64,000 nt of DNA, taken from assembly GCF_017939745.1 (NCBI RefSeq), contig NZ_JAGKQQ010000001.1, positions 7,579,299 through 7,643,298 of the forward strand, given 5' to 3'. Within the stretch, counting starts at the first letter, position 1, and every line of letters starts with the position of its first letter. The position numbers were made by a program, and so were the translations under genes. Origin of the DNA: Gemmata palustris. GTDB lineage: Bacteria > Planctomycetota > Planctomycetia > Gemmatales > Gemmataceae. The notes under the pieces are model-generated. The model searched no databases and was not told where the DNA came from. It saw nothing but the letters and a program-made list of their open reading frames with translations. Of the stretch, positions 1 through 64,000 are shown piece by piece.

Positions 1-160
1 TGCGGTCCATGTTCGGCGTCTTGATGAACGGGTGGCCGGCACACGACATGAAGTCGTGCCGCTGGTCGTCCGTCATCATCACGATGATGTTGGGCTTGTC
101 CGCCGCGCGAACGGGGAACGCGCACGCCGCGAGGAACGCAACCGAGAGGAGCAGTCGCAT
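1..160 (-). CDS. Sulfatase family protein, N-terminal fragment
   Basis: Only the first 53 codons are inside the window; the gene runs off the left edge. The protein begins with a Sec signal peptide ([19 protein letters not shown]) followed by [14 protein letters not shown], the usual start of alkaline-phosphatase-superfamily sulfatases, where the Asp pair binds Ca2+. The later residues [11 protein letters not shown] match the conserved 'TPNiDrl' stretch. It should be an exported hydrolase of sulfate esters, probably on algal or other sulfated polysaccharides. The catalytic C/S-x-P-x-R site is outside the window, so activity cannot be judged. It is divergent from the 2OG oxygenase, with about 130 bp between the two starts. 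Confidence 0.85.
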
Positions 161-292
161 GGAGAACTCCGGGAAGGAACGCGACCGAAGTATAACGCGG
201 CGTGCCCTCTCGTTCACGCCGACAGATCACCTTTTGCCGACTCGCGGTGTCGGAGACAATGACCGCACCCTTTTCCCCGTGAGGCCCGCCCG

Positions 293-883
293 ATGCGAAA
301 AGAAGAACTCGACGGCGAACAGGTGTTCGTGATCCACGATTTCCTCACACCGGAAGAGTGCGCGGAATACGTCCGCGTGACCGAGGCCGTGGGCTACGGC
401 GCCGCGCCCATCAGCACGGGCGCCGGGTTCGTGATGGCCCCGGAAGTTCGGAACAACGAGCGCGTGATGGTCGATAACTTCGCCTGGGCCGCCGAGCTCT
501 GGGGCCGGGCGAAACCGCTCCTGCCGTCCCCGTACCGCGGGCGCGAAGCGACCGCACTGAACGAGCGGTTCCGCTTCTACCGCTACGACCCGGGACAGAC
601 GTTCCGCCCCCACACCGACGGGGCCTTCGCCCGGAACGACGAGCGGAGCCAGTTCACGTTTATGGTGTACCTGAGCGGCGAATGTGAGGGCGGCGAAACC
701 GTCATTTACATCCAGGACGACGGACTGGTACTTCCCGATGGGACCGACATCCGCGTGAAGCCCGAAGCGGGTAAGGCGCTGGTGTTCTTCCACTACCTGT
801 TGCACGAAGGGGCGCCGGTCCGCGCCGGGCGCAAGTACGTTCTGCGAACCGATGTGATGTACCACGTGGGGCGGGACGAATGA
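293..883 (+). CDS. 2-oxoglutarate/Fe(II) oxygenase (prolyl 4-hydroxylase type)
   Basis: A 196-residue single-domain, probably cytoplasmic protein of the prolyl-4-hydroxylase alpha-subunit family. The iron triad is visible: H107 and D109 in the segment FRPHTDG, and H171 in HEGAPV. R180 or K181 lies about ten residues further on, where the family binds the 2-oxoglutarate C5 carboxylate. The core strands FMVYLSGECEGGET and ALVFFHYLLHEG are typical. There is no signal peptide. The substrate is unknown; bacterial members hydroxylate proline or other residues on proteins or small molecules. The start ATG follows the promoter region shared with the divergent sulfatase. Confidence 0.9.
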   Translation: MRKEELDGEQVFVIHDFLTPEECAEYVRVTEAVGYGAAPISTGAGFVMAPEVRNNERVMVDNFAWAAELWGRAKPLLPSPYRGREATALNERFRFYRYDPGQTFRPHTDGAFARNDERSQFTFMVYLSGECEGGETVIYIQDDGLVLPDGTDIRVKPEAGKALVFFHYLLHEGAPVRAGRKYVLRTDVMYHVGRDE

Positions 884-978
884 CCCGCGTGCTGAGCAAC
901 CAACATGTGGGGCGGAGAAAAGCTCAGTTAAATTGCCGCTCCCCCAAATCGCCCTCAACATACCCACCACGGAAGATC

Positions 979-1941
979 ATGTCGCGCCCCAAAGCAACCG
1001 CCGCTGCGCTCAAACAATTATCCGACGAGGGAGATGGCACGGACAAGGATCAGGCAGCCGAGACGCTCCGCTCCGCTTTATCGAGCGGGACGAGTGCGGT
1101 CGTCGCTCAGGCGGCAGAGTTGGCCGGGCGCCTCGCCCTACCTCGGCTCGCGCGTGACTTGTGTGCCGCGTTCGAGCGCTTCAGCGGCGACGGGATGCGC
1201 GCGGACCGGTACTGTGCGGCGAAAGTCGCGATTGTGAACGCGCTGCGCCGACTCAAAATCGAGCGCGCCGCACCGTACCTCAACGGAATGACGTGCTACT
1301 GGCCCGCCCGTCCCAATAAAGGTAGTCGCGACGCGGCCGCCGAGTTGCGAATCGCCGCGGCTTATGCTCACGCAGAACTGGGTTCCGCATCGGAGGTCGA
1401 CGAACTGGCGGGTTTGCTCGCGGACCCGACCGAGGACGTGCGACTGGCCGCGGTCCACTGCGTCGCCGCGCTGGGGGGAGCGATTTGCGGCCCGCTCTTG
1501 AAGCTGAAGATCCTTCTCGGTGACGACAGCCCGAGTGTCATGGCCGCGGGCTTCGAGCAGGTTCTCGCGTGTGACAAAGTGAGGTACTTCCAGGTTGTCG
1601 CTGACCATCTGGATAGTCAAGACTCGCGGGTTCGGGCGCACGCGGCACTCGCCATCGGTCAATCTCGGGCGCCGGGTGCGTTGGACCTCCTTACTGCCAA
1701 ATGGAAGAGCACCTTCGACGACGATTTCAAACCCGACCTGCTCACCGCCATCGCACTTTTACGGGACGACCGGGCGGTCGAGTTCCTTCTCTCTTTACTC
1801 GAGAACCACCGGGGCACCGCCCGCGACGCCCTCGCCGCGCTCGCGCACTGCCACATGCCTCGGGTCCGGCAGCAAGTCGAAGAAGCAATCGCGCGCGTCG
1901 ACGACCGCGAACTCCGCCGACACTTCGAGGAATTGTTTTAG
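979..1941 (+). CDS. HEAT-repeat protein
   Basis: A 320-residue all-alpha protein built of HEAT-like repeats, for example ADPTEDVRLAAVHCVAALGG, LDSQDSRVRAHAALAIGQS and LENHRGTARDALAALAHC. Such repeats form a solenoid for protein-protein contacts; no catalytic motif is seen. The reading frame is open back to an ATG at 880 that overlaps the stop of the oxygenase gene (ATGA). However, the extra 33 residues are low-quality, basic sequence, and the ATG at 979 has GGAAG just upstream, so the shorter start is preferred. If the longer start is real, the two genes would be translationally coupled. The partner is unknown. Confidence 0.7.
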   Translation: MSRPKATAAALKQLSDEGDGTDKDQAAETLRSALSSGTSAVVAQAAELAGRLALPRLARDLCAAFERFSGDGMRADRYCAAKVAIVNALRRLKIERAAPYLNGMTCYWPARPNKGSRDAAAELRIAAAYAHAELGSASEVDELAGLLADPTEDVRLAAVHCVAALGGAICGPLLKLKILLGDDSPSVMAAGFEQVLACDKVRYFQVVADHLDSQDSRVRAHAALAIGQSRAPGALDLLTAKWKSTFDDDFKPDLLTAIALLRDDRAVEFLLSLLENHRGTARDALAALAHCHMPRVRQQVEEAIARVDDRELRRHFEELF

Positions 1942-1961
1942 TCCCATTTCAGTTCCCTTGT

Positions 1962-2097
1962 AGCGAGTCGCGACCACAATGGAGTGAGAGGTTCCCGGAT
2001 TGTAACGAGCCGCGACCGCAAGGGAGCGGGAGGGGCAACCGTTTATCTTCGCTGTTCCACCCACGGGAAGCCCCGCTCCTTTGCGGTCGCGGCTCGT
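1962..2097. repeat. Dispersed inverted repeat, 'GAGCCGCGACCGCAAGGGAG' family, copy 1
   Basis: A 24-bp arm (2005-2028, containing GAGCCGCGACCGCAAGGGAG) is repeated in inverted orientation at 2074-2097 with one mismatch. A third, degenerate copy lies at 1962-1986. The element fills the gap between the convergent HEAT and Rrf2 genes, so it may also act as a bidirectional terminator. Another copy sits at 62941-63044 and a shortened one at 44537-44560. Confidence 0.85.
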
Positions 2098-2162
2098 TCG
2101 GTCGCTATGTGGATCTCGAAACGAGACTAGTGTGAGCGATCTGCCCAAACGAGTAACTGCCC

Positions 2163-2621
2163 TCACCCGTTACGCACTTTGAGCGTTTGCAGGGCGCCGC
2201 TGCCGTCGCACAATGGCACGCTGGCGCTGGGATCGGCCAACACTTCCGCCAGAGTGCTGTTGCGGAACGCCTCTTCCACCGTGGCCATTGCCGCGTCCAT
2301 GCGCCGGTGCAGCGGGCAAAGATTGGCCCCGTGGTTCGGCAGGTTCAGCGGGCACGTCGCGATCCGCACGATCGGTTCTACCGCGTTCACCACGTCGAGA
2401 ATCGTGACCTCTTCCGGCGTTTTCGTCAACGAGACCCCACCACCCACCCCGCGCTGCGTCTCGACGAGCCCTTTCTTGGCCAGCCCCTGAAGGATCTTCG
2501 AGAGGTAGTCTTTCGGCACCTGGGTCGCGTCCGCGATCTGCGCCGTCGTTCGCGCTTTTGGGGCCTCGTGCGCTAGGTGAATCACCGCGCGCAGGGCGTA
2601 TTCCACCGTTCGCGAGAACAT
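2163..2621 (-). CDS. Rrf2-family transcriptional regulator
   Basis: A 152-residue winged-helix regulator starting MFSRTVEYALRAVIHLA, with the family helix-turn-helix (ARTTAQIADATQVPKDYLSKILQGLAKKGLV) and wing (RGVGGGVSL). In the cluster-binding region C90, C102 and H105 line up with IscR C92, C104 and H107, but the position of the middle IscR Cys is Asn. A further Cys is at 138. So it may bind an Fe-S cluster with unusual ligation, or act through thiols. The frame is open 15 codons further upstream, but the ATG at 2621 follows AAGG and starts the conserved domain. It is divergent from a protoglobin gene, which suggests NO, O2 or redox sensing and autoregulation. Confidence 0.88.
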   Translation of the reverse strand: MFSRTVEYALRAVIHLAHEAPKARTTAQIADATQVPKDYLSKILQGLAKKGLVETQRGVGGGVSLTKTPEEVTILDVVNAVEPIVRIATCPLNLPNHGANLCPLHRRMDAAMATVEEAFRNSTLAEVLADPSASVPLCDGSGALQTLKVRNG

Positions 2622-2694
2622 CCTTACGGCCCCTGAGTCGCGCGTGAGTGCGTCTTCGATCTGCAAATTTCATTATAGCGGCTGGACTCGATTC

Positions 2695-2713
2695 GATAAA
2701 TAGGATAAATTAG
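2695..2713. promoter_or_regulatory. Possible Rrf2 operator (AT-rich tandem motif)
   Basis: In the 148-bp gap between rrf2 and the protoglobin gene an AT-rich island stands out: GATAAATAG directly followed by GATAAATTAG, then TCCT, giving a short AGGA...TCCT dyad. It is the only AT-rich stretch in the divergent promoter region, so it is a candidate binding site or -10 region. Inferred from position and composition only. Confidence 0.35.
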
Positions 2714-2727
2714 TCCTGTTTCCGCCT

Positions 2728-2746
2728 CGCACGCTTTTCCCGTGCG
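2728..2746 (+). promoter_or_regulatory. Small hairpin in the protoglobin leader
   Basis: CGCACG-cttttcc-CGTGCG is a perfect 6-bp dyad with a 7-nt spacer, ten bases before the AAGGGAG ribosome-binding site of the protoglobin gene. It could be an operator half-site pair or an mRNA hairpin. Function unknown. Confidence 0.3.
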
Positions 2747-2769
2747 ATCCTCTCTCAAGGGAGCCACAC

Positions 2770-3357
2770 GTGACACACATTGACGAACCGCGGTTGGAAT
2801 CGGATCTGGGGTACCGCTTCGGGTACGTCGCGGGATTCATGGGGTTCGGGGCGGACGACATCGCGGCCATTCACGGCGCGGCGCCGGTCCTCGCGCCGCT
2901 CGTGCCGGGCCTCGTCGATGCCGTGTACAACAAGCTCTTCCAACAGGACGCGACCTGGCGCCACTTCGTCCCGCGCCAGCACGGGTACCAGGGCGAGGTG
3001 CCGAAGACCGTCGACCAGCTCGCAATGGACCACCCGCAGATCCAGTTCCGCAAGCAGCACCTGGGCCGGTACCTCGCGGCCCTCGTGACGAAGCCCTACG
3101 ACGGCAAAATGGTCGAGTACCTCGACATGGTCGGGAAGATGCACACGCCGAAGGCGGGGAGCAAGGATCTCGACGTGCCGCTCGTGCAGATGAACGCGCT
3201 ACTGGGCTTCGTGGCCGACGCGCTGACCGCCACGATCCTGGGATTGGGGCTCGATCGGGACACCGAAGTGAAGACGCTCCGCGCGTTCGGTAAACTGCTG
3301 TGGATTCAAAACGACCTGGTTACGCGCCACTACCAGGGCGAAGTCGTGAGGTCGTAA
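2770..3357 (+). CDS. Protoglobin (single-domain haem sensor globin)
   Basis: A 195-residue protein of the protoglobin family. The N-terminal helix region GYRFGYVAGFMGFGADD and the F-helix segment QIQFRKQHLGRYLAALV are characteristic; H97 is the likely proximal haem ligand. It has no methyltransferase, GGDEF or kinase output domain, so it should bind O2, NO or CO as a stand-alone haem protein, perhaps for NO detoxification. The start is GTG with a strong AAGGGAG site 6 nt upstream. The last codons and the stop lie inside a perfect 44-bp inverted repeat. The divergent Rrf2 regulator is the likely controller. Confidence 0.88.
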   Translation: MTHIDEPRLESDLGYRFGYVAGFMGFGADDIAAIHGAAPVLAPLVPGLVDAVYNKLFQQDATWRHFVPRQHGYQGEVPKTVDQLAMDHPQIQFRKQHLGRYLAALVTKPYDGKMVEYLDMVGKMHTPKAGSKDLDVPLVQMNALLGFVADALTATILGLGLDRDTEVKTLRAFGKLLWIQNDLVTRHYQGEVVRS

Positions 3358-3445
3358 AGTCATAACGTCGCAAGTCGTAAAGTCGAAGACCTCAACCATC
3401 GGGTCTTCGACTTTACGACTTGCGACGTTATGACTTTACGACCTC
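3348..3445. repeat. Perfect 44-bp inverted repeat between protoglobin and secDF
   Basis: Arms 3348-3391 and 3402-3445 are exact reverse complements around a 10-nt loop. Each arm carries two copies of GTCGTAAAGTC. The left arm includes the last codons and stop of the protoglobin gene; the right arm ends 8 bp before the stop of secDF on the other strand. As RNA it would be a very stable hairpin for both converging transcripts. It lacks a clear U-tract, so it may stall or stabilise transcripts rather than act as a classic terminator. Confidence 0.95.
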
Positions 3446-3453
3446 TTTATGAA

Positions 3454-6400
3454 TTATCCTTCGACCACTTCCTCTTCCGCGCCCTCTTCCTTCTCCACCG
3501 CGGACTCTTCAGGCGCGGCGTTGGTTCCGTCGCGACCCTCGCCGAGGAACAGGAGGAGCGGGCTGGCGACGAAGATCGAGCTGTAGGTGCTGACCAGCAC
3601 GCCCATCACCATCACGAACGCGAACAGGTGAACGCCCTCGCCGCCGAACATGTAGAGCACGATCGACGCGAGGAACACCGTCATCGAGGTCAGGATCGTC
3701 CGGCTCAGCGTCTGGTTCACGCTGTCGTTAATCATCTGCGGGGTCAGCGTCGGGTTCTTCCCGCGGACCTCGCGGATCCGGGCGAAGTTCACGATGATCT
3801 CGTTCACCGAGTACCCGACGAGGGTGAGCAGGGCCGCGACCGTCGCGAGGTCGATCTTGAAGTCCTCGATCCCGAGGAACCCGAGCCCGGGGATCATGTG
3901 CAGGTAGTGGCACGCGGCAATGGCCCCGACGGTGAAGCACAGGTCGTGGACCAAGCAGATCACGGCCGCGAGGCCGAACGTCCAGTTCCCGAACCGGAAC
4001 CAGAGGTACAGGAGGATCGCGATCCAGCTCAGGGTGATCGCGATGAGCGCCTTCTCGCGGGTATCGGACGCGAGCTGGCTGTCGAACACTTCCAGCCGCT
4101 CCGGTTCCGGGGTGCTGTCGAACGCTCGCTTCGCACCCGCCACGATCTCCTTGAGGGCCGCGAGTTGCTGCTCGCGGGCCTTCGCATCGACGCCGGGGGC
4201 GCCCGGTGCGGACGCCAGGAGCGACAGCGACTGGTTGCGCGACACGTCCAACTTCATCTGCTTGAACCGGCCGTCCACTTGCTCGTCGACGCTGGTGAGC
4301 GCGAACGCATCGGCCCCGCCCTCGCCCCCGAGCTTCTTGAACTCGCGCTCGAACAGTTCCTGCGTGAAGTTCCGCGACGTCGGCTTGTCGAAGCTCAACG
4401 TCACGGTCGCGCCGGTGATCGGGCCGGGCGTCATGGTCGCCCCGTCCATCATGGAGCCGGTCTCGGTCTGCAGGAGCCGGTCGAGCGACGCCTGCACGAT
4501 GGCCCGCTGCTTCTCCGTCGTCCGGATGGTGAAGTACCGGCTCTTGCCGTCGCCGTAGTCCTCACCGGAGAGGAACATTTGCTCCACGGACACGTCGGGC
4601 AGGTGGCTAACGCGCTGCCGGATGTCGTCCTTCATCTCGGCTTCCGTGGTGCCGTCCGGCTTCGCCGTCAGAGTCACGGTGCTCTTCGTACCGTCGTTGT
4701 AGGTGACCGTGTAAACCCACGTGTTCACCGACTCGCTCCCGGTCGGCTTGTTTTCCCAAACGATCGCGTCGTCGCCGGGCTTCACCGCGAGCTTGGTCTT
4801 CTGGGCTTCCTCGCCGAACAGTTCGCGGAACCCGAGCTTCTGGTCCTGGGTCTTCGTGAGCCCACGCTCTTCGCCGGCCTTCAGCTTGCCGGCGAACACG
4901 GTGCCGCCGCGGAAGTCCACGTTCAACCCGGCCTCGCCGCGGTGGAGGAACAGCGCCAACCCCAGCACGGTCAGCACGCCGGTGATCGAGAAGAAGATGC
5001 GCCGGTACCGCATCGGGTTGAAGTTGGGCCGCTCGAACAACCGCATCATCTTCAGCTCGGTCAGCCACCGCTTGTGCAGCCAGAAGTCGAACATCAGCCG
5101 CGTCATGTAGAGCGAGGTGAAGAGGCTGATGATGAGCCCGACCGAGAGGCTGATGGCGAACCCCTTGAGCTGGTCGTTGCCCGCGGAGTACAGCACGATC
5201 GCGGTGAAGATGCTCGTCAAGTGGGTGTCGATAATCGTGAGGAACGCCCGTTCGTAGCCGTTGCGGAGCGCGGTGGCGATGTTCGCCCCCTTGTTCCGCT
5301 CCTCGCGGAGCCGCTCGTAAATCAGCACGTTGGCGTCGACCGCCATACCGAGCGTGAGCACCAACCCGGCCAGCCCAGGCAGCGTGAACGCCGCGTTCAC
5401 CGCGACCATGAACCCGACCGTCAGGAGCAAGTTCGCGAAGAGCGCGACGCACGCCACCATCCCGGCGAACCGGTAGTAGACGACCATGAACACGAGCACC
5501 GCGATGAACGCGAAGCCGATGGCCGTCGTCCCGCGGAAGATCGTGTCGGCCCCGAGGGTCGGCCCGATGGTGTTTTCGCTGACCGGCTTCTCGCGGAGTT
5601 CGGCCGAGAGCGCCCCGCTCCGCAGGATGTGAACCAGTCGGTCCACCGTCTTGCGGTCGAACTTACCGGTGATCTGCCCCTGGCTACCGATTTCGCTCTG
5701 GAGCGTGGGAGCGGACACGACGCGGTCGTCGAGGAGGATCGCGAGGTTCCGGGTCGTGCTCCCGGTCGGCTTGTTGCGCCGGGTGATCTTACCGAACTGC
5801 TGGCCGCCGGCCGAGTTGAACGTGAACCCGACGGACGGGCTGAACGACTTGTCGGTCTCGGCGGTCGCGGTGATGGTGATCGCGCCGCCGACGCGGAGCG
5901 TGTCCTCGGGCGACACGCGGGTGAGTACGAAGTACTCGTACTTCTTCCGGTTCACCATCGCTTTAATTTCTTCGTCGCTCTTGCCCACGTTATCTCTATC
6001 CGCGCGGAGCCGCTTCTCGTCCATTTCCTCTTTGGCCAGTTGCTCGGCGCCGATCGCCTTGCGGCTGAAGAGCAGCATGTTGCAGTTGACGTAATCGACC
6101 GGGGAGCCGTCGCGGACCGGGACCGGCTTGTCGCGCTGGGCGGCGAGGGCGGCCCAGCGCGGGTCGGCGCCCTCCTGGTCGTTACTCAGGCCCAGGGTCT
6201 TGCGCTCTTCCGCGCCCAGTTCCGACCACACGTAGCGGACCCGCGCCTTGCTGTCGCCGATGTCCACGTTGTACTCGTCCGCGGGCGCCTCGGGCGGCAG
6301 CCCCTTGCGGGCGCGGTCTTCGAGGTCGGCCGGCGACTTCGCTTCGAGCAACTGCCGCGCGGCCAGAACCCCGGCCTGGTCGTCCACCCCGTTCGCGAGG

Positions 6401-6843
6401 ATGCGGAACTCCAGCACGCCCATCTGGGAGATGAGCCGCTTCACCTCTTCGATGTCTTCTTTCGACAGGTTGGCCCGGCCGCTCGACGCCCCGCCGGTCG
6501 GCAGGATGATCTCGAGCCGGCTGTCGCCGAGGGGCCGCACGGTCACGTTCTTGATGTCGGTGGGGTCGATCCGGCGCTTGATCTGCCCGGCGAGGTTGTT
6601 CATTTCCTCGGTCGAGAGCCCCTCGGCGCGCCCCGCGTTCCCCGGCGGGCGCGGGCCGCTCTCGGTGCTCCCGAGGGCCTCTTTACGAGCCTTCGTGCGC
6701 TCGAGGTTGATCTCGTACACCAGAATGGTGCCACCGGCGAGGTCGATGCCCAGCCGGTACTTCTGGAGCTGCACGGCGAACAGCGCCGCCACGAGGCACG
6801 GGACCAAGCAGATCAAAAGGCCGCGGATGAAGTTCCGTTGCAT
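3454..6843 (-). CDS. secDF: SecDF fusion, protein translocase
   Basis: At 1,129 residues this joins SecD (about 1-605) and SecF (from about 610) in one chain, longer than E. coli SecD plus SecF. It is an inner-membrane RND-like motor that uses the proton gradient to pull preproteins from SecYEG. TM1 is at about 8-26; the SecD membrane block is about 440-600 with the motif GMAVDANVLIYERLRE (the Asp is essential in the family). The SecF block is about 930-1100. In SecF the usual 'GYSxNDTxVxFDRIRE' reads GYSVNEIIVNFARIRE, so one Asp is Glu and another is Ala. The tail is acidic. It is last in the tgt-yajC-secDF operon. Confidence 0.95.
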   Translation of the reverse strand: MQRNFIRGLLICLVPCLVAALFAVQLQKYRLGIDLAGGTILVYEINLERTKARKEALGSTESGPRPPGNAGRAEGLSTEEMNNLAGQIKRRIDPTDIKNVTVRPLGDSRLEIILPTGGASSGRANLSKEDIEEVKRLISQMGVLEFRILANGVDDQAGVLAARQLLEAKSPADLEDRARKGLPPEAPADEYNVDIGDSKARVRYVWSELGAEERKTLGLSNDQEGADPRWAALAAQRDKPVPVRDGSPVDYVNCNMLLFSRKAIGAEQLAKEEMDEKRLRADRDNVGKSDEEIKAMVNRKKYEYFVLTRVSPEDTLRVGGAITITATAETDKSFSPSVGFTFNSAGGQQFGKITRRNKPTGSTTRNLAILLDDRVVSAPTLQSEIGSQGQITGKFDRKTVDRLVHILRSGALSAELREKPVSENTIGPTLGADTIFRGTTAIGFAFIAVLVFMVVYYRFAGMVACVALFANLLLTVGFMVAVNAAFTLPGLAGLVLTLGMAVDANVLIYERLREERNKGANIATALRNGYERAFLTIIDTHLTSIFTAIVLYSAGNDQLKGFAISLSVGLIISLFTSLYMTRLMFDFWLHKRWLTELKMMRLFERPNFNPMRYRRIFFSITGVLTVLGLALFLHRGEAGLNVDFRGGTVFAGKLKAGEERGLTKTQDQKLGFRELFGEEAQKTKLAVKPGDDAIVWENKPTGSESVNTWVYTVTYNDGTKSTVTLTAKPDGTTEAEMKDDIRQRVSHLPDVSVEQMFLSGEDYGDGKSRYFTIRTTEKQRAIVQASLDRLLQTETGSMMDGATMTPGPITGATVTLSFDKPTSRNFTQELFEREFKKLGGEGGADAFALTSVDEQVDGRFKQMKLDVSRNQSLSLLASAPGAPGVDAKAREQQLAALKEIVAGAKRAFDSTPEPERLEVFDSQLASDTREKALIAITLSWIAILLYLWFRFGNWTFGLAAVICLVHDLCFTVGAIAACHYLHMIPGLGFLGIEDFKIDLATVAALLTLVGYSVNEIIVNFARIREVRGKNPTLTPQMINDSVNQTLSRTILTSMTVFLASIVLYMFGGEGVHLFAFVMVMGVLVSTYSSIFVASPLLLFLGEGRDGTNAAPEESAVEKEEGAEEEVVEG

Positions 6844-6934
6844 GGCGTGTGAACCATTCCTGAGACGGTCCGGCGACTCCCCCGGCGGGGAGCGTGCCGA
6901 ACGTCGGCGTCCTGTGTGACTGTGATGCCCGCGA

Positions 6935-7282
6935 TTACTGTTTGGCCGCTTCCGCGTCGTCCGAGCCGAGAACCTGGACGACCACGTTGCGCTTGATCCG
7001 CAGCTTCGTATCCTCGGAGCGGATCACGATCTCGTCCTCGCCGTCCTTCGCCGAAACGACGGTAGCGACGATCCCCGCGTTGGTCAGCACCTTGGTCCCG
7101 CGCTTGACCGACGCGATCACCTTCTCCTGGTCCTTCTTCTGCCGGCGCTGGGCCGGGAAGACGACGACGAGCAGGAACAGCACCACCAACCCGATGATGA
7201 ACAGCGGCGCCATCGGGCCGCCGGGTAGGGCGCCCTGCGGCGGCTGTTGCCCTTCTTGTGCGAATAATAAGAGCAAGCTCAT
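6935..7282 (-). CDS. yajC: Preprotein translocase subunit YajC
   Basis: A 115-residue protein with one membrane helix (about 26-44, PLFIIGLVVLFLLVVVF) followed by the conserved PAQRRQKKDQEKVIASVKRG and a small beta domain (TKVLTNAGIVATVVSAKDG). YajC associates with SecDF in the inner membrane. The ATG at 7282 has an AGGG site at normal distance; a GTG two codons upstream is also possible. It lies 91 bp upstream of secDF and downstream of tgt, the arrangement found in most bacteria. Confidence 0.93.
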   Translation of the reverse strand: MSLLLLFAQEGQQPPQGALPGGPMAPLFIIGLVVLFLLVVVFPAQRRQKKDQEKVIASVKRGTKVLTNAGIVATVVSAKDGEDEIVIRSEDTKLRIKRNVVVQVLGSDDAEAAKQ

Positions 7283-7397
7283 TGTCACCCTGCGTTCCTA
7301 ACTCTCGGCGCCGCGTCCGCGGTTGCATCACAACAGAGCTGGTTTTCAGCGTTCGCGATGAAAACGGCACCCGGTCGCTACAATCGGAACGTTCAAT

Positions 7398-8501
7398 TTA
7401 GGGAGCCGCGTTCCAGCGGGCAAGGCAACCGGCGTGGAAGGCCGCGAACCGGCCCTCCGCGATGGCTTTTCGGGCGTCCGCCATCAACCGCAAGTAGAAC
7501 GCGATGTTGTGCAGGCTCAGCAGCGTCGGCCCCAACATCTCGTCGGCCGCGAACAGGTGGTGCAGGTAGCCCCGCGAGTAGTTCCCGCAGCAGTAGCACG
7601 CGCAATCGGACGCGACGGGGCTCGGATCTCGTCGGTGTTTCGCGTTCCGCAGGCGAATCGGCCCGTCGCTCGTGAACGCGAGGGCGTTCCGCCCGTTGCG
7701 GGTCGGCATCACGCAGTCGAACATGTCGATCCCGGCCGCGACCCCGGCGAGCAGGTCCTGTGGTCGCCCCACACCCATGAGGTACCGGGGTTTGTGTTCG
7801 GGCAAGCACGCCGTACACGCGGGCAGGGCGGCGTGCATGGCTTCGGGCGCTTCGCCCACACTGAACCCACCCAGTGCGTACCCCGGGAAATCCATCGCCA
7901 CGAGTTCGCGGGCGCACTCCGCACGCAGATCGAGGTTCAACCCGCCCTGAACGATCGCGAATTGTGCCTGATCGGGTTTGGTGTGGTGCCTTTTACAGCG
8001 TTCCGCCCAGCGAATGGTGCGGAGAACCGCGGCGCGCATCTTCGCCGGTTCGGAGTCGGCCGGCGGGCACTCGTCGAGCACCATCGCGATATCGGAGCCG
8101 AGGTTCTGCTGGATCTCGACGGCGCGCTCGGGCGTGAGTTCGAGCGGGGAACCATCGATGTGACTTTTGAACTTCGCCCCGTGGTCGGTGATCTTCACCT
8201 GCCCCGCGAGACTGAACACTTGAAAGCCGCCCGAATCCGTGAGGATCGGACCGTTCCAGTGCATGAACTTGTGTAGCCCGCCGAAGTCGCGAACGATCTC
8301 GTCGCCGGGCCGGAGTGCGAGGTGGTAGGTGTTCCCGAGGATGATGTGCGCGCCGGCGTCGCGGACCATCTCCGGGGTCAACCCTTTAACGGTGGCCTGC
8401 GTACCCACGGGCATGAACGCGGGTGTCGGCACCGCGCCGTGGGGTGTGGTGAAAGTGCCGGCTCGGGCGGTCCCGTCGGTCGCGTGGAGGGTGAAGTGCA
8501 T
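7398..8501 (-). CDS. tgt: Queuine tRNA-ribosyltransferase
   Basis: At 367 residues it has the family's normal length. It swaps guanine-34 for preQ1 in GUN-anticodon tRNAs. Visible catalytic residues are D89 in TDSGGFQ (general base) and D262 in MFDCVMPTRNGRNA (nucleophile). The zinc site is C300, C302, C305 and H331 (CACYCC ... LHN). VQGG at about 184-187 also belongs to the base-binding pocket. The gene is the first of tgt-yajC-secDF. No other queuosine genes are in the window. Confidence 0.96.
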   Translation of the reverse strand: MHFTLHATDGTARAGTFTTPHGAVPTPAFMPVGTQATVKGLTPEMVRDAGAHIILGNTYHLALRPGDEIVRDFGGLHKFMHWNGPILTDSGGFQVFSLAGQVKITDHGAKFKSHIDGSPLELTPERAVEIQQNLGSDIAMVLDECPPADSEPAKMRAAVLRTIRWAERCKRHHTKPDQAQFAIVQGGLNLDLRAECARELVAMDFPGYALGGFSVGEAPEAMHAALPACTACLPEHKPRYLMGVGRPQDLLAGVAAGIDMFDCVMPTRNGRNALAFTSDGPIRLRNAKHRRDPSPVASDCACYCCGNYSRGYLHHLFAADEMLGPTLLSLHNIAFYLRLMADARKAIAEGRFAAFHAGCLARWNAAP

Positions 8502-8511
8502 AGACGGCGAA

Positions 8512-8620
8512 CCCCGGCCGCAAGGCCGGGGGTGTGAAGGTCATCCGATGACAGCGAGAGCCGTACTGACGTGACGGACCGTCGCGAAGCGGTGGAAGTG
8601 CCCCGGCCTTGTGGCCGGGG
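8512..8620. repeat. Pair of CCCCGGCC/GGCCGGGG hairpins upstream of tgt
   Basis: Two hairpins share the same perfect 8-bp stem: 8512-8531 with loop GCAA (a GNRA tetraloop) and 8601-8620 with loop TTGT (ACAA on the other strand). They sit in the 132-bp gap between the TPR/alpha-CTD gene and tgt, both on the minus strand, so they could end the upstream transcript and/or form part of the tgt leader. They look like two copies of a mobile REP-like palindrome. Confidence 0.8.
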
Positions 8621-8633
8621 CATCGCCGAATGC

Positions 8634-10010
8634 TCAGTCCCCGCGGAGCTTGAGGTTGAACTGTCCGAGGCGCTCGCGGACCTCCGTGAGCGAGGTCTGA
8701 CCGAAGTTTTTCGCTTCGAGCAGTTCGTCGGCGGTACGCTGGACGAGTTCGCCCAGGGTGCCGATGTTCAGTCGGTTCATGCACTTGCGCGCACGAACGG
8801 AGAGGTTCAGGTCGCTCACCGGTTTGTTGAGCGTGGCCTGTTCTTCCGGGCTGAGGTTCTGCTGCGGGCGGTAGCGGAACTCGTACTGCTGCCCCTGGTC
8901 GAGCGACTGCCCGATGCGCAGTTGCTTCGCGTTCATGATGATCTTGATCTCTTCGAGCGAGGTTTCGCCGAAGTTCTTGCTCGCGAGCAGTTGCGATTCG
9001 GTGACGCGCGTGAGGTCGCCGAGCGTGCGGATGTTCATCCGCTTGAGGCAGTTGCGGCTGCGGACCGACAGCTCGAAGTCGGTGATCGGGATCTCGAGCA
9101 CGACGCTGTTGGCCCGGTTGAGTTGCTCGTCTTCCGGGTCGTAGTGCATCGAGAGCGACGCTTCGGAGTCCTTCACGAACAGCTTGGCGCGCTCGTCGCG
9201 CGGGTCGGCCTTCGCGAGCCGGCGGTAGCAGTCCGCGGCCTTGTCGTACATGTCGTTGTCTTCGTACAGCACGCCGAGGTTGTACAGCACGCCCTTACCA
9301 ACGGGCGGGTACTTCAGGCACCGCTCGTAGTACCCGATGGCGTCGTGGTCGTTGCCCTGCTGGTCGTTCAGGAAGCCCAGGCGGAACAGGGCCGCCGAGT
9401 GCCGGGGTTCGAGCTCAACGGCGCGCTCGAAGTACTTCGCGGCCCGGGGGATATCGCCCTCGGCCTCCGCGAGCGCGCCTTCCTGGTAGTAGTATTCGGC
9501 GTTGTGCGCGGCCGCGTCTTTCAGCTTGGTGAGCGTGGTCTTGGCTTCGCCGAGGTGCCCCTGCAACCGGAGCACGCCGGCGCGCTGGAGTTGTACCGAT
9601 TGCGGCGCGTAGCCCGACTTTTCGGCCTTCTCGAAGGCTTTCACGGCCGCGTCGTAGTGGTCGGTGTTGTCCGTCTCGTCTTCTACATACGGCCGCGACT
9701 GGCCGAGCGTAACGTGCGCCTGGCCGAGGAAGAACGCGGCCAGCGGGCCTTCCGCTTTGTGCAGGTGGTCCACCGCGGAGCGGACGTGACCGAGGAAGTA
9801 GTTGGCGACACCGAGCTTGAGGTGGATCTTCTTTTGTTGGGGAGCGGCGGCGACCGCGAGCCGCTTCGTGAGGGTGTCGATGATGTCTTTGAGGGCACGA
9901 ACCTGCGGGCCGCCCTGGGCCAACCCTTCCCGCAACCGCCCGACCATACCGCCTTCAAAGTCTTCGCGCTCGACGAGAAGCGCCCGCAGATCGATGAGAG
10001 ATTCCGTCAC
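8634..10010 (-). CDS. TPR protein with two C-terminal RNA polymerase alpha-CTD modules
   Basis: A protein of about 458 residues. The N-terminal two thirds is TPR solenoid (for example AEYYYQEGALAEAEGDIPRAAKYFERAVELEP). The last 150 residues contain two alpha-CTD folds in tandem: FELSVRSRNCLKRMNIRTLG...NFGETSLEEIK and LNLSVRARKCMNRLNIGTLG...NFGQTSLTEVR. Both keep the Arg equivalent to E. coli alpha R265, which contacts UP-element DNA; Asn268 is kept only in the first copy. It is not rpoA, because the assembly domain is absent. It probably bridges DNA or RNA polymerase to partner proteins. The GTG at 10010 with GGGAG upstream is preferred; an ATG at 10040 is also in frame but has AGGA directly against it. 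Confidence 0.85.
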   Translation of the reverse strand: MTESLIDLRALLVEREDFEGGMVGRLREGLAQGGPQVRALKDIIDTLTKRLAVAAAPQQKKIHLKLGVANYFLGHVRSAVDHLHKAEGPLAAFFLGQAHVTLGQSRPYVEDETDNTDHYDAAVKAFEKAEKSGYAPQSVQLQRAGVLRLQGHLGEAKTTLTKLKDAAAHNAEYYYQEGALAEAEGDIPRAAKYFERAVELEPRHSAALFRLGFLNDQQGNDHDAIGYYERCLKYPPVGKGVLYNLGVLYEDNDMYDKAADCYRRLAKADPRDERAKLFVKDSEASLSMHYDPEDEQLNRANSVVLEIPITDFELSVRSRNCLKRMNIRTLGDLTRVTESQLLASKNFGETSLEEIKIIMNAKQLRIGQSLDQGQQYEFRYRPQQNLSPEEQATLNKPVSDLNLSVRARKCMNRLNIGTLGELVQRTADELLEAKNFGQTSLTEVRERLGQFNLKLRGD

Positions 10011-10330
10011 GTCTGGCTCCCAGGGGGCCGACCGTTCCATTCCTCGGACCGGGTTCCGCGGAACCCGAAAGTTCCACTTGGGGACCCGACCGAGCGCCCA
10101 CTAAGGGGAGGAACAGTGCGACCCAAAACTCACTAGCCGGGCCTTGCCGCGCGTCGGCAGATCGCGCGAGAGCCGGCGAAAATAACGTGCCGTGCCGAAG
10201 AGAGGCATAATAACGACCGCACCTGCGTTTTGGCAAGACCACCCAAACGGGCGCTGCGCGGCGCTCGGCCCGGCGAATCGTTGACGCGGGGCCTCTCATC
10301 CCTTAATGTCGGCGACTGAGCAAGCCAGCC

Positions 10331-10417
10331 CTCCTCACCTCCCTCCCTTAAAAATGGAGGGGCCAAAACCGACCCGCGCTCTTTCTCCCCTTCCTTTGAG
10401 GGAGGGGTTGAGGGCCG
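10331..10417. repeat. Purine/pyrimidine hairpin repeats (CCCTCC...GGAGGG type), two copies
   Basis: Two short hairpins lie in the gap before the hydrolase gene: CCCTCC...GGAGGGG at about 10341-10362 and CTCCCCTTCC...GGGAGGGG at about 10385-10407. They belong to the same family as those at 12600-12722, 15399-15557 and 47598-47640. The rest of the 10041-10436 gap shows no gene. Confidence 0.65.
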
Positions 10418-10436
10418 GTCTCTTCGAGGTTTCCTC

Positions 10437-12587
10437 ATGCTCTCGCGCCGCGACGCTCTTGCGCTTCCTGCTGCCGCCGGCCTCCTGTCGTCTCGCCCCT
10501 TCCTGCAATTCGCATTTGCCGCCGACACCGAAGATCCCACGAAGGTGTTCACCGACGGCAAAAAGCCGACCGACGCGCGCCTCGGCGCGCCGAAGACGCT
10601 CAACGATTACTTCCCGTTCGTCGTGCCGAAGTCGAAAGAGGCGTGGGAAGCGCGCCGGAAGCAGCTCCGTGAACAGTTGCTCGTCGCCACGGGCCTCTGG
10701 CCGCTGCCGGAGAAGACGCCGCTCAACGCGACCGTTCACGGCAAGATCGATAAGGGCGATTACACGATCGAGAAGGTGTACTTCGCCAGCACCCCGGGCC
10801 ACTACGTGTGCGGGAACCTGTACCGACCGGTCGGCCCCGACTCCAGCAAACCCGCGAAGTTCCCCGGGGTACTGTTCGCACACGGCCACTGGGAAAACGG
10901 CCGGCTCCATGATGCGGGCGAAAAGGCCGGCAAAGCGAACGTCGATGGCGGCGGCGAACCGGACATGGATCGCGGTCGGTACTTCCTGCAGGCACTACCG
11001 GCGACACTCGCGAAACTCGGGTTCGTCGTGTTCCACTACGACATGGTGGGCGTCGCCGATAGCACCGCGATCCCGCACGGGAAGGGCTTCGCGGATGCCG
11101 AAGGCGAACTGCGACTGCAAAGCGCGATGGGCCTCCAAACTTGGAACAGCGTTCGCGCGCTTGACTTCCTCGCGGGGTTGCCCGACGTGGACACCACGCG
11201 CCTGGGCATGACCGGCGCGAGCGGCGGCGGCACGCAGACGTTCATGCTCGCGGCCATTGATGACCGACTCGCGGTGGTGTTCCCCGCGGTGATGGTCAGT
11301 ACGGGGATGCAGGGCGGGTGCGTGTGCGAGAACTGTTCGCTGCTCCGCGTGAACACCGGTAACGTGGAAATCGCCGGGTTGTTCGCGCCCAAACCCCAGG
11401 CCATGAGTGCCGCGAACGACTGGACGAAGGAGCTGATGACAAAAGGCTACCCCGAACTCCAACAGCTTTACGGGCTGTACGGGGCGAAGGACAAAGTTGC
11501 GGCAAAAGCGTGGCTCGAATACGGTCACCAGTACAACGTCCACGCCCGCGAAATGATGTACGCTTGGCTCCAGAAACACCTTCAGGGCAAGGGCGAAACA
11601 GTGAAGGAGCCGGCGTTCAAGCCGGTCGCGCCGACGTCGGGGTTGAGCGTCTTCGACGACAAGCACCCGCGCCCGAAGGACGAACTCGGCGCGAAGGCAC
11701 TCCGCGAAGTGATGGCGAAAGCCAGCGATGAGCAAATCGCGAAACTCACCCCGAAGGACGCCGAGAGCCTGAAGGAGTTCCAGCGCGTGGTGGGGACCGC
11801 ACTGCAGATGATGGTGAACAGCGAACTACCCAAGGAGATCGCGGTTCGGACCGGACCACTGGAGTCGAAGGGCGACGGTCACACCGTTCACCGCGCCGTG
11901 TTCGGTCGCAAGGATGAGAAAGACGCGGTGCCGGCGTGCGGCGTGATCGGAGCGAAATTTACCGGCGACAGGGTCGCGATCTGGCTGCACCCGCAGGGGA
12001 AAGCGAGTCTCTTCGAGGGCGGTAAAGTCGCACCCGCGGCGAAGTCGATCACCGATGCCGGTGTCGCGATCCTCGCCCCGGATCTGCTCGGTACCGGCGA
12101 AAACAGATTCCCGAAATCGTTCCCCGTGGACAAGGGCTTTGCGGGTTACACACACGGCTACAACCGCACGCTGCTCGCCAACCGCGCCCACGATGTGCTC
12201 ACGCTGATCGCGTTCGGCCGGTCTAACCCCGCGTGGAAAACGCTGTATCTCGTCGGATGGAACGAGTTTGGCCCGGTTGCGATTCTCGCGAAGGCGCTGG
12301 CCGGCGACGCGGTCGCGAAGACCGCGGCCGACATGAACCAGTTCAAGTTCGAGGACATCAAGGACACAGCCGATCCGATGCTGCTGCCCGGCGCGGTGAA
12401 GTACGGCGGGCTGGGCGCGTTCCTCGCACTGTGCGCGCCGGGCGAGGTGCTCGTTCACAACCACAAGGGCACCGGGAGCGGTCAAGTGTCGCGCGCCGCA
12501 TACGAGGCCGCGGGCGCCGGCAAGAATCTGACCCGCAGTGCCGAGAAGCTCGAACCCGCGAAGGTCGTTGAATGGTTGGTGAAGTAA
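10437..12587 (+). CDS. Secreted two-domain alpha/beta hydrolase (acetyl-xylan-esterase-like)
   Basis: A 716-residue protein with a twin-arginine-type leader (MLSRRDALALPAAAGLL) ending near AFAAD. The first half is an alpha/beta hydrolase: GVLFAHGHWENGR carries the oxyanion strand and GASGGGT the nucleophile (S262). The second half repeats the fold (GVAILAPDLLGTGENRFPKS, then LYLVGWNEFG), but the expected GxSxG elbow reads GWNEFG, so the second domain is probably inactive. Similar proteins are numerous in planctomycetes and are predicted esterases for polysaccharide acetyl groups. The substrate is not known. It stands alone, with hairpin repeats on both sides. Confidence 0.8.
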   Translation: MLSRRDALALPAAAGLLSSRPFLQFAFAADTEDPTKVFTDGKKPTDARLGAPKTLNDYFPFVVPKSKEAWEARRKQLREQLLVATGLWPLPEKTPLNATVHGKIDKGDYTIEKVYFASTPGHYVCGNLYRPVGPDSSKPAKFPGVLFAHGHWENGRLHDAGEKAGKANVDGGGEPDMDRGRYFLQALPATLAKLGFVVFHYDMVGVADSTAIPHGKGFADAEGELRLQSAMGLQTWNSVRALDFLAGLPDVDTTRLGMTGASGGGTQTFMLAAIDDRLAVVFPAVMVSTGMQGGCVCENCSLLRVNTGNVEIAGLFAPKPQAMSAANDWTKELMTKGYPELQQLYGLYGAKDKVAAKAWLEYGHQYNVHAREMMYAWLQKHLQGKGETVKEPAFKPVAPTSGLSVFDDKHPRPKDELGAKALREVMAKASDEQIAKLTPKDAESLKEFQRVVGTALQMMVNSELPKEIAVRTGPLESKGDGHTVHRAVFGRKDEKDAVPACGVIGAKFTGDRVAIWLHPQGKASLFEGGKVAPAAKSITDAGVAILAPDLLGTGENRFPKSFPVDKGFAGYTHGYNRTLLANRAHDVLTLIAFGRSNPAWKTLYLVGWNEFGPVAILAKALAGDAVAKTAADMNQFKFEDIKDTADPMLLPGAVKYGGLGAFLALCAPGEVLVHNHKGTGSGQVSRAAYEAAGAGKNLTRSAEKLEPAKVVEWLVK

Positions 12588-12599
12588 CGGAGAAGAACC

Positions 12600-12722
12600 C
12601 TAACCTCTCCCCTCCCTTCTCTTAAGAAGGAAAGGGAGAACGACTCCCGCTCGCTGGTGCCGGCGGTTTACTCGATCGCACCCCGCATCAACTCCTCCTC
12701 CCTGAAAAGGGCGGGGAGGTTC
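12600..12722. repeat. Hairpin repeats of the CCTCCCTT/AAGGAAAGGG family, two copies
   Basis: The gap between the hydrolase and hflC holds CTCCCTTCT-CTTAAG-AAGG...GGGAG at about 12612-12638 and CCTCCCTGAAAAGGGCGGGGAGG at about 12699-12721. Both are purine/pyrimidine-biased dyads with a TTAAG- or AAAA-like centre, the same design as the copies inside the 14770-15690 gene. Confidence 0.65.
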
Positions 12723-12734
12723 TGGAAAGCCCGT

Positions 12735-13790
12735 ATGCGCCGCTCCCTCATCGTTGTCGCGTTGCTCCTCGTCGGGCTGTGGCTCAGGTCCGCGTTCTTC
12801 GCGGTGGACGCGGCCGAGTTCGTGTACGTCACGCGGTTCGGCCACGTCGAAGCGATCCACGACGGCGGAACCAACGCCGGGTTGCACGTCAAGGCCCCGT
12901 GGCCCATCGATTCCGTGCTGCGCATGGACCGGCGCGTGCAGTCGTTCGACCTGCCCGCGGTCGAAGCGCTCACGCGCGACCCCGTGACCCGCACCGTCGA
13001 CAAGACGCTCGCGGTCGATGCGTTCGTGACGTGGAAGATCCCCGATACCGAATCCGCGGACCGGTTCGTGAAGACCGTCCGCACCCCCGAACAGGCCCAG
13101 AAGATCCTCGGCCCGCTCATCAACGGGCGCCTCGCGGCGGTCATCAGCACGATGCCGATCGAAGACCTGATCGGGGTGACCGACACACAAACCACGCTCT
13201 CCGCGGTCACCGGCGGGTGGGTCACTGCGCTATCCGAATCGGCGTTCCGTACCGATGATTCCCGGCTCATCGACGAGCGGAACGAGCGCGTGCGCCGGCG
13301 GTTGCTCGGCACGGAAAACTTGCACGGCGGCCTCGCGAACCCGACGGACGACATCCGCACGAAGGCCCTCAGCGAGTACGGCATCCAGGTCATCGACATC
13401 CGCGTGCGCCGGTTCAGTTACCCGAACGCCGTGCGCGGGAGCATCGCAGAGCGCATCCGCAGCGAGCGCGCGAAGAAGGTGGCCGATTACGAGAGCGACG
13501 GCCGCAAGCGCGCCGCGGACATTACCACCGACGCCGACCGCGCGGCTCGCATCATCGAAACTGATGCGAAAGCCCAGAAGACCGTGATCGAGGGCCAAGC
13601 CAACGCCGATGCCGCCCGCATCCGCGCCGCAGCCTACGCCCAGGACCGCGAATTCTACCTGTTCCTGGAACAACTGCGGTCCTTCCAGGCGATGCTCGCC
13701 GACACCCGCGACGTGCTCTTGCTCACCACCAAGCACCCGCTGCTACGGATCATTCAAGGGCCGCCGACCCCGGCTCCGGCGCCGAAATAG
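12735..13790 (+). CDS. hflC: SPFH/band-7 protein, HflC-like
   Basis: A 351-residue inner-membrane protein with one N-terminal anchor (RSLIVVALLLVGLWLRSAFF) and an SPFH domain facing the periplasm. The core VTRFGHVEAIHDGGTNAGLHVKAPWPIDSVLRMDRR, then YGIQVIDIRVRR and the end DREFYLFLEQLRSFQAML, match HflC in order. An Ala/Glu-rich helix (KAQKTVIEGQANADAARIRAAA) is the coiled coil of the family. HflC and HflK form a cage around the protease FtsH. The ATG at 12735 has GGAAAG upstream and leads directly into the anchor; the frame is open further upstream through a repeat. It is followed by hflK after 30 bp. Confidence 0.87.
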   Translation: MRRSLIVVALLLVGLWLRSAFFAVDAAEFVYVTRFGHVEAIHDGGTNAGLHVKAPWPIDSVLRMDRRVQSFDLPAVEALTRDPVTRTVDKTLAVDAFVTWKIPDTESADRFVKTVRTPEQAQKILGPLINGRLAAVISTMPIEDLIGVTDTQTTLSAVTGGWVTALSESAFRTDDSRLIDERNERVRRRLLGTENLHGGLANPTDDIRTKALSEYGIQVIDIRVRRFSYPNAVRGSIAERIRSERAKKVADYESDGRKRAADITTDADRAARIIETDAKAQKTVIEGQANADAARIRAAAYAQDREFYLFLEQLRSFQAMLADTRDVLLLTTKHPLLRIIQGPPTPAPAPK

Positions 13791-13820
13791 GGTCGCCCGA
13801 TCGCGCTCGTCAGGAGAATC

Positions 13821-14759
13821 ATGTTCCGCGCACGCTACATCCTCGTTCTGGCGCTCGGCGCGTACCTCCTCACCGGCGTCTACCAAGTCGCGCCGGACGA
13901 ACGAGCCGTCGTTCGACGGTTCGGGGAGGTCGTTGCGCGCCCGGGGCCGGGGCTCGGGTTCGGGTTGCCGTGGGGCATCGATCGCGTGGACCGCGTGCCG
14001 GTGCGCACGGTGCGGCAACTGCGCGTGGGTTACGACTCCGAAGCCGCGAACGACATGAGCACGCCCGTGGGTCAACTGCTCACGGGTGACCAGAATCACG
14101 TGAACGTGCAGATCGTTCTCGATTACGCCATCGGAGAAGCGGACCAGGATCTCGACGACTACGTGATTCACCGCGAACTCGTCGATGCGATGCTCGCCCG
14201 GGCGGCAGAAGCCGTTGCCGGCGAGTGGGTCGCGGGGCGCACGGTCGATCAGGTGCTGCTCACCGGGACCGGGATGCTGCCCGCGTGGGTCATGGACCGG
14301 CTCACGGAACGGCTCCCCGAACTACGACTCGGTATTCGCGTGCAGCGCGTGAGCGTGGCCCTGATCGCACCGCCGGACGAAGTGCGGTCCGCGTTCGAGG
14401 CCGTCACGCAAGCGCAGACCGCGATTCGCACGAAGGAGTTCCAGGCGCAGCAGGAGCGCGACCAGCGCTTGCGGCAAGCCGACGCGATCCGCTACCGGCT
14501 CGGCCAAGAAGCAAGCGAATACCGCGAGTCGCAACTGCGCCTGGCGCACGCCGACGCGACCGAGTTTCTTGCACAGCTCGCAGCGTTCCGCGACGTGCGA
14601 ATGGCCAACCCGGACGCGCTCGCGTTCCTGTGGTGGGACGAGATGCGCCGAACGATGGTCGCGATGAAGACCCGCGGCGGGAAGGTGCGCCCGCTCGACC
14701 ACTACCTCCAGAACGGCGAACTCAACATCACCGAGTTCGTCCCGCTCCCCAAGCGGTGA
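13821..14759 (+). CDS. hflK: SPFH/band-7 protein, HflK-like
   Basis: A 312-residue partner of the preceding HflC. It has an N-terminal anchor (YILVLALGAYLLTGVYQV), then VAPDERAVVRRFGEVVARPGPGLGFGLPWGIDRV and LLTGDQNHVNVQIVLDYAI, which correspond to HflK strands, and a charged coiled coil (FQAQQERDQRLRQADAIRYRLGQEASEYRE). It is shorter than E. coli HflK and lacks its long N-terminal cytosolic tail. CAGGAGA lies at good distance from the ATG. The order hflC-hflK is the reverse of the E. coli hflK-hflC order. Confidence 0.85.
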   Translation: MFRARYILVLALGAYLLTGVYQVAPDERAVVRRFGEVVARPGPGLGFGLPWGIDRVDRVPVRTVRQLRVGYDSEAANDMSTPVGQLLTGDQNHVNVQIVLDYAIGEADQDLDDYVIHRELVDAMLARAAEAVAGEWVAGRTVDQVLLTGTGMLPAWVMDRLTERLPELRLGIRVQRVSVALIAPPDEVRSAFEAVTQAQTAIRTKEFQAQQERDQRLRQADAIRYRLGQEASEYRESQLRLAHADATEFLAQLAAFRDVRMANPDALAFLWWDEMRRTMVAMKTRGGKVRPLDHYLQNGELNITEFVPLPKR

Positions 14760-14769
14760 TCCCGCGCTG

Positions 14770-15690
14770 TTACTCGCGCAACAACAGCGGCTTGCGCTCA
14801 CTCTCGGTCAGCGCGCCGCTCACAACATCGGCTCGCGCCGCAGCGCGTTCGGCGCCGGCCGCGTGGCGGTTGCCGGCCCGGGCGTGAGCTTCGGCCAAGT
14901 ATACCCGCACGCGCGAATCTCCCGGCCTCTGCTCTTTTGCTTCCATTAGTGCCCGAAGCGCCTTGCACAGCATCTCCTCGCAAAACACGTCATCGCGTTT
15001 GGAATCGGCGTCCTGCTCTCTCACGAGCAAAAGCAGCCCGACGCCGCGATGAAACGCTTCACCGAACCGGTCGCGGGTGTTGACTGCGATCTCGCGCAAT
15101 TTGATGTGCGCGGTCACCAGATGCGATTGCAACGCACTCGGACCAGCTTGTGCGTCTGCGACGAACTGTTCGAGGTGGCACTTCGCTTCGGGATAAGAGG
15201 CACCACGCAAGTACAACTCCGCGAGTTGGAACCGGAACATCGGCTGGTCCGCGTGCCGCCGAACGTACCCTTCGAGATGAGTCGCGGCGCCGAGGTGGTC
15301 GTCGCGTTCCAAGCACTTCGCGACGTGGACCAGCGAATCATCTTCGCCCGGGGCTTGGGCGGAAGTGGACGCCCCACCTGCACTTGGCACAGGTCTTTCT
15401 CCCTCTTCCTTCTTAGGGAGGGGGGACGGGGGCATAGGTTCTGCCTGTAACCCCTCCCCAACCCCTCCCCTAAACGGAGAGGGGCTTAAAACCGGCGCTT
15501 GTGATGTGGTGCCTGTCGCATTTGATTCTGTTCCCCCTTCATTTTTAGGGAAGGGGGTTAGGGGGTTAGGTTGCCTTCGCTCCTCTGCCTGCCCCGCGCT
15601 CGCTGGAACTGGTGGCGGGTTCTGCGGCGCGCGCAGGGACTCGCACCCGACAACGATAACAGCGAGCACCAATAATAGCGCAACCCGCAT
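14770..15690 (-). CDS. TPR lipoprotein with repeat-encoded linker
   Basis: A 306-residue lipoprotein: the signal peptide ends in VVGC with the lipidated Cys at 16. Residues about 20-110 are a Pro/Gly/Glu-rich linker, and the C-terminal part is a TPR-like helical repeat domain (HLGAATHLEGYVRRHADQP, ELYLRGASYPEAKCHLEQF). Three palindromic repeats in the DNA encode three similar linker peptides: NPLTPFPKNEGG, LSPSPFRGGVGEG and PPSPLPKKEEGE. It is convergent with hflK, 10 bp apart. Probably an envelope scaffolding protein; partners unknown. Confidence 0.75.
   Translation of the reverse strand: MRVALLLVLAVIVVGCESLRAPQNPPPVPASAGQAEERRQPNPLTPFPKNEGGTESNATGTTSQAPVLSPSPFRGGVGEGLQAEPMPPSPLPKKEEGERPVPSAGGASTSAQAPGEDDSLVHVAKCLERDDHLGAATHLEGYVRRHADQPMFRFQLAELYLRGASYPEAKCHLEQFVADAQAGPSALQSHLVTAHIKLREIAVNTRDRFGEAFHRGVGLLLLVREQDADSKRDDVFCEEMLCKALRALMEAKEQRPGDSRVRVYLAEAHARAGNRHAAGAERAAARADVVSGALTESERKPLLLRE
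15399..15557. repeat. Three palindromic elements inside a coding region
   Basis: Hairpins at about 15399-15420 (CTCCCT...AGGGAG), 15463-15484 (CCCCTC...GAGGGG) and 15533-15557 (CCCCCTTC...GAAGGGGG). All lie in frame in the lipoprotein gene and are translated in the same phase as similar Pro-rich peptides. The same family occurs between genes at 10.3, 12.6 and 47.6 kb. Confidence 0.8.
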
Positions 15691-16005
15691 CGCCGATCCT
15701 CCGGTGTCACGGGAAGCATCGACGGCGCGGGTTGCGCGGGTTCACGCAGTCCGGGGGACTTGGTGAAACGCGGCGCGAAAATAGGAAGCTTGTGTGTGTT
15801 GTACCTCCTGCACCGCGCGAACTGTCAAACGTCTCGACACGCAACTCAACACGGGTGCCGCCCATCCTCGGCCCCCTGCGCGAGCACGCGGAACGTTCAC
15901 GAACACCCGCGGCCCCTCAACCACAGATGTTAACGGAATGGTATTCGCCCGATCACATAATGTCAATATGTCAACTATCGCATTTCTCGCCCTGGAAAAC
16001 GAACA

Positions 16006-16033
16006 CGGGCGGCGCACTGAAGCACACCGCCCG
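16006..16033 (-). terminator. Possible terminator after the sigma factor gene
   Basis: A CGGGCGG...CCGCCCG dyad (7 bp, 14-nt loop) lies 23 bp past the sigma-factor stop on the minus strand. There is no strong U-tract, so confidence is modest. The remaining gap 15691-16005 shows no gene. Confidence 0.4.
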
Positions 16034-16056
16034 CGTCGGTTCCGTTTACCCGATTG

Positions 16057-16950
16057 TCAGTTACTGAGATCCTCGCCGAGTTTCGCCAGCGCTTCGCCCT
16101 CGATCTGCCGGACGCGCTCGCGGGTCAGCCCCAAGCACTCGCCGATTTCTTTGAGGGTCTTCGGCTCTTCGTCGTTCAGCCCGAACCGCATGCGCAGCAC
16201 CGTCGCTTCGCGCGGGTCCATCTTGTCGAGGAGCACCAGCACCTGCTTCAGATCGTCGGTTTCCACCATTTCGGTGTCGGGCGTCTTCGCGCGGTTGTCC
16301 ATGAGCATCTCCTCGATGCTCCACCCGGCTTCGCCCTGGTCGGCTTGTGGCGCCGCGTTGTACACGCGGATCGCCTTCTTGATGATGTTCAGCTTCTTCT
16401 TCGGCAGGCCGAGCAACTTGGCGACCTCTTCGTGGGTCGGCGGGCGGCCCAGTTCGTCGCTGAGCTTGTTGGTGGCCCGGCGCCACTTCGCGAGCAGTTC
16501 GACCATGTAGGCCGGGATGCGGATCGTTTTCGCGGTGTTCACCAGCGCGCGCTTGATGCTCTGCTTGATCCAGTAGCTCGCGTAGGTACTGAACCGCGTG
16601 TTCATCGTGGGGTCGAACCCCTCGACCGCGCGGAGCAGCCCGAGGTTCCCCTCTTCGATGAGGTCCTGGAGGGCCAGCCCCTTCCCGGTGTACCCGCGGG
16701 CGATGTTCACCACCAACCGCAGGTTGGCGCGCACCATCTGGTCGCGGGCCTCCGTGTCGCCCACACCGATCGCGCGGGCCAGGGACTTCTCCTGGTCGGC
16801 CGTGAGCAGCGCGGTTTCGTTGATCTCGCGGAGGTACGTTTCCAGCGGGGACTGGACCACGTCCGGGCGGTAGCGGCGGAGTCGCGACATGGTATCGAGC
16901 ATCCTGTCTACAAAAGGGCCGGCATTGGTCGCGGTCTGGCGAGTCCGCAT
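16057..16950 (-). CDS. RNA polymerase sigma-70 factor, RpoD/RpoS type
   Basis: A 297-residue sigma factor with region 1.2 (SPLETYLREINETALLTADQE), region 2 (NLRLVVNIARGYTGKGLALQDLIEEGNLGLLRAVEGFDP...FSTYASYWIKQSIKRAL), region 3 and region 4 (RFGLNDEEPKTLKEIGECLGLTRERVRQIEGEAL). It lacks region 1.1 and the long non-conserved insert of E. coli RpoD, so it is a compact group 1 or group 2 factor. The region 2.4 and 4.2 helices suggest recognition of classic -10/-35 promoters. The frame has ATGs at 16950, 16902 and 16890 with no strong ribosome-binding site; the most upstream is given. Confidence 0.9.
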   Translation of the reverse strand: MRTRQTATNAGPFVDRMLDTMSRLRRYRPDVVQSPLETYLREINETALLTADQEKSLARAIGVGDTEARDQMVRANLRLVVNIARGYTGKGLALQDLIEEGNLGLLRAVEGFDPTMNTRFSTYASYWIKQSIKRALVNTAKTIRIPAYMVELLAKWRRATNKLSDELGRPPTHEEVAKLLGLPKKKLNIIKKAIRVYNAAPQADQGEAGWSIEEMLMDNRAKTPDTEMVETDDLKQVLVLLDKMDPREATVLRMRFGLNDEEPKTLKEIGECLGLTRERVRQIEGEALAKLGEDLSN

Positions 16951-17526
16951 GGCGCCCGACTGAGGGGCGCTGGGCCGTTCGGGGCGATGGTGAGTCGCTC
17001 ACGGACGAACCCGCAGAGACGTATCGACCGCTGAAACAATAACCTGGATAAACGCACTGGTTGAACGCCCGGACGAGGGGGATTTCGGGCGTTGTCGAGC
17101 GAACTACAGCCACAACCCGATCGCCGCAACGAATCGTTACGGCCGGTACAACCGGGGGAGGTCGTACATTGTCATCGGGGCGCCGACCGACAGAACCGGA
17201 TGGGATGGTTCCGCGGCCGTACCAAGATACATTTTCCTCCGGCGCGAGTTCAACACTATTTTCCGGCCGGAGCGGATACGAGTCTTATTCCTCCAGCACC
17301 GAATCGTTATCGGGTTGCCACTTTAAGACCGCTCGGTTCGTGAAAAAGTTTCCGAAAGTCAACCGCGATTTCTCCGCTACTGACCTCCGGCGTCGCGAAG
17401 TACGACGGTGGCCGGAGCTTTACACGCGGGGCAGAAAAACGCTAACTCGGCGCTCGCCGCTACCCATTTCGTAAACCCAATTCGCGACACTGGACCGCCA
17501 AAAATCCGCGCAACCGGCAAAAAGAA
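16951..17526. other. Intergenic region between S1 and sigma factor genes
   Basis: About 575 bp, upstream of the sigma-factor gene on the minus strand. A 137-codon open frame on the plus strand (17061-17474) has no recognisable domain and skewed composition and is not called. A weak sigma-70-like pair on the minus strand (TTCAAC ... TATTGT, near 17030-17070) could drive the sigma factor. Nothing else was recognised. Confidence 0.5.
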
Positions 17527-17555
17527 ACCGGCCCCGACAGTTCGTCGGGGCCGGT
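17527..17555 (-). terminator. Intrinsic terminator of rpsA
   Basis: A perfect 12-bp stem (ACCGGCCCCGAC / GTCGGGGCCGGT) with a 5-nt loop, followed on the minus strand by TTTCTTTTTGC. Position and U-tract fit a rho-independent terminator for rpsA, whose stop is at 17613. Confidence 0.85.
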
Positions 17556-17571
17556 GGCACGGATTCGTTTC

Positions 17572-17607
17572 TTGCGGGCGGGCCAGCGCAGAGCCGGCCG
17601 CCCGCAA
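17572..17607 (-). terminator. Second hairpin directly after the rpsA stop
   Basis: TTGCGGGCGG (17572-17581) pairs with CCGCCCGCAA (17598-17607), starting 5 bp past the S1 stop. Together with the hairpin at 17527 it gives a tandem terminator or a 3'-end stabiliser. Confidence 0.6.
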
Positions 17608-17612
17608 AAACA

Positions 17613-19490
17613 TCACTCTTTCTTGTCGCCCGGGAGTTGGAACAGCGGGCCGGCAGCGCCGGTGCCGCCGCGAAGCCCTTCCTTCTCCTTCTCTTTTTCC
17701 TTGGGGGCTGCTTCCTTCTCCTTGGTGCCGCCTTCCTTTTCCTTCTTGGCTTCCTTCTCGCGGGTGGCTTTGAGCTTCTCCTCCATAGCCTTTTCCGCTT
17801 CCGGCCCTTCGATCGGAAGGTCCTGGACGTCGTCCGGGACGGTGTTGTCGTCGACGTTCTTCATCGACAGACCGATCTTGCGGTCCTTCGCGTCCACGCG
17901 GAGCACCTTCACGTCCACGTCGTCGCCGACCTTCACCACCTCTTCCGGGCTCTCGATCTTGTCGTCGGAGAGTTCGGAGATGTGGAGCAGGCCCTCCAGC
18001 CCCTCTTCGAGCTGCACGAACACGCCGAAGTTGGTGAGCTTGGTGACCTTGCCCTGGACCTTCTGGCCGGGCTTGTAGCGGCCCGGGATGTCGGTCTCCC
18101 ACGGGTCGTTGCCCATCTGCTTGAGGCCCAGCGCGACCCGCTTGCGCTCCTGGTCGACGCTCAGCACCACGCAGGTGATCTTCTGGCCCTTCTGGACCAC
18201 TTCGGAGGGGTTGGACACCTTCCGCACGTAGCTCATGTCGGAGACGTGCAGGAGGCCGTCGATTCCCTCCTCTATTTCAATGAAGGCCCCGTAGTTGGTG
18301 AGGTTCCGCACCACGCCGGTGATGATCGTGCCGGTCGGGTACTTCTTGGCGACCTCGCCCCACGGGTTGCTCTGGCACTGCTTCATGCCGAGCGAGATTT
18401 CCTTCTTGTCGTGGTTGATGTTCAGAACCTGAACCTCGACCTTGTCGCCGATCTGGACCAGTTCCTTCGGGTCGGCGATGCGCTTGACCCACGACATCTC
18501 GGAGATGTGGACCAGGCCCTCGATGCCGGGCTCGAGCTTCACGAACGCCCCGTAGGGCATGATGTTGACCACTTCCCCGTTGTGGCGGCTGTTGATCGGG
18601 TACTTGGCCTCGATGTTCTGCCACGGGCTCGGGGTCTTGTGCTTCAGCGACAGCGCGATCTTTTCCTTCTCGCGGTCGATGTGCAGGATGTACACTTCGA
18701 GCGACTGGTCGATCTGCACCACGTCGCGCGGGTTGGTCACGCGGTGCCAGCCCATGTCCGTGATGTGGAGCAGGCCGTCGATCCCGCCGAGGTCCACGAA
18801 CGCGCCGAACTCGGCGATGTTCTTGACCACGCCGGTGCGGATCTGGCCGATTTCCAGTTCGCCGAGCAGCTTGTCCTTCTGGATCTTGCGCCGGTCCTCG
18901 ATCAGCTTGCGCCGGGACACGACGATGTTGCGGCGCTGCTCGTCGATCTTCAGGATGACGCACTCGATGGTGCGGTCGATGTACTCGTCGATGCTCTGCG
19001 GGCGGCGGATGTCCACCTGCGAGGCCGGCAGGAACACGTTCACGCCGATGTTGACGAGCAACCCGCCCTTGATCTTCTTGAGCACCTTTCCGGCGACCAC
19101 GTCGCCTTCCTTGTGCTTGGCGAGGATCGCGTTCCATTCCTTCTGCCGCTTCGCTTTGCGGTACGAAAGTTGGATCGTCCCGTCTTCGCTCTCGGCCGTC
19201 TCGAGCAGCACCTCGACGACGTCGCCCGCCTTGGGCGGCGGCCCCTCGTTCCCGTCTTCCTTCCACTCGTCGATCTTGATGACGCCTTCGGACTTGTACC
19301 CGATGTCGATCACGACGTCGTCGCCGCGGATCTCGAGCACCTTACCGGTGACGATCTTGTTGGCTTCGTAGTCCTGCTCGGGACTCTGGATCCATTCCGT
19401 AATGGCTAGGTTGAAGTCGTCATCGCTCTGGCCGAGGTCAATGTCTTCTGGCGAGGGCTCGAACTGACGGAGGAGGTTACGGTTGACCAT
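17613..19490 (-). CDS. rpsA: 30S ribosomal protein S1
   Basis: A 625-residue protein with six S1 RNA-binding repeats. Repeats 3-6 are the most regular (for example GVVKNIAEFGAFVDLGGIDGLLHITDMGW and GKVTKLTNFGVFVQLEEGLEGLLHISELS); the first two are divergent, as in E. coli S1, where they anchor the protein to the ribosome. The C-terminus is a Lys/Glu-rich tail (EKEAKKEKEGGTKEKEAAPKEK). It brings mRNA to the 30S subunit, which fits a genome where many genes lack a Shine-Dalgarno site. The ATG at 19490 (MVNRNLLRQFEPS) is chosen over an ATG 30 codons upstream because the extension is not S1-like. Confidence 0.95.
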   Translation of the reverse strand: MVNRNLLRQFEPSPEDIDLGQSDDDFNLAITEWIQSPEQDYEANKIVTGKVLEIRGDDVVIDIGYKSEGVIKIDEWKEDGNEGPPPKAGDVVEVLLETAESEDGTIQLSYRKAKRQKEWNAILAKHKEGDVVAGKVLKKIKGGLLVNIGVNVFLPASQVDIRRPQSIDEYIDRTIECVILKIDEQRRNIVVSRRKLIEDRRKIQKDKLLGELEIGQIRTGVVKNIAEFGAFVDLGGIDGLLHITDMGWHRVTNPRDVVQIDQSLEVYILHIDREKEKIALSLKHKTPSPWQNIEAKYPINSRHNGEVVNIMPYGAFVKLEPGIEGLVHISEMSWVKRIADPKELVQIGDKVEVQVLNINHDKKEISLGMKQCQSNPWGEVAKKYPTGTIITGVVRNLTNYGAFIEIEEGIDGLLHVSDMSYVRKVSNPSEVVQKGQKITCVVLSVDQERKRVALGLKQMGNDPWETDIPGRYKPGQKVQGKVTKLTNFGVFVQLEEGLEGLLHISELSDDKIESPEEVVKVGDDVDVKVLRVDAKDRKIGLSMKNVDDNTVPDDVQDLPIEGPEAEKAMEEKLKATREKEAKKEKEGGTKEKEAAPKEKEKEKEGLRGGTGAAGPLFQLPGDKKE

Positions 19491-19763
19491 AGTGTAGGGG
19501 AGGCGGATGGCCCGGTCCGGTCTCGTGAGAAAACGGTGGGCTGGGGTTAAAGGTTGCTCCACGTCCGGCGAACTTGACACAGTTCACATGCTGCGGGAAT
19601 GAAGTTGGGGAATTGTATCGAGCGTTCAGCATTCGCAACAGGGGGGATTCTGAAACGATGGTGAACACGATCGGGGCGAACAAAATCGTTAGCGCCTTGC
19701 TGTCGTCCCCGGATTCTGGTCTTTTGTCTGGATTGATCTTTCACCCTCTGCCGTCAAGGTTCC

Positions 19764-21356
19764 ATGAACCTCGTTCAACTGCTCAAATTCGCCCTCGGGG
19801 GGTTGTGGCGGCAAAAGGTGCGCACCGCGCTCACGCTCGTGGGCGTGAGCGTGGGCACCTGCGCGCTGGCGTTCAGCGTGTCCCTGGGATTGGGGCTGCG
19901 CGCGTTCATCGACACTGAGTTCAAGGGGCGCGAGGACTTCTGGCGCGTCGTGGTCCGCGTGGACGAACCGCCCCCCGACGAGAGCACCATCCCGCCCGAT
20001 AAGATCGTGGTGCGCGGCTCCATGTCCGACGAGCGCCGGGCGCGCATCCGCGAAGCCCTGGTCGATCGCTACCAGAGCACCCGCGCACCGCGAGCAGCAA
20101 AGTTACTCACACCGGACAAACTCGACGCGATCGCGCACATCCCCGGCGTGGCCGAAGTGCGCACGTACCGCACCGGGGACGGGCGCTTGTGGATCGACAC
20201 CTCGGAGAAGCCGGCCGGCGCGCTCAGTGTCAGCGGCCGGCTCGACGAACTCGCGCCGCGGCTCCTCGTGGGCCGCGTGCCCGCCTCCCCGGACGCCGAG
20301 GAAATCGTGGTGTCCGAGTACGTGCTCTACCAACTGGGCATTCACGACGACGCGGACATTGAGGGCGCGATCGGTCGCGTGGTGAAACTCGACGTCGGCG
20401 GAGTCAGGCAGAACCCGTCACTCGCGCTCGCCCGGGCGCTGCTGGGCCAGCGCCCGCCGGAGGAACTCACGCGCGGGCAGATACAGGTACTGGAGAAACT
20501 CACGGCCGCGCTCCCGAAGAAGATCGGCGCGTTCGACCTCAGCGCCGCGGAGCAAATTGAGCTGCAAAAGCTGCTCGTGCCACCGACCGAGCCGAGCGAG
20601 GACCGGCCGGGCGAGTCCGGCAAAACCGCGAGCGGTACGTTCCGTATTTGTGGCGTCGTGCGCCGACTCACGCGCGAGGAGCGCAAGAAGACGACTCCAC
20701 TAGACTCGTGGGAACTCAGCCAGGGCGACGTGTTCCTCCCTCCAACAACTGGCGACCGACTCTTCGGGAAGCTCCCGTGGCAAAAGGAAGGTGGGTTCTA
20801 CAGTGCCGACGTCCGCGTGACGCCCGGCGGTGATTTGCCCGGCACGGTCGCGCAGATCGAAGCCCTCGGCTTTCGCACGCACAGCGGCGCCAAGTGGTTC
20901 GCGGCGGCCAAGCGCGAAGTCACTCTTATTGCGGCCGGGCTGAACCTGTTTGCTCTCATCGCACTGTTCGTCGCTTCCGTCGGAATCACGAACACACTCG
21001 TGACCAGCGTCGTGGAGCGCACGCGGGAAATCGGCATCTTGCGGGCGGTCGGCGCGACGCGCGGACAGGTGATGGGGCTGTTCCTTACGGAAGGCGCGCT
21101 GATCGGCTGTGCGGGCGCGGTGTTCGGGCTGGCTCTCGCATTCGGCTTAACGATTTGGGCGGACAAGTGGGTTCAAAGTCTGATCGCGGGGCAGATGGAC
21201 GGGCAGAAGATGCTCTCCACCACGATCTTCGTGTTCCCGGCGTGGCTGTGGGCCGTATCGGTGTGCTTCGCGGTCGCCGTCACGACACTCGCGGCCCTCT
21301 ACCCGGCCCGGCGCGCGGCACAAATCCACCCCATTGAAGCGCTGCGGTACGGGTGA
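19764..21356 (+). CDS. FtsX/MacB-type ABC transporter permease
   Basis: A 530-residue inner-membrane protein. An N-terminal helix (TALTLVGVSVGTCALAFSVSLGLGLRAFI) is followed by a large periplasmic MacB-like domain (about 50-390) and three C-terminal helices with the FtsX signature (FVASVGITNTLVTSVVERTREIGILRAVGATRGQVMGLFLTEGALIG). The protein ends PARRAAQIHPIEALRYG, typical of the family. Such permeases work with an ATPase in mechanotransmission or lipoprotein export, but no ATPase gene is adjacent, so the partner is elsewhere. Confidence 0.9.
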   Translation: MNLVQLLKFALGGLWRQKVRTALTLVGVSVGTCALAFSVSLGLGLRAFIDTEFKGREDFWRVVVRVDEPPPDESTIPPDKIVVRGSMSDERRARIREALVDRYQSTRAPRAAKLLTPDKLDAIAHIPGVAEVRTYRTGDGRLWIDTSEKPAGALSVSGRLDELAPRLLVGRVPASPDAEEIVVSEYVLYQLGIHDDADIEGAIGRVVKLDVGGVRQNPSLALARALLGQRPPEELTRGQIQVLEKLTAALPKKIGAFDLSAAEQIELQKLLVPPTEPSEDRPGESGKTASGTFRICGVVRRLTREERKKTTPLDSWELSQGDVFLPPTTGDRLFGKLPWQKEGGFYSADVRVTPGGDLPGTVAQIEALGFRTHSGAKWFAAAKREVTLIAAGLNLFALIALFVASVGITNTLVTSVVERTREIGILRAVGATRGQVMGLFLTEGALIGCAGAVFGLALAFGLTIWADKWVQSLIAGQMDGQKMLSTTIFVFPAWLWAVSVCFAVAVTTLAALYPARRAAQIHPIEALRYG

Positions 21357-21493
21357 AGTCGAGTTGCGGACTCGTTTTAAGTGCGCTGCGGTCGACGCGA
21401 TTCTGTCATTTCCTTGAATAAGGGGCGCGCATCGTTTAGCCTGGGCTTCGCCCGCCCGCGCTCGCACTCCCGCCCCCATCGGAACGCTCTCCA

Positions 21494-23926
21494 ATGCGGT
21501 TCTTCCTTTCCCTCATTGTTCTGGCCCCGGGTTTGGTCCGCGCTGCGGAGCCGGTCGATTACCGCAAAGACATCAAGCCGCTGCTGCAAGAGCGGTGCTA
21601 CGCCTGTCACGGCGCGCTCGCGCAGAAGGGAAAGTTGCGCGTCGATAGCGGTGCGAATTTGCTGAAGGGCGGGGCGATCGTTCCCGGGAAGCCCGGTACC
21701 AGCGAACTCGTTCTGCGTGTTGCGTCCGACGACGAGGCGCAGCGAATGCCGCCGGAAGGCCACCCACTCAAGCCGGAGCAGGTCGCGAAACTGAAAGCGT
21801 GGATCGAGCAGGGCGCGAAGGTACCGGCGGACGATGCGCCCGAGCCGGACCCGCGCGACCACTGGGCGTTTCGGGCGCCGATGCGCCCCAAGTTACCCCC
21901 AACTGCCGACCGCAAGGCGCAAAGTGGGAATCCGATCGATGTGTTTGTGGCGGCACAACTTCAGAAGCGCGGTCTTACCCCGGTTCAGCCCGCGGACAAG
22001 CGCGTGCTTCTGCGCCGCGTGTATCTGGACCTCATCGGCTTGCCACCCACCGCGGAGCAAACCGAAGCCTTTGTGAAGGACGTTTCTCCCGGCGCTTACG
22101 AGAAGGTGGTCGATCAGTTGCTCGCGTCACCGCAATACGGCGAGCGCTGGGGGCGCCACTTCCTCGACATCTGGCGCTATTCCGATTGGTGGGGGCTCGG
22201 GGCCGAACTCCGCAACAGCCAGCGGCACATCTGGCACTGGCGCGACTGGGCCATCGAGAGCTTCAACGCCGATCTCGGTTACGACGAGATGATCCGGCAA
22301 ATGCTCGCCGCCGACGAACTGTACCCCACCGACCCGAAGAAGCTCCGGGCCACGGGGTACCTCGCGCGCTCGTACTTCCTGTTCAACCGCACGTCGTGGC
22401 TCGACGAGGTCGTGGAGCACTCGGGTAAGGGCTTCCTCGGGCTGACGTTCAACTGCTGCAAGTGCCACGACCACAAGTACGACCCGATCAAGCAAACCGA
22501 CTACTACCAGTTCCGCGCGATCTTCGAGCCGTACCAAGTGCGCACCGACGTGGTTCCGGGTGAACTGGACGTGACGAAGGCCGGCATCCCGCGCGTGTTC
22601 GACTGCAATCCCGATGCGAAGACCCCGTTCCACATTCGCGGCGACGAACGCAACCCCGACAAAGATCGCGTGGTGCTTCCGGGGCTGCCGCAATTTCTCG
22701 CGGCCGACGGGTTGAAGGTGACACCGGTGAAGCTCCCGCCAGAAGCGCACGAACCGCTTCGTCGGGCGGAGATCGCCGCGCTGTACTTGAAGGCGGCCGA
22801 GGCGAAGGTCGCGGCCGCGATGGACGCGCTGACGAAGGCCGGGGCCGCGAGCGCCGAGCGCTCCGCGTTCCATGCGTGGCGAATGCTCCACCCGCTCGCC
22901 GCGCACGCCACTGCTGTGAAGGAGCTGGCGCAGCTATACGCGGCCGTCGCGGATCCGGCGAAGGCGCTCGCGGCCTACCGCGGATCGGTGAAGAGCGCCG
23001 AATCGAACGTGGAGAGCGCCGAATCGCAGGCCCGGCCGTTCCCCGGTACGAGCACCGGGCGCCGAACCGCGCTGGCGAACTGGATCGCGGACGGAAAGAA
23101 CCCGCTGACGGCCCGCGTCGCGGTGAACCACCTGTGGTTACGGCACTTCGGCGCGCCTCTCGTGCCCAACGTGTTCGAGTTCGGCCGTAAGGGAGCGCTG
23201 CCGTCGAACCCGGAACTGCTCGACTGGCTCGCGTGCGAACTGGTCAACCCCCAGCACAAGATCGGGGATAGCGCGAAGCCGTGGAGCTTCAAGCACCTGC
23301 ACAAACTCATCGTGACAAGTAACACGTATCGGCTCTCTTCGTCCGCTGCGAACGCGGACGCGAACGTGAAGCTCGATCCCGAGAACAAGTACCTCTGGCG
23401 GATGAATTCGGTTCGTATGGACGCGAACATCGTTCGCGACAGTCTGCTCCATCTGGCCGGTGTCCTCGATCTCACGCAGAGCGGCCCGCCGGTGCCGATC
23501 CCGCAGCAGGAAGCGTCACAGCGCCGATCGCTGTACTTCTTCCACTCGCACAACGAGCACAACAAACTGCTCGACATCTTCGACAACGCGAACGTGCTGG
23601 AGTGCTACCGGCGCAGTGAGAGCATCGTACCGCAACAGGCACTCGCGCTGTGGAACAGCAAGCTCGCGCAAGCGACGGCCGCGAAGATCAACGACCAACT
23701 CCACGCGCGCCTCAAGGACGCCGATGACGCGCGCTTCGTGGCGGCCGCGTTCGAGACGGTTCTGGGCACGTCACCCACAAAGGATGAACTCGCGACGTGC
23801 CTGGAGGCGCTCACGGAACTGCGTGCCGCGCTCAAGGACGCGAAGGAGCCCGAGAGGGGCAAATATGCCCGCCTCCAGGTGGTCCAGGCGCTCATCAACC
23901 ACAACGATTTTGTCACCGTAAGGTGA
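21494..23926 (+). CDS. PSD1 and cytochrome c domain protein (DUF1549/DUF1553)
   Basis: An 810-residue exported planctomycete-type protein. After a signal peptide (MRFFLSLIVLAPGLVRA) comes a cytochrome-c-like domain with the haem motif C35-Y-A-C38-H39. The PSCyt2/DUF1549 region follows (RVYLDLIGLPPTAEQTEAFV...YGERWGRHFLDIWRYSD) with a second CxxCH (CCKCHDHKYDPI), and then DUF1553 (NPLTARVAVNHLWLRHFGAPLV...NVLECYRRSESIVPQQALALWN). The family is very common in planctomycetes and almost always paired with a DUF1501 protein, as here 216 bp downstream. A role in periplasmic redox or polysaccharide chemistry is suspected but unproven. Confidence 0.92.
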   Translation: MRFFLSLIVLAPGLVRAAEPVDYRKDIKPLLQERCYACHGALAQKGKLRVDSGANLLKGGAIVPGKPGTSELVLRVASDDEAQRMPPEGHPLKPEQVAKLKAWIEQGAKVPADDAPEPDPRDHWAFRAPMRPKLPPTADRKAQSGNPIDVFVAAQLQKRGLTPVQPADKRVLLRRVYLDLIGLPPTAEQTEAFVKDVSPGAYEKVVDQLLASPQYGERWGRHFLDIWRYSDWWGLGAELRNSQRHIWHWRDWAIESFNADLGYDEMIRQMLAADELYPTDPKKLRATGYLARSYFLFNRTSWLDEVVEHSGKGFLGLTFNCCKCHDHKYDPIKQTDYYQFRAIFEPYQVRTDVVPGELDVTKAGIPRVFDCNPDAKTPFHIRGDERNPDKDRVVLPGLPQFLAADGLKVTPVKLPPEAHEPLRRAEIAALYLKAAEAKVAAAMDALTKAGAASAERSAFHAWRMLHPLAAHATAVKELAQLYAAVADPAKALAAYRGSVKSAESNVESAESQARPFPGTSTGRRTALANWIADGKNPLTARVAVNHLWLRHFGAPLVPNVFEFGRKGALPSNPELLDWLACELVNPQHKIGDSAKPWSFKHLHKLIVTSNTYRLSSSAANADANVKLDPENKYLWRMNSVRMDANIVRDSLLHLAGVLDLTQSGPPVPIPQQEASQRRSLYFFHSHNEHNKLLDIFDNANVLECYRRSESIVPQQALALWNSKLAQATAAKINDQLHARLKDADDARFVAAAFETVLGTSPTKDELATCLEALTELRAALKDAKEPERGKYARLQVVQALINHNDFVTVR

Positions 23927-23962
23927 CACCGCGTTTTGTAGCCCCGGTAGGGGCGACAGATG

Positions 23963-24093
23963 GTAGCCAGGGGTGGAGCGAAGCGCAACCCCTGGCGGAC
24001 GCCCCGAAACGCAAATCCGGTGGCCGACGTGCGACGTTTGCCGTTGGTCCGCGACACCCGCCAGGGGTTGCGCTTTGCTTCACCCCTGGCTAC
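23963..24093. repeat. 36-bp near-perfect inverted repeat between PSD1 and DUF1501 genes
   Basis: Arms 23963-23998 and 24058-24093 match at 34 of 36 positions. Each arm is itself a hairpin (CCAGGGGT...ACCCCTGG), giving a nested structure. It fills most of the gap between the two co-directional genes and may attenuate or process the shared mRNA. An arm of the 61.8-kb element has a similar CCCAGGG core. Confidence 0.9.
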
Positions 24094-24142
24094 TCGCCCG
24101 TGCCCCATCCGGGGCTCAAAAACTAGTTCACACGGTGTCCTT

Positions 24143-25570
24143 ATGAACCGCCGCTCGTTTTTTGCTGATTCGTTCCGAGGTTTCTCCGGTCTGGCTCTCG
24201 CGGCCATGCTTCACAAAGACGGGTACGCGACGGAAGACAAGTGGGTGCCGCCCGACGGCAAGCCGCACCACGCCCCGAAAGCCAAGTCGGTCATCTGGCT
24301 GTTCATGAACGGCGGCGTCTCGCACATGGAGACGTTCGACCCCAAGCCCGCGCTCACGAAGTTTGCCGGGAAGACCATCAAGGAGTCACCGGTCCCGGAC
24401 GCGCAAGACCCGGAGAAGCTCAAACTCGCGCGCGTTACGGTCATTAACGATGCAAACGGTCAGCAGCGGAACAAGCTCTACCCGTTGCAAGTCGGCTTCA
24501 AGAAGTACGGCAAAAGTGGCACCGAACTGAGTGACTGGCTGCCGCACACGGGATCGTGCATCGACGACATCGCTCTGATTCGGTCGATGTGGACGACCGA
24601 TGACAACCACGGGGCGCAAACGCAGTTCCACACCGGCCGGCACATGCTCGACGGCGAGTACCCGACGCTCGGCGCGTGGGTGCATTACGGACTCGGCACG
24701 CTCAACGAGAACCTGCCGCAGTTCGTCTCGATGGGGTTCCGCGAATACTGGAACATCAAGGACGGCCACTACCTCGGACCGGCCCACGACGCGGTGCCGA
24801 TGCGCGTCGACCCCGCGAACCCGCTGGATTACGGTAAGCCGGAAGTGCCTGTGACGGCGGCCGAGCAGAAGGCTGGGTTCGCGCTGTCGGGCAAACTGAA
24901 CAAGCTGCGCGAGAAGCAGTACCCCGGCGACGCGGCCCTCGACGCCCGCATCAAGAGCTACGAACTCGCGTTCCGGATGCAGAAATCGCTGCCGGAGGTG
25001 CTCGACTTCGCGAAAGAAACTGAGGAGACACAAAAACTCTACGGCCTCGATCGACCCGAGACGAAGGCGTTCGGGATGCAACTACTCGCGTCGCGCCGGC
25101 TGGTAGAGCGCGGCGTGCGGTTCATCCAAATTCAGCACGGCGCGGGCGGGGCCGGGGTGTGGGACGCGCACGGCGGGCTGAAAGCCAACCACGCGAAGAA
25201 CTGCCTCGCGGTCGATCAACCGATCGGCGGGCTGCTCAAAGACTTGAAACGCACCGGGCTCCTGAAGGACACGATCGTCGTGTTCTGCACGGAGTTCGGG
25301 CGCACGCCGGGCACCCAGGGCAGCGACGGGCGCGACCACCACATCTACGGCTTCAGTACGTGGATGGCCGGCGGTGGGTTGAAGGGCGGGATCGTTCACG
25401 GCGCAACGGACGAAATCGGCTTCCACGCGGTCGAGAACCGGCACTACGTCACCGACGTCCACGCGACGATCATGCACCAGTTGGGGCTCGACTCGCGCAA
25501 ACTCGAAATCCCCGGCCGCAAGCGCCTCGACATCGATCACGGGAACGTGATTAAGGAGATTTTGTCGTAG
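24143..25570 (+). CDS. DUF1501 domain-containing secreted protein
   Basis: A 475-residue protein. [23 protein letters not shown] is a Tat-like leader (RRSFF). The DUF1501 domain, a member of the alkaline-phosphatase/sulfatase-like superfamily, is recognised from [76 protein letters not shown] and [13 protein letters not shown]. Asp and His residues in these blocks are in metal-site positions. It is the standard partner of the preceding PSD1 protein. The frame is open upstream into the inverted repeat, but the ATG at 24143 starts the leader. The biochemical role is unknown. Confidence 0.92.
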
Positions 25571-25579
25571 CCGAAGGCC

Positions 25580-25625
25580 GCGGCGAGCCGGGTAATCACG
25601 GAACCGAGGGCGGCCGGCTCGCCGC
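25580..25625. terminator. Bidirectional terminator-like hairpin
   Basis: GCGGCGAGCCGG (25580-25591) pairs perfectly with CCGGCTCGCCGC (25614-25625) in the 59-bp gap between the convergent DUF1501 and beta-propeller genes. No long U-tract on either side. Confidence 0.55.
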
Positions 25626-25629
25626 TCAT

Positions 25630-26733
25630 TTACTTCTTTGGGAGGGCGTTTTTGAGCAATTCTTGGTCCTGCTCGCCGAGTTCCAGAGGGTGAAAACTTA
25701 TGGTCGTCTGGGTGCCCGAGTTAACAAACTGCACGATTTTTGTTCCGTTGATCGCGTACAGTATCTGTGCCGGCTCTCCCCCGGGCGCCTTGATGGACGC
25801 CTTCTTCGCGAGTGACTTGCCGTCGAATACGTTCAATTGGTTACCGCGCTTGACCACAACTCCCAGGTTCAGGACCGGGTGAAAGGACACCGAATACGGG
25901 TACGCCCCGCACTCCACTTCTCCGATCATCGTCTTCATGTCTGATGTGTCGAATACGGCGACGCCGTAACTCTTTTTCTGTTTGATTTTTGATGCCCATC
26001 CGCCGCCCCCGGCCATCGCGATCTGCTTGCCGTCCGCACTGAGGGCGATGCCCTTACCGTTGAGCGCGGCGTTGTCTTGGACCGCGGCCAGTTTCAGCGC
26101 CGCGCCGTCCACAGCGAACTTCAGCATGATCGCCCGCGACTCGGCGACCTCCAGCGGCACTTTCGTCTTTGCGTCCGGCCCCTGTTCAATGACGAGTTGC
26201 TCGGAGATCGAGGCCCGGATTCCGGTATACACGAACTTCCCGTCCGTCTGGTCGACCACGATCATCTGGCCACGGGCCTTCGTCTTGGTCACCTTGCCGC
26301 TCTCGGCGTCGATCGCGAACACCTCACCGGCCGCGTTGGTGGCGTAAAGTAACCCCTTGGTAGAGTGGCAGGCCAAGTTCAGGATCGGTTCACCGGCGAT
26401 TTTGAACTGTTTCTTCACCTTGCCAGTTTCCAAATCAAGAGCGTGGATCGTGCCGGCGCCTTTGGTACTGGCGAACAGCGACTTACCTTGGACGGCTAGC
26501 GCGAGCGGTTTGAAGCTCAGCGTGACCTTTTTGGTTTCTTTCTCCGTTTCGGTGTTTATGTACAGGAGCTCGCCCTCATTCGGGGCCGAGAGAATGAGCG
26601 TTTTCGTATCGGGCGTGAGTACCGCGGCGGCTGCGGGCGCGGCCTTTAACTCCGCGGCTCGTGCCGCAGAGGGCGGGCACGCGGTCAAGAGCGCGAAGAG
26701 CAGCTTCTGGATGGGAGGGGGGCGTAATAACAT
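25630..26733 (-). CDS. Secreted beta-propeller (YVTN/WD40-like) protein
   Basis: A 367-residue protein with a signal peptide (KLLFALLTACPPSAARA) and repeated blades: LYINTETEKETKKVTLSFKP, IHALDLETGKVKKQFKIAGEP, VFAIDAESGKVTKTKARG, VAVFDTSDMKTMIGEVECGAYPYSV and LNVFDGKSLAKKASIKAPG. This fits a seven-bladed YVTN-type propeller, often a binding module. Its C-terminus (PLELGEQDQELLKNALPKK) carries no catalytic motif. The open frame extends 73 codons upstream through a palindrome, but that stretch is not protein-like, so the ATG at 26733 is used. It is divergent from the sulfatase gene; the two may act on the same substrate. Confidence 0.78.
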   Translation of the reverse strand: MLLRPPPIQKLLFALLTACPPSAARAAELKAAPAAAAVLTPDTKTLILSAPNEGELLYINTETEKETKKVTLSFKPLALAVQGKSLFASTKGAGTIHALDLETGKVKKQFKIAGEPILNLACHSTKGLLYATNAAGEVFAIDAESGKVTKTKARGQMIVVDQTDGKFVYTGIRASISEQLVIEQGPDAKTKVPLEVAESRAIMLKFAVDGAALKLAAVQDNAALNGKGIALSADGKQIAMAGGGGWASKIKQKKSYGVAVFDTSDMKTMIGEVECGAYPYSVSFHPVLNLGVVVKRGNQLNVFDGKSLAKKASIKAPGGEPAQILYAINGTKIVQFVNSGTQTTISFHPLELGEQDQELLKNALPKK

Positions 26734-26834
26734 TGAGCGAGCCTCTAAATGCGTTGACGATTCGATCAAGTCACTGTTTACGTCGCGATCAGTAGAGATT
26801 GCCCGCCCGTGGCTGTCAATGAAAAATAAACTTG

Positions 26835-26878
26835 GCCCGTGCAAGCAATGTGAGTGCCCCCACATTGCTTGCACGGGC
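26835..26878. repeat. Perfect 18-bp inverted repeat in a divergent promoter region
   Basis: GCCCGTGCAAGCAATGTG (26835-26852) is exactly mirrored at 26861-26878 around an 8-nt loop. It lies in the 206-bp gap between the divergent beta-propeller and sulfatase genes, about 60 bp before the sulfatase start. There it could be an operator for a dimeric regulator, or a leader hairpin. Confidence 0.85.
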
Positions 26879-26939
26879 GTGTCCTCTCGGTTACGCTCCG
26901 GGTTCGCCACTGGGAACCTTAAATAGCTCCGGTGAACTC

Positions 26940-28736
26940 GTGCTGCGCTCAATTTTGCTCGCCGCGTGCCTCTGTAACTCGTCTCTCGTTCTTCGAGCTG
27001 CCGACAAACCCAACGTCGTGCTGATCGTGATCGACGATCTGGGGCAGCGCGATCTCGGGTGTTACGGGAGCACGTTCTACAAGACGCCGAACATCGACTG
27101 GATGGCGAAAGAGGGCGTGCGCTTCACGGACGCTTACGCCGCGTGCCCGGTGTGCTCACCGACGCGGGCTAGCATCCTGACCGGGCGGTATCCGCAGCGC
27201 GCGGGCATCACCGACTGGATTCCCGGGCGCAAGGACAACTCCGATCAGCGCCTCAAGCGCCCCGAAATTCGGAACGAACTTCCGCTGGAAGAAACGACCA
27301 TTGCGAAGGCGCTCCAGAAGGACGGTTACGCCACCGCGCTCATCGGGAAGTGGCACCTCGGCGGGAAGGGATTCGAGCCCGAGAAACACGGCTTCGATGT
27401 GAACATTGGCGGTGACGAAACGGGCACCCCGCGCAGTTACTTCGCCCCCTTCGAGAACAAACTCGGCAAGATGCCGGGGCTGGAAAACGCGAAGGAGGGC
27501 GAGTACCTTACGGACCGGCTCGCGGCCGAGGCCGAAGGGTTCATCGAGAAGCACAAGGACAAGCCATTCTTCCTCTACTTGCCGCACTACGGGGTTCACA
27601 CTCCACTCAAAGCGCCGCAAGCACTCGTCGACAAGTACAAGGCGGCGCCGACTCACGGCAAACAGAGTAATCCCGTGTACGCGGCAATGGTCGAGAGCAT
27701 GGACGCAGCCGTCGGCCGCGTGCTGAAAAAGCTCGATGACCTCAAACTCTCCGACAACACGCTCGTCATCTTCACGAGTGACAACGGCGGGCTCGCGACC
27801 CTCGAAGGGATGCCGTTCGCACCCACCATTAACTCGCCGCTACGCGAGGGGAAGGGCTACCTCTACGAGGGCGGCGTCCGCGTTCCGCTCGTCGTGAAGT
27901 GGCCCGGCAAAGTCAAACCGGGTACCACGGACCAAGTGGCGTGTAGCATCGACTTCTTCGATACGATCCTGGACGCGACCGGCACGAAGAAACCGGCGAG
28001 TCTTAAGACGGACGGGGTGTCATTGCTGCGCACCGTGACGACCGGCGAACCGCGGACCCCGCGCGCGATCTACTGGCACTACCCGCACTACGCGAACCAG
28101 GGGAGCAAGCCCGGCGGCGCAGTGCGGTTCAAGGACCATAAGCTCATCGAGTATTACGAGGACGGGCGCCGGGAGCTCTTCGACGTGCGCAAAGACCCGT
28201 CCGAATCGCGCAATCTCATCAGTGATGCGCCCGCGGTCGCGAAGACGCTGACCGACGCGCTCGATTCGTGGCGAAAAGGCGTCGGCGCGAAGATGCCGAC
28301 ACCGAACCCGGATTACAAACCGAACCCACCAAATAAAGACGGCGTGATTACGATGCCCGCGCGGACGGCACTCGTGAGTGGAGTGATGCTCCGGTTCGAG
28401 CCGCTCCCGCACAAGAACACGCTCGGCTTCTGGGTGAACAAGGACGACTACGCGACCTTCGACTTTACGGTGGAGAGGGGTGGGGCGTTCACGGTGGAAG
28501 TGCTCCAGGGGTGCGGGAAGGGGAGCGGCGGCGCGGAGGTGGAACTCGCGGCGGGTTCCGAGAAGCTCACCTTTACCGTGAAGGACACGGGCGGGTTCCA
28601 GAGTTTCGAGGCCCGCGACGTCGGCACGCTGAAGTTCGAGAAGGCCGGGCGCTACACCATGACCGTGAAGGCGAAGACCAAGCCGGGAGTTGCGGTCATG
28701 GACCTCCGGCAGATCGTACTCAAGCCCGCGAAGTGA
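26940..28736 (+). CDS. Sulfatase with C-terminal beta-rich domain
   Basis: A 598-residue exported sulfatase. After a signal peptide (ILLAACLCNSSLVLRAAD) come the metal motif VIDDLGQRDLGCYG and the formylglycine site C72-SPTRAS, so it should need formylglycine-generating enzyme. GKWHLGG and FTSDNGGL are further active-site blocks. From about residue 460 a separate domain (TFDFTVERGGAFTVEVLQGCG...VMDLRQIVLKP) resembles a carbohydrate-binding beta-sandwich. The start is GTG at 26940, because the signal peptide begins there; an upstream ATG would put a palindrome into the protein. The likely substrate is a sulfated glycan. Confidence 0.92.
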   Translation: MLRSILLAACLCNSSLVLRAADKPNVVLIVIDDLGQRDLGCYGSTFYKTPNIDWMAKEGVRFTDAYAACPVCSPTRASILTGRYPQRAGITDWIPGRKDNSDQRLKRPEIRNELPLEETTIAKALQKDGYATALIGKWHLGGKGFEPEKHGFDVNIGGDETGTPRSYFAPFENKLGKMPGLENAKEGEYLTDRLAAEAEGFIEKHKDKPFFLYLPHYGVHTPLKAPQALVDKYKAAPTHGKQSNPVYAAMVESMDAAVGRVLKKLDDLKLSDNTLVIFTSDNGGLATLEGMPFAPTINSPLREGKGYLYEGGVRVPLVVKWPGKVKPGTTDQVACSIDFFDTILDATGTKKPASLKTDGVSLLRTVTTGEPRTPRAIYWHYPHYANQGSKPGGAVRFKDHKLIEYYEDGRRELFDVRKDPSESRNLISDAPAVAKTLTDALDSWRKGVGAKMPTPNPDYKPNPPNKDGVITMPARTALVSGVMLRFEPLPHKNTLGFWVNKDDYATFDFTVERGGAFTVEVLQGCGKGSGGAEVELAAGSEKLTFTVKDTGGFQSFEARDVGTLKFEKAGRYTMTVKAKTKPGVAVMDLRQIVLKPAK

Positions 28737-28757
28737 GGGCGGCGCGCGGTTGGGGTT

Positions 28758-28810
28758 GCCCGTTCGTAGGGCACCTGTTACACCCGTGTACCTGATTCAA
28801 GCGAACGGGC
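28758..28810 (+). terminator. Hairpin after the sulfatase gene
   Basis: GCCCGTTCG (28758-28766) pairs with CGAACGGGC (28802-28810), 9 bp with a 35-nt loop, in the 105-bp gap before the GT2 gene. No U-tract; a weak terminator call. Confidence 0.35.
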
Positions 28811-28841
28811 TGCGGGGCCGGCAGCCGCGCGGGGGTACACG

Positions 28842-30311
28842 ATGTCCGCCGTGAAGTTTAGCGTAGTGATCCCGACGCGGGAGCGCGCCGAGACGCTCCG
28901 TTTCGCACTGCGCACGTGCCTCGACCAGACGTTCGACGACTACGAAATCATCGTCTCGGACAACTTCAGCTCACCCGCGACCAAAGCCGTCGTGGACGAG
29001 TGCCGGTCGCCGAAGGTGCGGTACGTCCGCACGGCCGAACCGGTCGCGATGAGCACCAACTGGGAGTTCGCCGTTTCGCACGCGCGGGGCGCGTTCGTCC
29101 TGCTCATCGGCGACGACGACGGGCTGCTCCCGCACGCACTAACCGAACTGGACCGCCTCGAGCGCCGGACGAACGCGCGCGTGATCCGGTGGAGCCCGGT
29201 TTACTACACCTGGCCGAACGTGGCGCTCCCGGGGCAGGGCGACTACATCGAGATGTCGTTCGGGTGCGCGCTCCGGACCCGCGACGGGAGCGACGCGATC
29301 CGCGAGGTCGCCACGTTCCGGGAGTTCTACACGGCGCTGCCGATGCTGTACAACTCGGCGGTCCACCGGGACGTGCTCGCGGCCCTGCGGGCGCGCACGG
29401 GGCGCGTGTTCGTTCACCCGGTCCCGGACGTGTACTCCGGGTTCGCCATCGCGCACGCCGCCGGGCGGTTCGCCTCGACCACGGCGCCGATGTCGATCTC
29501 GGGCCAGTCCGCGGCGAGCAACGGCATCGCGACCCTGTTCAACCGCGGGCGCAACGAGATCGACCGCGAGTTCCACGCGCTCAACGCGCGCGACGGGCTG
29601 CGGTCCGAGCCGACGGTGCCCGACCTGCCCGTGTACCCGCACGTCCCGGTCGCCGATTCCTTCGCGTTCGCGAAACGGACCCTGTTCCCGGACCTCGCGG
29701 TGGACCTGGACCGGCGCGCGCTGGCGCGGGCGTGCGTGACCGGGGCGCGCGTGTCCCGGGCCGACTGGCCCGCGGCCCTGTCTGCCATCCGCGCCTCGTT
29801 CGCGGACGATCCCGAGGCGCAAAAGTGGTTCGACGCGGAACTCGCCGCGACGCCGTACACGACCCCGCCGCGCGTGCGCCTGCGGCCCGAGCGCCTGGGG
29901 TTCGACGGGCGGCTCTTGCACCTGGACGCCGCGGCGTTCGGGGTCACCGACGTGGCCGGGGCCGCTCGGCTGTGCGAGCACCTGTTGAACTACCGGGACC
30001 AGCCGATCACGTACTCTCAGCCCGAAGACGACCGGCACGTCGCCGCGATGAAGATCGCCGACCTTAACCGCGTGTGCGACGAGCGCGAGCGGGCCATTCT
30101 TCGGGTTCACCTGTCTTCGACCGATCTGCTCCAGACCGTACACCGACTCCAGAGCGTGTGCGACGAGCGGGAAGAGATCATTCACCGGGCGGACGCCCGG
30201 ACCCGCGAACTGGACCAGCAGCTTCGGGACGAACTGCGGTGGTCGCTGAAGCGCCCACTCCGGGTCGCGATGCGCTTGCTCACCGGGGCCGCTCGGCGCG
30301 TTTCGAGGTAG
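28842..30311 (+). CDS. Family 2 glycosyltransferase with C-terminal coiled coil
   Basis: A 489-residue protein. The GT-A domain is clear: FSVVIPTRERAETLRFALRTCLDQTFDDYEIIVSDN and the metal motif LLIGDDDGLLPHA. The middle (about 230-400) is not recognised. The C-terminus has two copies of a short motif, LNRVCDERERAI and LQSVCDEREEII, in a charged heptad-like region ending in a basic amphipathic helix, so it is probably a coiled coil that tethers the enzyme to partners or membrane. It converges on the CDP-sugar operon, 20 bp away, and may transfer that operon's sugar. Acceptor unknown. Confidence 0.85.
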   Translation: MSAVKFSVVIPTRERAETLRFALRTCLDQTFDDYEIIVSDNFSSPATKAVVDECRSPKVRYVRTAEPVAMSTNWEFAVSHARGAFVLLIGDDDGLLPHALTELDRLERRTNARVIRWSPVYYTWPNVALPGQGDYIEMSFGCALRTRDGSDAIREVATFREFYTALPMLYNSAVHRDVLAALRARTGRVFVHPVPDVYSGFAIAHAAGRFASTTAPMSISGQSAASNGIATLFNRGRNEIDREFHALNARDGLRSEPTVPDLPVYPHVPVADSFAFAKRTLFPDLAVDLDRRALARACVTGARVSRADWPAALSAIRASFADDPEAQKWFDAELAATPYTTPPRVRLRPERLGFDGRLLHLDAAAFGVTDVAGAARLCEHLLNYRDQPITYSQPEDDRHVAAMKIADLNRVCDERERAILRVHLSSTDLLQTVHRLQSVCDEREEIIHRADARTRELDQQLRDELRWSLKRPLRVAMRLLTGAARRVSR

Positions 30312-30330
30312 CGAGCACGCGGCTCGGTCC

Positions 30331-31098
30331 CTACGCGACCCGGCGCAGGTAGGCCGACGGCCAGTGCGTGACGTGCTGCGTGATCTTCCCTTCGTTGAAC
30401 AGGAACCCCGGCTCTTCGAGCGCGAACTGTGGGTTGGCCGCCGCGAACTCGCGGGCCGCTTCAGACGGATTGTCCCACTCCCAGCCCGGCTTCGATCCCG
30501 GGCGCCCGGCCACCTGACTCATGATGCCATCGGTCGCGACGATGTACGACCCGGCGCTCACGAACTCCGCGTACAGGTCCAGTTCCGCCCGCACGTGGGC
30601 CTTCGTGTGGTTCGAGTCGAGTAGCACCAGCACCCGCTCGCCCGGGCGAACGAGTTCGCGGACCCGGGCCACCGTCGGCGCTTCGATCGAGCTGCCCTCG
30701 ACGAGCGTGATGTAACCCGCGAGCGGGTGCGCCTCGATCGCGGTCCGGTTGTGCGGGCGGATCTCGATGTCCACGCCGACCACGCGGCCCCGATCGGTCG
30801 CTTTGCACAAACTCGCGTAGTAGATCAGTGACCCGCCGTGCGCGACGCCGGTCTCCACGATCACGTCCGGCTTCACGCGGTGAATGAGTTCCTGAACGCG
30901 GATCATGTCCTCGGGCAACTGGATGATCGGGCGCCCGAGCCACGTGAAGCCGTAGGTGTACTTCTGGGTCCACCCGACCGTGAGCCAGTGCTCGCTGATG
31001 AGCCGGAACGCTTCGGGGGAATCGAGCGGGTGGGCGCGCTCACCGTCCGCGGTGTGCTCGGTAACGGTCCGCGCGTCCGTGTCGATGATTAGCCGCAT
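30331..31098 (-). CDS. CmcI-like (cephalosporin hydroxylase family) methyltransferase
   Basis: A 255-residue protein of the CmcI family (Pfam 'cephalosporin hydroxylase'), which structurally is an SAM-dependent O-methyltransferase. Visible are VIVETGVAHGGSLIYYASLC (SAM-binding loop), VVGVDIEIRPHN, LDSNHTKAHVRAELDLYAEFVSAGSYIVATDG (metal-site region) and PGWEWDNPSEAAREF. In polysaccharide clusters the family usually O-methylates a sugar. It is the last gene of the CDP-sugar operon and overlaps the reductase gene by 10 bp. The frame is open far upstream, but that is read-through of the neighbour in another phase. Confidence 0.82.
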   Translation of the reverse strand: MRLIIDTDARTVTEHTADGERAHPLDSPEAFRLISEHWLTVGWTQKYTYGFTWLGRPIIQLPEDMIRVQELIHRVKPDVIVETGVAHGGSLIYYASLCKATDRGRVVGVDIEIRPHNRTAIEAHPLAGYITLVEGSSIEAPTVARVRELVRPGERVLVLLDSNHTKAHVRAELDLYAEFVSAGSYIVATDGIMSQVAGRPGSKPGWEWDNPSEAAREFAAANPQFALEEPGFLFNEGKITQHVTHWPSAYLRRVA

Positions 31099-32012
31099 TT
31101 GCGTACTCCTTCGCTGCCCGTGGTGCGCCACCAGTCGACGGTTTCTCTCAACCCGCGCTCCAGGTCGGTGCGCGGGCGCCAGCCGAGTTCGTCCCGGAGC
31201 CGCCCGGCGTCGGCCACGAGAAGTGGGGGCTCGCCCGCGGGCGTCGCGCGCGCGCCGAGGCGCACCAGATCCGGCCGACCGCACTCGCGGGCCACGTGGT
31301 CGATCAGATCGCGGACCGCGACCGCGGCGCCGGAACCGACGTTCACGGGGCCGGTCAGGTCGCTCTGTGCGAGCGCCACGAGCGCGTCGGCCGCGTCCTC
31401 GACGTGAAGAAAGTCGCGCTCCTGTGTGCCCGTAGAACACGCGGCCGGCGTTCCGGCGAGCAATGCGCGCGCGACCGATGGCACCAGGCGCGAGAGGTGC
31501 TCGCCCGGCCCGTACAGGAAAAACAGGCGCGCCCGTGCGACGCTCACGCCGCGGGCCGAACCGAGCACCTCGGCCCACTTCCCGAGTTCGAGTTTGCAGC
31601 GCCCGTAGGTGGTCCGCGGGCGCGCCGGGGTGTCGCGCTCGTGGCACACGCCGCCCGTGCCCCAATCGTACTCGGCGCACGATCCGGCAACGACCGCGCG
31701 CGTTCCACCATATTGCGCGAACGTGAGAAGGATGTGCTTGGACGCTTCCGCCCAGCGGTGATTTTCCGGGGAGGTCCAGTACACGCCGGGCGTCGCGACC
31801 CATGCGAGGTGGAGCAGGTGCGTCGGCCGGACGATTTCGATCAGGCGCGCGGTCTTGTCCGCGTTCAAGAGGTCGCAGGGGTGGAACGACACGCCGGTGG
31901 GAACCGCACGGGCAGTCCGGGCCGTCGCGTGGACCTCGAAGTGGTCCCGCGCGAGGCGCACCGCGGGCGCGCCGACGAACCCCGTCGCGCCGGTAACGAG
32001 CAGCCGCTTCAT
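31089..32012 (-). CDS. NAD-dependent epimerase/dehydratase (nucleotide-sugar ketoreductase)
   Basis: A 307-residue extended SDR enzyme with the Rossmann glycine motif VTGATGFVGAPA at the N-terminus. The active-site block is VVAGSCAEYDWGT and the YxxxK is YGRCKLELGKWAE, with EEH-type sugar-nucleotide residues (FFLYGPGEHLSRLVPS and RDFLHVEDAADAL). In this operon it most likely reduces the 4-keto group of the CDP-4-keto-6-deoxy (C-methylated) sugar. Its start codon overlaps the stop of the 3,5-epimerase gene (ATGA). Confidence 0.85.
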   Translation of the reverse strand: MKRLLVTGATGFVGAPAVRLARDHFEVHATARTARAVPTGVSFHPCDLLNADKTARLIEIVRPTHLLHLAWVATPGVYWTSPENHRWAEASKHILLTFAQYGGTRAVVAGSCAEYDWGTGGVCHERDTPARPRTTYGRCKLELGKWAEVLGSARGVSVARARLFFLYGPGEHLSRLVPSVARALLAGTPAACSTGTQERDFLHVEDAADALVALAQSDLTGPVNVGSGAAVAVRDLIDHVARECGRPDLVRLGARATPAGEPPLLVADAGRLRDELGWRPRTDLERGLRETVDWWRTTGSEGVRKCG

Positions 32013-32542
32013 ATCGGCAGGTCCGGGAATGACAGGTCGCGGGGGGCGATGATCCGCTTCGCGCACGCGGGCCACGTGATGCCCAGCGCCGGGTCGTCCC
32101 AGCGCGCGCCGCGCGCCGCGTCCGGGACGTAGAACGCGGACATCTGGTAAAACAGTTCGGTGCCGTCGGCGAGCGCCTGGAACCCGTGCGCGAACCCGCC
32201 GGGGATGTACACCGCTCGGCGGTTCTCCGCGGTGATCTCCACGGCCACCCATTTCCCGTATGTCGGCGACCCGGGGCGCAGGTCCGCGACCACGTCGTGG
32301 GCCGCACCGCTGGTGCAGCGCACGAGCTTCACCTCTTCGTGCGGAGCGGCCTGCCAGTGCATCCCGCGGAGCGTGCCGGCCTTCGCGTTGAACGACACGT
32401 TGCACTGCGCCCAGTCGGTACAGAGCCCGTGTGCGGCGAACTCGTCGCGGCAGTAGGTGCGCGCGAAGAGCCCGCGGTCATCGGCCTTCGGCTCCGGCTC
32501 GATCACGAACACGCCCGGTAATTCGGTGGGGAGAAATTGCAT
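32009..32542 (-). CDS. rfbC: dTDP-4-dehydrorhamnose 3,5-epimerase family protein
   Basis: A 177-residue cupin of the RmlC/RfbC family. Catalytic features are present: LRGMHWQ (general base His), GAAHDVVADLR (the Asp of the dyad) and the Tyr-containing segment LFYQMSAFYVPDAARGARWDDPALGITWP. In a CDP-sugar operon with a C-methyltransferase it is expected to epimerise C5 (or C3/C5) of the 4-keto intermediate rather than to make dTDP-rhamnose. ATG at 32542; a GTG two codons upstream is possible. The symbol is a family label only. Confidence 0.85.
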   Translation of the reverse strand: MQFLPTELPGVFVIEPEPKADDRGLFARTYCRDEFAAHGLCTDWAQCNVSFNAKAGTLRGMHWQAAPHEEVKLVRCTSGAAHDVVADLRPGSPTYGKWVAVEITAENRRAVYIPGGFAHGFQALADGTELFYQMSAFYVPDAARGARWDDPALGITWPACAKRIIAPRDLSFPDLPI

Positions 32543-32563
32543 GGTCACGTGAGTGATAAGAAT

Positions 32564-32708
32564 GCGCCGCGGATCACGCAGATAACGCAGATTAATGCAC
32601 GAAAGAAATTAGGCGAATTAACTGGGCGGAACCGCTTCGAGCTAACCCCGTCTTTTGGTCTCATGTTGTTCATGTCTTGATCTGCGTTATCTGCGTGATC
32701 TGCGGCGC
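32564..32708. repeat. 29-bp inverted repeat inside the CDP-sugar operon
   Basis: Arms 32564-32592 and 32680-32708 match with one mismatch. Each contains ACGCAGAT twice (GGATCACGCAGATAACGCAG). It occupies the only long gap (184 bp) in the operon, between the C-methyltransferase and the epimerase, so it may split or attenuate the transcript. Related sequence occurs at 44589-44620 and 58889-58930. Confidence 0.9.
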
Positions 32709-32726
32709 CTTTCTTCCGTACCCCAC

Positions 32727-33977
32727 TCACGCGACGCGCGGGAGAGGTACGGGCAGGATGAACCGGCCGCCGCGGTTCTGGTACTCGGCCTGCTGCTTCA
32801 AGATCTCGTCCGCGAAGTTCCACGTCAGCAGCAGCGTGTAGTCCGGCATGTCTTCGAGCAACTTCTCCGGCGCGTGGATCTGGAGCCGCGTGCCGGGGGT
32901 GAACTTACCCTGTTTAACGGTGCTCCGGTCCACGATGAAGTCGAGCGTTTCGGGGCCGATGCCGCAGAAGTTCAGGAGCGTGCTGCCCTTCGCCGATGCG
33001 CCGTATGCCGCGATCCGCTTGCCCCCAGCTTTCAGTTGCTTCAACAGGTCGCGTAGGCCGTGCTTGATCGCCGCGACGCGCTCGGCGAACGCGCGGTACG
33101 GCTCGAACGTGCCCACGCCCCACTCGGCTTCTTCGGCCAGCAGGTCCGTGACGCGCGGCGACACCTCGCCGGTGCTCGCGGCCGGGGCCGCGAACAGCCG
33201 GAGTGAGCCGCCGTGAATCGGCACCCGCTGTACGTCGCGGATGACGAGGTCGTGTCGGCGGAAGCACGCATCGAGTGCGGTGAGCGAGAAGTAGCAGAGG
33301 TGCTCGTGGTAGATCGTGTCGAACTCGCAGTGGTCGAGCATGTCCTTCACGTAAGGCGCTTCGATCACCGCGACGCCGGTCGGCTTGAGCAGCGTGCGGA
33401 TGCCGGCGACGAACCCGTTCAGGTCGGGAACGTGCGCGAGGACGTTGTGCGCGTGGAACACATCGGCGCGGTACCCTTCGCTGACCAACTGCCGCGCGTA
33501 CGCGCGGCCGAAGAACTCGGCGCGCGTCGGGATGCCGTGGCGCTCCACCGCGGTGCGGGCGATGTTCCGCGCGGGCTCGATCCCCAGAACGCCGACTCCG
33601 GCGCGGGCGTAGTTCTTGAGCAGGTAGCCGTCGTTGCTCGCGGCCTCGGCGACGAGGCTCTCGGGTCCGAGATTCTCAGCACGAATCAGTTCGTGCGCGA
33701 GTTCGGCCGCGTGCCGGAGCATCGTGTCCGAGAAGGACGAGAAGTACACGTAGTCGCGGAACAGGTCTTCGGGGGGCACCTCGGCGGTGATCTGCACCAG
33801 CGCGCACCGGGGGCACACCGCGAGGTCCAGTGGGAAGGTCGCTTCGGGCGCGCCCAGCTCGTTCGCGCCGCGGAGGGCGTTCGCGAGGGGCGTGTTGCCC
33901 AGCGAGAGCACCGGCGCGAGCGGGGCGGCCCCGCACGACCGGCACGACGGGAGGGTACCAGTGGCGGTCGCGGTCAC
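32727..33977 (-). CDS. SAM-dependent sugar C-methyltransferase (TylC3/TcaB9 type)
   Basis: A 416-residue three-part protein. It has an N-terminal zinc-binding domain (CRSCG ... CPRC), a central Rossmann domain ([30 protein letters not shown]) and a C-terminal domain ([22 protein letters not shown]). The block [14 protein letters not shown] holds the His-Glu-His set that in TcaB9-type enzymes catalyses C3 methylation of 4-keto-2- or 6-deoxy sugars. So it should make a 3-C-methyl branched sugar. The start is GTG at 33977, overlapping the rfbG stop by 4 bp (GTGA), which implies translational coupling. Confidence 0.88.
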
Positions 33978-34960
33978 GCGGCGTTCCTCGTCGCCAGGAA
34001 GTTTCCGTACCAGGGCACCGTTTTGCGCAGCCCCTCGTCCAGGGTGAACAGCGGGTGCCAGTCCAGGCGCTCGCGCGCCTTTCGCGCGCTCAGGCTCTGG
34101 TGCTTGATCTCGTGACTCGCTTCGTTGCGCACGTCGGGCGTCAGCCGCGAACCCGCGAGGTCGAGGAGTTTTTGCACGAGGTCGAGAACGGTGACCTGTG
34201 TCTCGTTCGAGAAGTTGAACGCCTCGCCGTGCAGGGACGGGTCGGCGGCCATTTTCTCCGCGAGCATGAGGTACGCGGCGGCCCCGTCTTCGACGTAGAA
34301 GTAGTCGCGGACGTGGCTCCCGTCGGAGCGGATCACGGGGCGCTCGCCGCGCTGGATCGAGCGCATCGTTCCGGGCACGATGCGGTTCCAGTTCAAGTCC
34401 CCGGGGCCGTAGAAGTTGCCGCACCGCGTGATCGCGACCGGGAGGCCGTAAGTGGCCGCGTAGGACTGCGCGATGAGGTCGGCGCACGACTTACTCACGT
34501 CGTAGGGGTGCCGGCCCCGGAGCGGGGTCGTTTCGTCGTAGGGCAGCTTCTCGGCGTCGCCGTAGGCCTTGTCCGACGACGCCAGGACGATCTGCTTCAC
34601 GCGCGGGCTGCGGCGGCACGCCTCGAGCAGCGCCCACGTGCCCGCGATGTTGCTCTCGAACGTCGCGACCGGGTTCCGGTTCGCGACCGGGACCAGCGTT
34701 TGCGCCGCGAGGTGGATCACGGTGTCGATTTCGTACTCGCCGCACACGCGCTCGAGCAGATTCTGGTCGCACACGTCCCCGCGCACGGTCTTCACGTGCT
34801 GGGTCAGCCCGCCGCGCACCAGTTCGCTCTCGGGGACCCAGTCGCGCACGAGGCACGTGACGTCCGCTCCGGCGCGCAGCAACCGGCGCACGACCCAGCC
34901 CCCTACGAGGCCGGTGCCGCCGGTCACCAGCGTCGGCCGGTCCTGCCAGAACCCGCTCAT
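33974..34960 (-). CDS. rfbG: CDP-glucose 4,6-dehydratase
   Basis: A 328-residue extended [20 protein letters not shown] is the NAD site, [17 protein letters not shown] the conserved dehydratase segment, SSDKAYGD and [17 protein letters not shown] the Ser/Tyr/Lys site, and [24 protein letters not shown] is typical of CDP-glucose dehydratases. It converts CDP-glucose to CDP-4-keto-6-deoxyglucose. The nucleotide assignment is supported by the preceding cytidylyltransferase, which it overlaps by 4 bp (ATGA). Confidence 0.92.
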
Positions 34961-35724
34961 GCGGCCCTCCACGGCGCGCGGCCTTCCTGCCACAGTGCTT
35001 CCAACTGCCGCTTGTCGCGGAGCGTGTCCATGCACTGCCAGAACTTGGCGTGCTTGTACGCGGCCAGTTCGCCCTCGGCCACGAGGCGCGGGAGCACGTC
35101 GTGCTCGAAGCTCTCGTCGTCGCCGCCGATGTAGTCGAGTACCTTCGGCTCGAGCACGAAGAACCCGCCGTTGATCCACCCGTCGCCGGTCTGCGGCTTC
35201 TCGGCGAACGCGCTCACGAGGTCGCCGTCGAACACCAGCTCGCCGAACCGGGCCGGCGGGCGCACCGCGGTCACCGTGGCGAGCTTGCCGGAGTGCCGGT
35301 GGAACCGGAGCAGCGCCTGGACGTCCACGTCGCTCACCCCGTCGCCGTAGGTGAGCATGAAGGTGTCGTCGCACACCCACGGGGCCGCGCGCTTCACGCG
35401 CCCGCCGGTGTTGGTGTGCAGCCCGGTGTCGAGGAGGTGAACGGTCCAGTCCACGTCGACCGGTTCGTGGTGCGTGACCTCGCCCCGCGCCAGGTTCACC
35501 GACAGGCTGCCGATGTACCGCGAGTATTCGACGAAGAACCGCTTGATGATGTCGCTCTTGTACCCCAGGGCGACCACGAACTCGGTCACCCAGTGGGCGG
35601 CGTAGTGGCTCATGATGTGCCAGAGGATCGGGCGCCCGCCGATTTCGACCATTGGTTTCGGTCGCGTTTCGGTTTCTTCGGCGAGTCGGGTGCCGAGCCC
35701 TCCGGCGAGAATGACCGCGCGCAA
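34957..35724 (-). CDS. rfbF: Glucose-1-phosphate cytidylyltransferase
   Basis: A 255-residue nucleotidyltransferase. [36 protein letters not shown] is the diagnostic N-terminus of RfbF (the ETxxRPKPMV form marks cytidylyl- rather than thymidylyltransferases). Also seen are [11 protein letters not shown], the metal/sugar-binding loop, and [11 protein letters not shown]. It makes CDP-glucose from CTP and glucose-1-phosphate and so feeds the whole operon. The start codon is TTG, supported by GGAG at the right distance and by the family N-terminus. It is the first gene of the operon; the promoter should lie in 35725-35871. Confidence 0.93.
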
Positions 35725-35871
35725 TGCAGCTCCGCCGTCCTTGACGGAATGGGTGTCTGTCGTAAAGAGTCGGCAAATTTACCCCGTTTGCCCCAGCGCC
35801 CGCAAGCCCGACTTGGCTACACTCGCTTGTCGGCCCGGGCCGCCACGCTTTTCGACCCGCTCGGAGGAATT

Positions 35872-37389
35872 ATGCGCCGGTACATTCTGCTGTTCGCGCT
35901 GCTCTTCGTCGCGCCCCCCGCGGGCGCTGCGGAGTTCGACCCGAAGGCGATCGACGCCGCCGTTGCGAAGGCGCTCAAGGAGTTCGATGCGCCGGGGGCG
36001 GCCGTCGTGATCGTGAAGGACGGTCAGGTGATCTATCTCAAGGGCTTCGGAGTTCGCGAGAAGGGCAAGGAGGATCGGGTTACGCCCGACACGGTGTTCC
36101 CGATCGCGTCGTGCTCGAAGGCGTTCACCGCGACGGCGCTCGCGGCGCTCGCGGACGAGGGCAAGTTGAAGTGGGACGACAAAGTGCGTGACCACCTCGA
36201 TTACTTCCGCTTGTCGGACGAACTCGCGGACCGCGAGGTGACGCTCCGCGACCTGCTCTGCCACCGCACCGGGATGCCCCGGCACGACGTGCTCTGGTCC
36301 GGGCTGAGTACGGACAGTGGCGACGTGATCCGGCGCTGGGGAAAGGCCCCGCCCGCGACGTCGTTCCGCTCGAAGTGGGAGTACGCGAACGTGCCGTTCA
36401 CGACGGCGGGCCTGATCGCCGGGAAGCTTGATGGGAGCGACTGGGCGGGCGTCATCAAAGCGCGCATTTTCAAGCCGCTGGGTATGGACCGGAGCAGTTG
36501 CACCTGGAAGGAAGGCGCGGCGCAGCCCGACCACGCGACCGCGCACTACTACGGCCTCGACAAATCCACCACCGCGATCAAGTGGGACGAAATCGACCAC
36601 GCGGGCGGGGCCGGGTGCATCAACAGCACGGCCCGTGACATGGGCGCGTGGCTCCAGTTCCAGCTCGCGGGCGGCAAGTTCGATGGCCGGCGGCTCGTGA
36701 CCGAGCGCGCGCTCCGGGACACGCACACGTCACAAATGCTGCTGATCCCGGAGGGGCCGTTCGCGGTGTACTTCCCCCCGAAGGTGACGCGGTTCGCGAG
36801 CTACGGGCTGGGGTGGTTCGTTCACGACTACCGGGGCACGAACTGTGTTTCGCACGGCGGAACGCTCACGGGCTTTCGCGCGCAGTGCATGTTGGTGCCG
36901 GAGAAGAAGCTCGGAGTGTTCGTGCTGTGTAACCTCCGCCCGTCGTATGTGTGCGAGACGGTGTGCAAGACCGCGCTCGACGCGCTGCTCGAACTGCCGG
37001 CGGAGGACTGGACCGCGTTCCACAAGGTGCAACTGGCGGCCCTCGATTTCAGTACCGCCGCCGCCAAGAAGAAGCGCGAGAGCGCCCGCAAACCGGACAC
37101 GAAGCCGAGCCTCGCTCTCAAAGAGTACGCGGGCGCCTTCGAGGAGCGCGCCTATGGTCGCGCCGAAGTAACCGTCGAGAACGACAAACTGATGATCCGG
37201 TGCGGCAAGTACACCTTCCGCGTGGAGCACTACCACTTCGACACGTTCACCGCGGTCCCGGTGGAGCCGAAGGACGACGTCCTTTCGTTCGACCGCAGCA
37301 CGTTCGACGTGCAGTTCCGCCTCGGCACCAGCGGCGAGGTGCAGAGCATGAGGTTCCTCGAACAAGAGTTCCCGCGCGCGAAGAAGTGA
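35872..37389 (+). CDS. Secreted serine beta-lactamase-like hydrolase
   Basis: A 505-residue exported protein of the class C beta-lactamase/esterase superfamily. After a signal peptide (RYILLFALLFVAPPAGAA) it has the SxxK motif S80-C-S-K83, the YxN motif Y171-A-N173, and SHGGTLTGF in the place of the KTG box (HGG variant). The last part of about 100 residues is a DUF3471-like beta domain (ALKEYAGAFEERAYGRAEVTVENDKLMIRCG). HGG instead of KTG points to a peptidase or esterase rather than antibiotic resistance. The ATG at 35872 has a strong GGAGGA site. The frame is open upstream across rfbF, but only as a shadow. Confidence 0.88.
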   Translation: MRRYILLFALLFVAPPAGAAEFDPKAIDAAVAKALKEFDAPGAAVVIVKDGQVIYLKGFGVREKGKEDRVTPDTVFPIASCSKAFTATALAALADEGKLKWDDKVRDHLDYFRLSDELADREVTLRDLLCHRTGMPRHDVLWSGLSTDSGDVIRRWGKAPPATSFRSKWEYANVPFTTAGLIAGKLDGSDWAGVIKARIFKPLGMDRSSCTWKEGAAQPDHATAHYYGLDKSTTAIKWDEIDHAGGAGCINSTARDMGAWLQFQLAGGKFDGRRLVTERALRDTHTSQMLLIPEGPFAVYFPPKVTRFASYGLGWFVHDYRGTNCVSHGGTLTGFRAQCMLVPEKKLGVFVLCNLRPSYVCETVCKTALDALLELPAEDWTAFHKVQLAALDFSTAAAKKKRESARKPDTKPSLALKEYAGAFEERAYGRAEVTVENDKLMIRCGKYTFRVEHYHFDTFTAVPVEPKDDVLSFDRSTFDVQFRLGTSGEVQSMRFLEQEFPRAKK

Positions 37390-37568
37390 AGTCGCGGGTG
37401 ATTGTGCCGAGGTAAGATGGGCGGGGGCGTCGCTTTCCCAAGTCCCCTACTCGTCTGCTTTCGGTGGTCCGACCTTCAACAAATCCAGAAAAAGGCGAAA
37501 ACTACTGCGGAGGTTTGGTCCAATTATTCCGATTACTCATGACAACTCTCGTCCTACCAGGAGCAGTC

Positions 37569-39704
37569 ATGGGTGCGCTACTTCGGACCGCAAAGTTGGG
37601 CGTTCAGCTCGGTTGTGAGACCCTGGAAGATCGGGCCACGCCCGCGTCCGTGTACGCCCTGAGCGGGAGCAATTTGCTCTCGTTCGATACGACCAACCCG
37701 TCCGCTGCGCCGGTAACCGCGATCACCGGTGTGGGCGCGAACGAGTCGCTCGTCGGACTGGATTTCCGCGCACAGGACGGCGGGCTTTATACCCTCGGCG
37801 TGGACGCCGGCGCGAACACGGCCACTCTCTACAAGGTCTCGACACAGACCGGCCAGGCTACGGCCATCGGCACGCCGAGTTCGGTCAAGTTCGTTGACAC
37901 GGTCGGCAGCCCGGTCGATCTGCCCGACCCGTCCGCGGTGAGCTACGGGGTCGCCTTCGACCCGGCGACGGGCCAGCTCCGCGTCGTGACCGCGAACGGG
38001 CTGAACTTCCGCATCGACCCGACCTCGGGCGCCGCCATCGATGGCAACACCGGCCTGGCCGGGAGCGTGAACGGCGTCAACACCGACGGCGCGATCAACG
38101 GGCTGCCCACCGGTTCGACCGGTGTCGACGCGACCGCGTTCGTGGGCGGGGCCGGGAGCGCGACGCAGTACACGCTCGACGCCGCGAGCAACGGCCTGTT
38201 CGTGCAGGGGGCGAACAGTGGGTCGCAGACGGCCCGCGTGGGCGTGACGCTGAACGGCGCCCCGCTCGACTTCACCCGCGCGAACGGGTTCGACGTTTCC
38301 GGGAACACCGGCGTCACCGCGCTCACGGTGAACAACGTCACCCGCATCTACGAGATCGACCTGACCACCGGGGCCGCGACCGACCTCGGTACCGCCCCGC
38401 AGGGGACCAGCGGGCTGACGCTCGCGCCCGCGGCGGTCGCGTTCACGGACGCGACGTTCACCGCGTCGGAAACCGGCACGAGTGCGGCGATCACGCTCAC
38501 CCGCACCGGCGACACGAGCTCCGCGGTCGCGGTTTCCGTACTGGTGACGGGCGGCACCGCGACGGCCGGTACCGACTTTACTGGTAGCTCGTTCGTCGTG
38601 GCCTTCGCCGCCGGTCAGACCACGGCCACCCTGAACATCCCGGTTGCGGACGACGGCGTCAAGGAACCGGCCGAAACCATCACGCTGACGCTGTCGACCC
38701 CGACCGGCGGTGCGGCGCTCGGCGCACAATCGACCACGACCGTCACGATCACCGATACCGACGAGACGACGGTTCCGCCGGTTTCGCCCCCGCCCACGGG
38801 GTGGTCGGGCACGGCTCTCGGGACCGGGGTCGGGGCCGGCGGGGTGCAACTACTGAACCCGGACGGCACCCCGGGCCGCAGCTTCTTGCCCTACGGCACC
38901 TCCATGACCTCGGGCGTCCGGGTCGCGACCGGGGACGTGAACGGTGACGGCGTGGCCGACATCATCACGACCCCGCGCATGGGGGCACCGCACGTGAAAG
39001 TGTTCGACGGCGTGACCGGCGCGGAGATCCGCAGTTTCCTCGCGTTCGGGCAGGGCTTCATGGGCGGGCTGACGATCGCGGCCGGCGACCTCAACAACGA
39101 CGGGTTCGACGACATTATCGTGGGGACCGCGAGCGGCTTCTCGCACGTGAAAGCGTTCAGCGGGGCGAGCGGGGCCGAACTCGCGAGCTTCTACGCCTAC
39201 AGTGGGTTCGGCGGCGGGGTGAACGTCGCGTCCGGGGACGTGAACGGCGACGGGCTCGCCGACATCATCACGGGCACCGCGACCGGTACCTCGCACGTGA
39301 AGGTGTTCGCCGGCGGAACCTTCGCGACGATCCAGAGCATGATCGCGTTCGTGGACCACTCGTTCGTGGGGCAACCGGGCGGGGTGACCGTGGCGGCCGG
39401 CGACACGAACGGCGACGGGCGCGCGGAGGTTATCGTGGGCGCGGTGTCGGCCACGTCGTCGGTGAAGGTGTTCGACGGTGCGACGGGCACGGAGACGCGC
39501 ACCTTCCGCCCGTTCGCGGTGGGCTACTCGGGCGGGCTGAACGTGTCGGCCCGGGACGTGAACGGCGACGGGCTCGCCGACATCCTCGTCGGGACCGCGG
39601 CGGGCGCGTCGCACGTGAAGGGCTTCGACGGCGGCACCGGGGCGGAAATCAACAGCTTCCTCGCCTTTGGCGCCGCGTTCAAGGGCGGCGTGTACGTTAA
39701 CTAA
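37569..39704 (+). CDS. Extracellular DUF4394 / Calx-beta / FG-GAP repeat protein
   Basis: A 711-residue surface or secreted protein. It begins with the planctomycete extracellular signature near its N-terminus (LGCETLEDRATPASV). Domains in order: DUF4394 (about 20-300, LVGLDFRAQDGGLYTLGVD, VSYGVAFDPATGQLRVVTANG), one Calx-beta domain (about 305-425, TATAGTDFTGSSFVVAFAAGQTTATLNIPVADD), a Pro linker, then five FG-GAP/VCBS-like repeats of about 50 residues, each with a DxNxDGxxDI Ca2+-binding loop (DVNGDGVADIIT, DLNNDGFDDIIV, DVNGDGLADIIT, DTNGDGRAEVIV, DVNGDGLADILV). Probable role: adhesion or matrix binding. The ATG at 37569 is preceded by AGGAG; an in-frame ATG is at 37539. Confidence 0.85.
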   Translation: MGALLRTAKLGVQLGCETLEDRATPASVYALSGSNLLSFDTTNPSAAPVTAITGVGANESLVGLDFRAQDGGLYTLGVDAGANTATLYKVSTQTGQATAIGTPSSVKFVDTVGSPVDLPDPSAVSYGVAFDPATGQLRVVTANGLNFRIDPTSGAAIDGNTGLAGSVNGVNTDGAINGLPTGSTGVDATAFVGGAGSATQYTLDAASNGLFVQGANSGSQTARVGVTLNGAPLDFTRANGFDVSGNTGVTALTVNNVTRIYEIDLTTGAATDLGTAPQGTSGLTLAPAAVAFTDATFTASETGTSAAITLTRTGDTSSAVAVSVLVTGGTATAGTDFTGSSFVVAFAAGQTTATLNIPVADDGVKEPAETITLTLSTPTGGAALGAQSTTTVTITDTDETTVPPVSPPPTGWSGTALGTGVGAGGVQLLNPDGTPGRSFLPYGTSMTSGVRVATGDVNGDGVADIITTPRMGAPHVKVFDGVTGAEIRSFLAFGQGFMGGLTIAAGDLNNDGFDDIIVGTASGFSHVKAFSGASGAELASFYAYSGFGGGVNVASGDVNGDGLADIITGTATGTSHVKVFAGGTFATIQSMIAFVDHSFVGQPGGVTVAAGDTNGDGRAEVIVGAVSATSSVKVFDGATGTETRTFRPFAVGYSGGLNVSARDVNGDGLADILVGTAAGASHVKGFDGGTGAEINSFLAFGAAFKGGVYVN

Positions 39705-39759
39705 CGCGACCCACACGTGTTACGCGGCCCCAACCGTAATGGCGGGGCTGTAATTCCTG

Positions 39760-39821
39760 TTCGCCGGTGACAAAGTCAAAGGTCTCGACAAGAGACGACC
39801 TTTGACTTTGTCACCGGCGAA
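39760..39821. repeat. Perfect 25-bp inverted repeat after the FG-GAP gene
   Basis: Arms 39760-39784 and 39797-39821 are exact reverse complements with a 12-nt loop, 55 bp past the stop of the FG-GAP gene. This makes a strong 3'-end hairpin. The rest of the 39705-40012 gap shows nothing recognisable beyond the leader of the next gene. Confidence 0.92.
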
Positions 39822-40012
39822 TGTTCTTTGCTGGTGTGATTCGGGCAGCGCACCACTTGTGCGGCCGGGGTTCGCCGATGGGTCGAACCGCGGTTACCTA
39901 TCCACGTCCGCCTTGACGCCGGGTGTCAACCTGTCGAGAATGCGTGTACGGCTCCTGCTGATGCGCCCGCCTCCACACCGGCCCTCGCGGGCCGTCTCCG
40001 AGACATCCAAAC

Positions 40013-40621
40013 ATGCCATTGCCACAACTTCGCGTGCGTTCTGTTCTGCCGTTTGCGCTGGTCGCGGGGCTCGCGGTCGGTGCGATCGGGTGCGGGGGCG
40101 GCGAGAGCGTGCAGACCTACGCAGCACCGAAGTCCGAGGGCGGGAAGGCGCCCGGCGCGGTCGAAGCGGCGACCGAGTACCGCATCCTCGGTGCGATGTA
40201 CCCGGCCAAAGACCCGGAGTGGTTCTTCAAAATGTCGGGTCCGGCCGACCAACTCGCGAAATACGAAGCGGATTTCGACAAACTGCTCGCGAGTGTGTCG
40301 CTCCCCGCCAACGGGCCGCCGAAGTTCGATGCGCCCGAGGGGTGGAAGACCGGACCGGGGCGAGCCGGGATCGTGGTCGCGACCATTCGGACGCCGGACG
40401 ACAAGTTTGAAGTCACCGTGACCTCCTCGATTGGCGGTGTCGAGGCGAACTTGCGCCGGTGGGCGGTCCAGCAACTCGGTGCGAAGGACTTCGGTCCCGA
40501 GGACGTCGCCAAAGTCACCAAGCCGATCGACGCGAAGGGGGTGAAGGGACTGCGGGCCGACGTCCGCGGGCCGAACAACCCTTCCCCGAAGGGTGGTCCG
40601 TTCATGGGTGGCGGGAAGTAG
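40013..40621 (+). CDS. Small lipoprotein next to ccsBA
   Basis: A 202-residue lipoprotein with lipobox VGAIGC (Cys27) followed by GGG. The mature part (YRILGAMYPAKDPEWFFKMSGPADQLAKYEADFDKLLASV and TPDDKFEVTVTSSIGGVEANLRRWAVQQLG) looks like a compact alpha/beta domain but matches no family I can name. The Trp/Phe-rich segment and its place 46 bp upstream of ccsBA suggest an envelope role in cytochrome c maturation or respiration. This is inference from context. Confidence 0.75.
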   Translation: MPLPQLRVRSVLPFALVAGLAVGAIGCGGGESVQTYAAPKSEGGKAPGAVEAATEYRILGAMYPAKDPEWFFKMSGPADQLAKYEADFDKLLASVSLPANGPPKFDAPEGWKTGPGRAGIVVATIRTPDDKFEVTVTSSIGGVEANLRRWAVQQLGAKDFGPEDVAKVTKPIDAKGVKGLRADVRGPNNPSPKGGPFMGGGK

Positions 40622-40667
40622 TGATCTTGTTCCGTGCTTTGCGGTCCGAATCTCCGAGGAACCAGCG

Positions 40668-43600
40668 ATGACCCCGACCCAACCGCACGTCCCGGGCGAA
40701 CACGGCGAACCGCCGGTCCGCACCGCGCCCGTCCGTGGACCGGGCTACTACGCGCTCCGGGGGCTCAAAGCGCTCGCCTCGCTCCAGCTCACGGTCGTGC
40801 TGTTTTCGCTGGGCATTCTGCTGGTCTTCTTCGGCACCCTGGCGCAGCTCGATAACGGCGTCTGGACCGTCGTCGATAAGTATTTTTGGTCCTCCGTCGT
40901 GATGGTCCCGTTCGAGCTGGTCCACAAGTTCCTCAACGTGTTCTGGAAGGAAGGGTTCCCGGACGGGCGGTCGGAGTGGGTGGGTGCGTTCCCGCTCCCC
41001 GGTGGCATCCTCCTCGGCGGGGCGATGCTCGCGAACCTGCTGGCCGCGCACGCGACCCGGTTCCGGCTCACCTGGAAGCGCTCCGGGATCTTCCTCATTC
41101 ACGGTGGCTTGCTGCTCCTGTTCGTGGGCGAGTTCATCACGCGCGAGTACGCCATCGAACAGCGGATGACGATCGAGACCGGGAAGTCGACCAACTTCAC
41201 CGAGGACTCGCGGTACGTGCAGCTCGTGTTCGTCGACCACTCGGACCCGGACACCGACCGCGTGGTCGCGGTCCCGCAAGACGTTCTCAAAACCGCGAAG
41301 GGGCGGATCACCCACCCGGACCTGCCCGTCGACATCGAGGTCGTCGGCGAGTACATGGTGAACTCGGAATTCACCGACGCCGCGCCGGGCGCGCCGAACC
41401 CCGCGACGGCGGGGTGGGGGCAGCACCTCATCGGGATCAAGCGGAAAGAGGTCGCGGGCGTCGATACGGAACAGAAGACGGACACGCCGACCGTCTACGT
41501 GAAACTGTTCAAGAAGGGGACCGACGAGGCGCTCGGCGTTTACTACACGTCGCTCTGGCTCCAACTGATGGGGCGGGCCGATTACATTGAGGTGGACGGG
41601 AAGCGGTACGAACTCGCGATGCGGCTCAAACGGTACTACAAGCCGTACCGCATTCACCTCGACCAGTTCCGGTTCGACCGCTACATCGGTACCGGCAAGG
41701 CGAAGAACTACTCCAGCGACGTGAAAGTGTACGACCAGAGCGGCGGGGCGGACCCGGTCGTCGCCCAGCGCATCTCGATGAACGATCCCCTGCGGTACGC
41801 GGGCGAGACGTTCTACCAACAGAGCTTCGACCGCTCGGAAACGACGACCATTCTTCAGGTGGTGAAGAACCCGGGCTGGTTGCTGCCGTACATCTCGTGC
41901 GCGGTGGTCGGGTTCGGGCTGCTGCTCCACTTCGGGATCTTCCTCGTCCGGTTCCTGCTCCGCACGCGCGCCGCGCAAACCACTGCTGCGACGGGCGCCG
42001 CGCCCTTAATGAGCGCCGCACCCGTGGGCACGCGGTACTTACCGTGGCTCATGCTGGCGGCAATGGTCCTCTACCTGTTCTCGGTTTCCGGTCGAATGAA
42101 CCCGAAGACCGAGCCCTACGACCTCGATGCGTTCGGGCGCGTGCCGGTCGTCGAGGGCGGGCGCGTGAAGCCGCTCGATACGGTGGCGCGGGTGAACCTG
42201 CGCGTCGTGAGCGGGCGCGAGGAGTTCGAGGACGAGACCGGTAAGAAGCAGCCGGCGATCCGCTGGTACCTGGACGTGCTCACGAGCGGGAGCCCGGAGG
42301 TCCGCGGGGCCGCGTGGAAGCACCGGGTCATTCGCATCGACAACGAGCAGGTGCTCAGCGCCCTGGAACTGCGGCCCGTTGAGGGGCTGCGGTACTCGCT
42401 CGAAGAGCTGTCCCCGAAGTTCTCCCTCATCGGGCAGCGCGCCGCGGCCCTCGGGAAGAAAGTCGACAACAAGCAGAAACTCGACCAGACCGAGACGAAG
42501 TTCAAGGAACTGGTCGATCGAATCAACACGGTTTTCCACATCGCGGCCGAGAGCGACGCTCTCCCCAGTGCGACCGGGCGGGTACTCTTCTTACCCCCGG
42601 CCAGCGAGGGCGGGGAGACGTGGGGCTCGTTCGGTGTGTTGCGGCAGCAGATCGAGACGCAGATGCGACCGCAACTTCAGGCCGAGTTCCCGATCTCGGA
42701 AGACGCTCTCTCCAAGATGTCGAAAGAGGAGAAGAAGGCGCTCAACGACAAACTGAGGGCGCGCATGGCGGTGCTCGAGTCCGCGGCCTTCGCGCAGAAC
42801 CCGCCCGCGGCGGACTGGAACAAGCTCCTCAACGCGTACCGGGAGAAGCAATCCGACGAGTTCAACACGGTAGTGCGGGAGTATCGTGGGAAGCACGCCG
42901 GGCACATTTCCGACGTGAACACGCCGCACAGTTTCTTCGAGAAAGTGGTTTACAGCCCGTTCAACTCTTTGGGGAAGCTCCGAACCGAGGTGACGTTCAA
43001 CCGGTTCCAGCCCTTCTACCAGTGTACCGGACTGTACGTGATCGGGTTCGTGCTGTCGATGATCGGGTTCGCGGCGAGCGCGGCGCAGAAACCGCACGCC
43101 GCGGGCGCGTTGCGCCGGTCCGGGACGTACATTCTGATCCTCGCACTCGTGGTCCACACGATCGCGCTGTTCGCCCGCATGTACCTCATGAACCGGGCGG
43201 GGGTGTTCGTCACGAACTTGTACTCGTCGGCCGTCTTCATCGGGTGGGGGTGCGTGGCGCTGTGCCTCGTGCTGGAGCGCCTGTTCCCGATCGGCGTCGG
43301 GAACGTGGTCGCCGCGACGCTCGGGCTGGCGACGTGCATCGTGGCGCACAACCTCGGCACGCAGCAGGACACGCTGGAGATGATGGAGGCGGTGCTGGAC
43401 ACGAACTTCTGGCTCGCCACGCACGTGACCACCGTGACGCTCGGGTACACGGCCACGTTCGTCGCGGGGTTCCTCGGCGCGATCTACGTTCTGTGCGTGC
43501 TGGGAACGGTCGTCCGGGATTCGTTCGAGAGCCGGGGGGAGCCGACCGTCGGGGCGCTGCTCGCGTTCGGGACGGCGGTCGTGGGGCTGGTAGCCGTCCC

Positions 43601-44348
43601 CGTGTTCTTCCTGTGGTTCCTCAAGGTCGCGCTCGAGAAATTCGAGCTGGTGAACCTGATTCTGTTGGACGGAGCGTTCTGGCTCGCCGCCGCCGCCGGT
43701 GTGGTGTACGGGTTGGCGCTGATGCTGTTGCGCGTGTCGGCGGGCGGTGTGGACGGGCACGGGAAGCCGCTCCAGGGTCAGGTGCCGCCCCTCGCTCAGC
43801 CGGTCGTCGCGCTCGCGCTCACGCACGAGTCCGGTAAGATCCTCGGCCAGATGATTTACGGCGTGGTGGCCTTTGCGACGCTCTTGAGCTTCGTGGGTAC
43901 TGTGTTGGGGGGCATCTGGGCCGACCAATCGTGGGGGCGGTTCTGGGGCTGGGACCCGAAGGAGAACGGCGCGGTTCTCATCGTGCTGTGGAACTCGCTG
44001 ATCTTGCACGCGCGCTGGGCCGGGCTGGTGAAGGACCGGGGTACGGCGGTGCTCGCCGTTTTCGGGAACGCGATGACCGCGTGGAGCTGGTTCGGTACCA
44101 ACCAACTCGGTATCGGGCTCCACGCTTACGGGTTCGACAGCCGCCTCGCTGATGGGTGCTTCAATTTCTGGATGCTGCAGTTCCTCATCCTGGGCTTCGG
44201 CGCTGCGGTCCCGCGGCGCTTCTGGGCGAGCGCGACTCGCCGGACCGTCGTGCGCGAGGTCGCGGTTGCTGAAGTGGTGGCGGCTCCTCCCACACCGCCG
44301 GCCGGGACGGACGCGGAAAAGGGGAAGAAGCACGGCAAGCGCCGGTAA
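40668..44348 (+). CDS. ccsBA: Cytochrome c biogenesis protein, ResB-CcsA fusion
   Basis: A 1,226-residue inner-membrane protein joining ResB/CcsB (about 25-440; LQLTVVLFSLGILLVFFGTLAQL at its start, and SMNDPLRYAGETFYQQSF) to CcsA (about 860-1190). Between them lies a long soluble segment of about 400 residues (PYDLDAFGRVPVVEGGRVKPLDTVARV...). The CcsA part carries the haem-handling WWD domain WGRFWGWDPKENGAVL and conserved His residues in flanking helices. It is the system II synthase that exports haem and attaches it to CxxCH proteins, such as the PSD1 protein at 21.5 kb. It is larger than typical fused CcsBA proteins because of the middle segment. The ATG has GAGGA upstream. Confidence 0.93.
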   Translation: MTPTQPHVPGEHGEPPVRTAPVRGPGYYALRGLKALASLQLTVVLFSLGILLVFFGTLAQLDNGVWTVVDKYFWSSVVMVPFELVHKFLNVFWKEGFPDGRSEWVGAFPLPGGILLGGAMLANLLAAHATRFRLTWKRSGIFLIHGGLLLLFVGEFITREYAIEQRMTIETGKSTNFTEDSRYVQLVFVDHSDPDTDRVVAVPQDVLKTAKGRITHPDLPVDIEVVGEYMVNSEFTDAAPGAPNPATAGWGQHLIGIKRKEVAGVDTEQKTDTPTVYVKLFKKGTDEALGVYYTSLWLQLMGRADYIEVDGKRYELAMRLKRYYKPYRIHLDQFRFDRYIGTGKAKNYSSDVKVYDQSGGADPVVAQRISMNDPLRYAGETFYQQSFDRSETTTILQVVKNPGWLLPYISCAVVGFGLLLHFGIFLVRFLLRTRAAQTTAATGAAPLMSAAPVGTRYLPWLMLAAMVLYLFSVSGRMNPKTEPYDLDAFGRVPVVEGGRVKPLDTVARVNLRVVSGREEFEDETGKKQPAIRWYLDVLTSGSPEVRGAAWKHRVIRIDNEQVLSALELRPVEGLRYSLEELSPKFSLIGQRAAALGKKVDNKQKLDQTETKFKELVDRINTVFHIAAESDALPSATGRVLFLPPASEGGETWGSFGVLRQQIETQMRPQLQAEFPISEDALSKMSKEEKKALNDKLRARMAVLESAAFAQNPPAADWNKLLNAYREKQSDEFNTVVREYRGKHAGHISDVNTPHSFFEKVVYSPFNSLGKLRTEVTFNRFQPFYQCTGLYVIGFVLSMIGFAASAAQKPHAAGALRRSGTYILILALVVHTIALFARMYLMNRAGVFVTNLYSSAVFIGWGCVALCLVLERLFPIGVGNVVAATLGLATCIVAHNLGTQQDTLEMMEAVLDTNFWLATHVTTVTLGYTATFVAGFLGAIYVLCVLGTVVRDSFESRGEPTVGALLAFGTAVVGLVAVPVFFLWFLKVALEKFELVNLILLDGAFWLAAAAGVVYGLALMLLRVSAGGVDGHGKPLQGQVPPLAQPVVALALTHESGKILGQMIYGVVAFATLLSFVGTVLGGIWADQSWGRFWGWDPKENGAVLIVLWNSLILHARWAGLVKDRGTAVLAVFGNAMTAWSWFGTNQLGIGLHAYGFDSRLADGCFNFWMLQFLILGFGAAVPRRFWASATRRTVVREVAVAEVVAAPPTPPAGTDAEKGKKHGKRR

Positions 44349-44378
44349 CAGTTGATTCGATGCGTGTTGTGATTCACG

Positions 44379-44428
44379 ACGTGCGGTTGGCGTGCCGGAT
44401 TGGTGCCCCAACCGCACGTTTCTTTTTG
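44379..44428 (+). terminator. Intrinsic terminator of ccsBA
   Basis: ACGTGCGGTTGG (44379-44390) pairs perfectly with CCAACCGCACGT (44408-44419), followed by TTCTTTTT. It sits 30 bp past the ccsBA stop, with a good U-tract. Confidence 0.85.
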
Positions 44429-44536
44429 GGCGCCACGCTACCGCCGCCCTTATGGGCGAGGGCACCGTAGACCCGACGGGGACGCGACTTGCCCTCAATC
44501 AGGGCCAGCGCCGGTTCGGGGTTGTCGGAGTGGTTT

Positions 44537-44620
44537 GACGAGCCGCGAGGGAGTGGGGCCGAAACCGTCCGCGTGTAAGAAGACGGAAGAGCCGCGGATA
44601 AACGCAGATCACGCGGATCA
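44537..44620. repeat. Fragments of two dispersed repeat families
   Basis: In the gap 44429-44735 there is a shortened copy of the GAGCCGCGA...GGGAG repeat (44537-44560, lacking the CCGCAA centre). Next to it is a copy of the CGGATAAACGCAGATCACGC repeat (44589-44620), matching the end of the 58664-58934 region. No gene was found in the gap. Confidence 0.65.
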
Positions 44621-44735
44621 AACCAGAAAGATTTGTAGCTCGCAGCGGCAACCGAGAACGCGGTGGCAGTTATCACCGCATCCCGTTGCTGGGATATCGT
44701 GATGACGCCACCGCGCGTGGTCGATTTCGCGCCCG

Positions 44736-45428
44736 TTACTTCTTCCAATCCGGCGCTGCGGCGGAACTACCCATCTGTTTGCGGATCTTCTCGCCGCGGT
44801 CGGATTGTTTCAGCAGCGGTTCGACGCGCTCGAGGTCGGCCGGGTCGAACCCCGAGCCCTTCAGCAAGTCGCGCGCGGCCTGTGATGCGTCGGCCGCATC
44901 GACACCCCGATTGCCGCGCGGGAACCGCTTCTCGTGGAACGCGAGGTTCGCCTGCTGCCCGGCGTCGACGGGCGTACCGCCCCCGAGTACCGGGCTGCCG
45001 CCGAAGCCCGCGTCCTTGATCGGGTCAACGTCGCGCCCCACGCTCTTCGCGGCCCGCTTCTCGGCCACCATCTGGCCCAGCTCCGCGCACAGCACGGCCG
45101 CGAGTTCCGCGTCCGTTTTACACTTGTTCACGAGCCCTTCGCTGATGTAGAGCTGTTCCGTTCCGCGGTGGAACAGCACGGACTCCTTCACGCCGACCGT
45201 GAAGATGAGCGGTTCGATGCCCGTAAACGTGTTTTGCACGATGATTTTCCGGCCGAGCACCTCGACGCGCTCCGCGGTGGGCAGTGAGGCCTTCGGCGGG
45301 TTCTTCGGGTCGAAGCTCGGCTCGTCGTCCCAACCGAGCGCTTTGGACACGGACCACTCGCCGTCGTGCATGCAGCCGGTGGAAGAGAGCAGGGCGATAC
45401 CCGCTACCAGCGCGGCGAAACGGTTCAT
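44736..45428 (-). CDS. Lipoprotein resembling an inactive M48 peptidase
   Basis: A 230-residue lipoprotein (lipobox SSTGC, Cys19). Residues about 55-125 follow the M48 (Ste24/HtpX-like) plan: YISEGLVNKCKTDAELAAVLCAELGQMVAEK corresponds to the family's 'i.GLl....sedELAaVLaHElgHv..rh'. However, the zinc motif HExxH reads A115-E-L-G-Q119, so both His ligands are lost while the Glu stays. The usual C-terminal extension is short. It is therefore probably a pseudo-enzyme with a binding role at the outer or inner membrane. It lies downstream of the heptose operon and is probably separate from it. Confidence 0.72.
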   Translation of the reverse strand: MNRFAALVAGIALLSSTGCMHDGEWSVSKALGWDDEPSFDPKNPPKASLPTAERVEVLGRKIIVQNTFTGIEPLIFTVGVKESVLFHRGTEQLYISEGLVNKCKTDAELAAVLCAELGQMVAEKRAAKSVGRDVDPIKDAGFGGSPVLGGGTPVDAGQQANLAFHEKRFPRGNRGVDAADASQAARDLLKGSGFDPADLERVEPLLKQSDRGEKIRKQMGSSAAAPDWKK

Positions 45429-45526
45429 GACGGGTGCCCCTTATGTGTTAAAGAATTGCGCCCCGCATACCGAGGAGGGGAAGGGCTGTCGAGAGGCGTT
45501 TTCGACTCAATTACTGGCTCGCACGT

Positions 45527-45574
45527 AAGCGGGGCGAGCCCGGCAAGCCATTGCTTACCGGGCCCGCCCCGCTT
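45527..45574 (-). terminator. Long GC hairpin after the transaldolase gene
   Basis: AAGCGGGGCG (45527-45536) pairs with CGCCCCGCTT (45565-45574), with an inner stem (CCCGG...CCGGG and AAGC...GCTT). It lies 25 bp past the transaldolase stop and ends the heptose operon. There is no U-tract. Confidence 0.6.
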
Positions 45575-45598
45575 GTCTCGTTGTCGCGCGTGCCGTAC

Positions 45599-46303
45599 TC
45601 AGGCGGCGCGCTTCAGTTGGTTGGCCTGAACCGCTTGTTCCCAGGCGCGGAACTCGGTCATGAACTGGCCCACGGCCTCGTCCGTCTTCGGGTGGCCGCA
45701 CATTTGCGGGAAGAACTTCGGCGGCACCGTGATGATGTGCGCCCCGGCCTGGATCGCCTCGTTCACGTCCACGAGGTGCCGGATGCTGCCGACGATGATC
45801 TCGCTGTCCAGCCCGCGCCGGTCGAGCGACTCGCGGGTCGAGCGGACGACCGAGCCGGCGTCGTAGCCGATGTCCCGGATGCGCCCCCAGAACAGGCTGA
45901 CGTACTTCGCGCCGGCGCTGGCGGCCATCACCGCCTGGTTGTACGACATGCAGCACGTGCAGTTCACCGGCACGCCGCGCTTGGCCAGTTGCGCGATCAC
46001 CTTCAGCTCGTTCCACCCGATCGGGATCTTGATGTTCAGGTACGGGTAGTCGCCGAACTCGTTGACGAACTGCTCCGCTTGGTCGGCCATCTTCGCCGGG
46101 TCGGTGGTGTTCACCTCGACGCTCAGCGGGATCTTCGCGTCGTGCTTGATGAGCGCGTCGATCATCGAGCGAATGTGCTCGCCGAAGTCGACGCAGTTGG
46201 ACCGCGCGATGAGCATCGGGTTAGTAGTCACGCCCGACGCGAACCCGCGCTCGAGGCACGTTTCCAGTTCCTTCACGTCGGCCGTATCGACGAACAGTTT
46301 CAT
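45599..46303 (-). CDS. Transaldolase (small, TalC/FSA type)
   Basis: A 234-residue TIM-barrel aldolase. MKLFVDTADVKELETCLERGFASGVTTNPMLI is the family start; YLNIKIPIGWNELKVIAQLAKRG contains the Schiff-base Lys (NIKIP); YVSLFWGRIRDIGYDAG is the phosphate-site region. Members are transaldolases or fructose-6-phosphate aldolases. Placed last in an operon with gmhA, gmhB, hddA and hddC, its likely job is to supply sedoheptulose 7-phosphate, the entry substrate of heptose synthesis. That link is inferred from gene order. It starts 27 bp downstream of the gmhB stop. Confidence 0.88.
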   Translation of the reverse strand: MKLFVDTADVKELETCLERGFASGVTTNPMLIARSNCVDFGEHIRSMIDALIKHDAKIPLSVEVNTTDPAKMADQAEQFVNEFGDYPYLNIKIPIGWNELKVIAQLAKRGVPVNCTCCMSYNQAVMAASAGAKYVSLFWGRIRDIGYDAGSVVRSTRESLDRRGLDSEIIVGSIRHLVDVNEAIQAGAHIITVPPKFFPQMCGHPKTDEAVGQFMTEFRAWEQAVQANQLKRAA

Positions 46304-46330
46304 GCCAGCCCCCGTTTGGTGAGTTTTATT

Positions 46331-46891
46331 TCAAGCGGCCGAGCGCCCCGCGACTTCGCCCGCACTGGTTGCCAGAACCCAATCAACGGCCCCCGTAATA
46401 TCGGCCGCCCGATGGTCCGGGGGGCACCGTTCCGCTTGGCCGAACGGCGTATCGATCAACACGCCGCGACAGCCCGCGGCCCGCGCCGCGGCGATGTCGC
46501 TCCACCGGTCGCCGATCAGGAACGCGCCGGGCAGGTCCAGGTCCCACTTCGCCGTCGCCGCGAGGAGCATCCCCGCCTTCGGCTTGCGGCACGAGCACGT
46601 GTCCGCGGTGTCGTGATAGCACGCGAAAACGTCGAGCAGCGGGAGAGCGCGGTACAGCTCCGCGTTGATCCGCTCGACCGCGGCCCGGGTCTGCGTCCCG
46701 CGGGCGACGTCCGGCTGGTTCGTCACGACGACGAGCACGAACCCGGCGCTGCGCAAGCGGGCGAGGGCTTCTTCCACCCCGGGGAGCAATTCGAGTTCGT
46801 CCAGGCCCATCGGCGGGCGCGTGGTGCCGCCCGCGGGGGACGCCTTGTTCAGCACCCCGTCGCGGTCCAGGAACACCACCCGCTGCGCCAT
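46331..46891 (-). CDS. gmhB: D-glycero-D-manno-heptose 1,7-bisphosphate 7-phosphatase
   Basis: A 186-residue HAD phosphatase. VVFLDRDGVLN holds the nucleophile and acid Asp pair, VVTNQ is motif II, CRKPKAGML motif III, and FLIGDRWSDIAAARAAG motif IV. The zinc loop CYHDTADTCSC (Cys-x-His plus two Cys) is specific to the GmhB branch. It removes the 7-phosphate from heptose-1,7-bisphosphate, leaving heptose-1-phosphate for the nucleotidyltransferase. Its length equals that of known GmhB proteins. Confidence 0.92.
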   Translation of the reverse strand: MAQRVVFLDRDGVLNKASPAGGTTRPPMGLDELELLPGVEEALARLRSAGFVLVVVTNQPDVARGTQTRAAVERINAELYRALPLLDVFACYHDTADTCSCRKPKAGMLLAATAKWDLDLPGAFLIGDRWSDIAAARAAGCRGVLIDTPFGQAERCPPDHRAADITGAVDWVLATSAGEVAGRSAA

Positions 46892-46942
46892 TGCGAAACT
46901 CCGACGGAATGTGAATCGTTACTTTTGAGCTTCTGCCGGTGA

Positions 46943-47563
46943 CTACGCGGCCTTCTTCGCGTCGGCCGCGGCGGTCGATTCCCACTTGGTCGCGGCGGCC
47001 TTGAGCGCCGGGTGCGTGACGAACAGGTGCCACACCACCGCCTGGAACGCTTCCGCGTGCGGGGTGACGTGGGCGGCGTTCACCGTGGGCACGATCACGC
47101 AGGCGTCCGCGACCTTCGCGGTGTACCCGCCGTCGCGCCCGACGATCCCGCACACGGTCGCGCCGACGGTCTTCGCGTGCTGGACGGCGCGCACGAGGTT
47201 CGGGCTGACGTTGCGCTCGAGGTCGCCGCCGCCGACGGAGAACACGAGGACGGCGTCCTTCGCGTTCAGCCGGCTGCCGCGGAGCCACTCGACGAACACC
47301 GTCTCCCAGCCCTCGTCGTTGGTGCGCGCGGTGAGTTCGGACACGTTGTCGGTCGGCGAGTACGTCTCGATGCCCGCGATCTTGCGGAAGTCGTTGACGG
47401 CGTGCGATGCGTTCGCCGCGCTACCGCCGACGCCGAGGATGAACAGGCGCCCGCCGCGCCCGCGCACGCTCGCGAGCGCGTCCACGACCTTGTCGATGGC
47501 ACCGGTATCGAGCCGGGCAATGATTTCGCTCGCTTCGGCGAGGAACTGCTGCGTGAAGGACAT
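46943..47563 (-). CDS. gmhA: Sedoheptulose 7-phosphate isomerase (SIS domain)
   Basis: A 206-residue SIS-domain protein: FILGVGGSAANASHAVNDFRKIAGI is the phosphosugar-binding loop of the GmhA family, followed by DAVLVFSVGGGDLERNVSPNLVRAVQHAK and a C-terminal helix with Glu and His (HAEAFQAVVWHLFVTH) where GmhA has catalytic residues. It should convert sedoheptulose 7-phosphate to D-glycero-D-manno-heptose 7-phosphate. The first ATG consistent with the domain is at 47563; the longer open frame upstream is a shadow of hddC. It lies 51 bp upstream of gmhB. Confidence 0.88.
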   Translation of the reverse strand: MSFTQQFLAEASEIIARLDTGAIDKVVDALASVRGRGGRLFILGVGGSAANASHAVNDFRKIAGIETYSPTDNVSELTARTNDEGWETVFVEWLRGSRLNAKDAVLVFSVGGGDLERNVSPNLVRAVQHAKTVGATVCGIVGRDGGYTAKVADACVIVPTVNAAHVTPHAEAFQAVVWHLFVTHPALKAAATKWESTAAADAKKAA

Positions 47564-47597
47564 TCGAGCGACTCCGTTCGCTGTAGGATCAGAGAAC

Positions 47598-47640
47598 CTA
47601 ACCCCCCGCCCCCCTTCCCTAAGAAGGAAGAGGGAGCGGG
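47598..47640. repeat. Hairpin repeat (CCCTTCC-CTAAG-AAGGAAG family) between gmhA and hddC
   Basis: CTAACCCCCC followed by CCCCTTCCCTAAGAAGGAAG and AGGGAG: the clearest copy of the purine/pyrimidine palindrome family. It sits in the 119-bp gap inside the heptose operon. Confidence 0.75.
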
Positions 47641-47682
47641 ATTCGCCCCGTCCCTTGATTGGGTCAGGGGCGCACTGGCACC

Positions 47683-48396
47683 TTACGCCGCGCGGCTCAG
47701 GACGAACTGCTCGGCCTCGCGCAGGCCCGAGGGCGAACCGATCTCGTAGAACCGGTTCGTCACCTCGAAGCCGACCATTTCGCCGCCCGCAACGAGCGCG
47801 CTGTACAGTTCGGCGAGGTCCGACACCTGCTCCGCCGGGATGCGCTCGATCGCGGCCCGGCGCAACAGCGACAGGCCGTAGTCGATGTGCGTCATGTCCG
47901 GGGTCGCGTCCCGCTTGCTGTACCGCAACAGGCGCCCGCGCTGGAAGACCACGTTGCTCTTGTCGAAGCTGTTCTCGTTGTGGAACACCGTCATCAGCCC
48001 GAGCGCGGCGGGCGGCAGAGCGTTGAACGCGCGCGCGTAGTCCACATCGAGGAGCGAGTCCCCGTACAGCACGAAGCACCCGGCGCCGAGGAGCGGCAGC
48101 GCCCGGCGCACCGCGCCGCCGGTTCCGCGCAGGGTCGGGCCGTCTTCCGAGTACCGGACGCGGAGCCCGAACCGCGCGCCGTCGCCCACGTGGTCCCGGA
48201 TCTGGTCCGCGAAGTGGCCGACGCACATCACGACTTCGCGGAGCCCCTGCTCGTACAAGTCCTCGAACTGGTGGTCCACGAACGGGCGCCCGGCGAGCGG
48301 CACCAGCGCCTTGGGGATCGCCTTCGTGACGTCCCCCAACCGGGTGGCCTTTCCACCGGCGAGGATCAGAACGGGCGTCGAAGCGAGATCCGTCAC
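47683..48396 (-). CDS. hddC: Heptose-1-phosphate nucleotidyltransferase (HddC-like)
   Basis: A 237-residue nucleotidyltransferase: VLILAGGKATRLGDVTKAIPKALVPLAGRPFVDHQ is the activating-nucleotide loop, and FVLYGDSLLDVDY the metal-binding Asp region. The length and sequence style fit HddC, which makes GDP-D-glycero-D-manno-heptose. The base used (GTP, ATP or CTP) cannot be read from sequence with certainty. The start is GTG at 48396. It lies between hddA and gmhA. Confidence 0.82.
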   Translation of the reverse strand: MTDLASTPVLILAGGKATRLGDVTKAIPKALVPLAGRPFVDHQFEDLYEQGLREVVMCVGHFADQIRDHVGDGARFGLRVRYSEDGPTLRGTGGAVRRALPLLGAGCFVLYGDSLLDVDYARAFNALPPAALGLMTVFHNENSFDKSNVVFQRGRLLRYSKRDATPDMTHIDYGLSLLRRAAIERIPAEQVSDLAELYSALVAGGEMVGFEVTNRFYEIGSPSGLREAEQFVLSRAA

Positions 48397-48450
48397 GGGC
48401 GTTACCTTACTTGTGTGACTTTCGTGCGTGGGAACCGGACCGGTACCGGG

Positions 48451-49476
48451 TTACGCCGCCCGGCGGATCGCGGGGCGCAGCGCCGGCGAGGGGGTCGCCC
48501 CGCTCACGATGCGCGTGCCCTCGAAATCGAACCGGAACGGAACCTGCTGCAGCCCGGCTTCGGTCATCACATCGGTGAGTTGCTCGGCGTCCTCGGTGTA
48601 GAACATGAGGAACCCGCCGCCGCCGGCGCCGATCAGCTTGCCGCCCAAGCCGCCGTTCTTGAGGCCGAGGTCGTACCACTCGTCGATGCGGGAGTTCGAC
48701 ATGTTCCCGCTGCGCTTCTTCTTCGACCGCCAGTGGACGTTCATCAGTTCCGCGAAGGCCCGCAGGTCGCCGCCTTCAAGGGCGTCCTTGCTCTTCAGCC
48801 CCAGGTCCTTGATGAAGTGCAGGTTGTCGATCATCGACTGGTCGGCGGCCTTCGTCTTCGTGTCCTGCTCGCGCAGCACCTCGGACGCGGACCGCGTGTA
48901 CCCGGTGAAGTACAGTACGAGGTTCTGTTCGAGCTTGCGGAGCGTGTCCGACGACGCCCGGAGCGGCCAGTATTCCACGTGCCCGTCCGGGTGGAACCGG
49001 AAGCACGTGACCCCGCCGACCGCGGCGATGAACTGGTCCTGCTTGCCGACCGGTTCCTTGAGCCGGTCGATTTCGATGTGGCACGCTTGCTCGGCGATCT
49101 CGGCCGCGCTCGGGTTCCCGTTGCGGAGCGCGTGGAGCCCGCGCAGGAGCGCCGTGCAGAAGCTCCCGGACGAGCCCAGCCCCGTGCCGGCCGGGATGTC
49201 GGCCATCGCCGCGATCTCCAGCCCGTCCGCGGGAGTGCCCACGAGCCGCATGGCTTCGCGCACGAGCGGGTGCTGGACCTCGCCCACGTCCGTCACGCGC
49301 TCGGTCTGGGAATACTTGAGGATCATCTCCGGCAGAATGGTCCGGTTGATGACGATGTGAACGTGCCGATCGATCGCCGCCGCGACGAGGAACCCGGTGT
49401 GCTCGCGGTAGTACGACGGCAGGTCGGTGCCGCCCCCGCCGAGCGAGATGCGGAGCGGGCTTCGCGTGATAATCAT
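48451..49476 (-). CDS. hddA: D-glycero-D-manno-heptose 7-phosphate kinase (GHMP)
   Basis: A 341-residue GHMP kinase of the same length as Campylobacter HddA. Motif 1 is ITRSPLRISLGGGGTDLPSYY (the RISLGGGGTDL form marks heptose/fucose-type kinases), motif 2 is IPAGTGLGSSGSFCTALL (ATP loop), and motif 3 is KLIGAGGGGFLMFY. It phosphorylates C1 of heptose-7-phosphate to give the 1,7-bisphosphate used by GmhB. It is the first gene of the five-gene cassette, with GGAG ahead of the ATG. Confidence 0.9.
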   Translation of the reverse strand: MIITRSPLRISLGGGGTDLPSYYREHTGFLVAAAIDRHVHIVINRTILPEMILKYSQTERVTDVGEVQHPLVREAMRLVGTPADGLEIAAMADIPAGTGLGSSGSFCTALLRGLHALRNGNPSAAEIAEQACHIEIDRLKEPVGKQDQFIAAVGGVTCFRFHPDGHVEYWPLRASSDTLRKLEQNLVLYFTGYTRSASEVLREQDTKTKAADQSMIDNLHFIKDLGLKSKDALEGGDLRAFAELMNVHWRSKKKRSGNMSNSRIDEWYDLGLKNGGLGGKLIGAGGGGFLMFYTEDAEQLTDVMTEAGLQQVPFRFDFEGTRIVSGATPSPALRPAIRRAA

Positions 49477-49534
49477 CGGTCACTCCGCTTCCGTGCGGTG
49501 TGGAGCATTTGAGGCAGCCGCGCATCGCGCGGTA

Positions 49535-49553
49535 TTGTAATAGTCGGTTACAA
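49535..49553. promoter_or_regulatory. Possible operator upstream of hddA
   Basis: TTGTAA-tagtcgg-TTACAA is a perfect 6-bp dyad with a 7-nt spacer, the only AT-rich patch in the 190-bp gap between the Gfo/Idh/MocA gene and hddA, about 60 bp before the hddA start. Candidate regulator site; inferred only. Confidence 0.3.
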
Positions 49554-49666
49554 GGTGGCCCGCGGTTCAGAGTTTGCCGAAGAATCTGCTCGCGCTGCCG
49601 TCGCGTTTTCTTCGGGCGCCTCGGTCGCGGTGCGGCCCTGGTCGGGTGGAGCGAATCAACGCCGTA

Positions 49667-50665
49667 TCAAGCGGCCCGCTGCTCCCCGCCGGAGTGCTGG
49701 TACACGGCCGCGACCACGTCGAGGGCCGCGACCGCGTCCGTCAGCGTCGCGCCCAGCCCGGTCGTACCCGCGATTGCGTTCTCGAAGTCCCGGAACTCGG
49801 CGTTCCACGACGTATCTTCGCCCGGGTACTCCCAGATGGTCGTTTCCGGCGGACCCATTTGCGGCAGCATGCGGTAGTACGCGAGCCGCTCGACACCGTA
49901 GCTCCCGCCGAGGCCGTCGATCTGGAGCTTCCCGGTGCGGCCATAAATTTCGAGGCAGAACAGGTTCTTCCACTCGGAGCAGCTCGCGTGCAGCCACCCC
50001 ACTTGCCCGCCCGCGTGGTGCAGGCAGACGAACCCGTTGTCCTCGACCGGCATGTCCCAGAAAAACGTCCCCGCGAACCCGCTCACGCTCGCCACGTCGC
50101 CGAGGAACCAGCGCGTGAGGTCGATCAGGTGAACGCCCTGGTCGAGCAACTCGCCGCCCCCAGCGAGCGCCGGGTTCGCGCGCCATTCGCGGTCGTAGCC
50201 CACGCGCCCGCCGTGCCCGTAGCGCCCGCGGACGAACATCAGCGGCCCGCACGCGCCCGCATCGACGAGTTCGCGCGCCTTGCGCAGCGCCGGGTGGAAC
50301 CGGTGGTTGAACCCGACGCGGACCGTCACCCCCGCGCTCTTCGCCGCGGCCGCAACGGGGCGGAGTTCGTCCGCCGCGCGCGCCGCGGGCTTCTCCACGA
50401 GAACGTGCTTGCCCGCGCGAACCGCCCCGAGGGTGATCGCCGCGAGCGCGTCGTTGATCGTTGCCACGACGACCGCGTCGATGTCGGCTCGGGCGACCAG
50501 GTCGCGCCAGTCCGCGCTTGCTGCACATCCTGGGTACGATTTGGCGAGTTGGGCCGCGCGCTCCAGGACCGCGTCCGCGGTGCCCGCGACAGTGTGCCCC
50601 AGGGCGGCGATGGACTTCGCGCGCTTCCCACCGATCAACCCGCACCCCACGATGGCTACGCGCAC
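49667..50665 (-). CDS. Gfo/Idh/MocA-family oxidoreductase
   Basis: A 332-residue NAD(P)-dependent sugar oxidoreductase. The N-terminal Rossmann motif is VAIVGCGLIGGKRAKSIAALG, the family Lys is in KHVLVEKPAARAADEL, and the active-site region GGGELLDQGVHLIDLTRWFLGD carries the catalytic His. In a polysaccharide cluster it probably oxidises or reduces a nucleotide sugar. The start is GTG at 50665 with GGAAG upstream; it overlaps the end of the SDR gene by 10 bp, so the pair is likely coupled. Confidence 0.88.
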   Translation of the reverse strand: MRVAIVGCGLIGGKRAKSIAALGHTVAGTADAVLERAAQLAKSYPGCAASADWRDLVARADIDAVVVATINDALAAITLGAVRAGKHVLVEKPAARAADELRPVAAAAKSAGVTVRVGFNHRFHPALRKARELVDAGACGPLMFVRGRYGHGGRVGYDREWRANPALAGGGELLDQGVHLIDLTRWFLGDVASVSGFAGTFFWDMPVEDNGFVCLHHAGGQVGWLHASCSEWKNLFCLEIYGRTGKLQIDGLGGSYGVERLAYYRMLPQMGPPETTIWEYPGEDTSWNAEFRDFENAIAGTTGLGATLTDAVAALDVVAAVYQHSGGEQRAA

Positions 50666-51531
50666 TTCTTCCACCCCCCGCGGTCGTCCGGTGTGATCCG
50701 GCGCAGCGTATAAATGTCGCCGGCGGCCAACTCGTCTTTCTTCTCGGGCAGGCCCGCCCAGTCGTCCCACACCGCACTAATCAGGCGCCCGGAGATGCCG
50801 TCGGACGCGGCGGAGGCCAACCACGTCACGAGTGCCGCGGCCTTGTCCGGGGGCGTGCCGCCGTTCGCACCTCGCGCGACTGCGGCTTCGTACTCGGCCC
50901 GCGCCCGACCCGGTCCGGCGGCCAGTACTTCGTTCAGCATCCGGGTGTTCATCGCACCGGGTGCGACCGCGTTAATCGTGACCCCGGTACCGGCCAACTC
51001 CTGCGCGAGCGTCTCGGTGAACCGGACCAGCGCGCACTTGGACGCGGCGTAGGCGGCGAAGTCCGGGCGCGGACCGGTCGCACCGCCTCCAGAAACGTTA
51101 ATCACGCGCCCGAACCCGTGCTCGATCATGCCCGGGAGTACCGCTCGCGTGAGCCACACGGGAGCGAGCAGATTAACGCGGAACACGTCTTCCCAGCCGC
51201 CTCCGCCTTCGGCCACGAACGGCCCGATCGTGCCCTGAACGGCCGCATTGTTCACAAGAACGTCGATGCGCCCGAAGTCGGACAGGCACGACGCGATCGC
51301 GGCTCCGGTGCCGGCGCGGTCGGTCAGGTCAACTGGGTAGATCCGCGCCTCAGAGCCCTCGGCCCGAACCGCATCGGCCGCTTGTTGAAGCGCGCCGGCG
51401 TCGCGGGCCAGTAAGCCCAGGCGCGCCCCGTTCGCGGCGAGCGCCCGAGCCAGGGCCGACCCCAGTCCCCGGGACGCGCCCGTGACAACGGCGACGCGGC
51501 CGGCCAGTGGCTTCACGGTCCGCGAATCCAT
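50656..51531 (-). CDS. Short-chain dehydrogenase/reductase
   Basis: A 291-residue classical SDR: VAVVTGASRGLGSALARAL (cofactor loop), VLVNNAAVQG, INVSGGG (active-site Ser), YAASKCALVRFTETLAQEL (YxxxK) and NAVAPGAMNTRM. The C-terminus is extended by about 30 residues relative to minimal SDRs (WDDWAGLPEKKDELAAGDIYTLRRITPDDRGGW). The ATG at 51531 has AAGGA 6 nt upstream. Substrate unknown; coupling with the Gfo/Idh/MocA enzyme suggests two steps on one sugar. Confidence 0.87.
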   Translation of the reverse strand: MDSRTVKPLAGRVAVVTGASRGLGSALARALAANGARLGLLARDAGALQQAADAVRAEGSEARIYPVDLTDRAGTGAAIASCLSDFGRIDVLVNNAAVQGTIGPFVAEGGGGWEDVFRVNLLAPVWLTRAVLPGMIEHGFGRVINVSGGGATGPRPDFAAYAASKCALVRFTETLAQELAGTGVTINAVAPGAMNTRMLNEVLAAGPGRARAEYEAAVARGANGGTPPDKAAALVTWLASAASDGISGRLISAVWDDWAGLPEKKDELAAGDIYTLRRITPDDRGGWKKCA

Positions 51532-51669
51532 CCGGTTTCCTTCCGGAGCAACGGCCAATCACCGGTCGCGGTAATTTGCACGGGTTGGGAATAAGAACGA
51601 AGCGTCTATAGCCGAGGTGAGAAACACGCTGCAAGGCCAACTGTGGTGTCCGGGGCCTTTGTAACAAGT

Positions 51670-51697
51670 GAGGCCCGGAGCGGGTGCCCCGGGCCTC
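51670..51697 (-). terminator. Hairpin after the epimerase gene
   Basis: GAGGCCCGG (51670-51678) pairs with CCGGGCCTC (51689-51697), 10-nt loop, 24 bp past the stop of the 51721-52683 gene. Only a weak T-rich stretch follows on the minus strand, so moderate confidence. Confidence 0.5.
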
Positions 51698-51720
51698 GTG
51701 TGGCGCGTGTCTTGCAGGCA

Positions 51721-52683
51721 TCAGGCCGCGTGGCGCGATTCCAGAACCCACGGGTTCGCGCGGAGGTAGTCGAGCGTGCGCACGACCGCCTCGCGGATGG
51801 TCAGCGTCTGGCGCCAGCCGAGCGACTTGAGTTTCGCGGTGTCGAGGAAGATGAACGGGCTGTCGCCGATCCACCCGCGCGCGCCACCGGTGTGGTTCAC
51901 CTTGGGGGTCAACCCGAGCCGCTCGCAGATCCACCCCAGGGAGTCATCGACCTGGCAGTACTCGTCGGCGCCCAGGTTCACCACGGTGACCGGGTCCGTG
52001 GCCCTCTCCACCACGGTGAGGATCGCGTTGATGCAGTCCTGCACGTAGAGGTAGCTCTTCCGCTGCTTGCCGTTGCCGAGCACCTCAATGGCGTGCGGGT
52101 TGGCGAGCAGCTTCGCGTAGAAGTCGAACACGTGCCCGTGGGTGTAGCGCTCGCCCAGGATCGAGACGAACCGGAAGATGAACGCCTGGAACCCGAACCC
52201 GGTCGCGTAGGCCGAGATCAGCGCCTCGCCCGCGACCTTGCTGGCCGCGTACAGGCTCGTCTGGACCGGGAACGGGGCGTTCTCGGGCGTCGGGAACACT
52301 TCCGCTTCGCCGTACACGGACCCGGTGGACGAGAACCCGATGCGCTTCACCCCGTTCAGGCGCATCGCTTCGAGCACGTTGAACGTGGCGATCGTGTTCT
52401 GCTGGAGGTCGCGGTCCGGGTGGTCGGTGCCGAACCGGACGTCCGCGTTGGCCGCGAGGTGGAACACGACGTCGTGCCCCGCGACCGCGCGCGCGAGAGC
52501 GGCTTTGTCGAGCAGGTCGCCCTCGTCGAGGGCGAACCGGTCGCTCGTCCGCGCGTCCGCGAGGAACTCGTGCCGGCCCGTGCTGAAGTTGTCGAACGCG
52601 GTCACGTGGTGGCCGGCCGCGAGGAGCCGGTCCACCAAGTTGCTGCCGATGAACCCGGCCCCGCCGGTAACGAAGTAGCGCAT
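51721..52683 (-). CDS. NAD-dependent nucleotide-sugar epimerase/dehydratase
   Basis: A 320-residue extended SDR, UDP-glucose 4-epimerase-like: FVTGGAGFIGSNLVDRLLAAGHHVTAFDNFSTGR, VVFHLAANADVR, FSSTGSVYGEAEVFPTPE and YAASKVAGEALISAYATGFGFQAFIFRFVSILGERYTHGHVFDFYAKL. This subgroup is common in lipopolysaccharide and exopolysaccharide clusters. It probably interconverts UDP-hexoses. It is downstream of the methyltransferase gene by 56 bp. Confidence 0.88.
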   Translation of the reverse strand: MRYFVTGGAGFIGSNLVDRLLAAGHHVTAFDNFSTGRHEFLADARTSDRFALDEGDLLDKAALARAVAGHDVVFHLAANADVRFGTDHPDRDLQQNTIATFNVLEAMRLNGVKRIGFSSTGSVYGEAEVFPTPENAPFPVQTSLYAASKVAGEALISAYATGFGFQAFIFRFVSILGERYTHGHVFDFYAKLLANPHAIEVLGNGKQRKSYLYVQDCINAILTVVERATDPVTVVNLGADEYCQVDDSLGWICERLGLTPKVNHTGGARGWIGDSPFIFLDTAKLKSLGWRQTLTIREAVVRTLDYLRANPWVLESRHAA

Positions 52684-52739
52684 CTGTTGTAATCTCGCAC
52701 TCGTTCGGGAATCTCTCGCGACCGACGCCGGTCGCTGTG

Positions 52740-53471
52740 TCAGGCGGCGAGGCGCACGGCCTGTGCCGCGCGTGGGCGCCGGAGCACCAGTTTGATCGGC
52801 GTGGCCGGGGTAAGTAGGGTCGGCCACACGACGCCGAATTGGAGGATCCACCGGCCCCGGGGGATCAGGGAGAATTCTTCGAGCTCGAACCCGCTCGCGG
52901 TCGCCGCGGTCAGCAGTTGCTTGGCGGTGTACTGAAACGTTACCGGGTGCCCGCGGCGTTTCACCCACGACAGCGGCCCGTGTACGACGCGCTCGAACAG
53001 GTTGAACACGGACCCCACCGTGCTTTCGACGACCACCGCTTTGCCGCCCGGGGCGCACACGCGGAACATCTCCTGGACGCACCGGCGCATGTTGGCAAAA
53101 TTTTCGCGGATCGAGTGCCCGGTGACGTGGTGCAGTACGTTTTGCTGCATCACACAGTCGAAGCTCCCGTCGGGAAACGGGAGGTCCAGGAACGACCCGG
53201 ATTTGAACGTGCTGTTCGCGGTCGGGCCGGGACCGTCTTTGAGGAACAGGTCCACGGCGGTGACGTGCCCGGCCAGCGCCGTATCGAAGTTGAAGAACCC
53301 GCCGTTGCCGATGTCCAGCAGCGCGTCGGCCCCGCGCACCTCGCGCTCGACGGCCCGCTGGGTGTGCTGGTAGCACTCGAGCTTGGACTGGTTCTCGATG
53401 TACTGGTCGTTATCGGCGAACCACGCCGCGTTAGCGTCAACGGTCGCCTGCGAGCTGCCCGATCCCATCAT
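52740..53471 (-). CDS. Class I SAM-dependent methyltransferase
   Basis: A 243-residue methyltransferase: ALLDIGNGGFFNFDTALAGHVTAVD is motif I and acidic strand 2, DLPFPDGSFDCVMQQNVLHHVTG is motif II/post-II, and MFRVCAPGGKAVVVES motif III. The C-terminal 60 residues (SGFELEEFSLIPRGRWILQFGVVWPTLLTP) may touch the membrane. It is translationally coupled to the GT2 gene (4-bp ATGA overlap), suggesting methylation of the lipid-linked sugar or glycan made by that enzyme. Confidence 0.83.
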   Translation of the reverse strand: MMGSGSSQATVDANAAWFADNDQYIENQSKLECYQHTQRAVEREVRGADALLDIGNGGFFNFDTALAGHVTAVDLFLKDGPGPTANSTFKSGSFLDLPFPDGSFDCVMQQNVLHHVTGHSIRENFANMRRCVQEMFRVCAPGGKAVVVESTVGSVFNLFERVVHGPLSWVKRRGHPVTFQYTAKQLLTAATASGFELEEFSLIPRGRWILQFGVVWPTLLTPATPIKLVLRRPRAAQAVRLAA

Positions 53472-54211
53472 TTACTCCACGCTTGGGGCGCGGCGCGCCG
53501 CGCCGAACCGAACCGGATGCGGAACAGGTCTTTCAGATTTTTCCAGTTGCCCGAAACCAGTTTCAGGCGCGTGTCACCGTCGTCCCGCCACGCGACGCCG
53601 ATCTCTTTGATGCGGTACCCGGCTCGAACGGCCAGGGAGAGGATCTCGACGTCGAACATGTACCCGTCGATCCGCTGGCGCGAGAACAGGTCGCGGGCCA
53701 CCTCGGCGCGGAAGAACTTGAACCCGCACTGCGTGTCACCGATCCCGTAGAGCCCGACCAGCGGCCTCATGATCAGTGCGAACCCCTTGGAGCCGAGGCG
53801 CCGGTACCACGGCTGGCGCACGCGGATGTCCGCCCCTACCGCGGCCCGGGAGCCGATCACGATGTCGTAATCGTGGTCGAACCAGGGCAGTATCTTTTCG
53901 ATCTCCTCGATCGTCACCTTATAGTCCGCGTCGAGGAACCCGATGACGTCGCCGCGCGCGGCCAGCACGCCCTCGCGCACCCCGCGCCCCTTACCCCGGC
54001 GCTCGGGGGCGCCCATGACCCGGACCGGCAGCTCCCCCGCGAGAGCCGCCGCGGCTTCCCGGGTGCCGTCGGCGCCGTCGGCCGCGACGATCAGTTCGTA
54101 GGTGACCCCGCGCGGCGCGAGGTAGTCCCGGATCGCGCGGAGCGTGCGCTGGATCGTCGCGACCTCGTTGAACGCGGGGACCACCAGACTCAGGTGCGGG
54201 GGCGCGGCCAT
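53468..54211 (-). CDS. Family 2 glycosyltransferase (polyprenyl-phosphate glycosyltransferase type)
   Basis: A 247-residue GT-A enzyme: LSLVVPAFNEVATIQRTLRAIRDYL, ELIVAADGADGTRE, RRGKGRGVREGVLAARGDVIGFLDADYKV (the DAD metal motif), TQCGFKFFRAEVARDLFSRQRIDGYMFDVEIL. The pattern is that of dolichyl/polyprenyl-phosphate beta-glucosyl- or mannosyltransferases, without added membrane helices. It should charge a lipid carrier with one sugar for a GT-C-like membrane enzyme, perhaps the protein encoded just upstream. A GGAGCTAGCTCC palindrome overlaps its ribosome-binding site. Confidence 0.87.
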   Translation of the reverse strand: MAAPPHLSLVVPAFNEVATIQRTLRAIRDYLAPRGVTYELIVAADGADGTREAAAALAGELPVRVMGAPERRGKGRGVREGVLAARGDVIGFLDADYKVTIEEIEKILPWFDHDYDIVIGSRAAVGADIRVRQPWYRRLGSKGFALIMRPLVGLYGIGDTQCGFKFFRAEVARDLFSRQRIDGYMFDVEILSLAVRAGYRIKEIGVAWRDDGDTRLKLVSGNWKNLKDLFRIRFGSARRAAPQAWSK

Positions 54212-54246
54212 CGGAGCTAGCTCCTGGGTTTTCGTCGTGCGACCGG

Positions 54247-57200
54247 TTACGGGGACGGCTGCGTCGGCTCGAAGCCGACGAACCGGAGGTGCGCGCCGAC
54301 GGCCCGTCCGTCCGGGTGCGGGAGCACTTGTGTGTTCGAGAATCGGCATTCGAGCCCGCGCGCTTGAGCCATCTTCCCGCCGGCGGGGGCGCGGACCTCG
54401 AACGCGCCCGGGGCCAGCGCCCGTTTCGCGACTTCGGTGCCGTCGATCAGAACCGTCAGTTCGGTGCGGAACGTGCCGTCTCGCGCGACGTCGGGGACCT
54501 CCCCGCGGACGACCGCGTCGCGGTCCGGACCCGCCTGCCAGAGGCGCACCGAGAGGGCCTTTTCGCCCCACCCGTCGGCCGCGATGCCGAGCACGTTCGC
54601 CTTCGGGTGGCTCAGGTCGGCCGGGGTCGCGCCGATCTTCTCCGGCGGGCGCGAGAGGGCTTCGTTCTTCGGCTCGAAACCGACGGAGGCGAGGTGCGCG
54701 ACCACGCGCCGCTCGTCCGGTGCGGGGAGCGCTTGATCGGCCGAGAACCGGACCTCGATCCACCGCGGGCCGGTGCCCGCGCCGCCGGGGGCGCGGAGCT
54801 CGAAATTGCCGACACTTAGGACGCGCTTCTCCACCGGCATTCCGTCGACCAGTACCGTCACTTCGGTGCGGAACCCGGACCCGGTCGGCGACACCTGCGG
54901 GATCATTCCGCGGATCACCGCTTCTTGGTCGGGGGCCGGTTGCGCCAGCCGGATCTTGAACTCCGTGTCGACCCACCCCTCTTCGTAGAAGCCGGAGTAC
55001 TCGAGGTGCGGGTGGGCCAGATCGCCGGGGAATTTCGCGATCTGTTGTGGCGGGCGGAACGCGGCGTAATCCTCCTCCGACAGAACCGAGATGTCGCGGG
55101 CGTGGGTGGCGAGCATCCGCCGGTCGCGCGCCAGGCCCGCGCCCCACAACTGCTCGGCCGCGCACAGGCGGTTCGGGTTGCGCGTCGCCGCGCCGAAGCC
55201 GAGCGCCAGGTAGCGGCTGGAGCCGACCGCCTGGGGCGCCACGGGTGGCGAAACGAGCCGTGCCGCCCCGGCCCCGATCGAGCCGAACGCGGCGCTCCGG
55301 TCCCCGAATAACTGTACCGGGGCCACGTTGCGCCGCACCGGATCAGTGCTGTACGAGTTGGTGCAACTGACCAGTACCCGGACTTGGGGTGACGGGTTGA
55401 GGACGTCGAGCACCACCGCGTGACCGACCCCGGCCATCGTCCGCGGGCGGAACATCGGGTCGCCCTCTAATAGAAACAAGGCGACGTTCTCCGGGTCGGT
55501 GATCCCGCCGATGAAGTGTTGGCGCGCGCCGGACGCGTCGCAGAACACGGCGAAATTCTTCAAATCGGTCAGCGGGGCGTAAATCAAGGGCGGACCGGTT
55601 TCCGGGAAATAGTGGCGGTTCAGTACCGACACGCAGCCCCCCCCGGCCGCGACCATCACCCGTTCGGGCCGCTCCCGCGACCGGTCCCAGGTGGGGTACT
55701 CCAGTCGGTGGAGCGGGAGCCCGGTGTCCGGGTGGGTAATCGTGTGACTGTTTCTCTCTCGCGCGCCGTAGAACCCGGTCCGTATTCCCACGAGCGCGTC
55801 CTGCTGTTCCGGGTGGAGGCGGACCCAGAGCGCTTGCTCGATGAGCCGCAGCCCGCCGTAAGCCATGTCGTCGAACGGGGCGTACCCGATCTGCCCGACC
55901 GGGACGCCCCGGATCTCCGCGGCGAACAGCTTGAGGAGCACGTTGTTTTCGGTCGCGAGCAGCACCCGGTCGACCTCGCCACGGGCCACCCGCGCCGCGT
56001 GGGCGGTCCGGAACTCGGACAGCAGTTGGCGCGTGTTCGCGGCCGGCAGGTCACCGCGGGCCTCCCGCCCCCGGCTCTGGTCGACGTACCAGAATTGGGT
56101 CCGCGCGTTTAATCCCGCGACCCCGGCCACCAGCACGGCCGCCACCACTGCGCCCCACTGCGCCCGCCGCGACACGACCCACCCGGCCGCCACCGCCCAC
56201 AGGAACGGCTGGGCAAACATCGCAATCTTGAACAGACCGAACGCGGACCTTTGGACGTAGAGAGTAGCGGCCAGTGCCGCGGCCACCACGAGCGCCGCGG
56301 CGAAGGTCCGGCGGCGGCGGAGGCTGGTGACGAACGGAACCAAGATGGCGGCCAAGAGCGCGGCCCCCAGTGCGATGCACACGTTTTGTAATAGCGGCGA
56401 CTCGGGACCGGCTATCGGCAGCAGCCCCCATACCAGTGCCGGGCCGCGCGGGGTCAGGAAATACGGGAAAATGTCCGCGATGATCGTCGAACTGGACGTG
56501 CCGCTCTTGGATTGTCCGACCAGGAACCCGAAGATCCCGTGCATGTACACCGGCAACAGCGCCACCATCACCACGATCGCCACCGCCGCGTGTGCGAGGT
56601 ACCCGCCCGCGGTCCGCCGGGGCAGTGCCCACACACCGACCACCACGCACGCCCCGACCAGGATCGGGATCACCTCCGGGTAGAACACCGACAGTCCCGC
56701 GAGCAGCACTCCGCACACCCCGCCCCGCCGCAGGAGCGCGTCCCACCGCAGCCGGCGGAAGCGCCCGCACAGTAGCACCAGCGCCGCGCACAGAACGGCC
56801 AGCCCGCTCACTTGGCCGATGAGCTGCTGCACGACCCCGTAGGTCGACGCCGCGGACACCGCCAGCAGCGCGCACGCGACCGCGGCCCCGCGCCGCCCGA
56901 TGCCCGTACCGGCCAGCGCGCCTGCTGAGGCCACGAGTGACAGATTCAGCGCGACGATTGTGGGCATGAACACTTGTTGCGCCGACAGCCCGGTCCATGC
57001 CGACACCAGCGCGAGCAACAGATCCGATCCGGGGCGCACCTGGGACATGATGAACCCGAACCAGTACGCTCGTGTCGGGTCGCGCCCCTCGGTCAGCCCG
57101 TCGAGGGTCGGGGGCTCCACGAACCCGTGTTCGCGGTACCCGGTCGCCATTAGGCAGTAGTTGGCCATGTCGTCGTTGCCGTTGGCCACCCAATCAAACC

Positions 57201-57546
57201 CGTAACCGAACAGCGGCCACGCGGTCAGCCCGAACGCCCCGACCAGCACCACCGCGAACACGCGCGCGCGCCGCCACAGGCCCCGCGCTCGGGCCGCGGT
57301 CGGTCGGGCGCGCCACAACACGCCCAGCGCGCCCGCGAGGAGCGCGCCGCCGACGGGTGCCGCCGAGAGGCGCACGGGTACTTCAAACCGTACCAGTATG
57401 TAGGTAGGGATGACGAGCGTCACGAACCCGATGGTCGGGGCGAGGAGCAGCGTTACCGTGGTCCAGCGGAACCGGGCGAGCTTCAGTACCGCGGTGCCGA
57501 TGACCGCCCAGCCCACGAACAGTGCCCAGGTTAAAAGGACCGCCAC
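54247..57546 (-). CDS. Large multi-pass membrane protein with duplicated C-terminal domain
   Basis: A 1,099-residue protein. The N-terminal 500 residues hold about 10-12 membrane helices with a first large loop containing FDWVANGNDDMANYC, in the place where GT-C glycosyltransferases have their catalytic acidic residues. The middle is a soluble region. The last 240 residues contain two copies of a domain of about 110 residues: AHPHLEYSGFYEEGWVDTEF...FRTEVTVLVDGMPVEKR...FELRAP and SHPKANVLGIAADGWGEKAL...FRTELTVLIDGTEVAKR...FEVRAP. The start is GTG with GGAGG. Upstream of a polyprenyl-phosphate GT2, it could be the matching GT-C transferase or a polymerase; this is inference. Confidence 0.7.
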   Translation of the reverse strand: MAVLLTWALFVGWAVIGTAVLKLARFRWTTVTLLLAPTIGFVTLVIPTYILVRFEVPVRLSAAPVGGALLAGALGVLWRARPTAARARGLWRRARVFAVVLVGAFGLTAWPLFGYGFDWVANGNDDMANYCLMATGYREHGFVEPPTLDGLTEGRDPTRAYWFGFIMSQVRPGSDLLLALVSAWTGLSAQQVFMPTIVALNLSLVASAGALAGTGIGRRGAAVACALLAVSAASTYGVVQQLIGQVSGLAVLCAALVLLCGRFRRLRWDALLRRGGVCGVLLAGLSVFYPEVIPILVGACVVVGVWALPRRTAGGYLAHAAVAIVVMVALLPVYMHGIFGFLVGQSKSGTSSSTIIADIFPYFLTPRGPALVWGLLPIAGPESPLLQNVCIALGAALLAAILVPFVTSLRRRRTFAAALVVAAALAATLYVQRSAFGLFKIAMFAQPFLWAVAAGWVVSRRAQWGAVVAAVLVAGVAGLNARTQFWYVDQSRGREARGDLPAANTRQLLSEFRTAHAARVARGEVDRVLLATENNVLLKLFAAEIRGVPVGQIGYAPFDDMAYGGLRLIEQALWVRLHPEQQDALVGIRTGFYGARERNSHTITHPDTGLPLHRLEYPTWDRSRERPERVMVAAGGGCVSVLNRHYFPETGPPLIYAPLTDLKNFAVFCDASGARQHFIGGITDPENVALFLLEGDPMFRPRTMAGVGHAVVLDVLNPSPQVRVLVSCTNSYSTDPVRRNVAPVQLFGDRSAAFGSIGAGAARLVSPPVAPQAVGSSRYLALGFGAATRNPNRLCAAEQLWGAGLARDRRMLATHARDISVLSEEDYAAFRPPQQIAKFPGDLAHPHLEYSGFYEEGWVDTEFKIRLAQPAPDQEAVIRGMIPQVSPTGSGFRTEVTVLVDGMPVEKRVLSVGNFELRAPGGAGTGPRWIEVRFSADQALPAPDERRVVAHLASVGFEPKNEALSRPPEKIGATPADLSHPKANVLGIAADGWGEKALSVRLWQAGPDRDAVVRGEVPDVARDGTFRTELTVLIDGTEVAKRALAPGAFEVRAPAGGKMAQARGLECRFSNTQVLPHPDGRAVGAHLRFVGFEPTQPSP

Positions 57547-57835
57547 TTGTCACCCTCCGTCCGAATCGGCGCAGTTACTACCCGTATCGGCCGTTCGCCG
57601 CGCCGACTGAAGCGGGCACGCGGTCGTTGCGGTTGTTACCGAGCGGGGCGGGTCGTTCGCCCGCGCGAACGCGGGACGTGGCTTGACCATGCCGGTTAGG
57701 GGTAATAGCGAATTTGGCGCGTTACCGCAATGCGACTCGTGCGGGGGGACTGGCGCAATTCGTTCGCGCGTTCGAGGTGCCGATCGGCGGGCGATCTCCG
57801 GCACGCGCCGCTTTAACACAAGGCCCAAGAAGTGA
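57547..57835. other. Intergenic region
   Basis: 289 bp upstream of the large membrane protein gene. A 92-codon minus-strand frame (57550-57828) has no domain-like features. No strong hairpin or promoter was recognised; it must hold the promoter of the minus-strand cluster. Confidence 0.5.
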
Positions 57836-58663
57836 TTACGGCGCGTGCGCGTGCAGGAAATTTACCAGCGCCGGTGTGTACGATTCGCCGGGCAGCACAC
57901 TGTGCCCCGCGCCTTCGAGCCGGACGAAGCATTTCGGCTCGTTCGCGGCGGCGGAGAGTTGTTCCGAGTGGTCGAACGGCACCACGCTGTCGGCGGTTCC
58001 GTGAACGAGGAACACCGGGCGCGGGCACCGGCCGATCTTCGCGAGGTTGTCGAACCGCGTGCGCATGAGAGTGTGAACGGGTAGGAACGGGAAGTGGTGC
58101 TTCGCGGCGGCCGGGAGACTGGTGAACGTGTAAATGAGCACGAGCGCGCGGTGCTCGCGCTTCGTGGCCAGTTCGACCGCCGTTCCGCCGCCGAGCGACT
58201 CGCCGCAAAGGATGATCCGGTTCGGGGCGACCCGCGCTTCGTCCGTCAGCCACCTGTACGCGGCATCGCCGGCCGCGTAGCAGCCCTCTTCGGTGGGCTT
58301 CCCGGCGCTCTTGCCGTAGCCGGGGTAATCGAACAGCAGCACGCCCGCGCCGAGCGCCCGGCGCAGGTCGGCCGCGAGGCGCCCGCGGTGGGTGAGGTTC
58401 CCGCCGTTGCCGTTGGCGACCAGCACCGCGCCGTGCTGCGGCGACTCCGGTGGAATCCAGCGCCCGAAGATTTTGGTGCCGTCGGCGGAGTCGAACTGCA
58501 CGTCTTGTGTGCGGTCGTCTTCCGGCTTCAGCCACGCTTCTTCCGCCGAAGACGGGCGGAACACGAGTTGACGCTCGATGAACCAGAACACAACGACGAT
58601 CCCCAGATAAGCGACGAGGAGCAACACCGCCCAACGGCGCACGCGGCGAAGGGGTGATGGCAT
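57836..58663 (-). CDS. Membrane-anchored alpha/beta hydrolase (BEM46/ABHD type)
   Basis: A 275-residue protein with an N-terminal anchor (WAVLLLVAYLGIVVVFWFIE) and an alpha/beta hydrolase domain: VLVANGNGGNLTHRG (oxyanion turn), VLLFDYPGYGKSAGKPTE, ILCGESLGGGTAVELA (nucleophile Ser), PVFLVHGTADSVVPF (Asp) and EGAGHSVLPG (His). The family includes lysophospholipases and acyl-protein thioesterases. A GTG five codons upstream is also possible; the ATG at 58663 is used. Substrate unknown. Confidence 0.87.
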   Translation of the reverse strand: MPSPLRRVRRWAVLLLVAYLGIVVVFWFIERQLVFRPSSAEEAWLKPEDDRTQDVQFDSADGTKIFGRWIPPESPQHGAVLVANGNGGNLTHRGRLAADLRRALGAGVLLFDYPGYGKSAGKPTEEGCYAAGDAAYRWLTDEARVAPNRIILCGESLGGGTAVELATKREHRALVLIYTFTSLPAAAKHHFPFLPVHTLMRTRFDNLAKIGRCPRPVFLVHGTADSVVPFDHSEQLSAAANEPKCFVRLEGAGHSVLPGESYTPALVNFLHAHAP

Positions 58664-58934
58664 AAGAAAATCCGCCACGGATGAACACAGAAAACACGGA
58701 TCAAGACAGAAGGCAGATTAGCCACAAAAAGCACAAAAGAGGACAGAGGACAGAGGACATTTGAAAATCTGTTAGGGCGACAGCGAGTTCTGGCCTTCTG
58801 GTTTTGATTTGCTCTCTGCCTTCTGAACTCTGTTTTCTGTCCTCTGCTCCTTTTGTGCTTTTTCGTGACCATCTCCTCTTCATTCTCTCTTGTCTGATCC
58901 GCGTTATCGTTTATCTGCGGCTCTTCCTTGTTCC
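58664..58934. repeat. Nested inverted-repeat region
   Basis: This 271-bp gap is almost wholly repeats. An inner dyad pairs about 58726-58756 (AAAAAGCACAAAAG then GGACAGAGGACAGAGGAC) with 58837-58863 (TGTCCTCTG...CTTTTGTGCTTTTT). The right end (58889-58930) matches the repeat at 44581-44620 (GCCGCGGATAAACG type). It is AT-richer than its surroundings. No gene. Confidence 0.75.
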
Positions 58935-59420
58935 TCATTCCTCAATTTCCACACGAAAGCCTTCCACCGCGATAATCAATTCCGCGAGAACGGCCCAGGC
59001 GCCGTCGGGCTTGTTGCGGTCGACCAGCACGAACGGCACGCCCGCGAGCCGCGACGCTTCGCCCTCTTCGTCGTCCGTGTCGCCGATGCTGGCAATGATC
59101 TGGTACTCGCGGGCGAGGCGTGCATGGACCTCGGCTTTGTGGCGCTTCGATCCTTGCCAGTTAGGGCAGTAATAGACGTTGCGGTGCCCCGGGAGCCGGT
59201 GCTCCGCGAGGAAGTCGTCCGTTCCCTTGCGGCTCACCTCTGTGCGCGCCGTGACGTAGTGAACCTCGACCTTCTGCCGGTGCAGGCGCGAGAGCACGTC
59301 GAGTGCGGCCCGGAGCGGGCACGCGAACCCGGTACACACCGTTTCGTCTAGGTCGACGATGAGCGCCAACCGCTTGGCTGGTACGTCATCACCGAACAGT
59401 TGTCGGGCGAGATCATTCAT
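58935..59420 (-). CDS. HAD-family phosphatase-like protein
   Basis: A 161-residue HAD-superfamily protein: LALIVDLDETVCTG is motif I (DxDET, as in class III acid phosphatases and polynucleotide kinase phosphatase domains), VEVHYVTART motif II, NWQGSKRHKAEVHARL the motif III Lys, and IIASIGDTDDEEGEASRLAG motif IV. There is no signal peptide. The longer open frame upstream is read-through of the inverted repeat; the ATG at 59420 sits directly against the repeat and has no Shine-Dalgarno site. Substrate unknown. Confidence 0.82.
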   Translation of the reverse strand: MNDLARQLFGDDVPAKRLALIVDLDETVCTGFACPLRAALDVLSRLHRQKVEVHYVTARTEVSRKGTDDFLAEHRLPGHRNVYYCPNWQGSKRHKAEVHARLAREYQIIASIGDTDDEEGEASRLAGVPFVLVDRNKPDGAWAVLAELIIAVEGFRVEIEE

Positions 59421-59520
59421 GGCGAACGGCCGGCGTGAGCCGGCTCGGTGAAAGTTACCTGGACGGAGGACGTGACCGGGACGCGATCGCTCACCAGCCG
59501 GCTCACGCCGGCCGTTCGCC
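59421..59520. repeat. Perfect 25-bp inverted repeat filling an intergenic gap
   Basis: Arms 59421-59445 and 59496-59520 are exact reverse complements (core GGCCGGCGTGAGCCGGC) around a 50-nt loop. The left arm begins one base before the ATG of the HAD gene; the right arm ends one base before the ald stop. The element is thus the entire gap between the two co-directional genes. Confidence 0.92.
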
Positions 59521-59521
59521 G

Positions 59522-60625
59522 TTACACCGCGGATACGCACTCCAGACCGAACGTTTCGGCGACGGCCTGGTTCGTCACCTGGCCGGCCTTAATGTTCACA
59601 CCCGCGAGCAGCGCCGCGTTTTCCTTCACCGCGCGCTCCGGCCCCTTGTTCGCCAGTTGCAGCGCGTAGGGGAGCGTCACGTTGGTGAGCGCGTAGGTGC
59701 TCGTGCGGCCGACCGCCCCGGGCATGTTGGTCACGCAGTAGTGAACGATGTCGTCCACGATGTACGTCGGCTTCGCGTGCGTCGTCGGCAAGCTCGTCTC
59801 GAAGCACCCGCCCTGGTCGATGGCGACGTCGATGACGACCGCGCGCGGGGGCATCTTCTTGAGATCCTCGCGCCGGACGAGGTGCGGGGCCTTGGCGCCC
59901 GGAATGAGCACGGCGCCGATCACGAGGTCCGATTGCTGGAGGCAGTCGAGGATGTTCAGCCGGTTGCTGAACACGGTCGTCACGTTCTGCGGCATCACGT
60001 CGTCGATGTACCGCAGGCGGTCGAGGTTCACGTCGAGAATGAACACGTTCGCGCCCAACCCGGCCGCGACGCGGGCCGCGTTCGCGCCGACGATCCCGGC
60101 GCCGATGACGGACACCGTGGCCGGCGGCACGCCGGGAACGCCCGCGAGCAGAATCCCGCGCCCGTCGAACGGCCGTTCCAGGTACTTCGCCCCTTCCTGA
60201 ATGCTCATGCGCCCGGCCACCTCGCTCATCGGCGTGAGGAGCGGGAGCGCGCCCTTCGCGTCTTTGATTGTCTCGTAGGCGATCGCGGTGATGCCGGACT
60301 TGATGACGGCTTCGGTCAGGTGCTTGTCCGCGGCGAAGTGGAAGTACGTGAACACGGTCTGGCCGCTGCGCATGTGCTGCCACTCGGCCCGCATCGGCTC
60401 CTTCACCTTCACGATGAGGTCCGCCCGCTTCCACACGTCGGCGTCACTCGCGACGATCTCCGCGCCGGTGGCGACGTACTGCTCGTCGCTGACCCCGGAC
60501 CCCGAGCCGGCCCCGGACTGAATGAGGACGGTGTGCCCGGCGCGCGTGAGCTCCTCCACGCCCGCGGGCACCATCGCGACGCGGTACTCGTCCTGTTTCA
60601 CTTCTTTGGGGACGCCGACAATCAT
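59522..60625 (-). CDS. ald: Alanine dehydrogenase
   Basis: A 367-residue NAD-dependent enzyme of normal length: MIVGVPKEVKQDEYRVAMVPAGVEELTRAGHTVLIQSGAGSGSG (substrate domain with the conserved Arg and Lys), VKVKEP, TYFHFAADKHLTEA (catalytic His), VSVIGAGIVGANAARVAAGLGANVFILD (NAD site) and DVAIDQGGCFETSLPTTHAKPTY (catalytic Asp region). It interconverts L-alanine and pyruvate plus ammonia. The ATG at 60625 has GAGG upstream; the frame is open a further 25 codons. Confidence 0.95.
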   Translation of the reverse strand: MIVGVPKEVKQDEYRVAMVPAGVEELTRAGHTVLIQSGAGSGSGVSDEQYVATGAEIVASDADVWKRADLIVKVKEPMRAEWQHMRSGQTVFTYFHFAADKHLTEAVIKSGITAIAYETIKDAKGALPLLTPMSEVAGRMSIQEGAKYLERPFDGRGILLAGVPGVPPATVSVIGAGIVGANAARVAAGLGANVFILDVNLDRLRYIDDVMPQNVTTVFSNRLNILDCLQQSDLVIGAVLIPGAKAPHLVRREDLKKMPPRAVVIDVAIDQGGCFETSLPTTHAKPTYIVDDIVHYCVTNMPGAVGRTSTYALTNVTLPYALQLANKGPERAVKENAALLAGVNIKAGQVTNQAVAETFGLECVSAV

Positions 60626-60885
60626 GACAGACCTCAAAAGTCGAAGGTTCACGTTATGAGATTGAAGCGGCCGACCGATCGTTACGACCGGCCGCTCCAC
60701 ACGGAACTCGGAAATCGTGTACCCGGAACTACTGATTTAGGAACCCGCGGAGAAGTGAAACAAGGGAAACGGCTCTCACGATGAAATGCCTTGTCCCGCA
60801 CGGCGTCAGATGTCTAGGATTGAGAAGGCTCTTTGAGCCGCTCCGGGTTTCACGTCTTGTTGGTTCGGGTCACGGGTGCTTTATC

Positions 60886-61761
60886 ATGCCGCCGCGTTCC
60901 GCTGTTGCGGTCATCGTCGCGTTCTGGCTCGCCATCACTGCTTACATCGCGTACCGCGACGTGTGGCCGCGCGTGTTCGCGTCCGGCCCGCCGCCGGTCA
61001 CGATCGAACTCGCGGACGAGGCCAAGCAGAACATCCCCGCGCGGTGGACGCTGTACCGCAACGGGCAGCGGGTCGGCAAACTCACGACCCTGATGAAGTA
61101 CCACGACGCGGACGACGCCTTTCAGTTCAGCTACCGCTACACGCAGCTCCAACTCGAACAGGGCGGTATCACGCTCGAAGTCCCGGAAGCCACCTCGGAC
61201 GTGCGCATGACCCGGAGCGGCGACCTGAAAGAGCAGAGCCTGACCGCGCGGGTCAAAGCGGTTACCCGCGGCATCACAATCGAGGGCACGATCGACGTGC
61301 GCGGGGAAGTCAAAAACAACAAGCTGACCGGGCGCGCCGAATTGAAAAGCGCCCTGCTCACGATCGCGAGCGACCTCGAACCGATGGAAGTGAAGCAGGG
61401 GCAACCGCTGAACCCGCTCCAACCGGTGAACCGCATCAACGGCGTGCGCGGCGGGCACCGGTGGAACGTTCACGAGTACAACCCGCTTCAGGACGCGCTC
61501 GGTGACTTGATTCGCAAACAAATCGCCAAGAGCGGGATATCGCTCGGTGCTCCTAAACCTAAAGCCTCACTTATCGCGGACGTGGACCGTTCGCCGCGAA
61601 ACCTGCTGTGGCAGAACCAGGAAATCGCGTGCTGGGTGATCGAGTACCGGCGCGACGCGGACGTGATCGCCCGCACCTGGGTGCAAGTCACCGACGGCAA
61701 GGTGCTGCGCCAGGAAGCGTCCGAGGGCGGTGAATCGCTCATGTTCGACCGGGAAGATTGA
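60886..61761 (+). CDS. Membrane-anchored protein of unknown function upstream of an ABC transporter
   Basis: A 291-residue protein with one N-terminal membrane helix (AVAVIVAFWLAITAYIAYRD) and a beta-rich outer domain (RWTLYRNGQRVGKLTTLMKY...FQFSYRYTQLQLEQGGITLEVPEATSDVRMTRSGDLKEQSLTARV). Two Trp-containing stretches occur near the C-terminus. I do not recognise a family. It is upstream of an ABC ATPase gene on the same strand, separated by a long inverted repeat, so it could be an accessory to that exporter. The ATG at 60886 is chosen because it begins the anchor helix. Confidence 0.7.
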   Translation: MPPRSAVAVIVAFWLAITAYIAYRDVWPRVFASGPPPVTIELADEAKQNIPARWTLYRNGQRVGKLTTLMKYHDADDAFQFSYRYTQLQLEQGGITLEVPEATSDVRMTRSGDLKEQSLTARVKAVTRGITIEGTIDVRGEVKNNKLTGRAELKSALLTIASDLEPMEVKQGQPLNPLQPVNRINGVRGGHRWNVHEYNPLQDALGDLIRKQIAKSGISLGAPKPKASLIADVDRSPRNLLWQNQEIACWVIEYRRDADVIARTWVQVTDGKVLRQEASEGGESLMFDRED

Positions 61762-61780
61762 TCTCAATTTCTGTCTGTAC

Positions 61781-61922
61781 CCCGAAGGGGTTGTACATCG
61801 GAGCCCAGGGTCGCAACGCGCCCCTGGGAACTCAATGACTACGACTACGACGGTGGCTTTTGTTTCCCAGGGTGCGCTCGCGTTGCGACCGACCCTGGGC
61901 TCCGATGTACAACCCCTTCGGG
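61781..61922. repeat. 33-bp perfect, nested inverted repeat upstream of the ABC ATPase
   Basis: Arms 61781-61813 and 61890-61922 are exact reverse complements. Pairing continues inward through CAACGCG/CGCGTTG after a 4-nt offset, and an inner CCCTGGGA/TCCCAGGG pair gives a branched structure. It lies between the anchored unknown (stop 61761) and the ATPase (start 61955). Confidence 0.93.
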
Positions 61923-61954
61923 TAAGAAACAAAAACGGCGGGGTAGGTTCAGCC

Positions 61955-62698
61955 ATGATCCGAATCGACAATGTCACAAAACTCTACGGCCCGAAGGTCG
62001 CGGTGCAAGACCTCAGCTTGCACGTCCCCGCGGGCGAACTGTTCGCCTTTCTGGGGCCGAACGGGGCCGGGAAGACGACCACCATCAAGATGCTCTGCGG
62101 ACTGCTCTTCCCCACAACCGGGAGCGTGAGCATCGGCGGGTTCAATGTGCGTACCCAGGGCGACCACGCCCGCGCACTCGTCAGCTACGTGCCCGACCAG
62201 CCGTTCCTTTATGAGAAACTGACCGGGCGCGAGTTCCTCCAGTTCACGGCCGATCTCTACGCGATGCCGGCGGCGAAAGTTGCGGAGAAAATCGAAGAGG
62301 TGATCGAGCTGTTCCACCTCGACGAGTTCGTGGACGACCTCACCGAGCGCTACTCGCACGGGATGCGCCAGCGCACCGTGTTCGCCGCGGCGCTCGTTCA
62401 CGATCCGAAGTTGCTGATCGCCGACGAACCGACCGTGGGTTTGGACCCGAAGAGCATCCGCGAACTCAAAGTGCTGCTCCGCAAGCTCGCGGCCGGAGGA
62501 ATGACGGTGTTCCTCAGCACACACACACTGGACATCGCCCAGGAACTCGCCGACCGCATCGGGATCTTGGACCGCGGTCAGCTCCTCGGGTGCGGCACCA
62601 TGAGCGATCTGCGCAAGCAAGCGAACCAGGACGGGAGTCTCGAAGACCTGTTCATGAAGATCACAGAAGAAACGCCGAATGAGGCCGCGCCGGTCTGA
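61955..62698 (+). CDS. ABC transporter ATP-binding protein
   Basis: A 247-residue ABC ATPase: Walker A GPNGAGKTT, Q-loop in SYVPDQPFLYEKLTGREFL, signature YSHGMRQR (a variant of LSGGQ), Walker B LLIADEP and switch His in STHTLDI. It resembles ATPases of ABC-2 exporters (drug, lipid or Na+ export). It should work with the permease starting at 63319 despite the 620-bp gap. The ATG at 61955 begins the conserved domain; the frame is open upstream through the palindrome. Confidence 0.93.
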   Translation: MIRIDNVTKLYGPKVAVQDLSLHVPAGELFAFLGPNGAGKTTTIKMLCGLLFPTTGSVSIGGFNVRTQGDHARALVSYVPDQPFLYEKLTGREFLQFTADLYAMPAAKVAEKIEEVIELFHLDEFVDDLTERYSHGMRQRTVFAAALVHDPKLLIADEPTVGLDPKSIRELKVLLRKLAAGGMTVFLSTHTLDIAQELADRIGILDRGQLLGCGTMSDLRKQANQDGSLEDLFMKITEETPNEAAPV

Positions 62699-62940
62699 AC
62701 TCTGTTTGCACCGAAACGAGAGATGCCACCGCCGAAGGTGTTGCGCCCATACCGCCGCGATTGCATCCACCAGTGCCATCGATTGAAGGCTGCGCGAGCC
62801 GGAAACAGTAAGTGAAACTGCTTGATTTTTCCGTACACTAGTATACAATTGATTAATGGCGACTATGTAGGTCGACTTCCTCGTTTGAGGGGACACAGAT
62901 GGGGCATCAGTGCCACCGTAATACGGAGGTCTCGTTTTGA

Positions 62941-63044
62941 ACGAGCCGCGACCGCAAGGGAGCGGGGCTGTAGCTCCCCGTGCGCTGAATTGCGCCCGCT
63001 AAAAATTGCCTAACGCCTCTCGCTCCCTTGCGGTCGCGGCTCGT
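62941..63044. repeat. Dispersed inverted repeat, 'GAGCCGCGACCGCAAGGGAG' family, copy 2
   Basis: A perfect 24-bp dyad: arms 62941-62964 and 63021-63044, 56-nt loop. The arm sequence is identical to that at 2005-2028. It lies in the gap between the ABC ATPase and its permease. Confidence 0.9.
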
Positions 63045-63096
63045 AATCTGAAATCGAGCTAAATGTGAGCCTGGAGTCGCAATTTTTGGGGTGATT

Positions 63097-63229
63097 GTTA
63101 GCGTTTGTTAGCCGTTTTTGGCTCGTCGCTAGAAGCGTGGAAATTACCAAGTGTTTGAAGTGTCAGTAGTTGGATCGTTTTCGCGGTCTATGGGATGGCG
63201 CAGGTCCAAAAATGTTAGTGTTTGTTAGC
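63097..63229. repeat. Short direct repeats before the ABC permease
   Basis: GTTAGCGTTTGTTAGC (63097-63112) and GTTAGTGTTTGTTAGC (63214-63229) differ at one base. TGGCGCAGGTC also occurs twice nearby (about 63196 and 63249). They could be regulator sites or remains of a duplication. No gene was found in 62699-63318. Confidence 0.6.
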
Positions 63230-63318
63230 TCGGGCGGGGTGAAGTGAGTGGCGCAGGTCGCCTCGGAACTCCGAGAACCGGGGCCGTTGGTTCAAGAATG
63301 GGTTAGGGGAACCGAAAC

Positions 63319-64000
63319 ATGGGTGCTGAAATTCCCGCCGTCGCCGATCAGGGCGCGCTGTTTCGGCGCCTCCGCGCGCAACTGTTTCGTAACGGTCTGC
63401 GTGTGGCCCTCGAGAACGGCCGCGTGCGGTTGCTCACCATGATCGCCACGAGCGGGCTCGTGGCCGCGTTCACGTTCGCGGTGAGCCTGTACTTGTTCAA
63501 CCAGCTCGCGGTCAACAACATCCCGTTCAAGGGGGCCATTGTCGAAGCGCTCTTCGACCTGCTGTTCTTCACGCTCGGCACGATGCTCATCTTCTCGACC
63601 GGCATCATCCTCTACGCGAGCCTGTTCACCAGTCCAGAAGCGCGGTTCCTGCTCTGTTCGCCGGCCCGCGCGGACCAGATTTTTGCGATGAAGTTCCAGG
63701 CCGCGGTGATGTTCAGTTCGTGGGGGTTCGTGGTCCTCGGTGTGCCGATCTTCGTGGCCTACGGCATCATGTCGAGCGTACCGTGGTACTTCTACCCGCT
63801 CTTGCCCGCGTACCTGTTCGGCTACGTGCTCCTGCCCGGCTCCGTGTCCGCCGCCGGGTGCCTGTTACTCGTGCGGTACATGCCCCGGAACCGCAAACAG
63901 TTCTTCGCGCTCGTCGGACTGGTTCTCGCGCTCGCTCTCGTGATTTGGGGGTACCGGGTGGTGATGAGCTTGAGGCGATCACTCGTGACGAGTGGGCGGG
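63319..64000 (+). CDS. ABC-2 type transporter permease, N-terminal part
   Basis: Open from ATG 63319 (AGGGGA upstream) to the window end, at least 227 codons. The N-terminus (MGAEIPAVADQGALFRRLRAQ) is cytoplasmic. Several membrane helices follow: MIATSGLVAAFTFAVSLYLF, LFDLLFFTLGTMLIFSTGIIL, WGFVVLGVPIFVAYGIM, LLPAYLFGYVLLPGSVSAAG and FFALVGLVLALALVIWGY. The segment SPEARFLLCSPARADQIFAMKF is a typical coupling region between helices. It is the probable membrane partner of the upstream ATPase. Confidence 0.82.
   Translation, partial: MGAEIPAVADQGALFRRLRAQLFRNGLRVALENGRVRLLTMIATSGLVAAFTFAVSLYLFNQLAVNNIPFKGAIVEALFDLLFFTLGTMLIFSTGIILYASLFTSPEARFLLCSPARADQIFAMKFQAAVMFSSWGFVVLGVPIFVAYGIMSSVPWYFYPLLPAYLFGYVLLPGSVSAAGCLLLVRYMPRNRKQFFALVGLVLALALVIWGYRVVMSLRRSLVTSGR

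Follow-up and report, generated by a model that had tools for sequence, protein, structure and literature searches.

The window analysed here, a 64-kb stretch of the Gemmata palustris genome (64,000 nucleotides), contains a predicted lipoprotein gene with three palindromic DNA elements inside its reading frame, along with several related copies between genes. These features are given below; the bit scores and E values refer to R1, the covariance model of the repeat, for which 11 copies served as the basis.

14770..15690, minus strand: host gene, predicted lipoprotein with a weak TPR-like domain (open reading frame and our own gene caller)
15394..15585, minus strand: inserted mosaic block A> <B A>, approximately residues 36-99, about 64 codons (protein alignments)
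15525..15575, minus strand: hairpin 1, type A (AACCTAACCCCCTAACCCCCTTCCCTAAAAATGAAGGGGGAACAG), translated PNPLTPFPKNEGGTE; R1 71.4 bits, E 5e-21
15446..15492, plus strand: hairpin 2, type B (CCCCTCCCCTAAACGGAGAGGGGC on the plus strand), minus-strand translation LSPSPFRGGVGEGL; R1 16.2 bits, E 0.0024 (weak)
15393..15443, minus strand: hairpin 3, type A variant, translated MPPSPLPKKEEGERP; R1 64.1 bits, E 1e-18
12594..12644, plus strand: intergenic copy of hairpin A; R1 52.9 bits; called genes end at 12587 and start at 12735
47592..47642, plus strand: intergenic copy of hairpin A; R1 71.3 bits; genes end at 47563 and start at 47683
10319-10369, plus strand, and 10379-10423, minus strand: intergenic inverted pair of degenerate copies; R1 18.5 and 18.3 bits; genes end at 10040 and start at 10437

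The product of the lipoprotein gene consists of 306 residues, with a signal peptide, Cys16 within a lipobox-like VVGC motif, and a weak match to TPR_19 (E 0.0087, under the Pfam cut-off). The mosaic block is located between Cys16 and the TPR-like region, that is, in the linker to which the original prediction had assigned the hairpins, and all three hairpins are evident both in the sequence itself and in the R1 matches. Read in one frame on the gene strand, they translate as NPLTPFPKNEGG, SPSPFRGGVGEG and PPSPLPKKEEG. Hairpins 1 and 3 are of one type (A) and share the same orientation; the middle one is a related palindrome of a different type (B) that has a weak R1 score and the opposite orientation. 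The insert would lengthen the linker from the lipidated Cys to the TPR-like domain. At the RNA level, the block folds better than shuffled sequences (z = -3.1).

Between positions 10000 and 17000 of the window, searches with Rfam covariance models yielded only sub-threshold matches, none over the gathering score. The window also contains a perfect 44-nt inverted repeat with a 10-nt loop (3348-3445), made of repeated ACTTTACGAC units and located between convergent genes. The 35-nt arm of this repeat has no further occurrence in the genome, so that it is probably a unique, strong terminator-like hairpin. Perfect inverted repeats are also found at 39760-39821, 59421-59520 and 26835-26878 (arms of 25, 25 and 18 nt, respectively), with sequences unrelated to the hairpin family.

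Throughout the genome, the hairpin recurs far beyond chance expectation: the 20-mer CCCCTAACCCCCTTCCCTAA is found, with up to 3 mismatches, 68 times in 9.23 Mb compared to 3 times for the reversed control. The R1 model scores at least 150 places and yields at least 149 matches in the same genome, in many genes as well as in intergenic DNA, with DNA similarity extending across 51 nt and scores of up to 80 bits. The consensus of the repeat is AACCTAACCCCC(T/C)AACCCCCTTCCCTAAGAAGGAAGGGGGAACAG, and its typical arrangement is a mosaic unit in which A is followed by a spacer, usually of 27 or 51 nt, and then by B in the opposite orientation. Inverted A> <A pairs are also frequent, many of them with an 88-bp offset (138-bp units), and the centre of such pairs varies between copies. 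The distance between A and B is divisible by three in 32 of the 35 copies inside genes and in 9 of the 11 remaining ones, which hints at a compatibility with coding that is inherent in the A-B unit and does not stem solely from selection at the individual genes, although the latter count is low and may include intragenic copies.

Beyond this genome, R1 matches are present in 45 of the 95 genomes of the family. Among the matches listed in a search of 84,980 species, the exact 25-nt hairpin is found in Planctomycetota (Gemmata sp. IIL30, Zavarzinella formosa, other Planctomycetota MAGs and a record labelled Singulisphaera) and in one Anaerolineae MAG. In the latter (Chloroflexota MAG AS06rmzACSIP_193), the exact hairpin occurs on three contigs (L188, L197 and L198), which may be due to convergence, to horizontal spread or to planctomycete contigs binned in error.

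The location of the repeat relative to genes was assessed in a sample of 80 regions around the best R1 matches, which contain 88 repeat clusters. A cluster was considered intragenic when the highest-scoring frame was identical for both 240-bp flanks and remained open across the repeat; the scores came from a codon model for which 271 long open reading frames were the training set. By this test, which is strict enough for the lipoprotein of the window itself to fail it, 52 of the 88 clusters (59%) are intragenic, compared to 1288 of 2236 random positions (58%), and 50 (57%) remain so when a minimum length is required on both sides. Thus, the sampled copies do not avoid genes. The original prediction that the family is otherwise intergenic describes the remaining copies in the window but breaks down genome-wide, given these 50 clusters in genes. 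For the full set of copies, the intragenic share is possibly lower, because the sample consists of the best-conserved copies and the weaker matches are less often intragenic (9 of 22) than the top-scoring ones (41 of 66). Relative to the gene, 43 of 74 copies are in the sense and 31 in the antisense orientation, and the encoded peptides read EPNPLTPFPKKEGGTEP or SAPPSFLGKGVGGLGS. The same strict test places 3 of 15 exact-hairpin copies within genes in Gemmata sp. IIL30 and 0 of 8 in Zavarzinella; with samples this small, and a borrowed codon model in one of the runs, we do not claim a difference between the lineages.

The genes that harbor the repeat were identified by Pfam and NCBIfam matches, with the inserts located in or between domains. 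They encode PheT, TilS, Mfd, SelB, QueG, RarA/MgsA, the CCA-adding enzyme, RecD2, RsmB, CobW, GalT, MobA, ALDH, a chalcone-synthase-like enzyme, an E2 acyltransferase, a penicillin-acylase-type hydrolase, PSD1 proteins, a class V aminotransferase (cysteine desulfurase), and a PNKP ligase and a PUFA synthase with two inserts each. In the PUFA-synthase-like gene, which codes for 2150 residues (L106:34-6483), the two separate palindromic inserts have opposite orientations and lie outside the recognised domains. The PheT model (TIGR00472) matches as two stretches flanking the insert, and the TilS model (TIGR02432) likewise matches as two stretches. Comparison with solved structures delineates the extra segments more precisely: in PheT, where the insertion falls inside a folded domain, residues 574-610 of the query face a single residue (539) of 2rhs_B; in the cysteine desulfurase, query residues 84-142 are aligned with 92-105, and in the penicillin-acylase-type hydrolase, 480-536 with 525-537. 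An AlphaFold model of the insert-bearing cysteine desulfurase (pLDDT 48, shallow alignment) was left unused. A second copy of PheT was looked for in the genome and none was found, and therefore the insert-bearing PheT is presumably functional.

These hosts bear directly on the possibility that the repeats are ordinary extragenic REP- or terminator-like hairpins, the copies in genes being products of over-long open reading frame calls or pseudogenes. Such an explanation would fit the window, where 4 of the 7 model matches are intergenic, and also locus L087, which lacks a spanning open frame, suggesting that some insertions may break genes. We nevertheless regard it as very improbable, given that conserved domains flank the insert on both sides in known housekeeping proteins and that both flanks, 240 bp each, score as coding in a shared open frame at 50 sites. 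At L087 (G000:C1:4758235-4758423), the flanks look coding in the same frame, and at two loci in the sister species G009 (L147 and L292), flanks that look coding in one frame surround a repeat block with stops or a broken frame; L147 includes a run of N. These are possible cases of genes inactivated by insertion or of assembly errors.

A different scenario attributes the similar peptides to convergence of low-complexity, Pro/Gly-rich linkers, with the resemblance at the DNA level arising from codon bias. Indeed, Pro-rich sequence is common in linkers, to which several of the sites belong, and a short Pro-rich linker is also present in those lipoprotein orthologues from which the repeat is missing. 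However, convergence is hardly credible in the face of similarity across 51 nt of DNA with such high scores, the insertion within a folded domain of PheT and, counting against it at most sites, the occurrence of the same repeat in intergenic DNA and antisense in genes. No distant orthologue was seen to have the same peptides in its linker while lacking the palindromic DNA, a finding that would have pointed to convergent linker composition; the palindrome-free orthologues have a short and different Pro-rich linker.

The shared reading phase of the three lipoprotein hairpins, emphasized in the original prediction, is confirmed but turns out to be mostly forced by stop codons: at 41 of 50 host sites, a single phase is stop-free over the whole inserted block, so the common phase is weak evidence. 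A preference beyond the effect of stop codons had seemed apparent for hairpin A alone, where 30 of 31 sites with at least two open phases used the preferred one; this claim was dropped because of the whole-block result.

Comparison of orthologues reveals sites that are empty in some relatives and differently filled in others. The flanks of the pheT insertion are contiguous in the sister species G009 and G010, compared to which the window genome has 96 additional nucleotides (32 codons). In the PNKP ligase, site 2 is empty in G010, G011, G026, G025 and G020 and filled in G000, G009, G015, G022 and G019, and site 1 carries differing inserts in most of the congeners compared. In G011 and G017, the cysteine desulfurase loop that follows TSGATEANNLAIFG has no insert, and different palindromic inserts occupy it in G024, G013, G020, G012 and G010. 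The lipoprotein, for which orthologue searches gave matches in 73 of the 95 genomes of the family, follows the same pattern, with the presence and absence of the insert that the original prediction had proposed to look for: in protein alignments, the orthologues L012, L014 and L016 have no mosaic block and instead possess a short, different, Pro-rich linker, and those of G009 and G010 carry palindromic inserts of differing make-up. For CobW, the site is filled not only in the window genome but also in Gemmata sp. IIL30 and a further planctomycete MAG. No clean target-site duplication is visible in the comparisons of flanks with relatives, because the nearest of these are too diverged.

Occupation of the same loops across species and genera, as in CobW, together with the strong RNA fold of the lipoprotein block, could be taken to indicate domestication, whereby the peptide or the mRNA hairpin performs a regulatory or structural role (for example, translation pausing between domains) and is kept by selection. 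This appears quite improbable, although somewhat less so than the preceding alternatives. No functional relationship connects the hosts, a single loop can be filled by different palindromes and in either orientation, and the insert is absent from close relatives, which points to tolerance of the insert rather than need for it.

Most probably, these hairpins are copies of a dispersed palindromic repeat of Gemmata-like planctomycetes that is presumably mobile and is tolerated within proteins in the form of disordered loops. The repeat is dispersed, it resides in frame in many conserved genes, and the same loops are empty in some relatives and hold different palindromes in others. Mobility of the element is suggested by the dispersal and the empty sites. 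Under this scenario, the repeat would copy itself into many places, in intergenic DNA as well as in genes, and the copies in genes would persist provided that the insert is a multiple of three, has a stop-free phase, and lands in a linker or a surface loop. The host protein would be made normally but with an extra peptide of 20-70 Pro/Gly/Lys-rich residues, probably disordered and neutral. As for the agent of mobilisation, no enzyme was identified: the genome has three Y1 transposase (PF01797) loci, none of which has an R1 match within 1.5 kb, and mobilisation by a RAYT was accordingly rejected. The idea of a MITE derived from a local transposon found no support in the one wide inverted pair examined, which consists of two inserts in one PUFA-synthase gene.

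A bolder extension of the mobile-repeat reading, which we consider rather doubtful, is that survival within genes is part of the design of the element, which would be a selfish repeat adapted to coding DNA that repeatedly re-colonises tolerant loops of essential proteins across the family and serves as a source of new protein loops. The basis for this proposal is the divisibility of the spacing by three, which extends to the copies outside the strict gene set, and the presence of a stop-free phase on both strands of the element, which reads as a bland Pro/Gly/Lys-rich peptide. If this were the case, the repeat would represent a continuous supply of new protein loops across a bacterial family.

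A close parallel is provided by Rickettsia palindromic elements (RPEs) and Wolbachia palindromic elements (WPEs), short palindromic repeats that are found both in intergenic regions and in frame in unrelated protein genes, where they encode tolerated peptides, with inserts at the same sites in orthologues (PMC3767692). The resemblance to Rickettsia palindromic elements noticed in the original prediction is borne out by the orthologue, genome-wide and phase comparisons: the Gemmata family is present in many copies in one genome, resides both in spacers and, in frame, within protein genes that are unrelated to each other, and is missing from orthologues (of PheT, the PNKP ligase, the cysteine desulfurase and the lipoprotein) that retain the rest of the protein. 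There are also clear differences, in that the hosts of RPEs and WPEs are intracellular bacteria with small genomes whereas those considered here are free-living planctomycetes with 9-Mb genomes, and in that the Gemmata family forms the mosaic A-spacer-B unit, has different palindromes per loop between species and does not avoid genes in the sampled copies. We regard the Gemmata family as functionally analogous to, and presumably distinct from, RPEs, with no sequence relationship apparent, and do not assign it to them.

REPs, small palindromes that form inverted dimers or clusters, are mostly reported from intergenic regions, but some are located in ORFs and encode 20-82 residues (PMC3733652). 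Such intragenic REPs, tagged with GTAG or CGTC, are known from Opitutus terrae, Thauera, Xanthomonas and R. conorii, their host ORFs include repair, tRNA-synthetase and ligase genes, and in two Xanthomonas species REPs occupy about the same site in recB; planctomycete REPs are mentioned in general terms only (PMC3733652). The Gemmata repeats are likewise small palindromes in inverted pairs or clusters, partly inside ORFs. However, their main consensus has neither GTAG nor CGTC at the 5' base of the hairpin, with GTAG appearing only at the 3' side of the AACCTACC subtype, no RAYT neighbour was found, and genes hold more than half of the clusters sampled, unlike the mostly intergenic REPs (PMC3733652). 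As the tag is not in its defining place and no RAYT is associated, we do not assign the family to REPs. The inverted A> <A pairs, many at the 88-bp offset, also resemble the terminal inverted repeats of MITEs, but the centre between the A copies differs from copy to copy, and a parent transposon with these ends was not found for the one widely spaced pair that was looked at.

In the open-access literature, no description of this repeat in Gemmata or other planctomycetes was found. Thus, the phenomenon is known, but the family, the host group, the load on core genes and the reuse of loops by different palindromes appear to be new. Translated palindromic DNA has been treated as a peculiarity of Rickettsia and Wolbachia, along with scattered REP insertions; the present case is of genome scale, involves free-living planctomycetes and reaches genes as central as pheT, tilS and that for cysteine desulfurase. 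The empty and differently filled sites in congeners make it possible to ask how proteins gain loops, which sites tolerate them, and if the repeats supply raw material or are no more than neutral passengers. There is also a practical warning for sequence analysis: NPLTPFPKKEGG or SPSPFRGGVGEG shared by unrelated planctomycete proteins reflects repeat DNA, not protein homology. A search with the full-length lipoprotein yields 24 other matches in its own genome, and those listed are brought in solely by these repeat peptides.

The repeat itself seems to accommodate insertions. In G010, hairpin A contains the same extra peptide (ASSSAGPVSGASRGPAT / ASLSAGPVSGASRGPAT) in its loop both in the lipoprotein gene (L011) and in the unrelated gene for the cysteine desulfurase (L145), which suggests that a second element was nested in hairpin A and spread with it. 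In the CobW of Gemmata sp. IIL30 (L224), the in-frame peptide YSGPREALLTGPESKQ splits hairpin B between SPSP and RGVGEG, an apparent further nested insertion.
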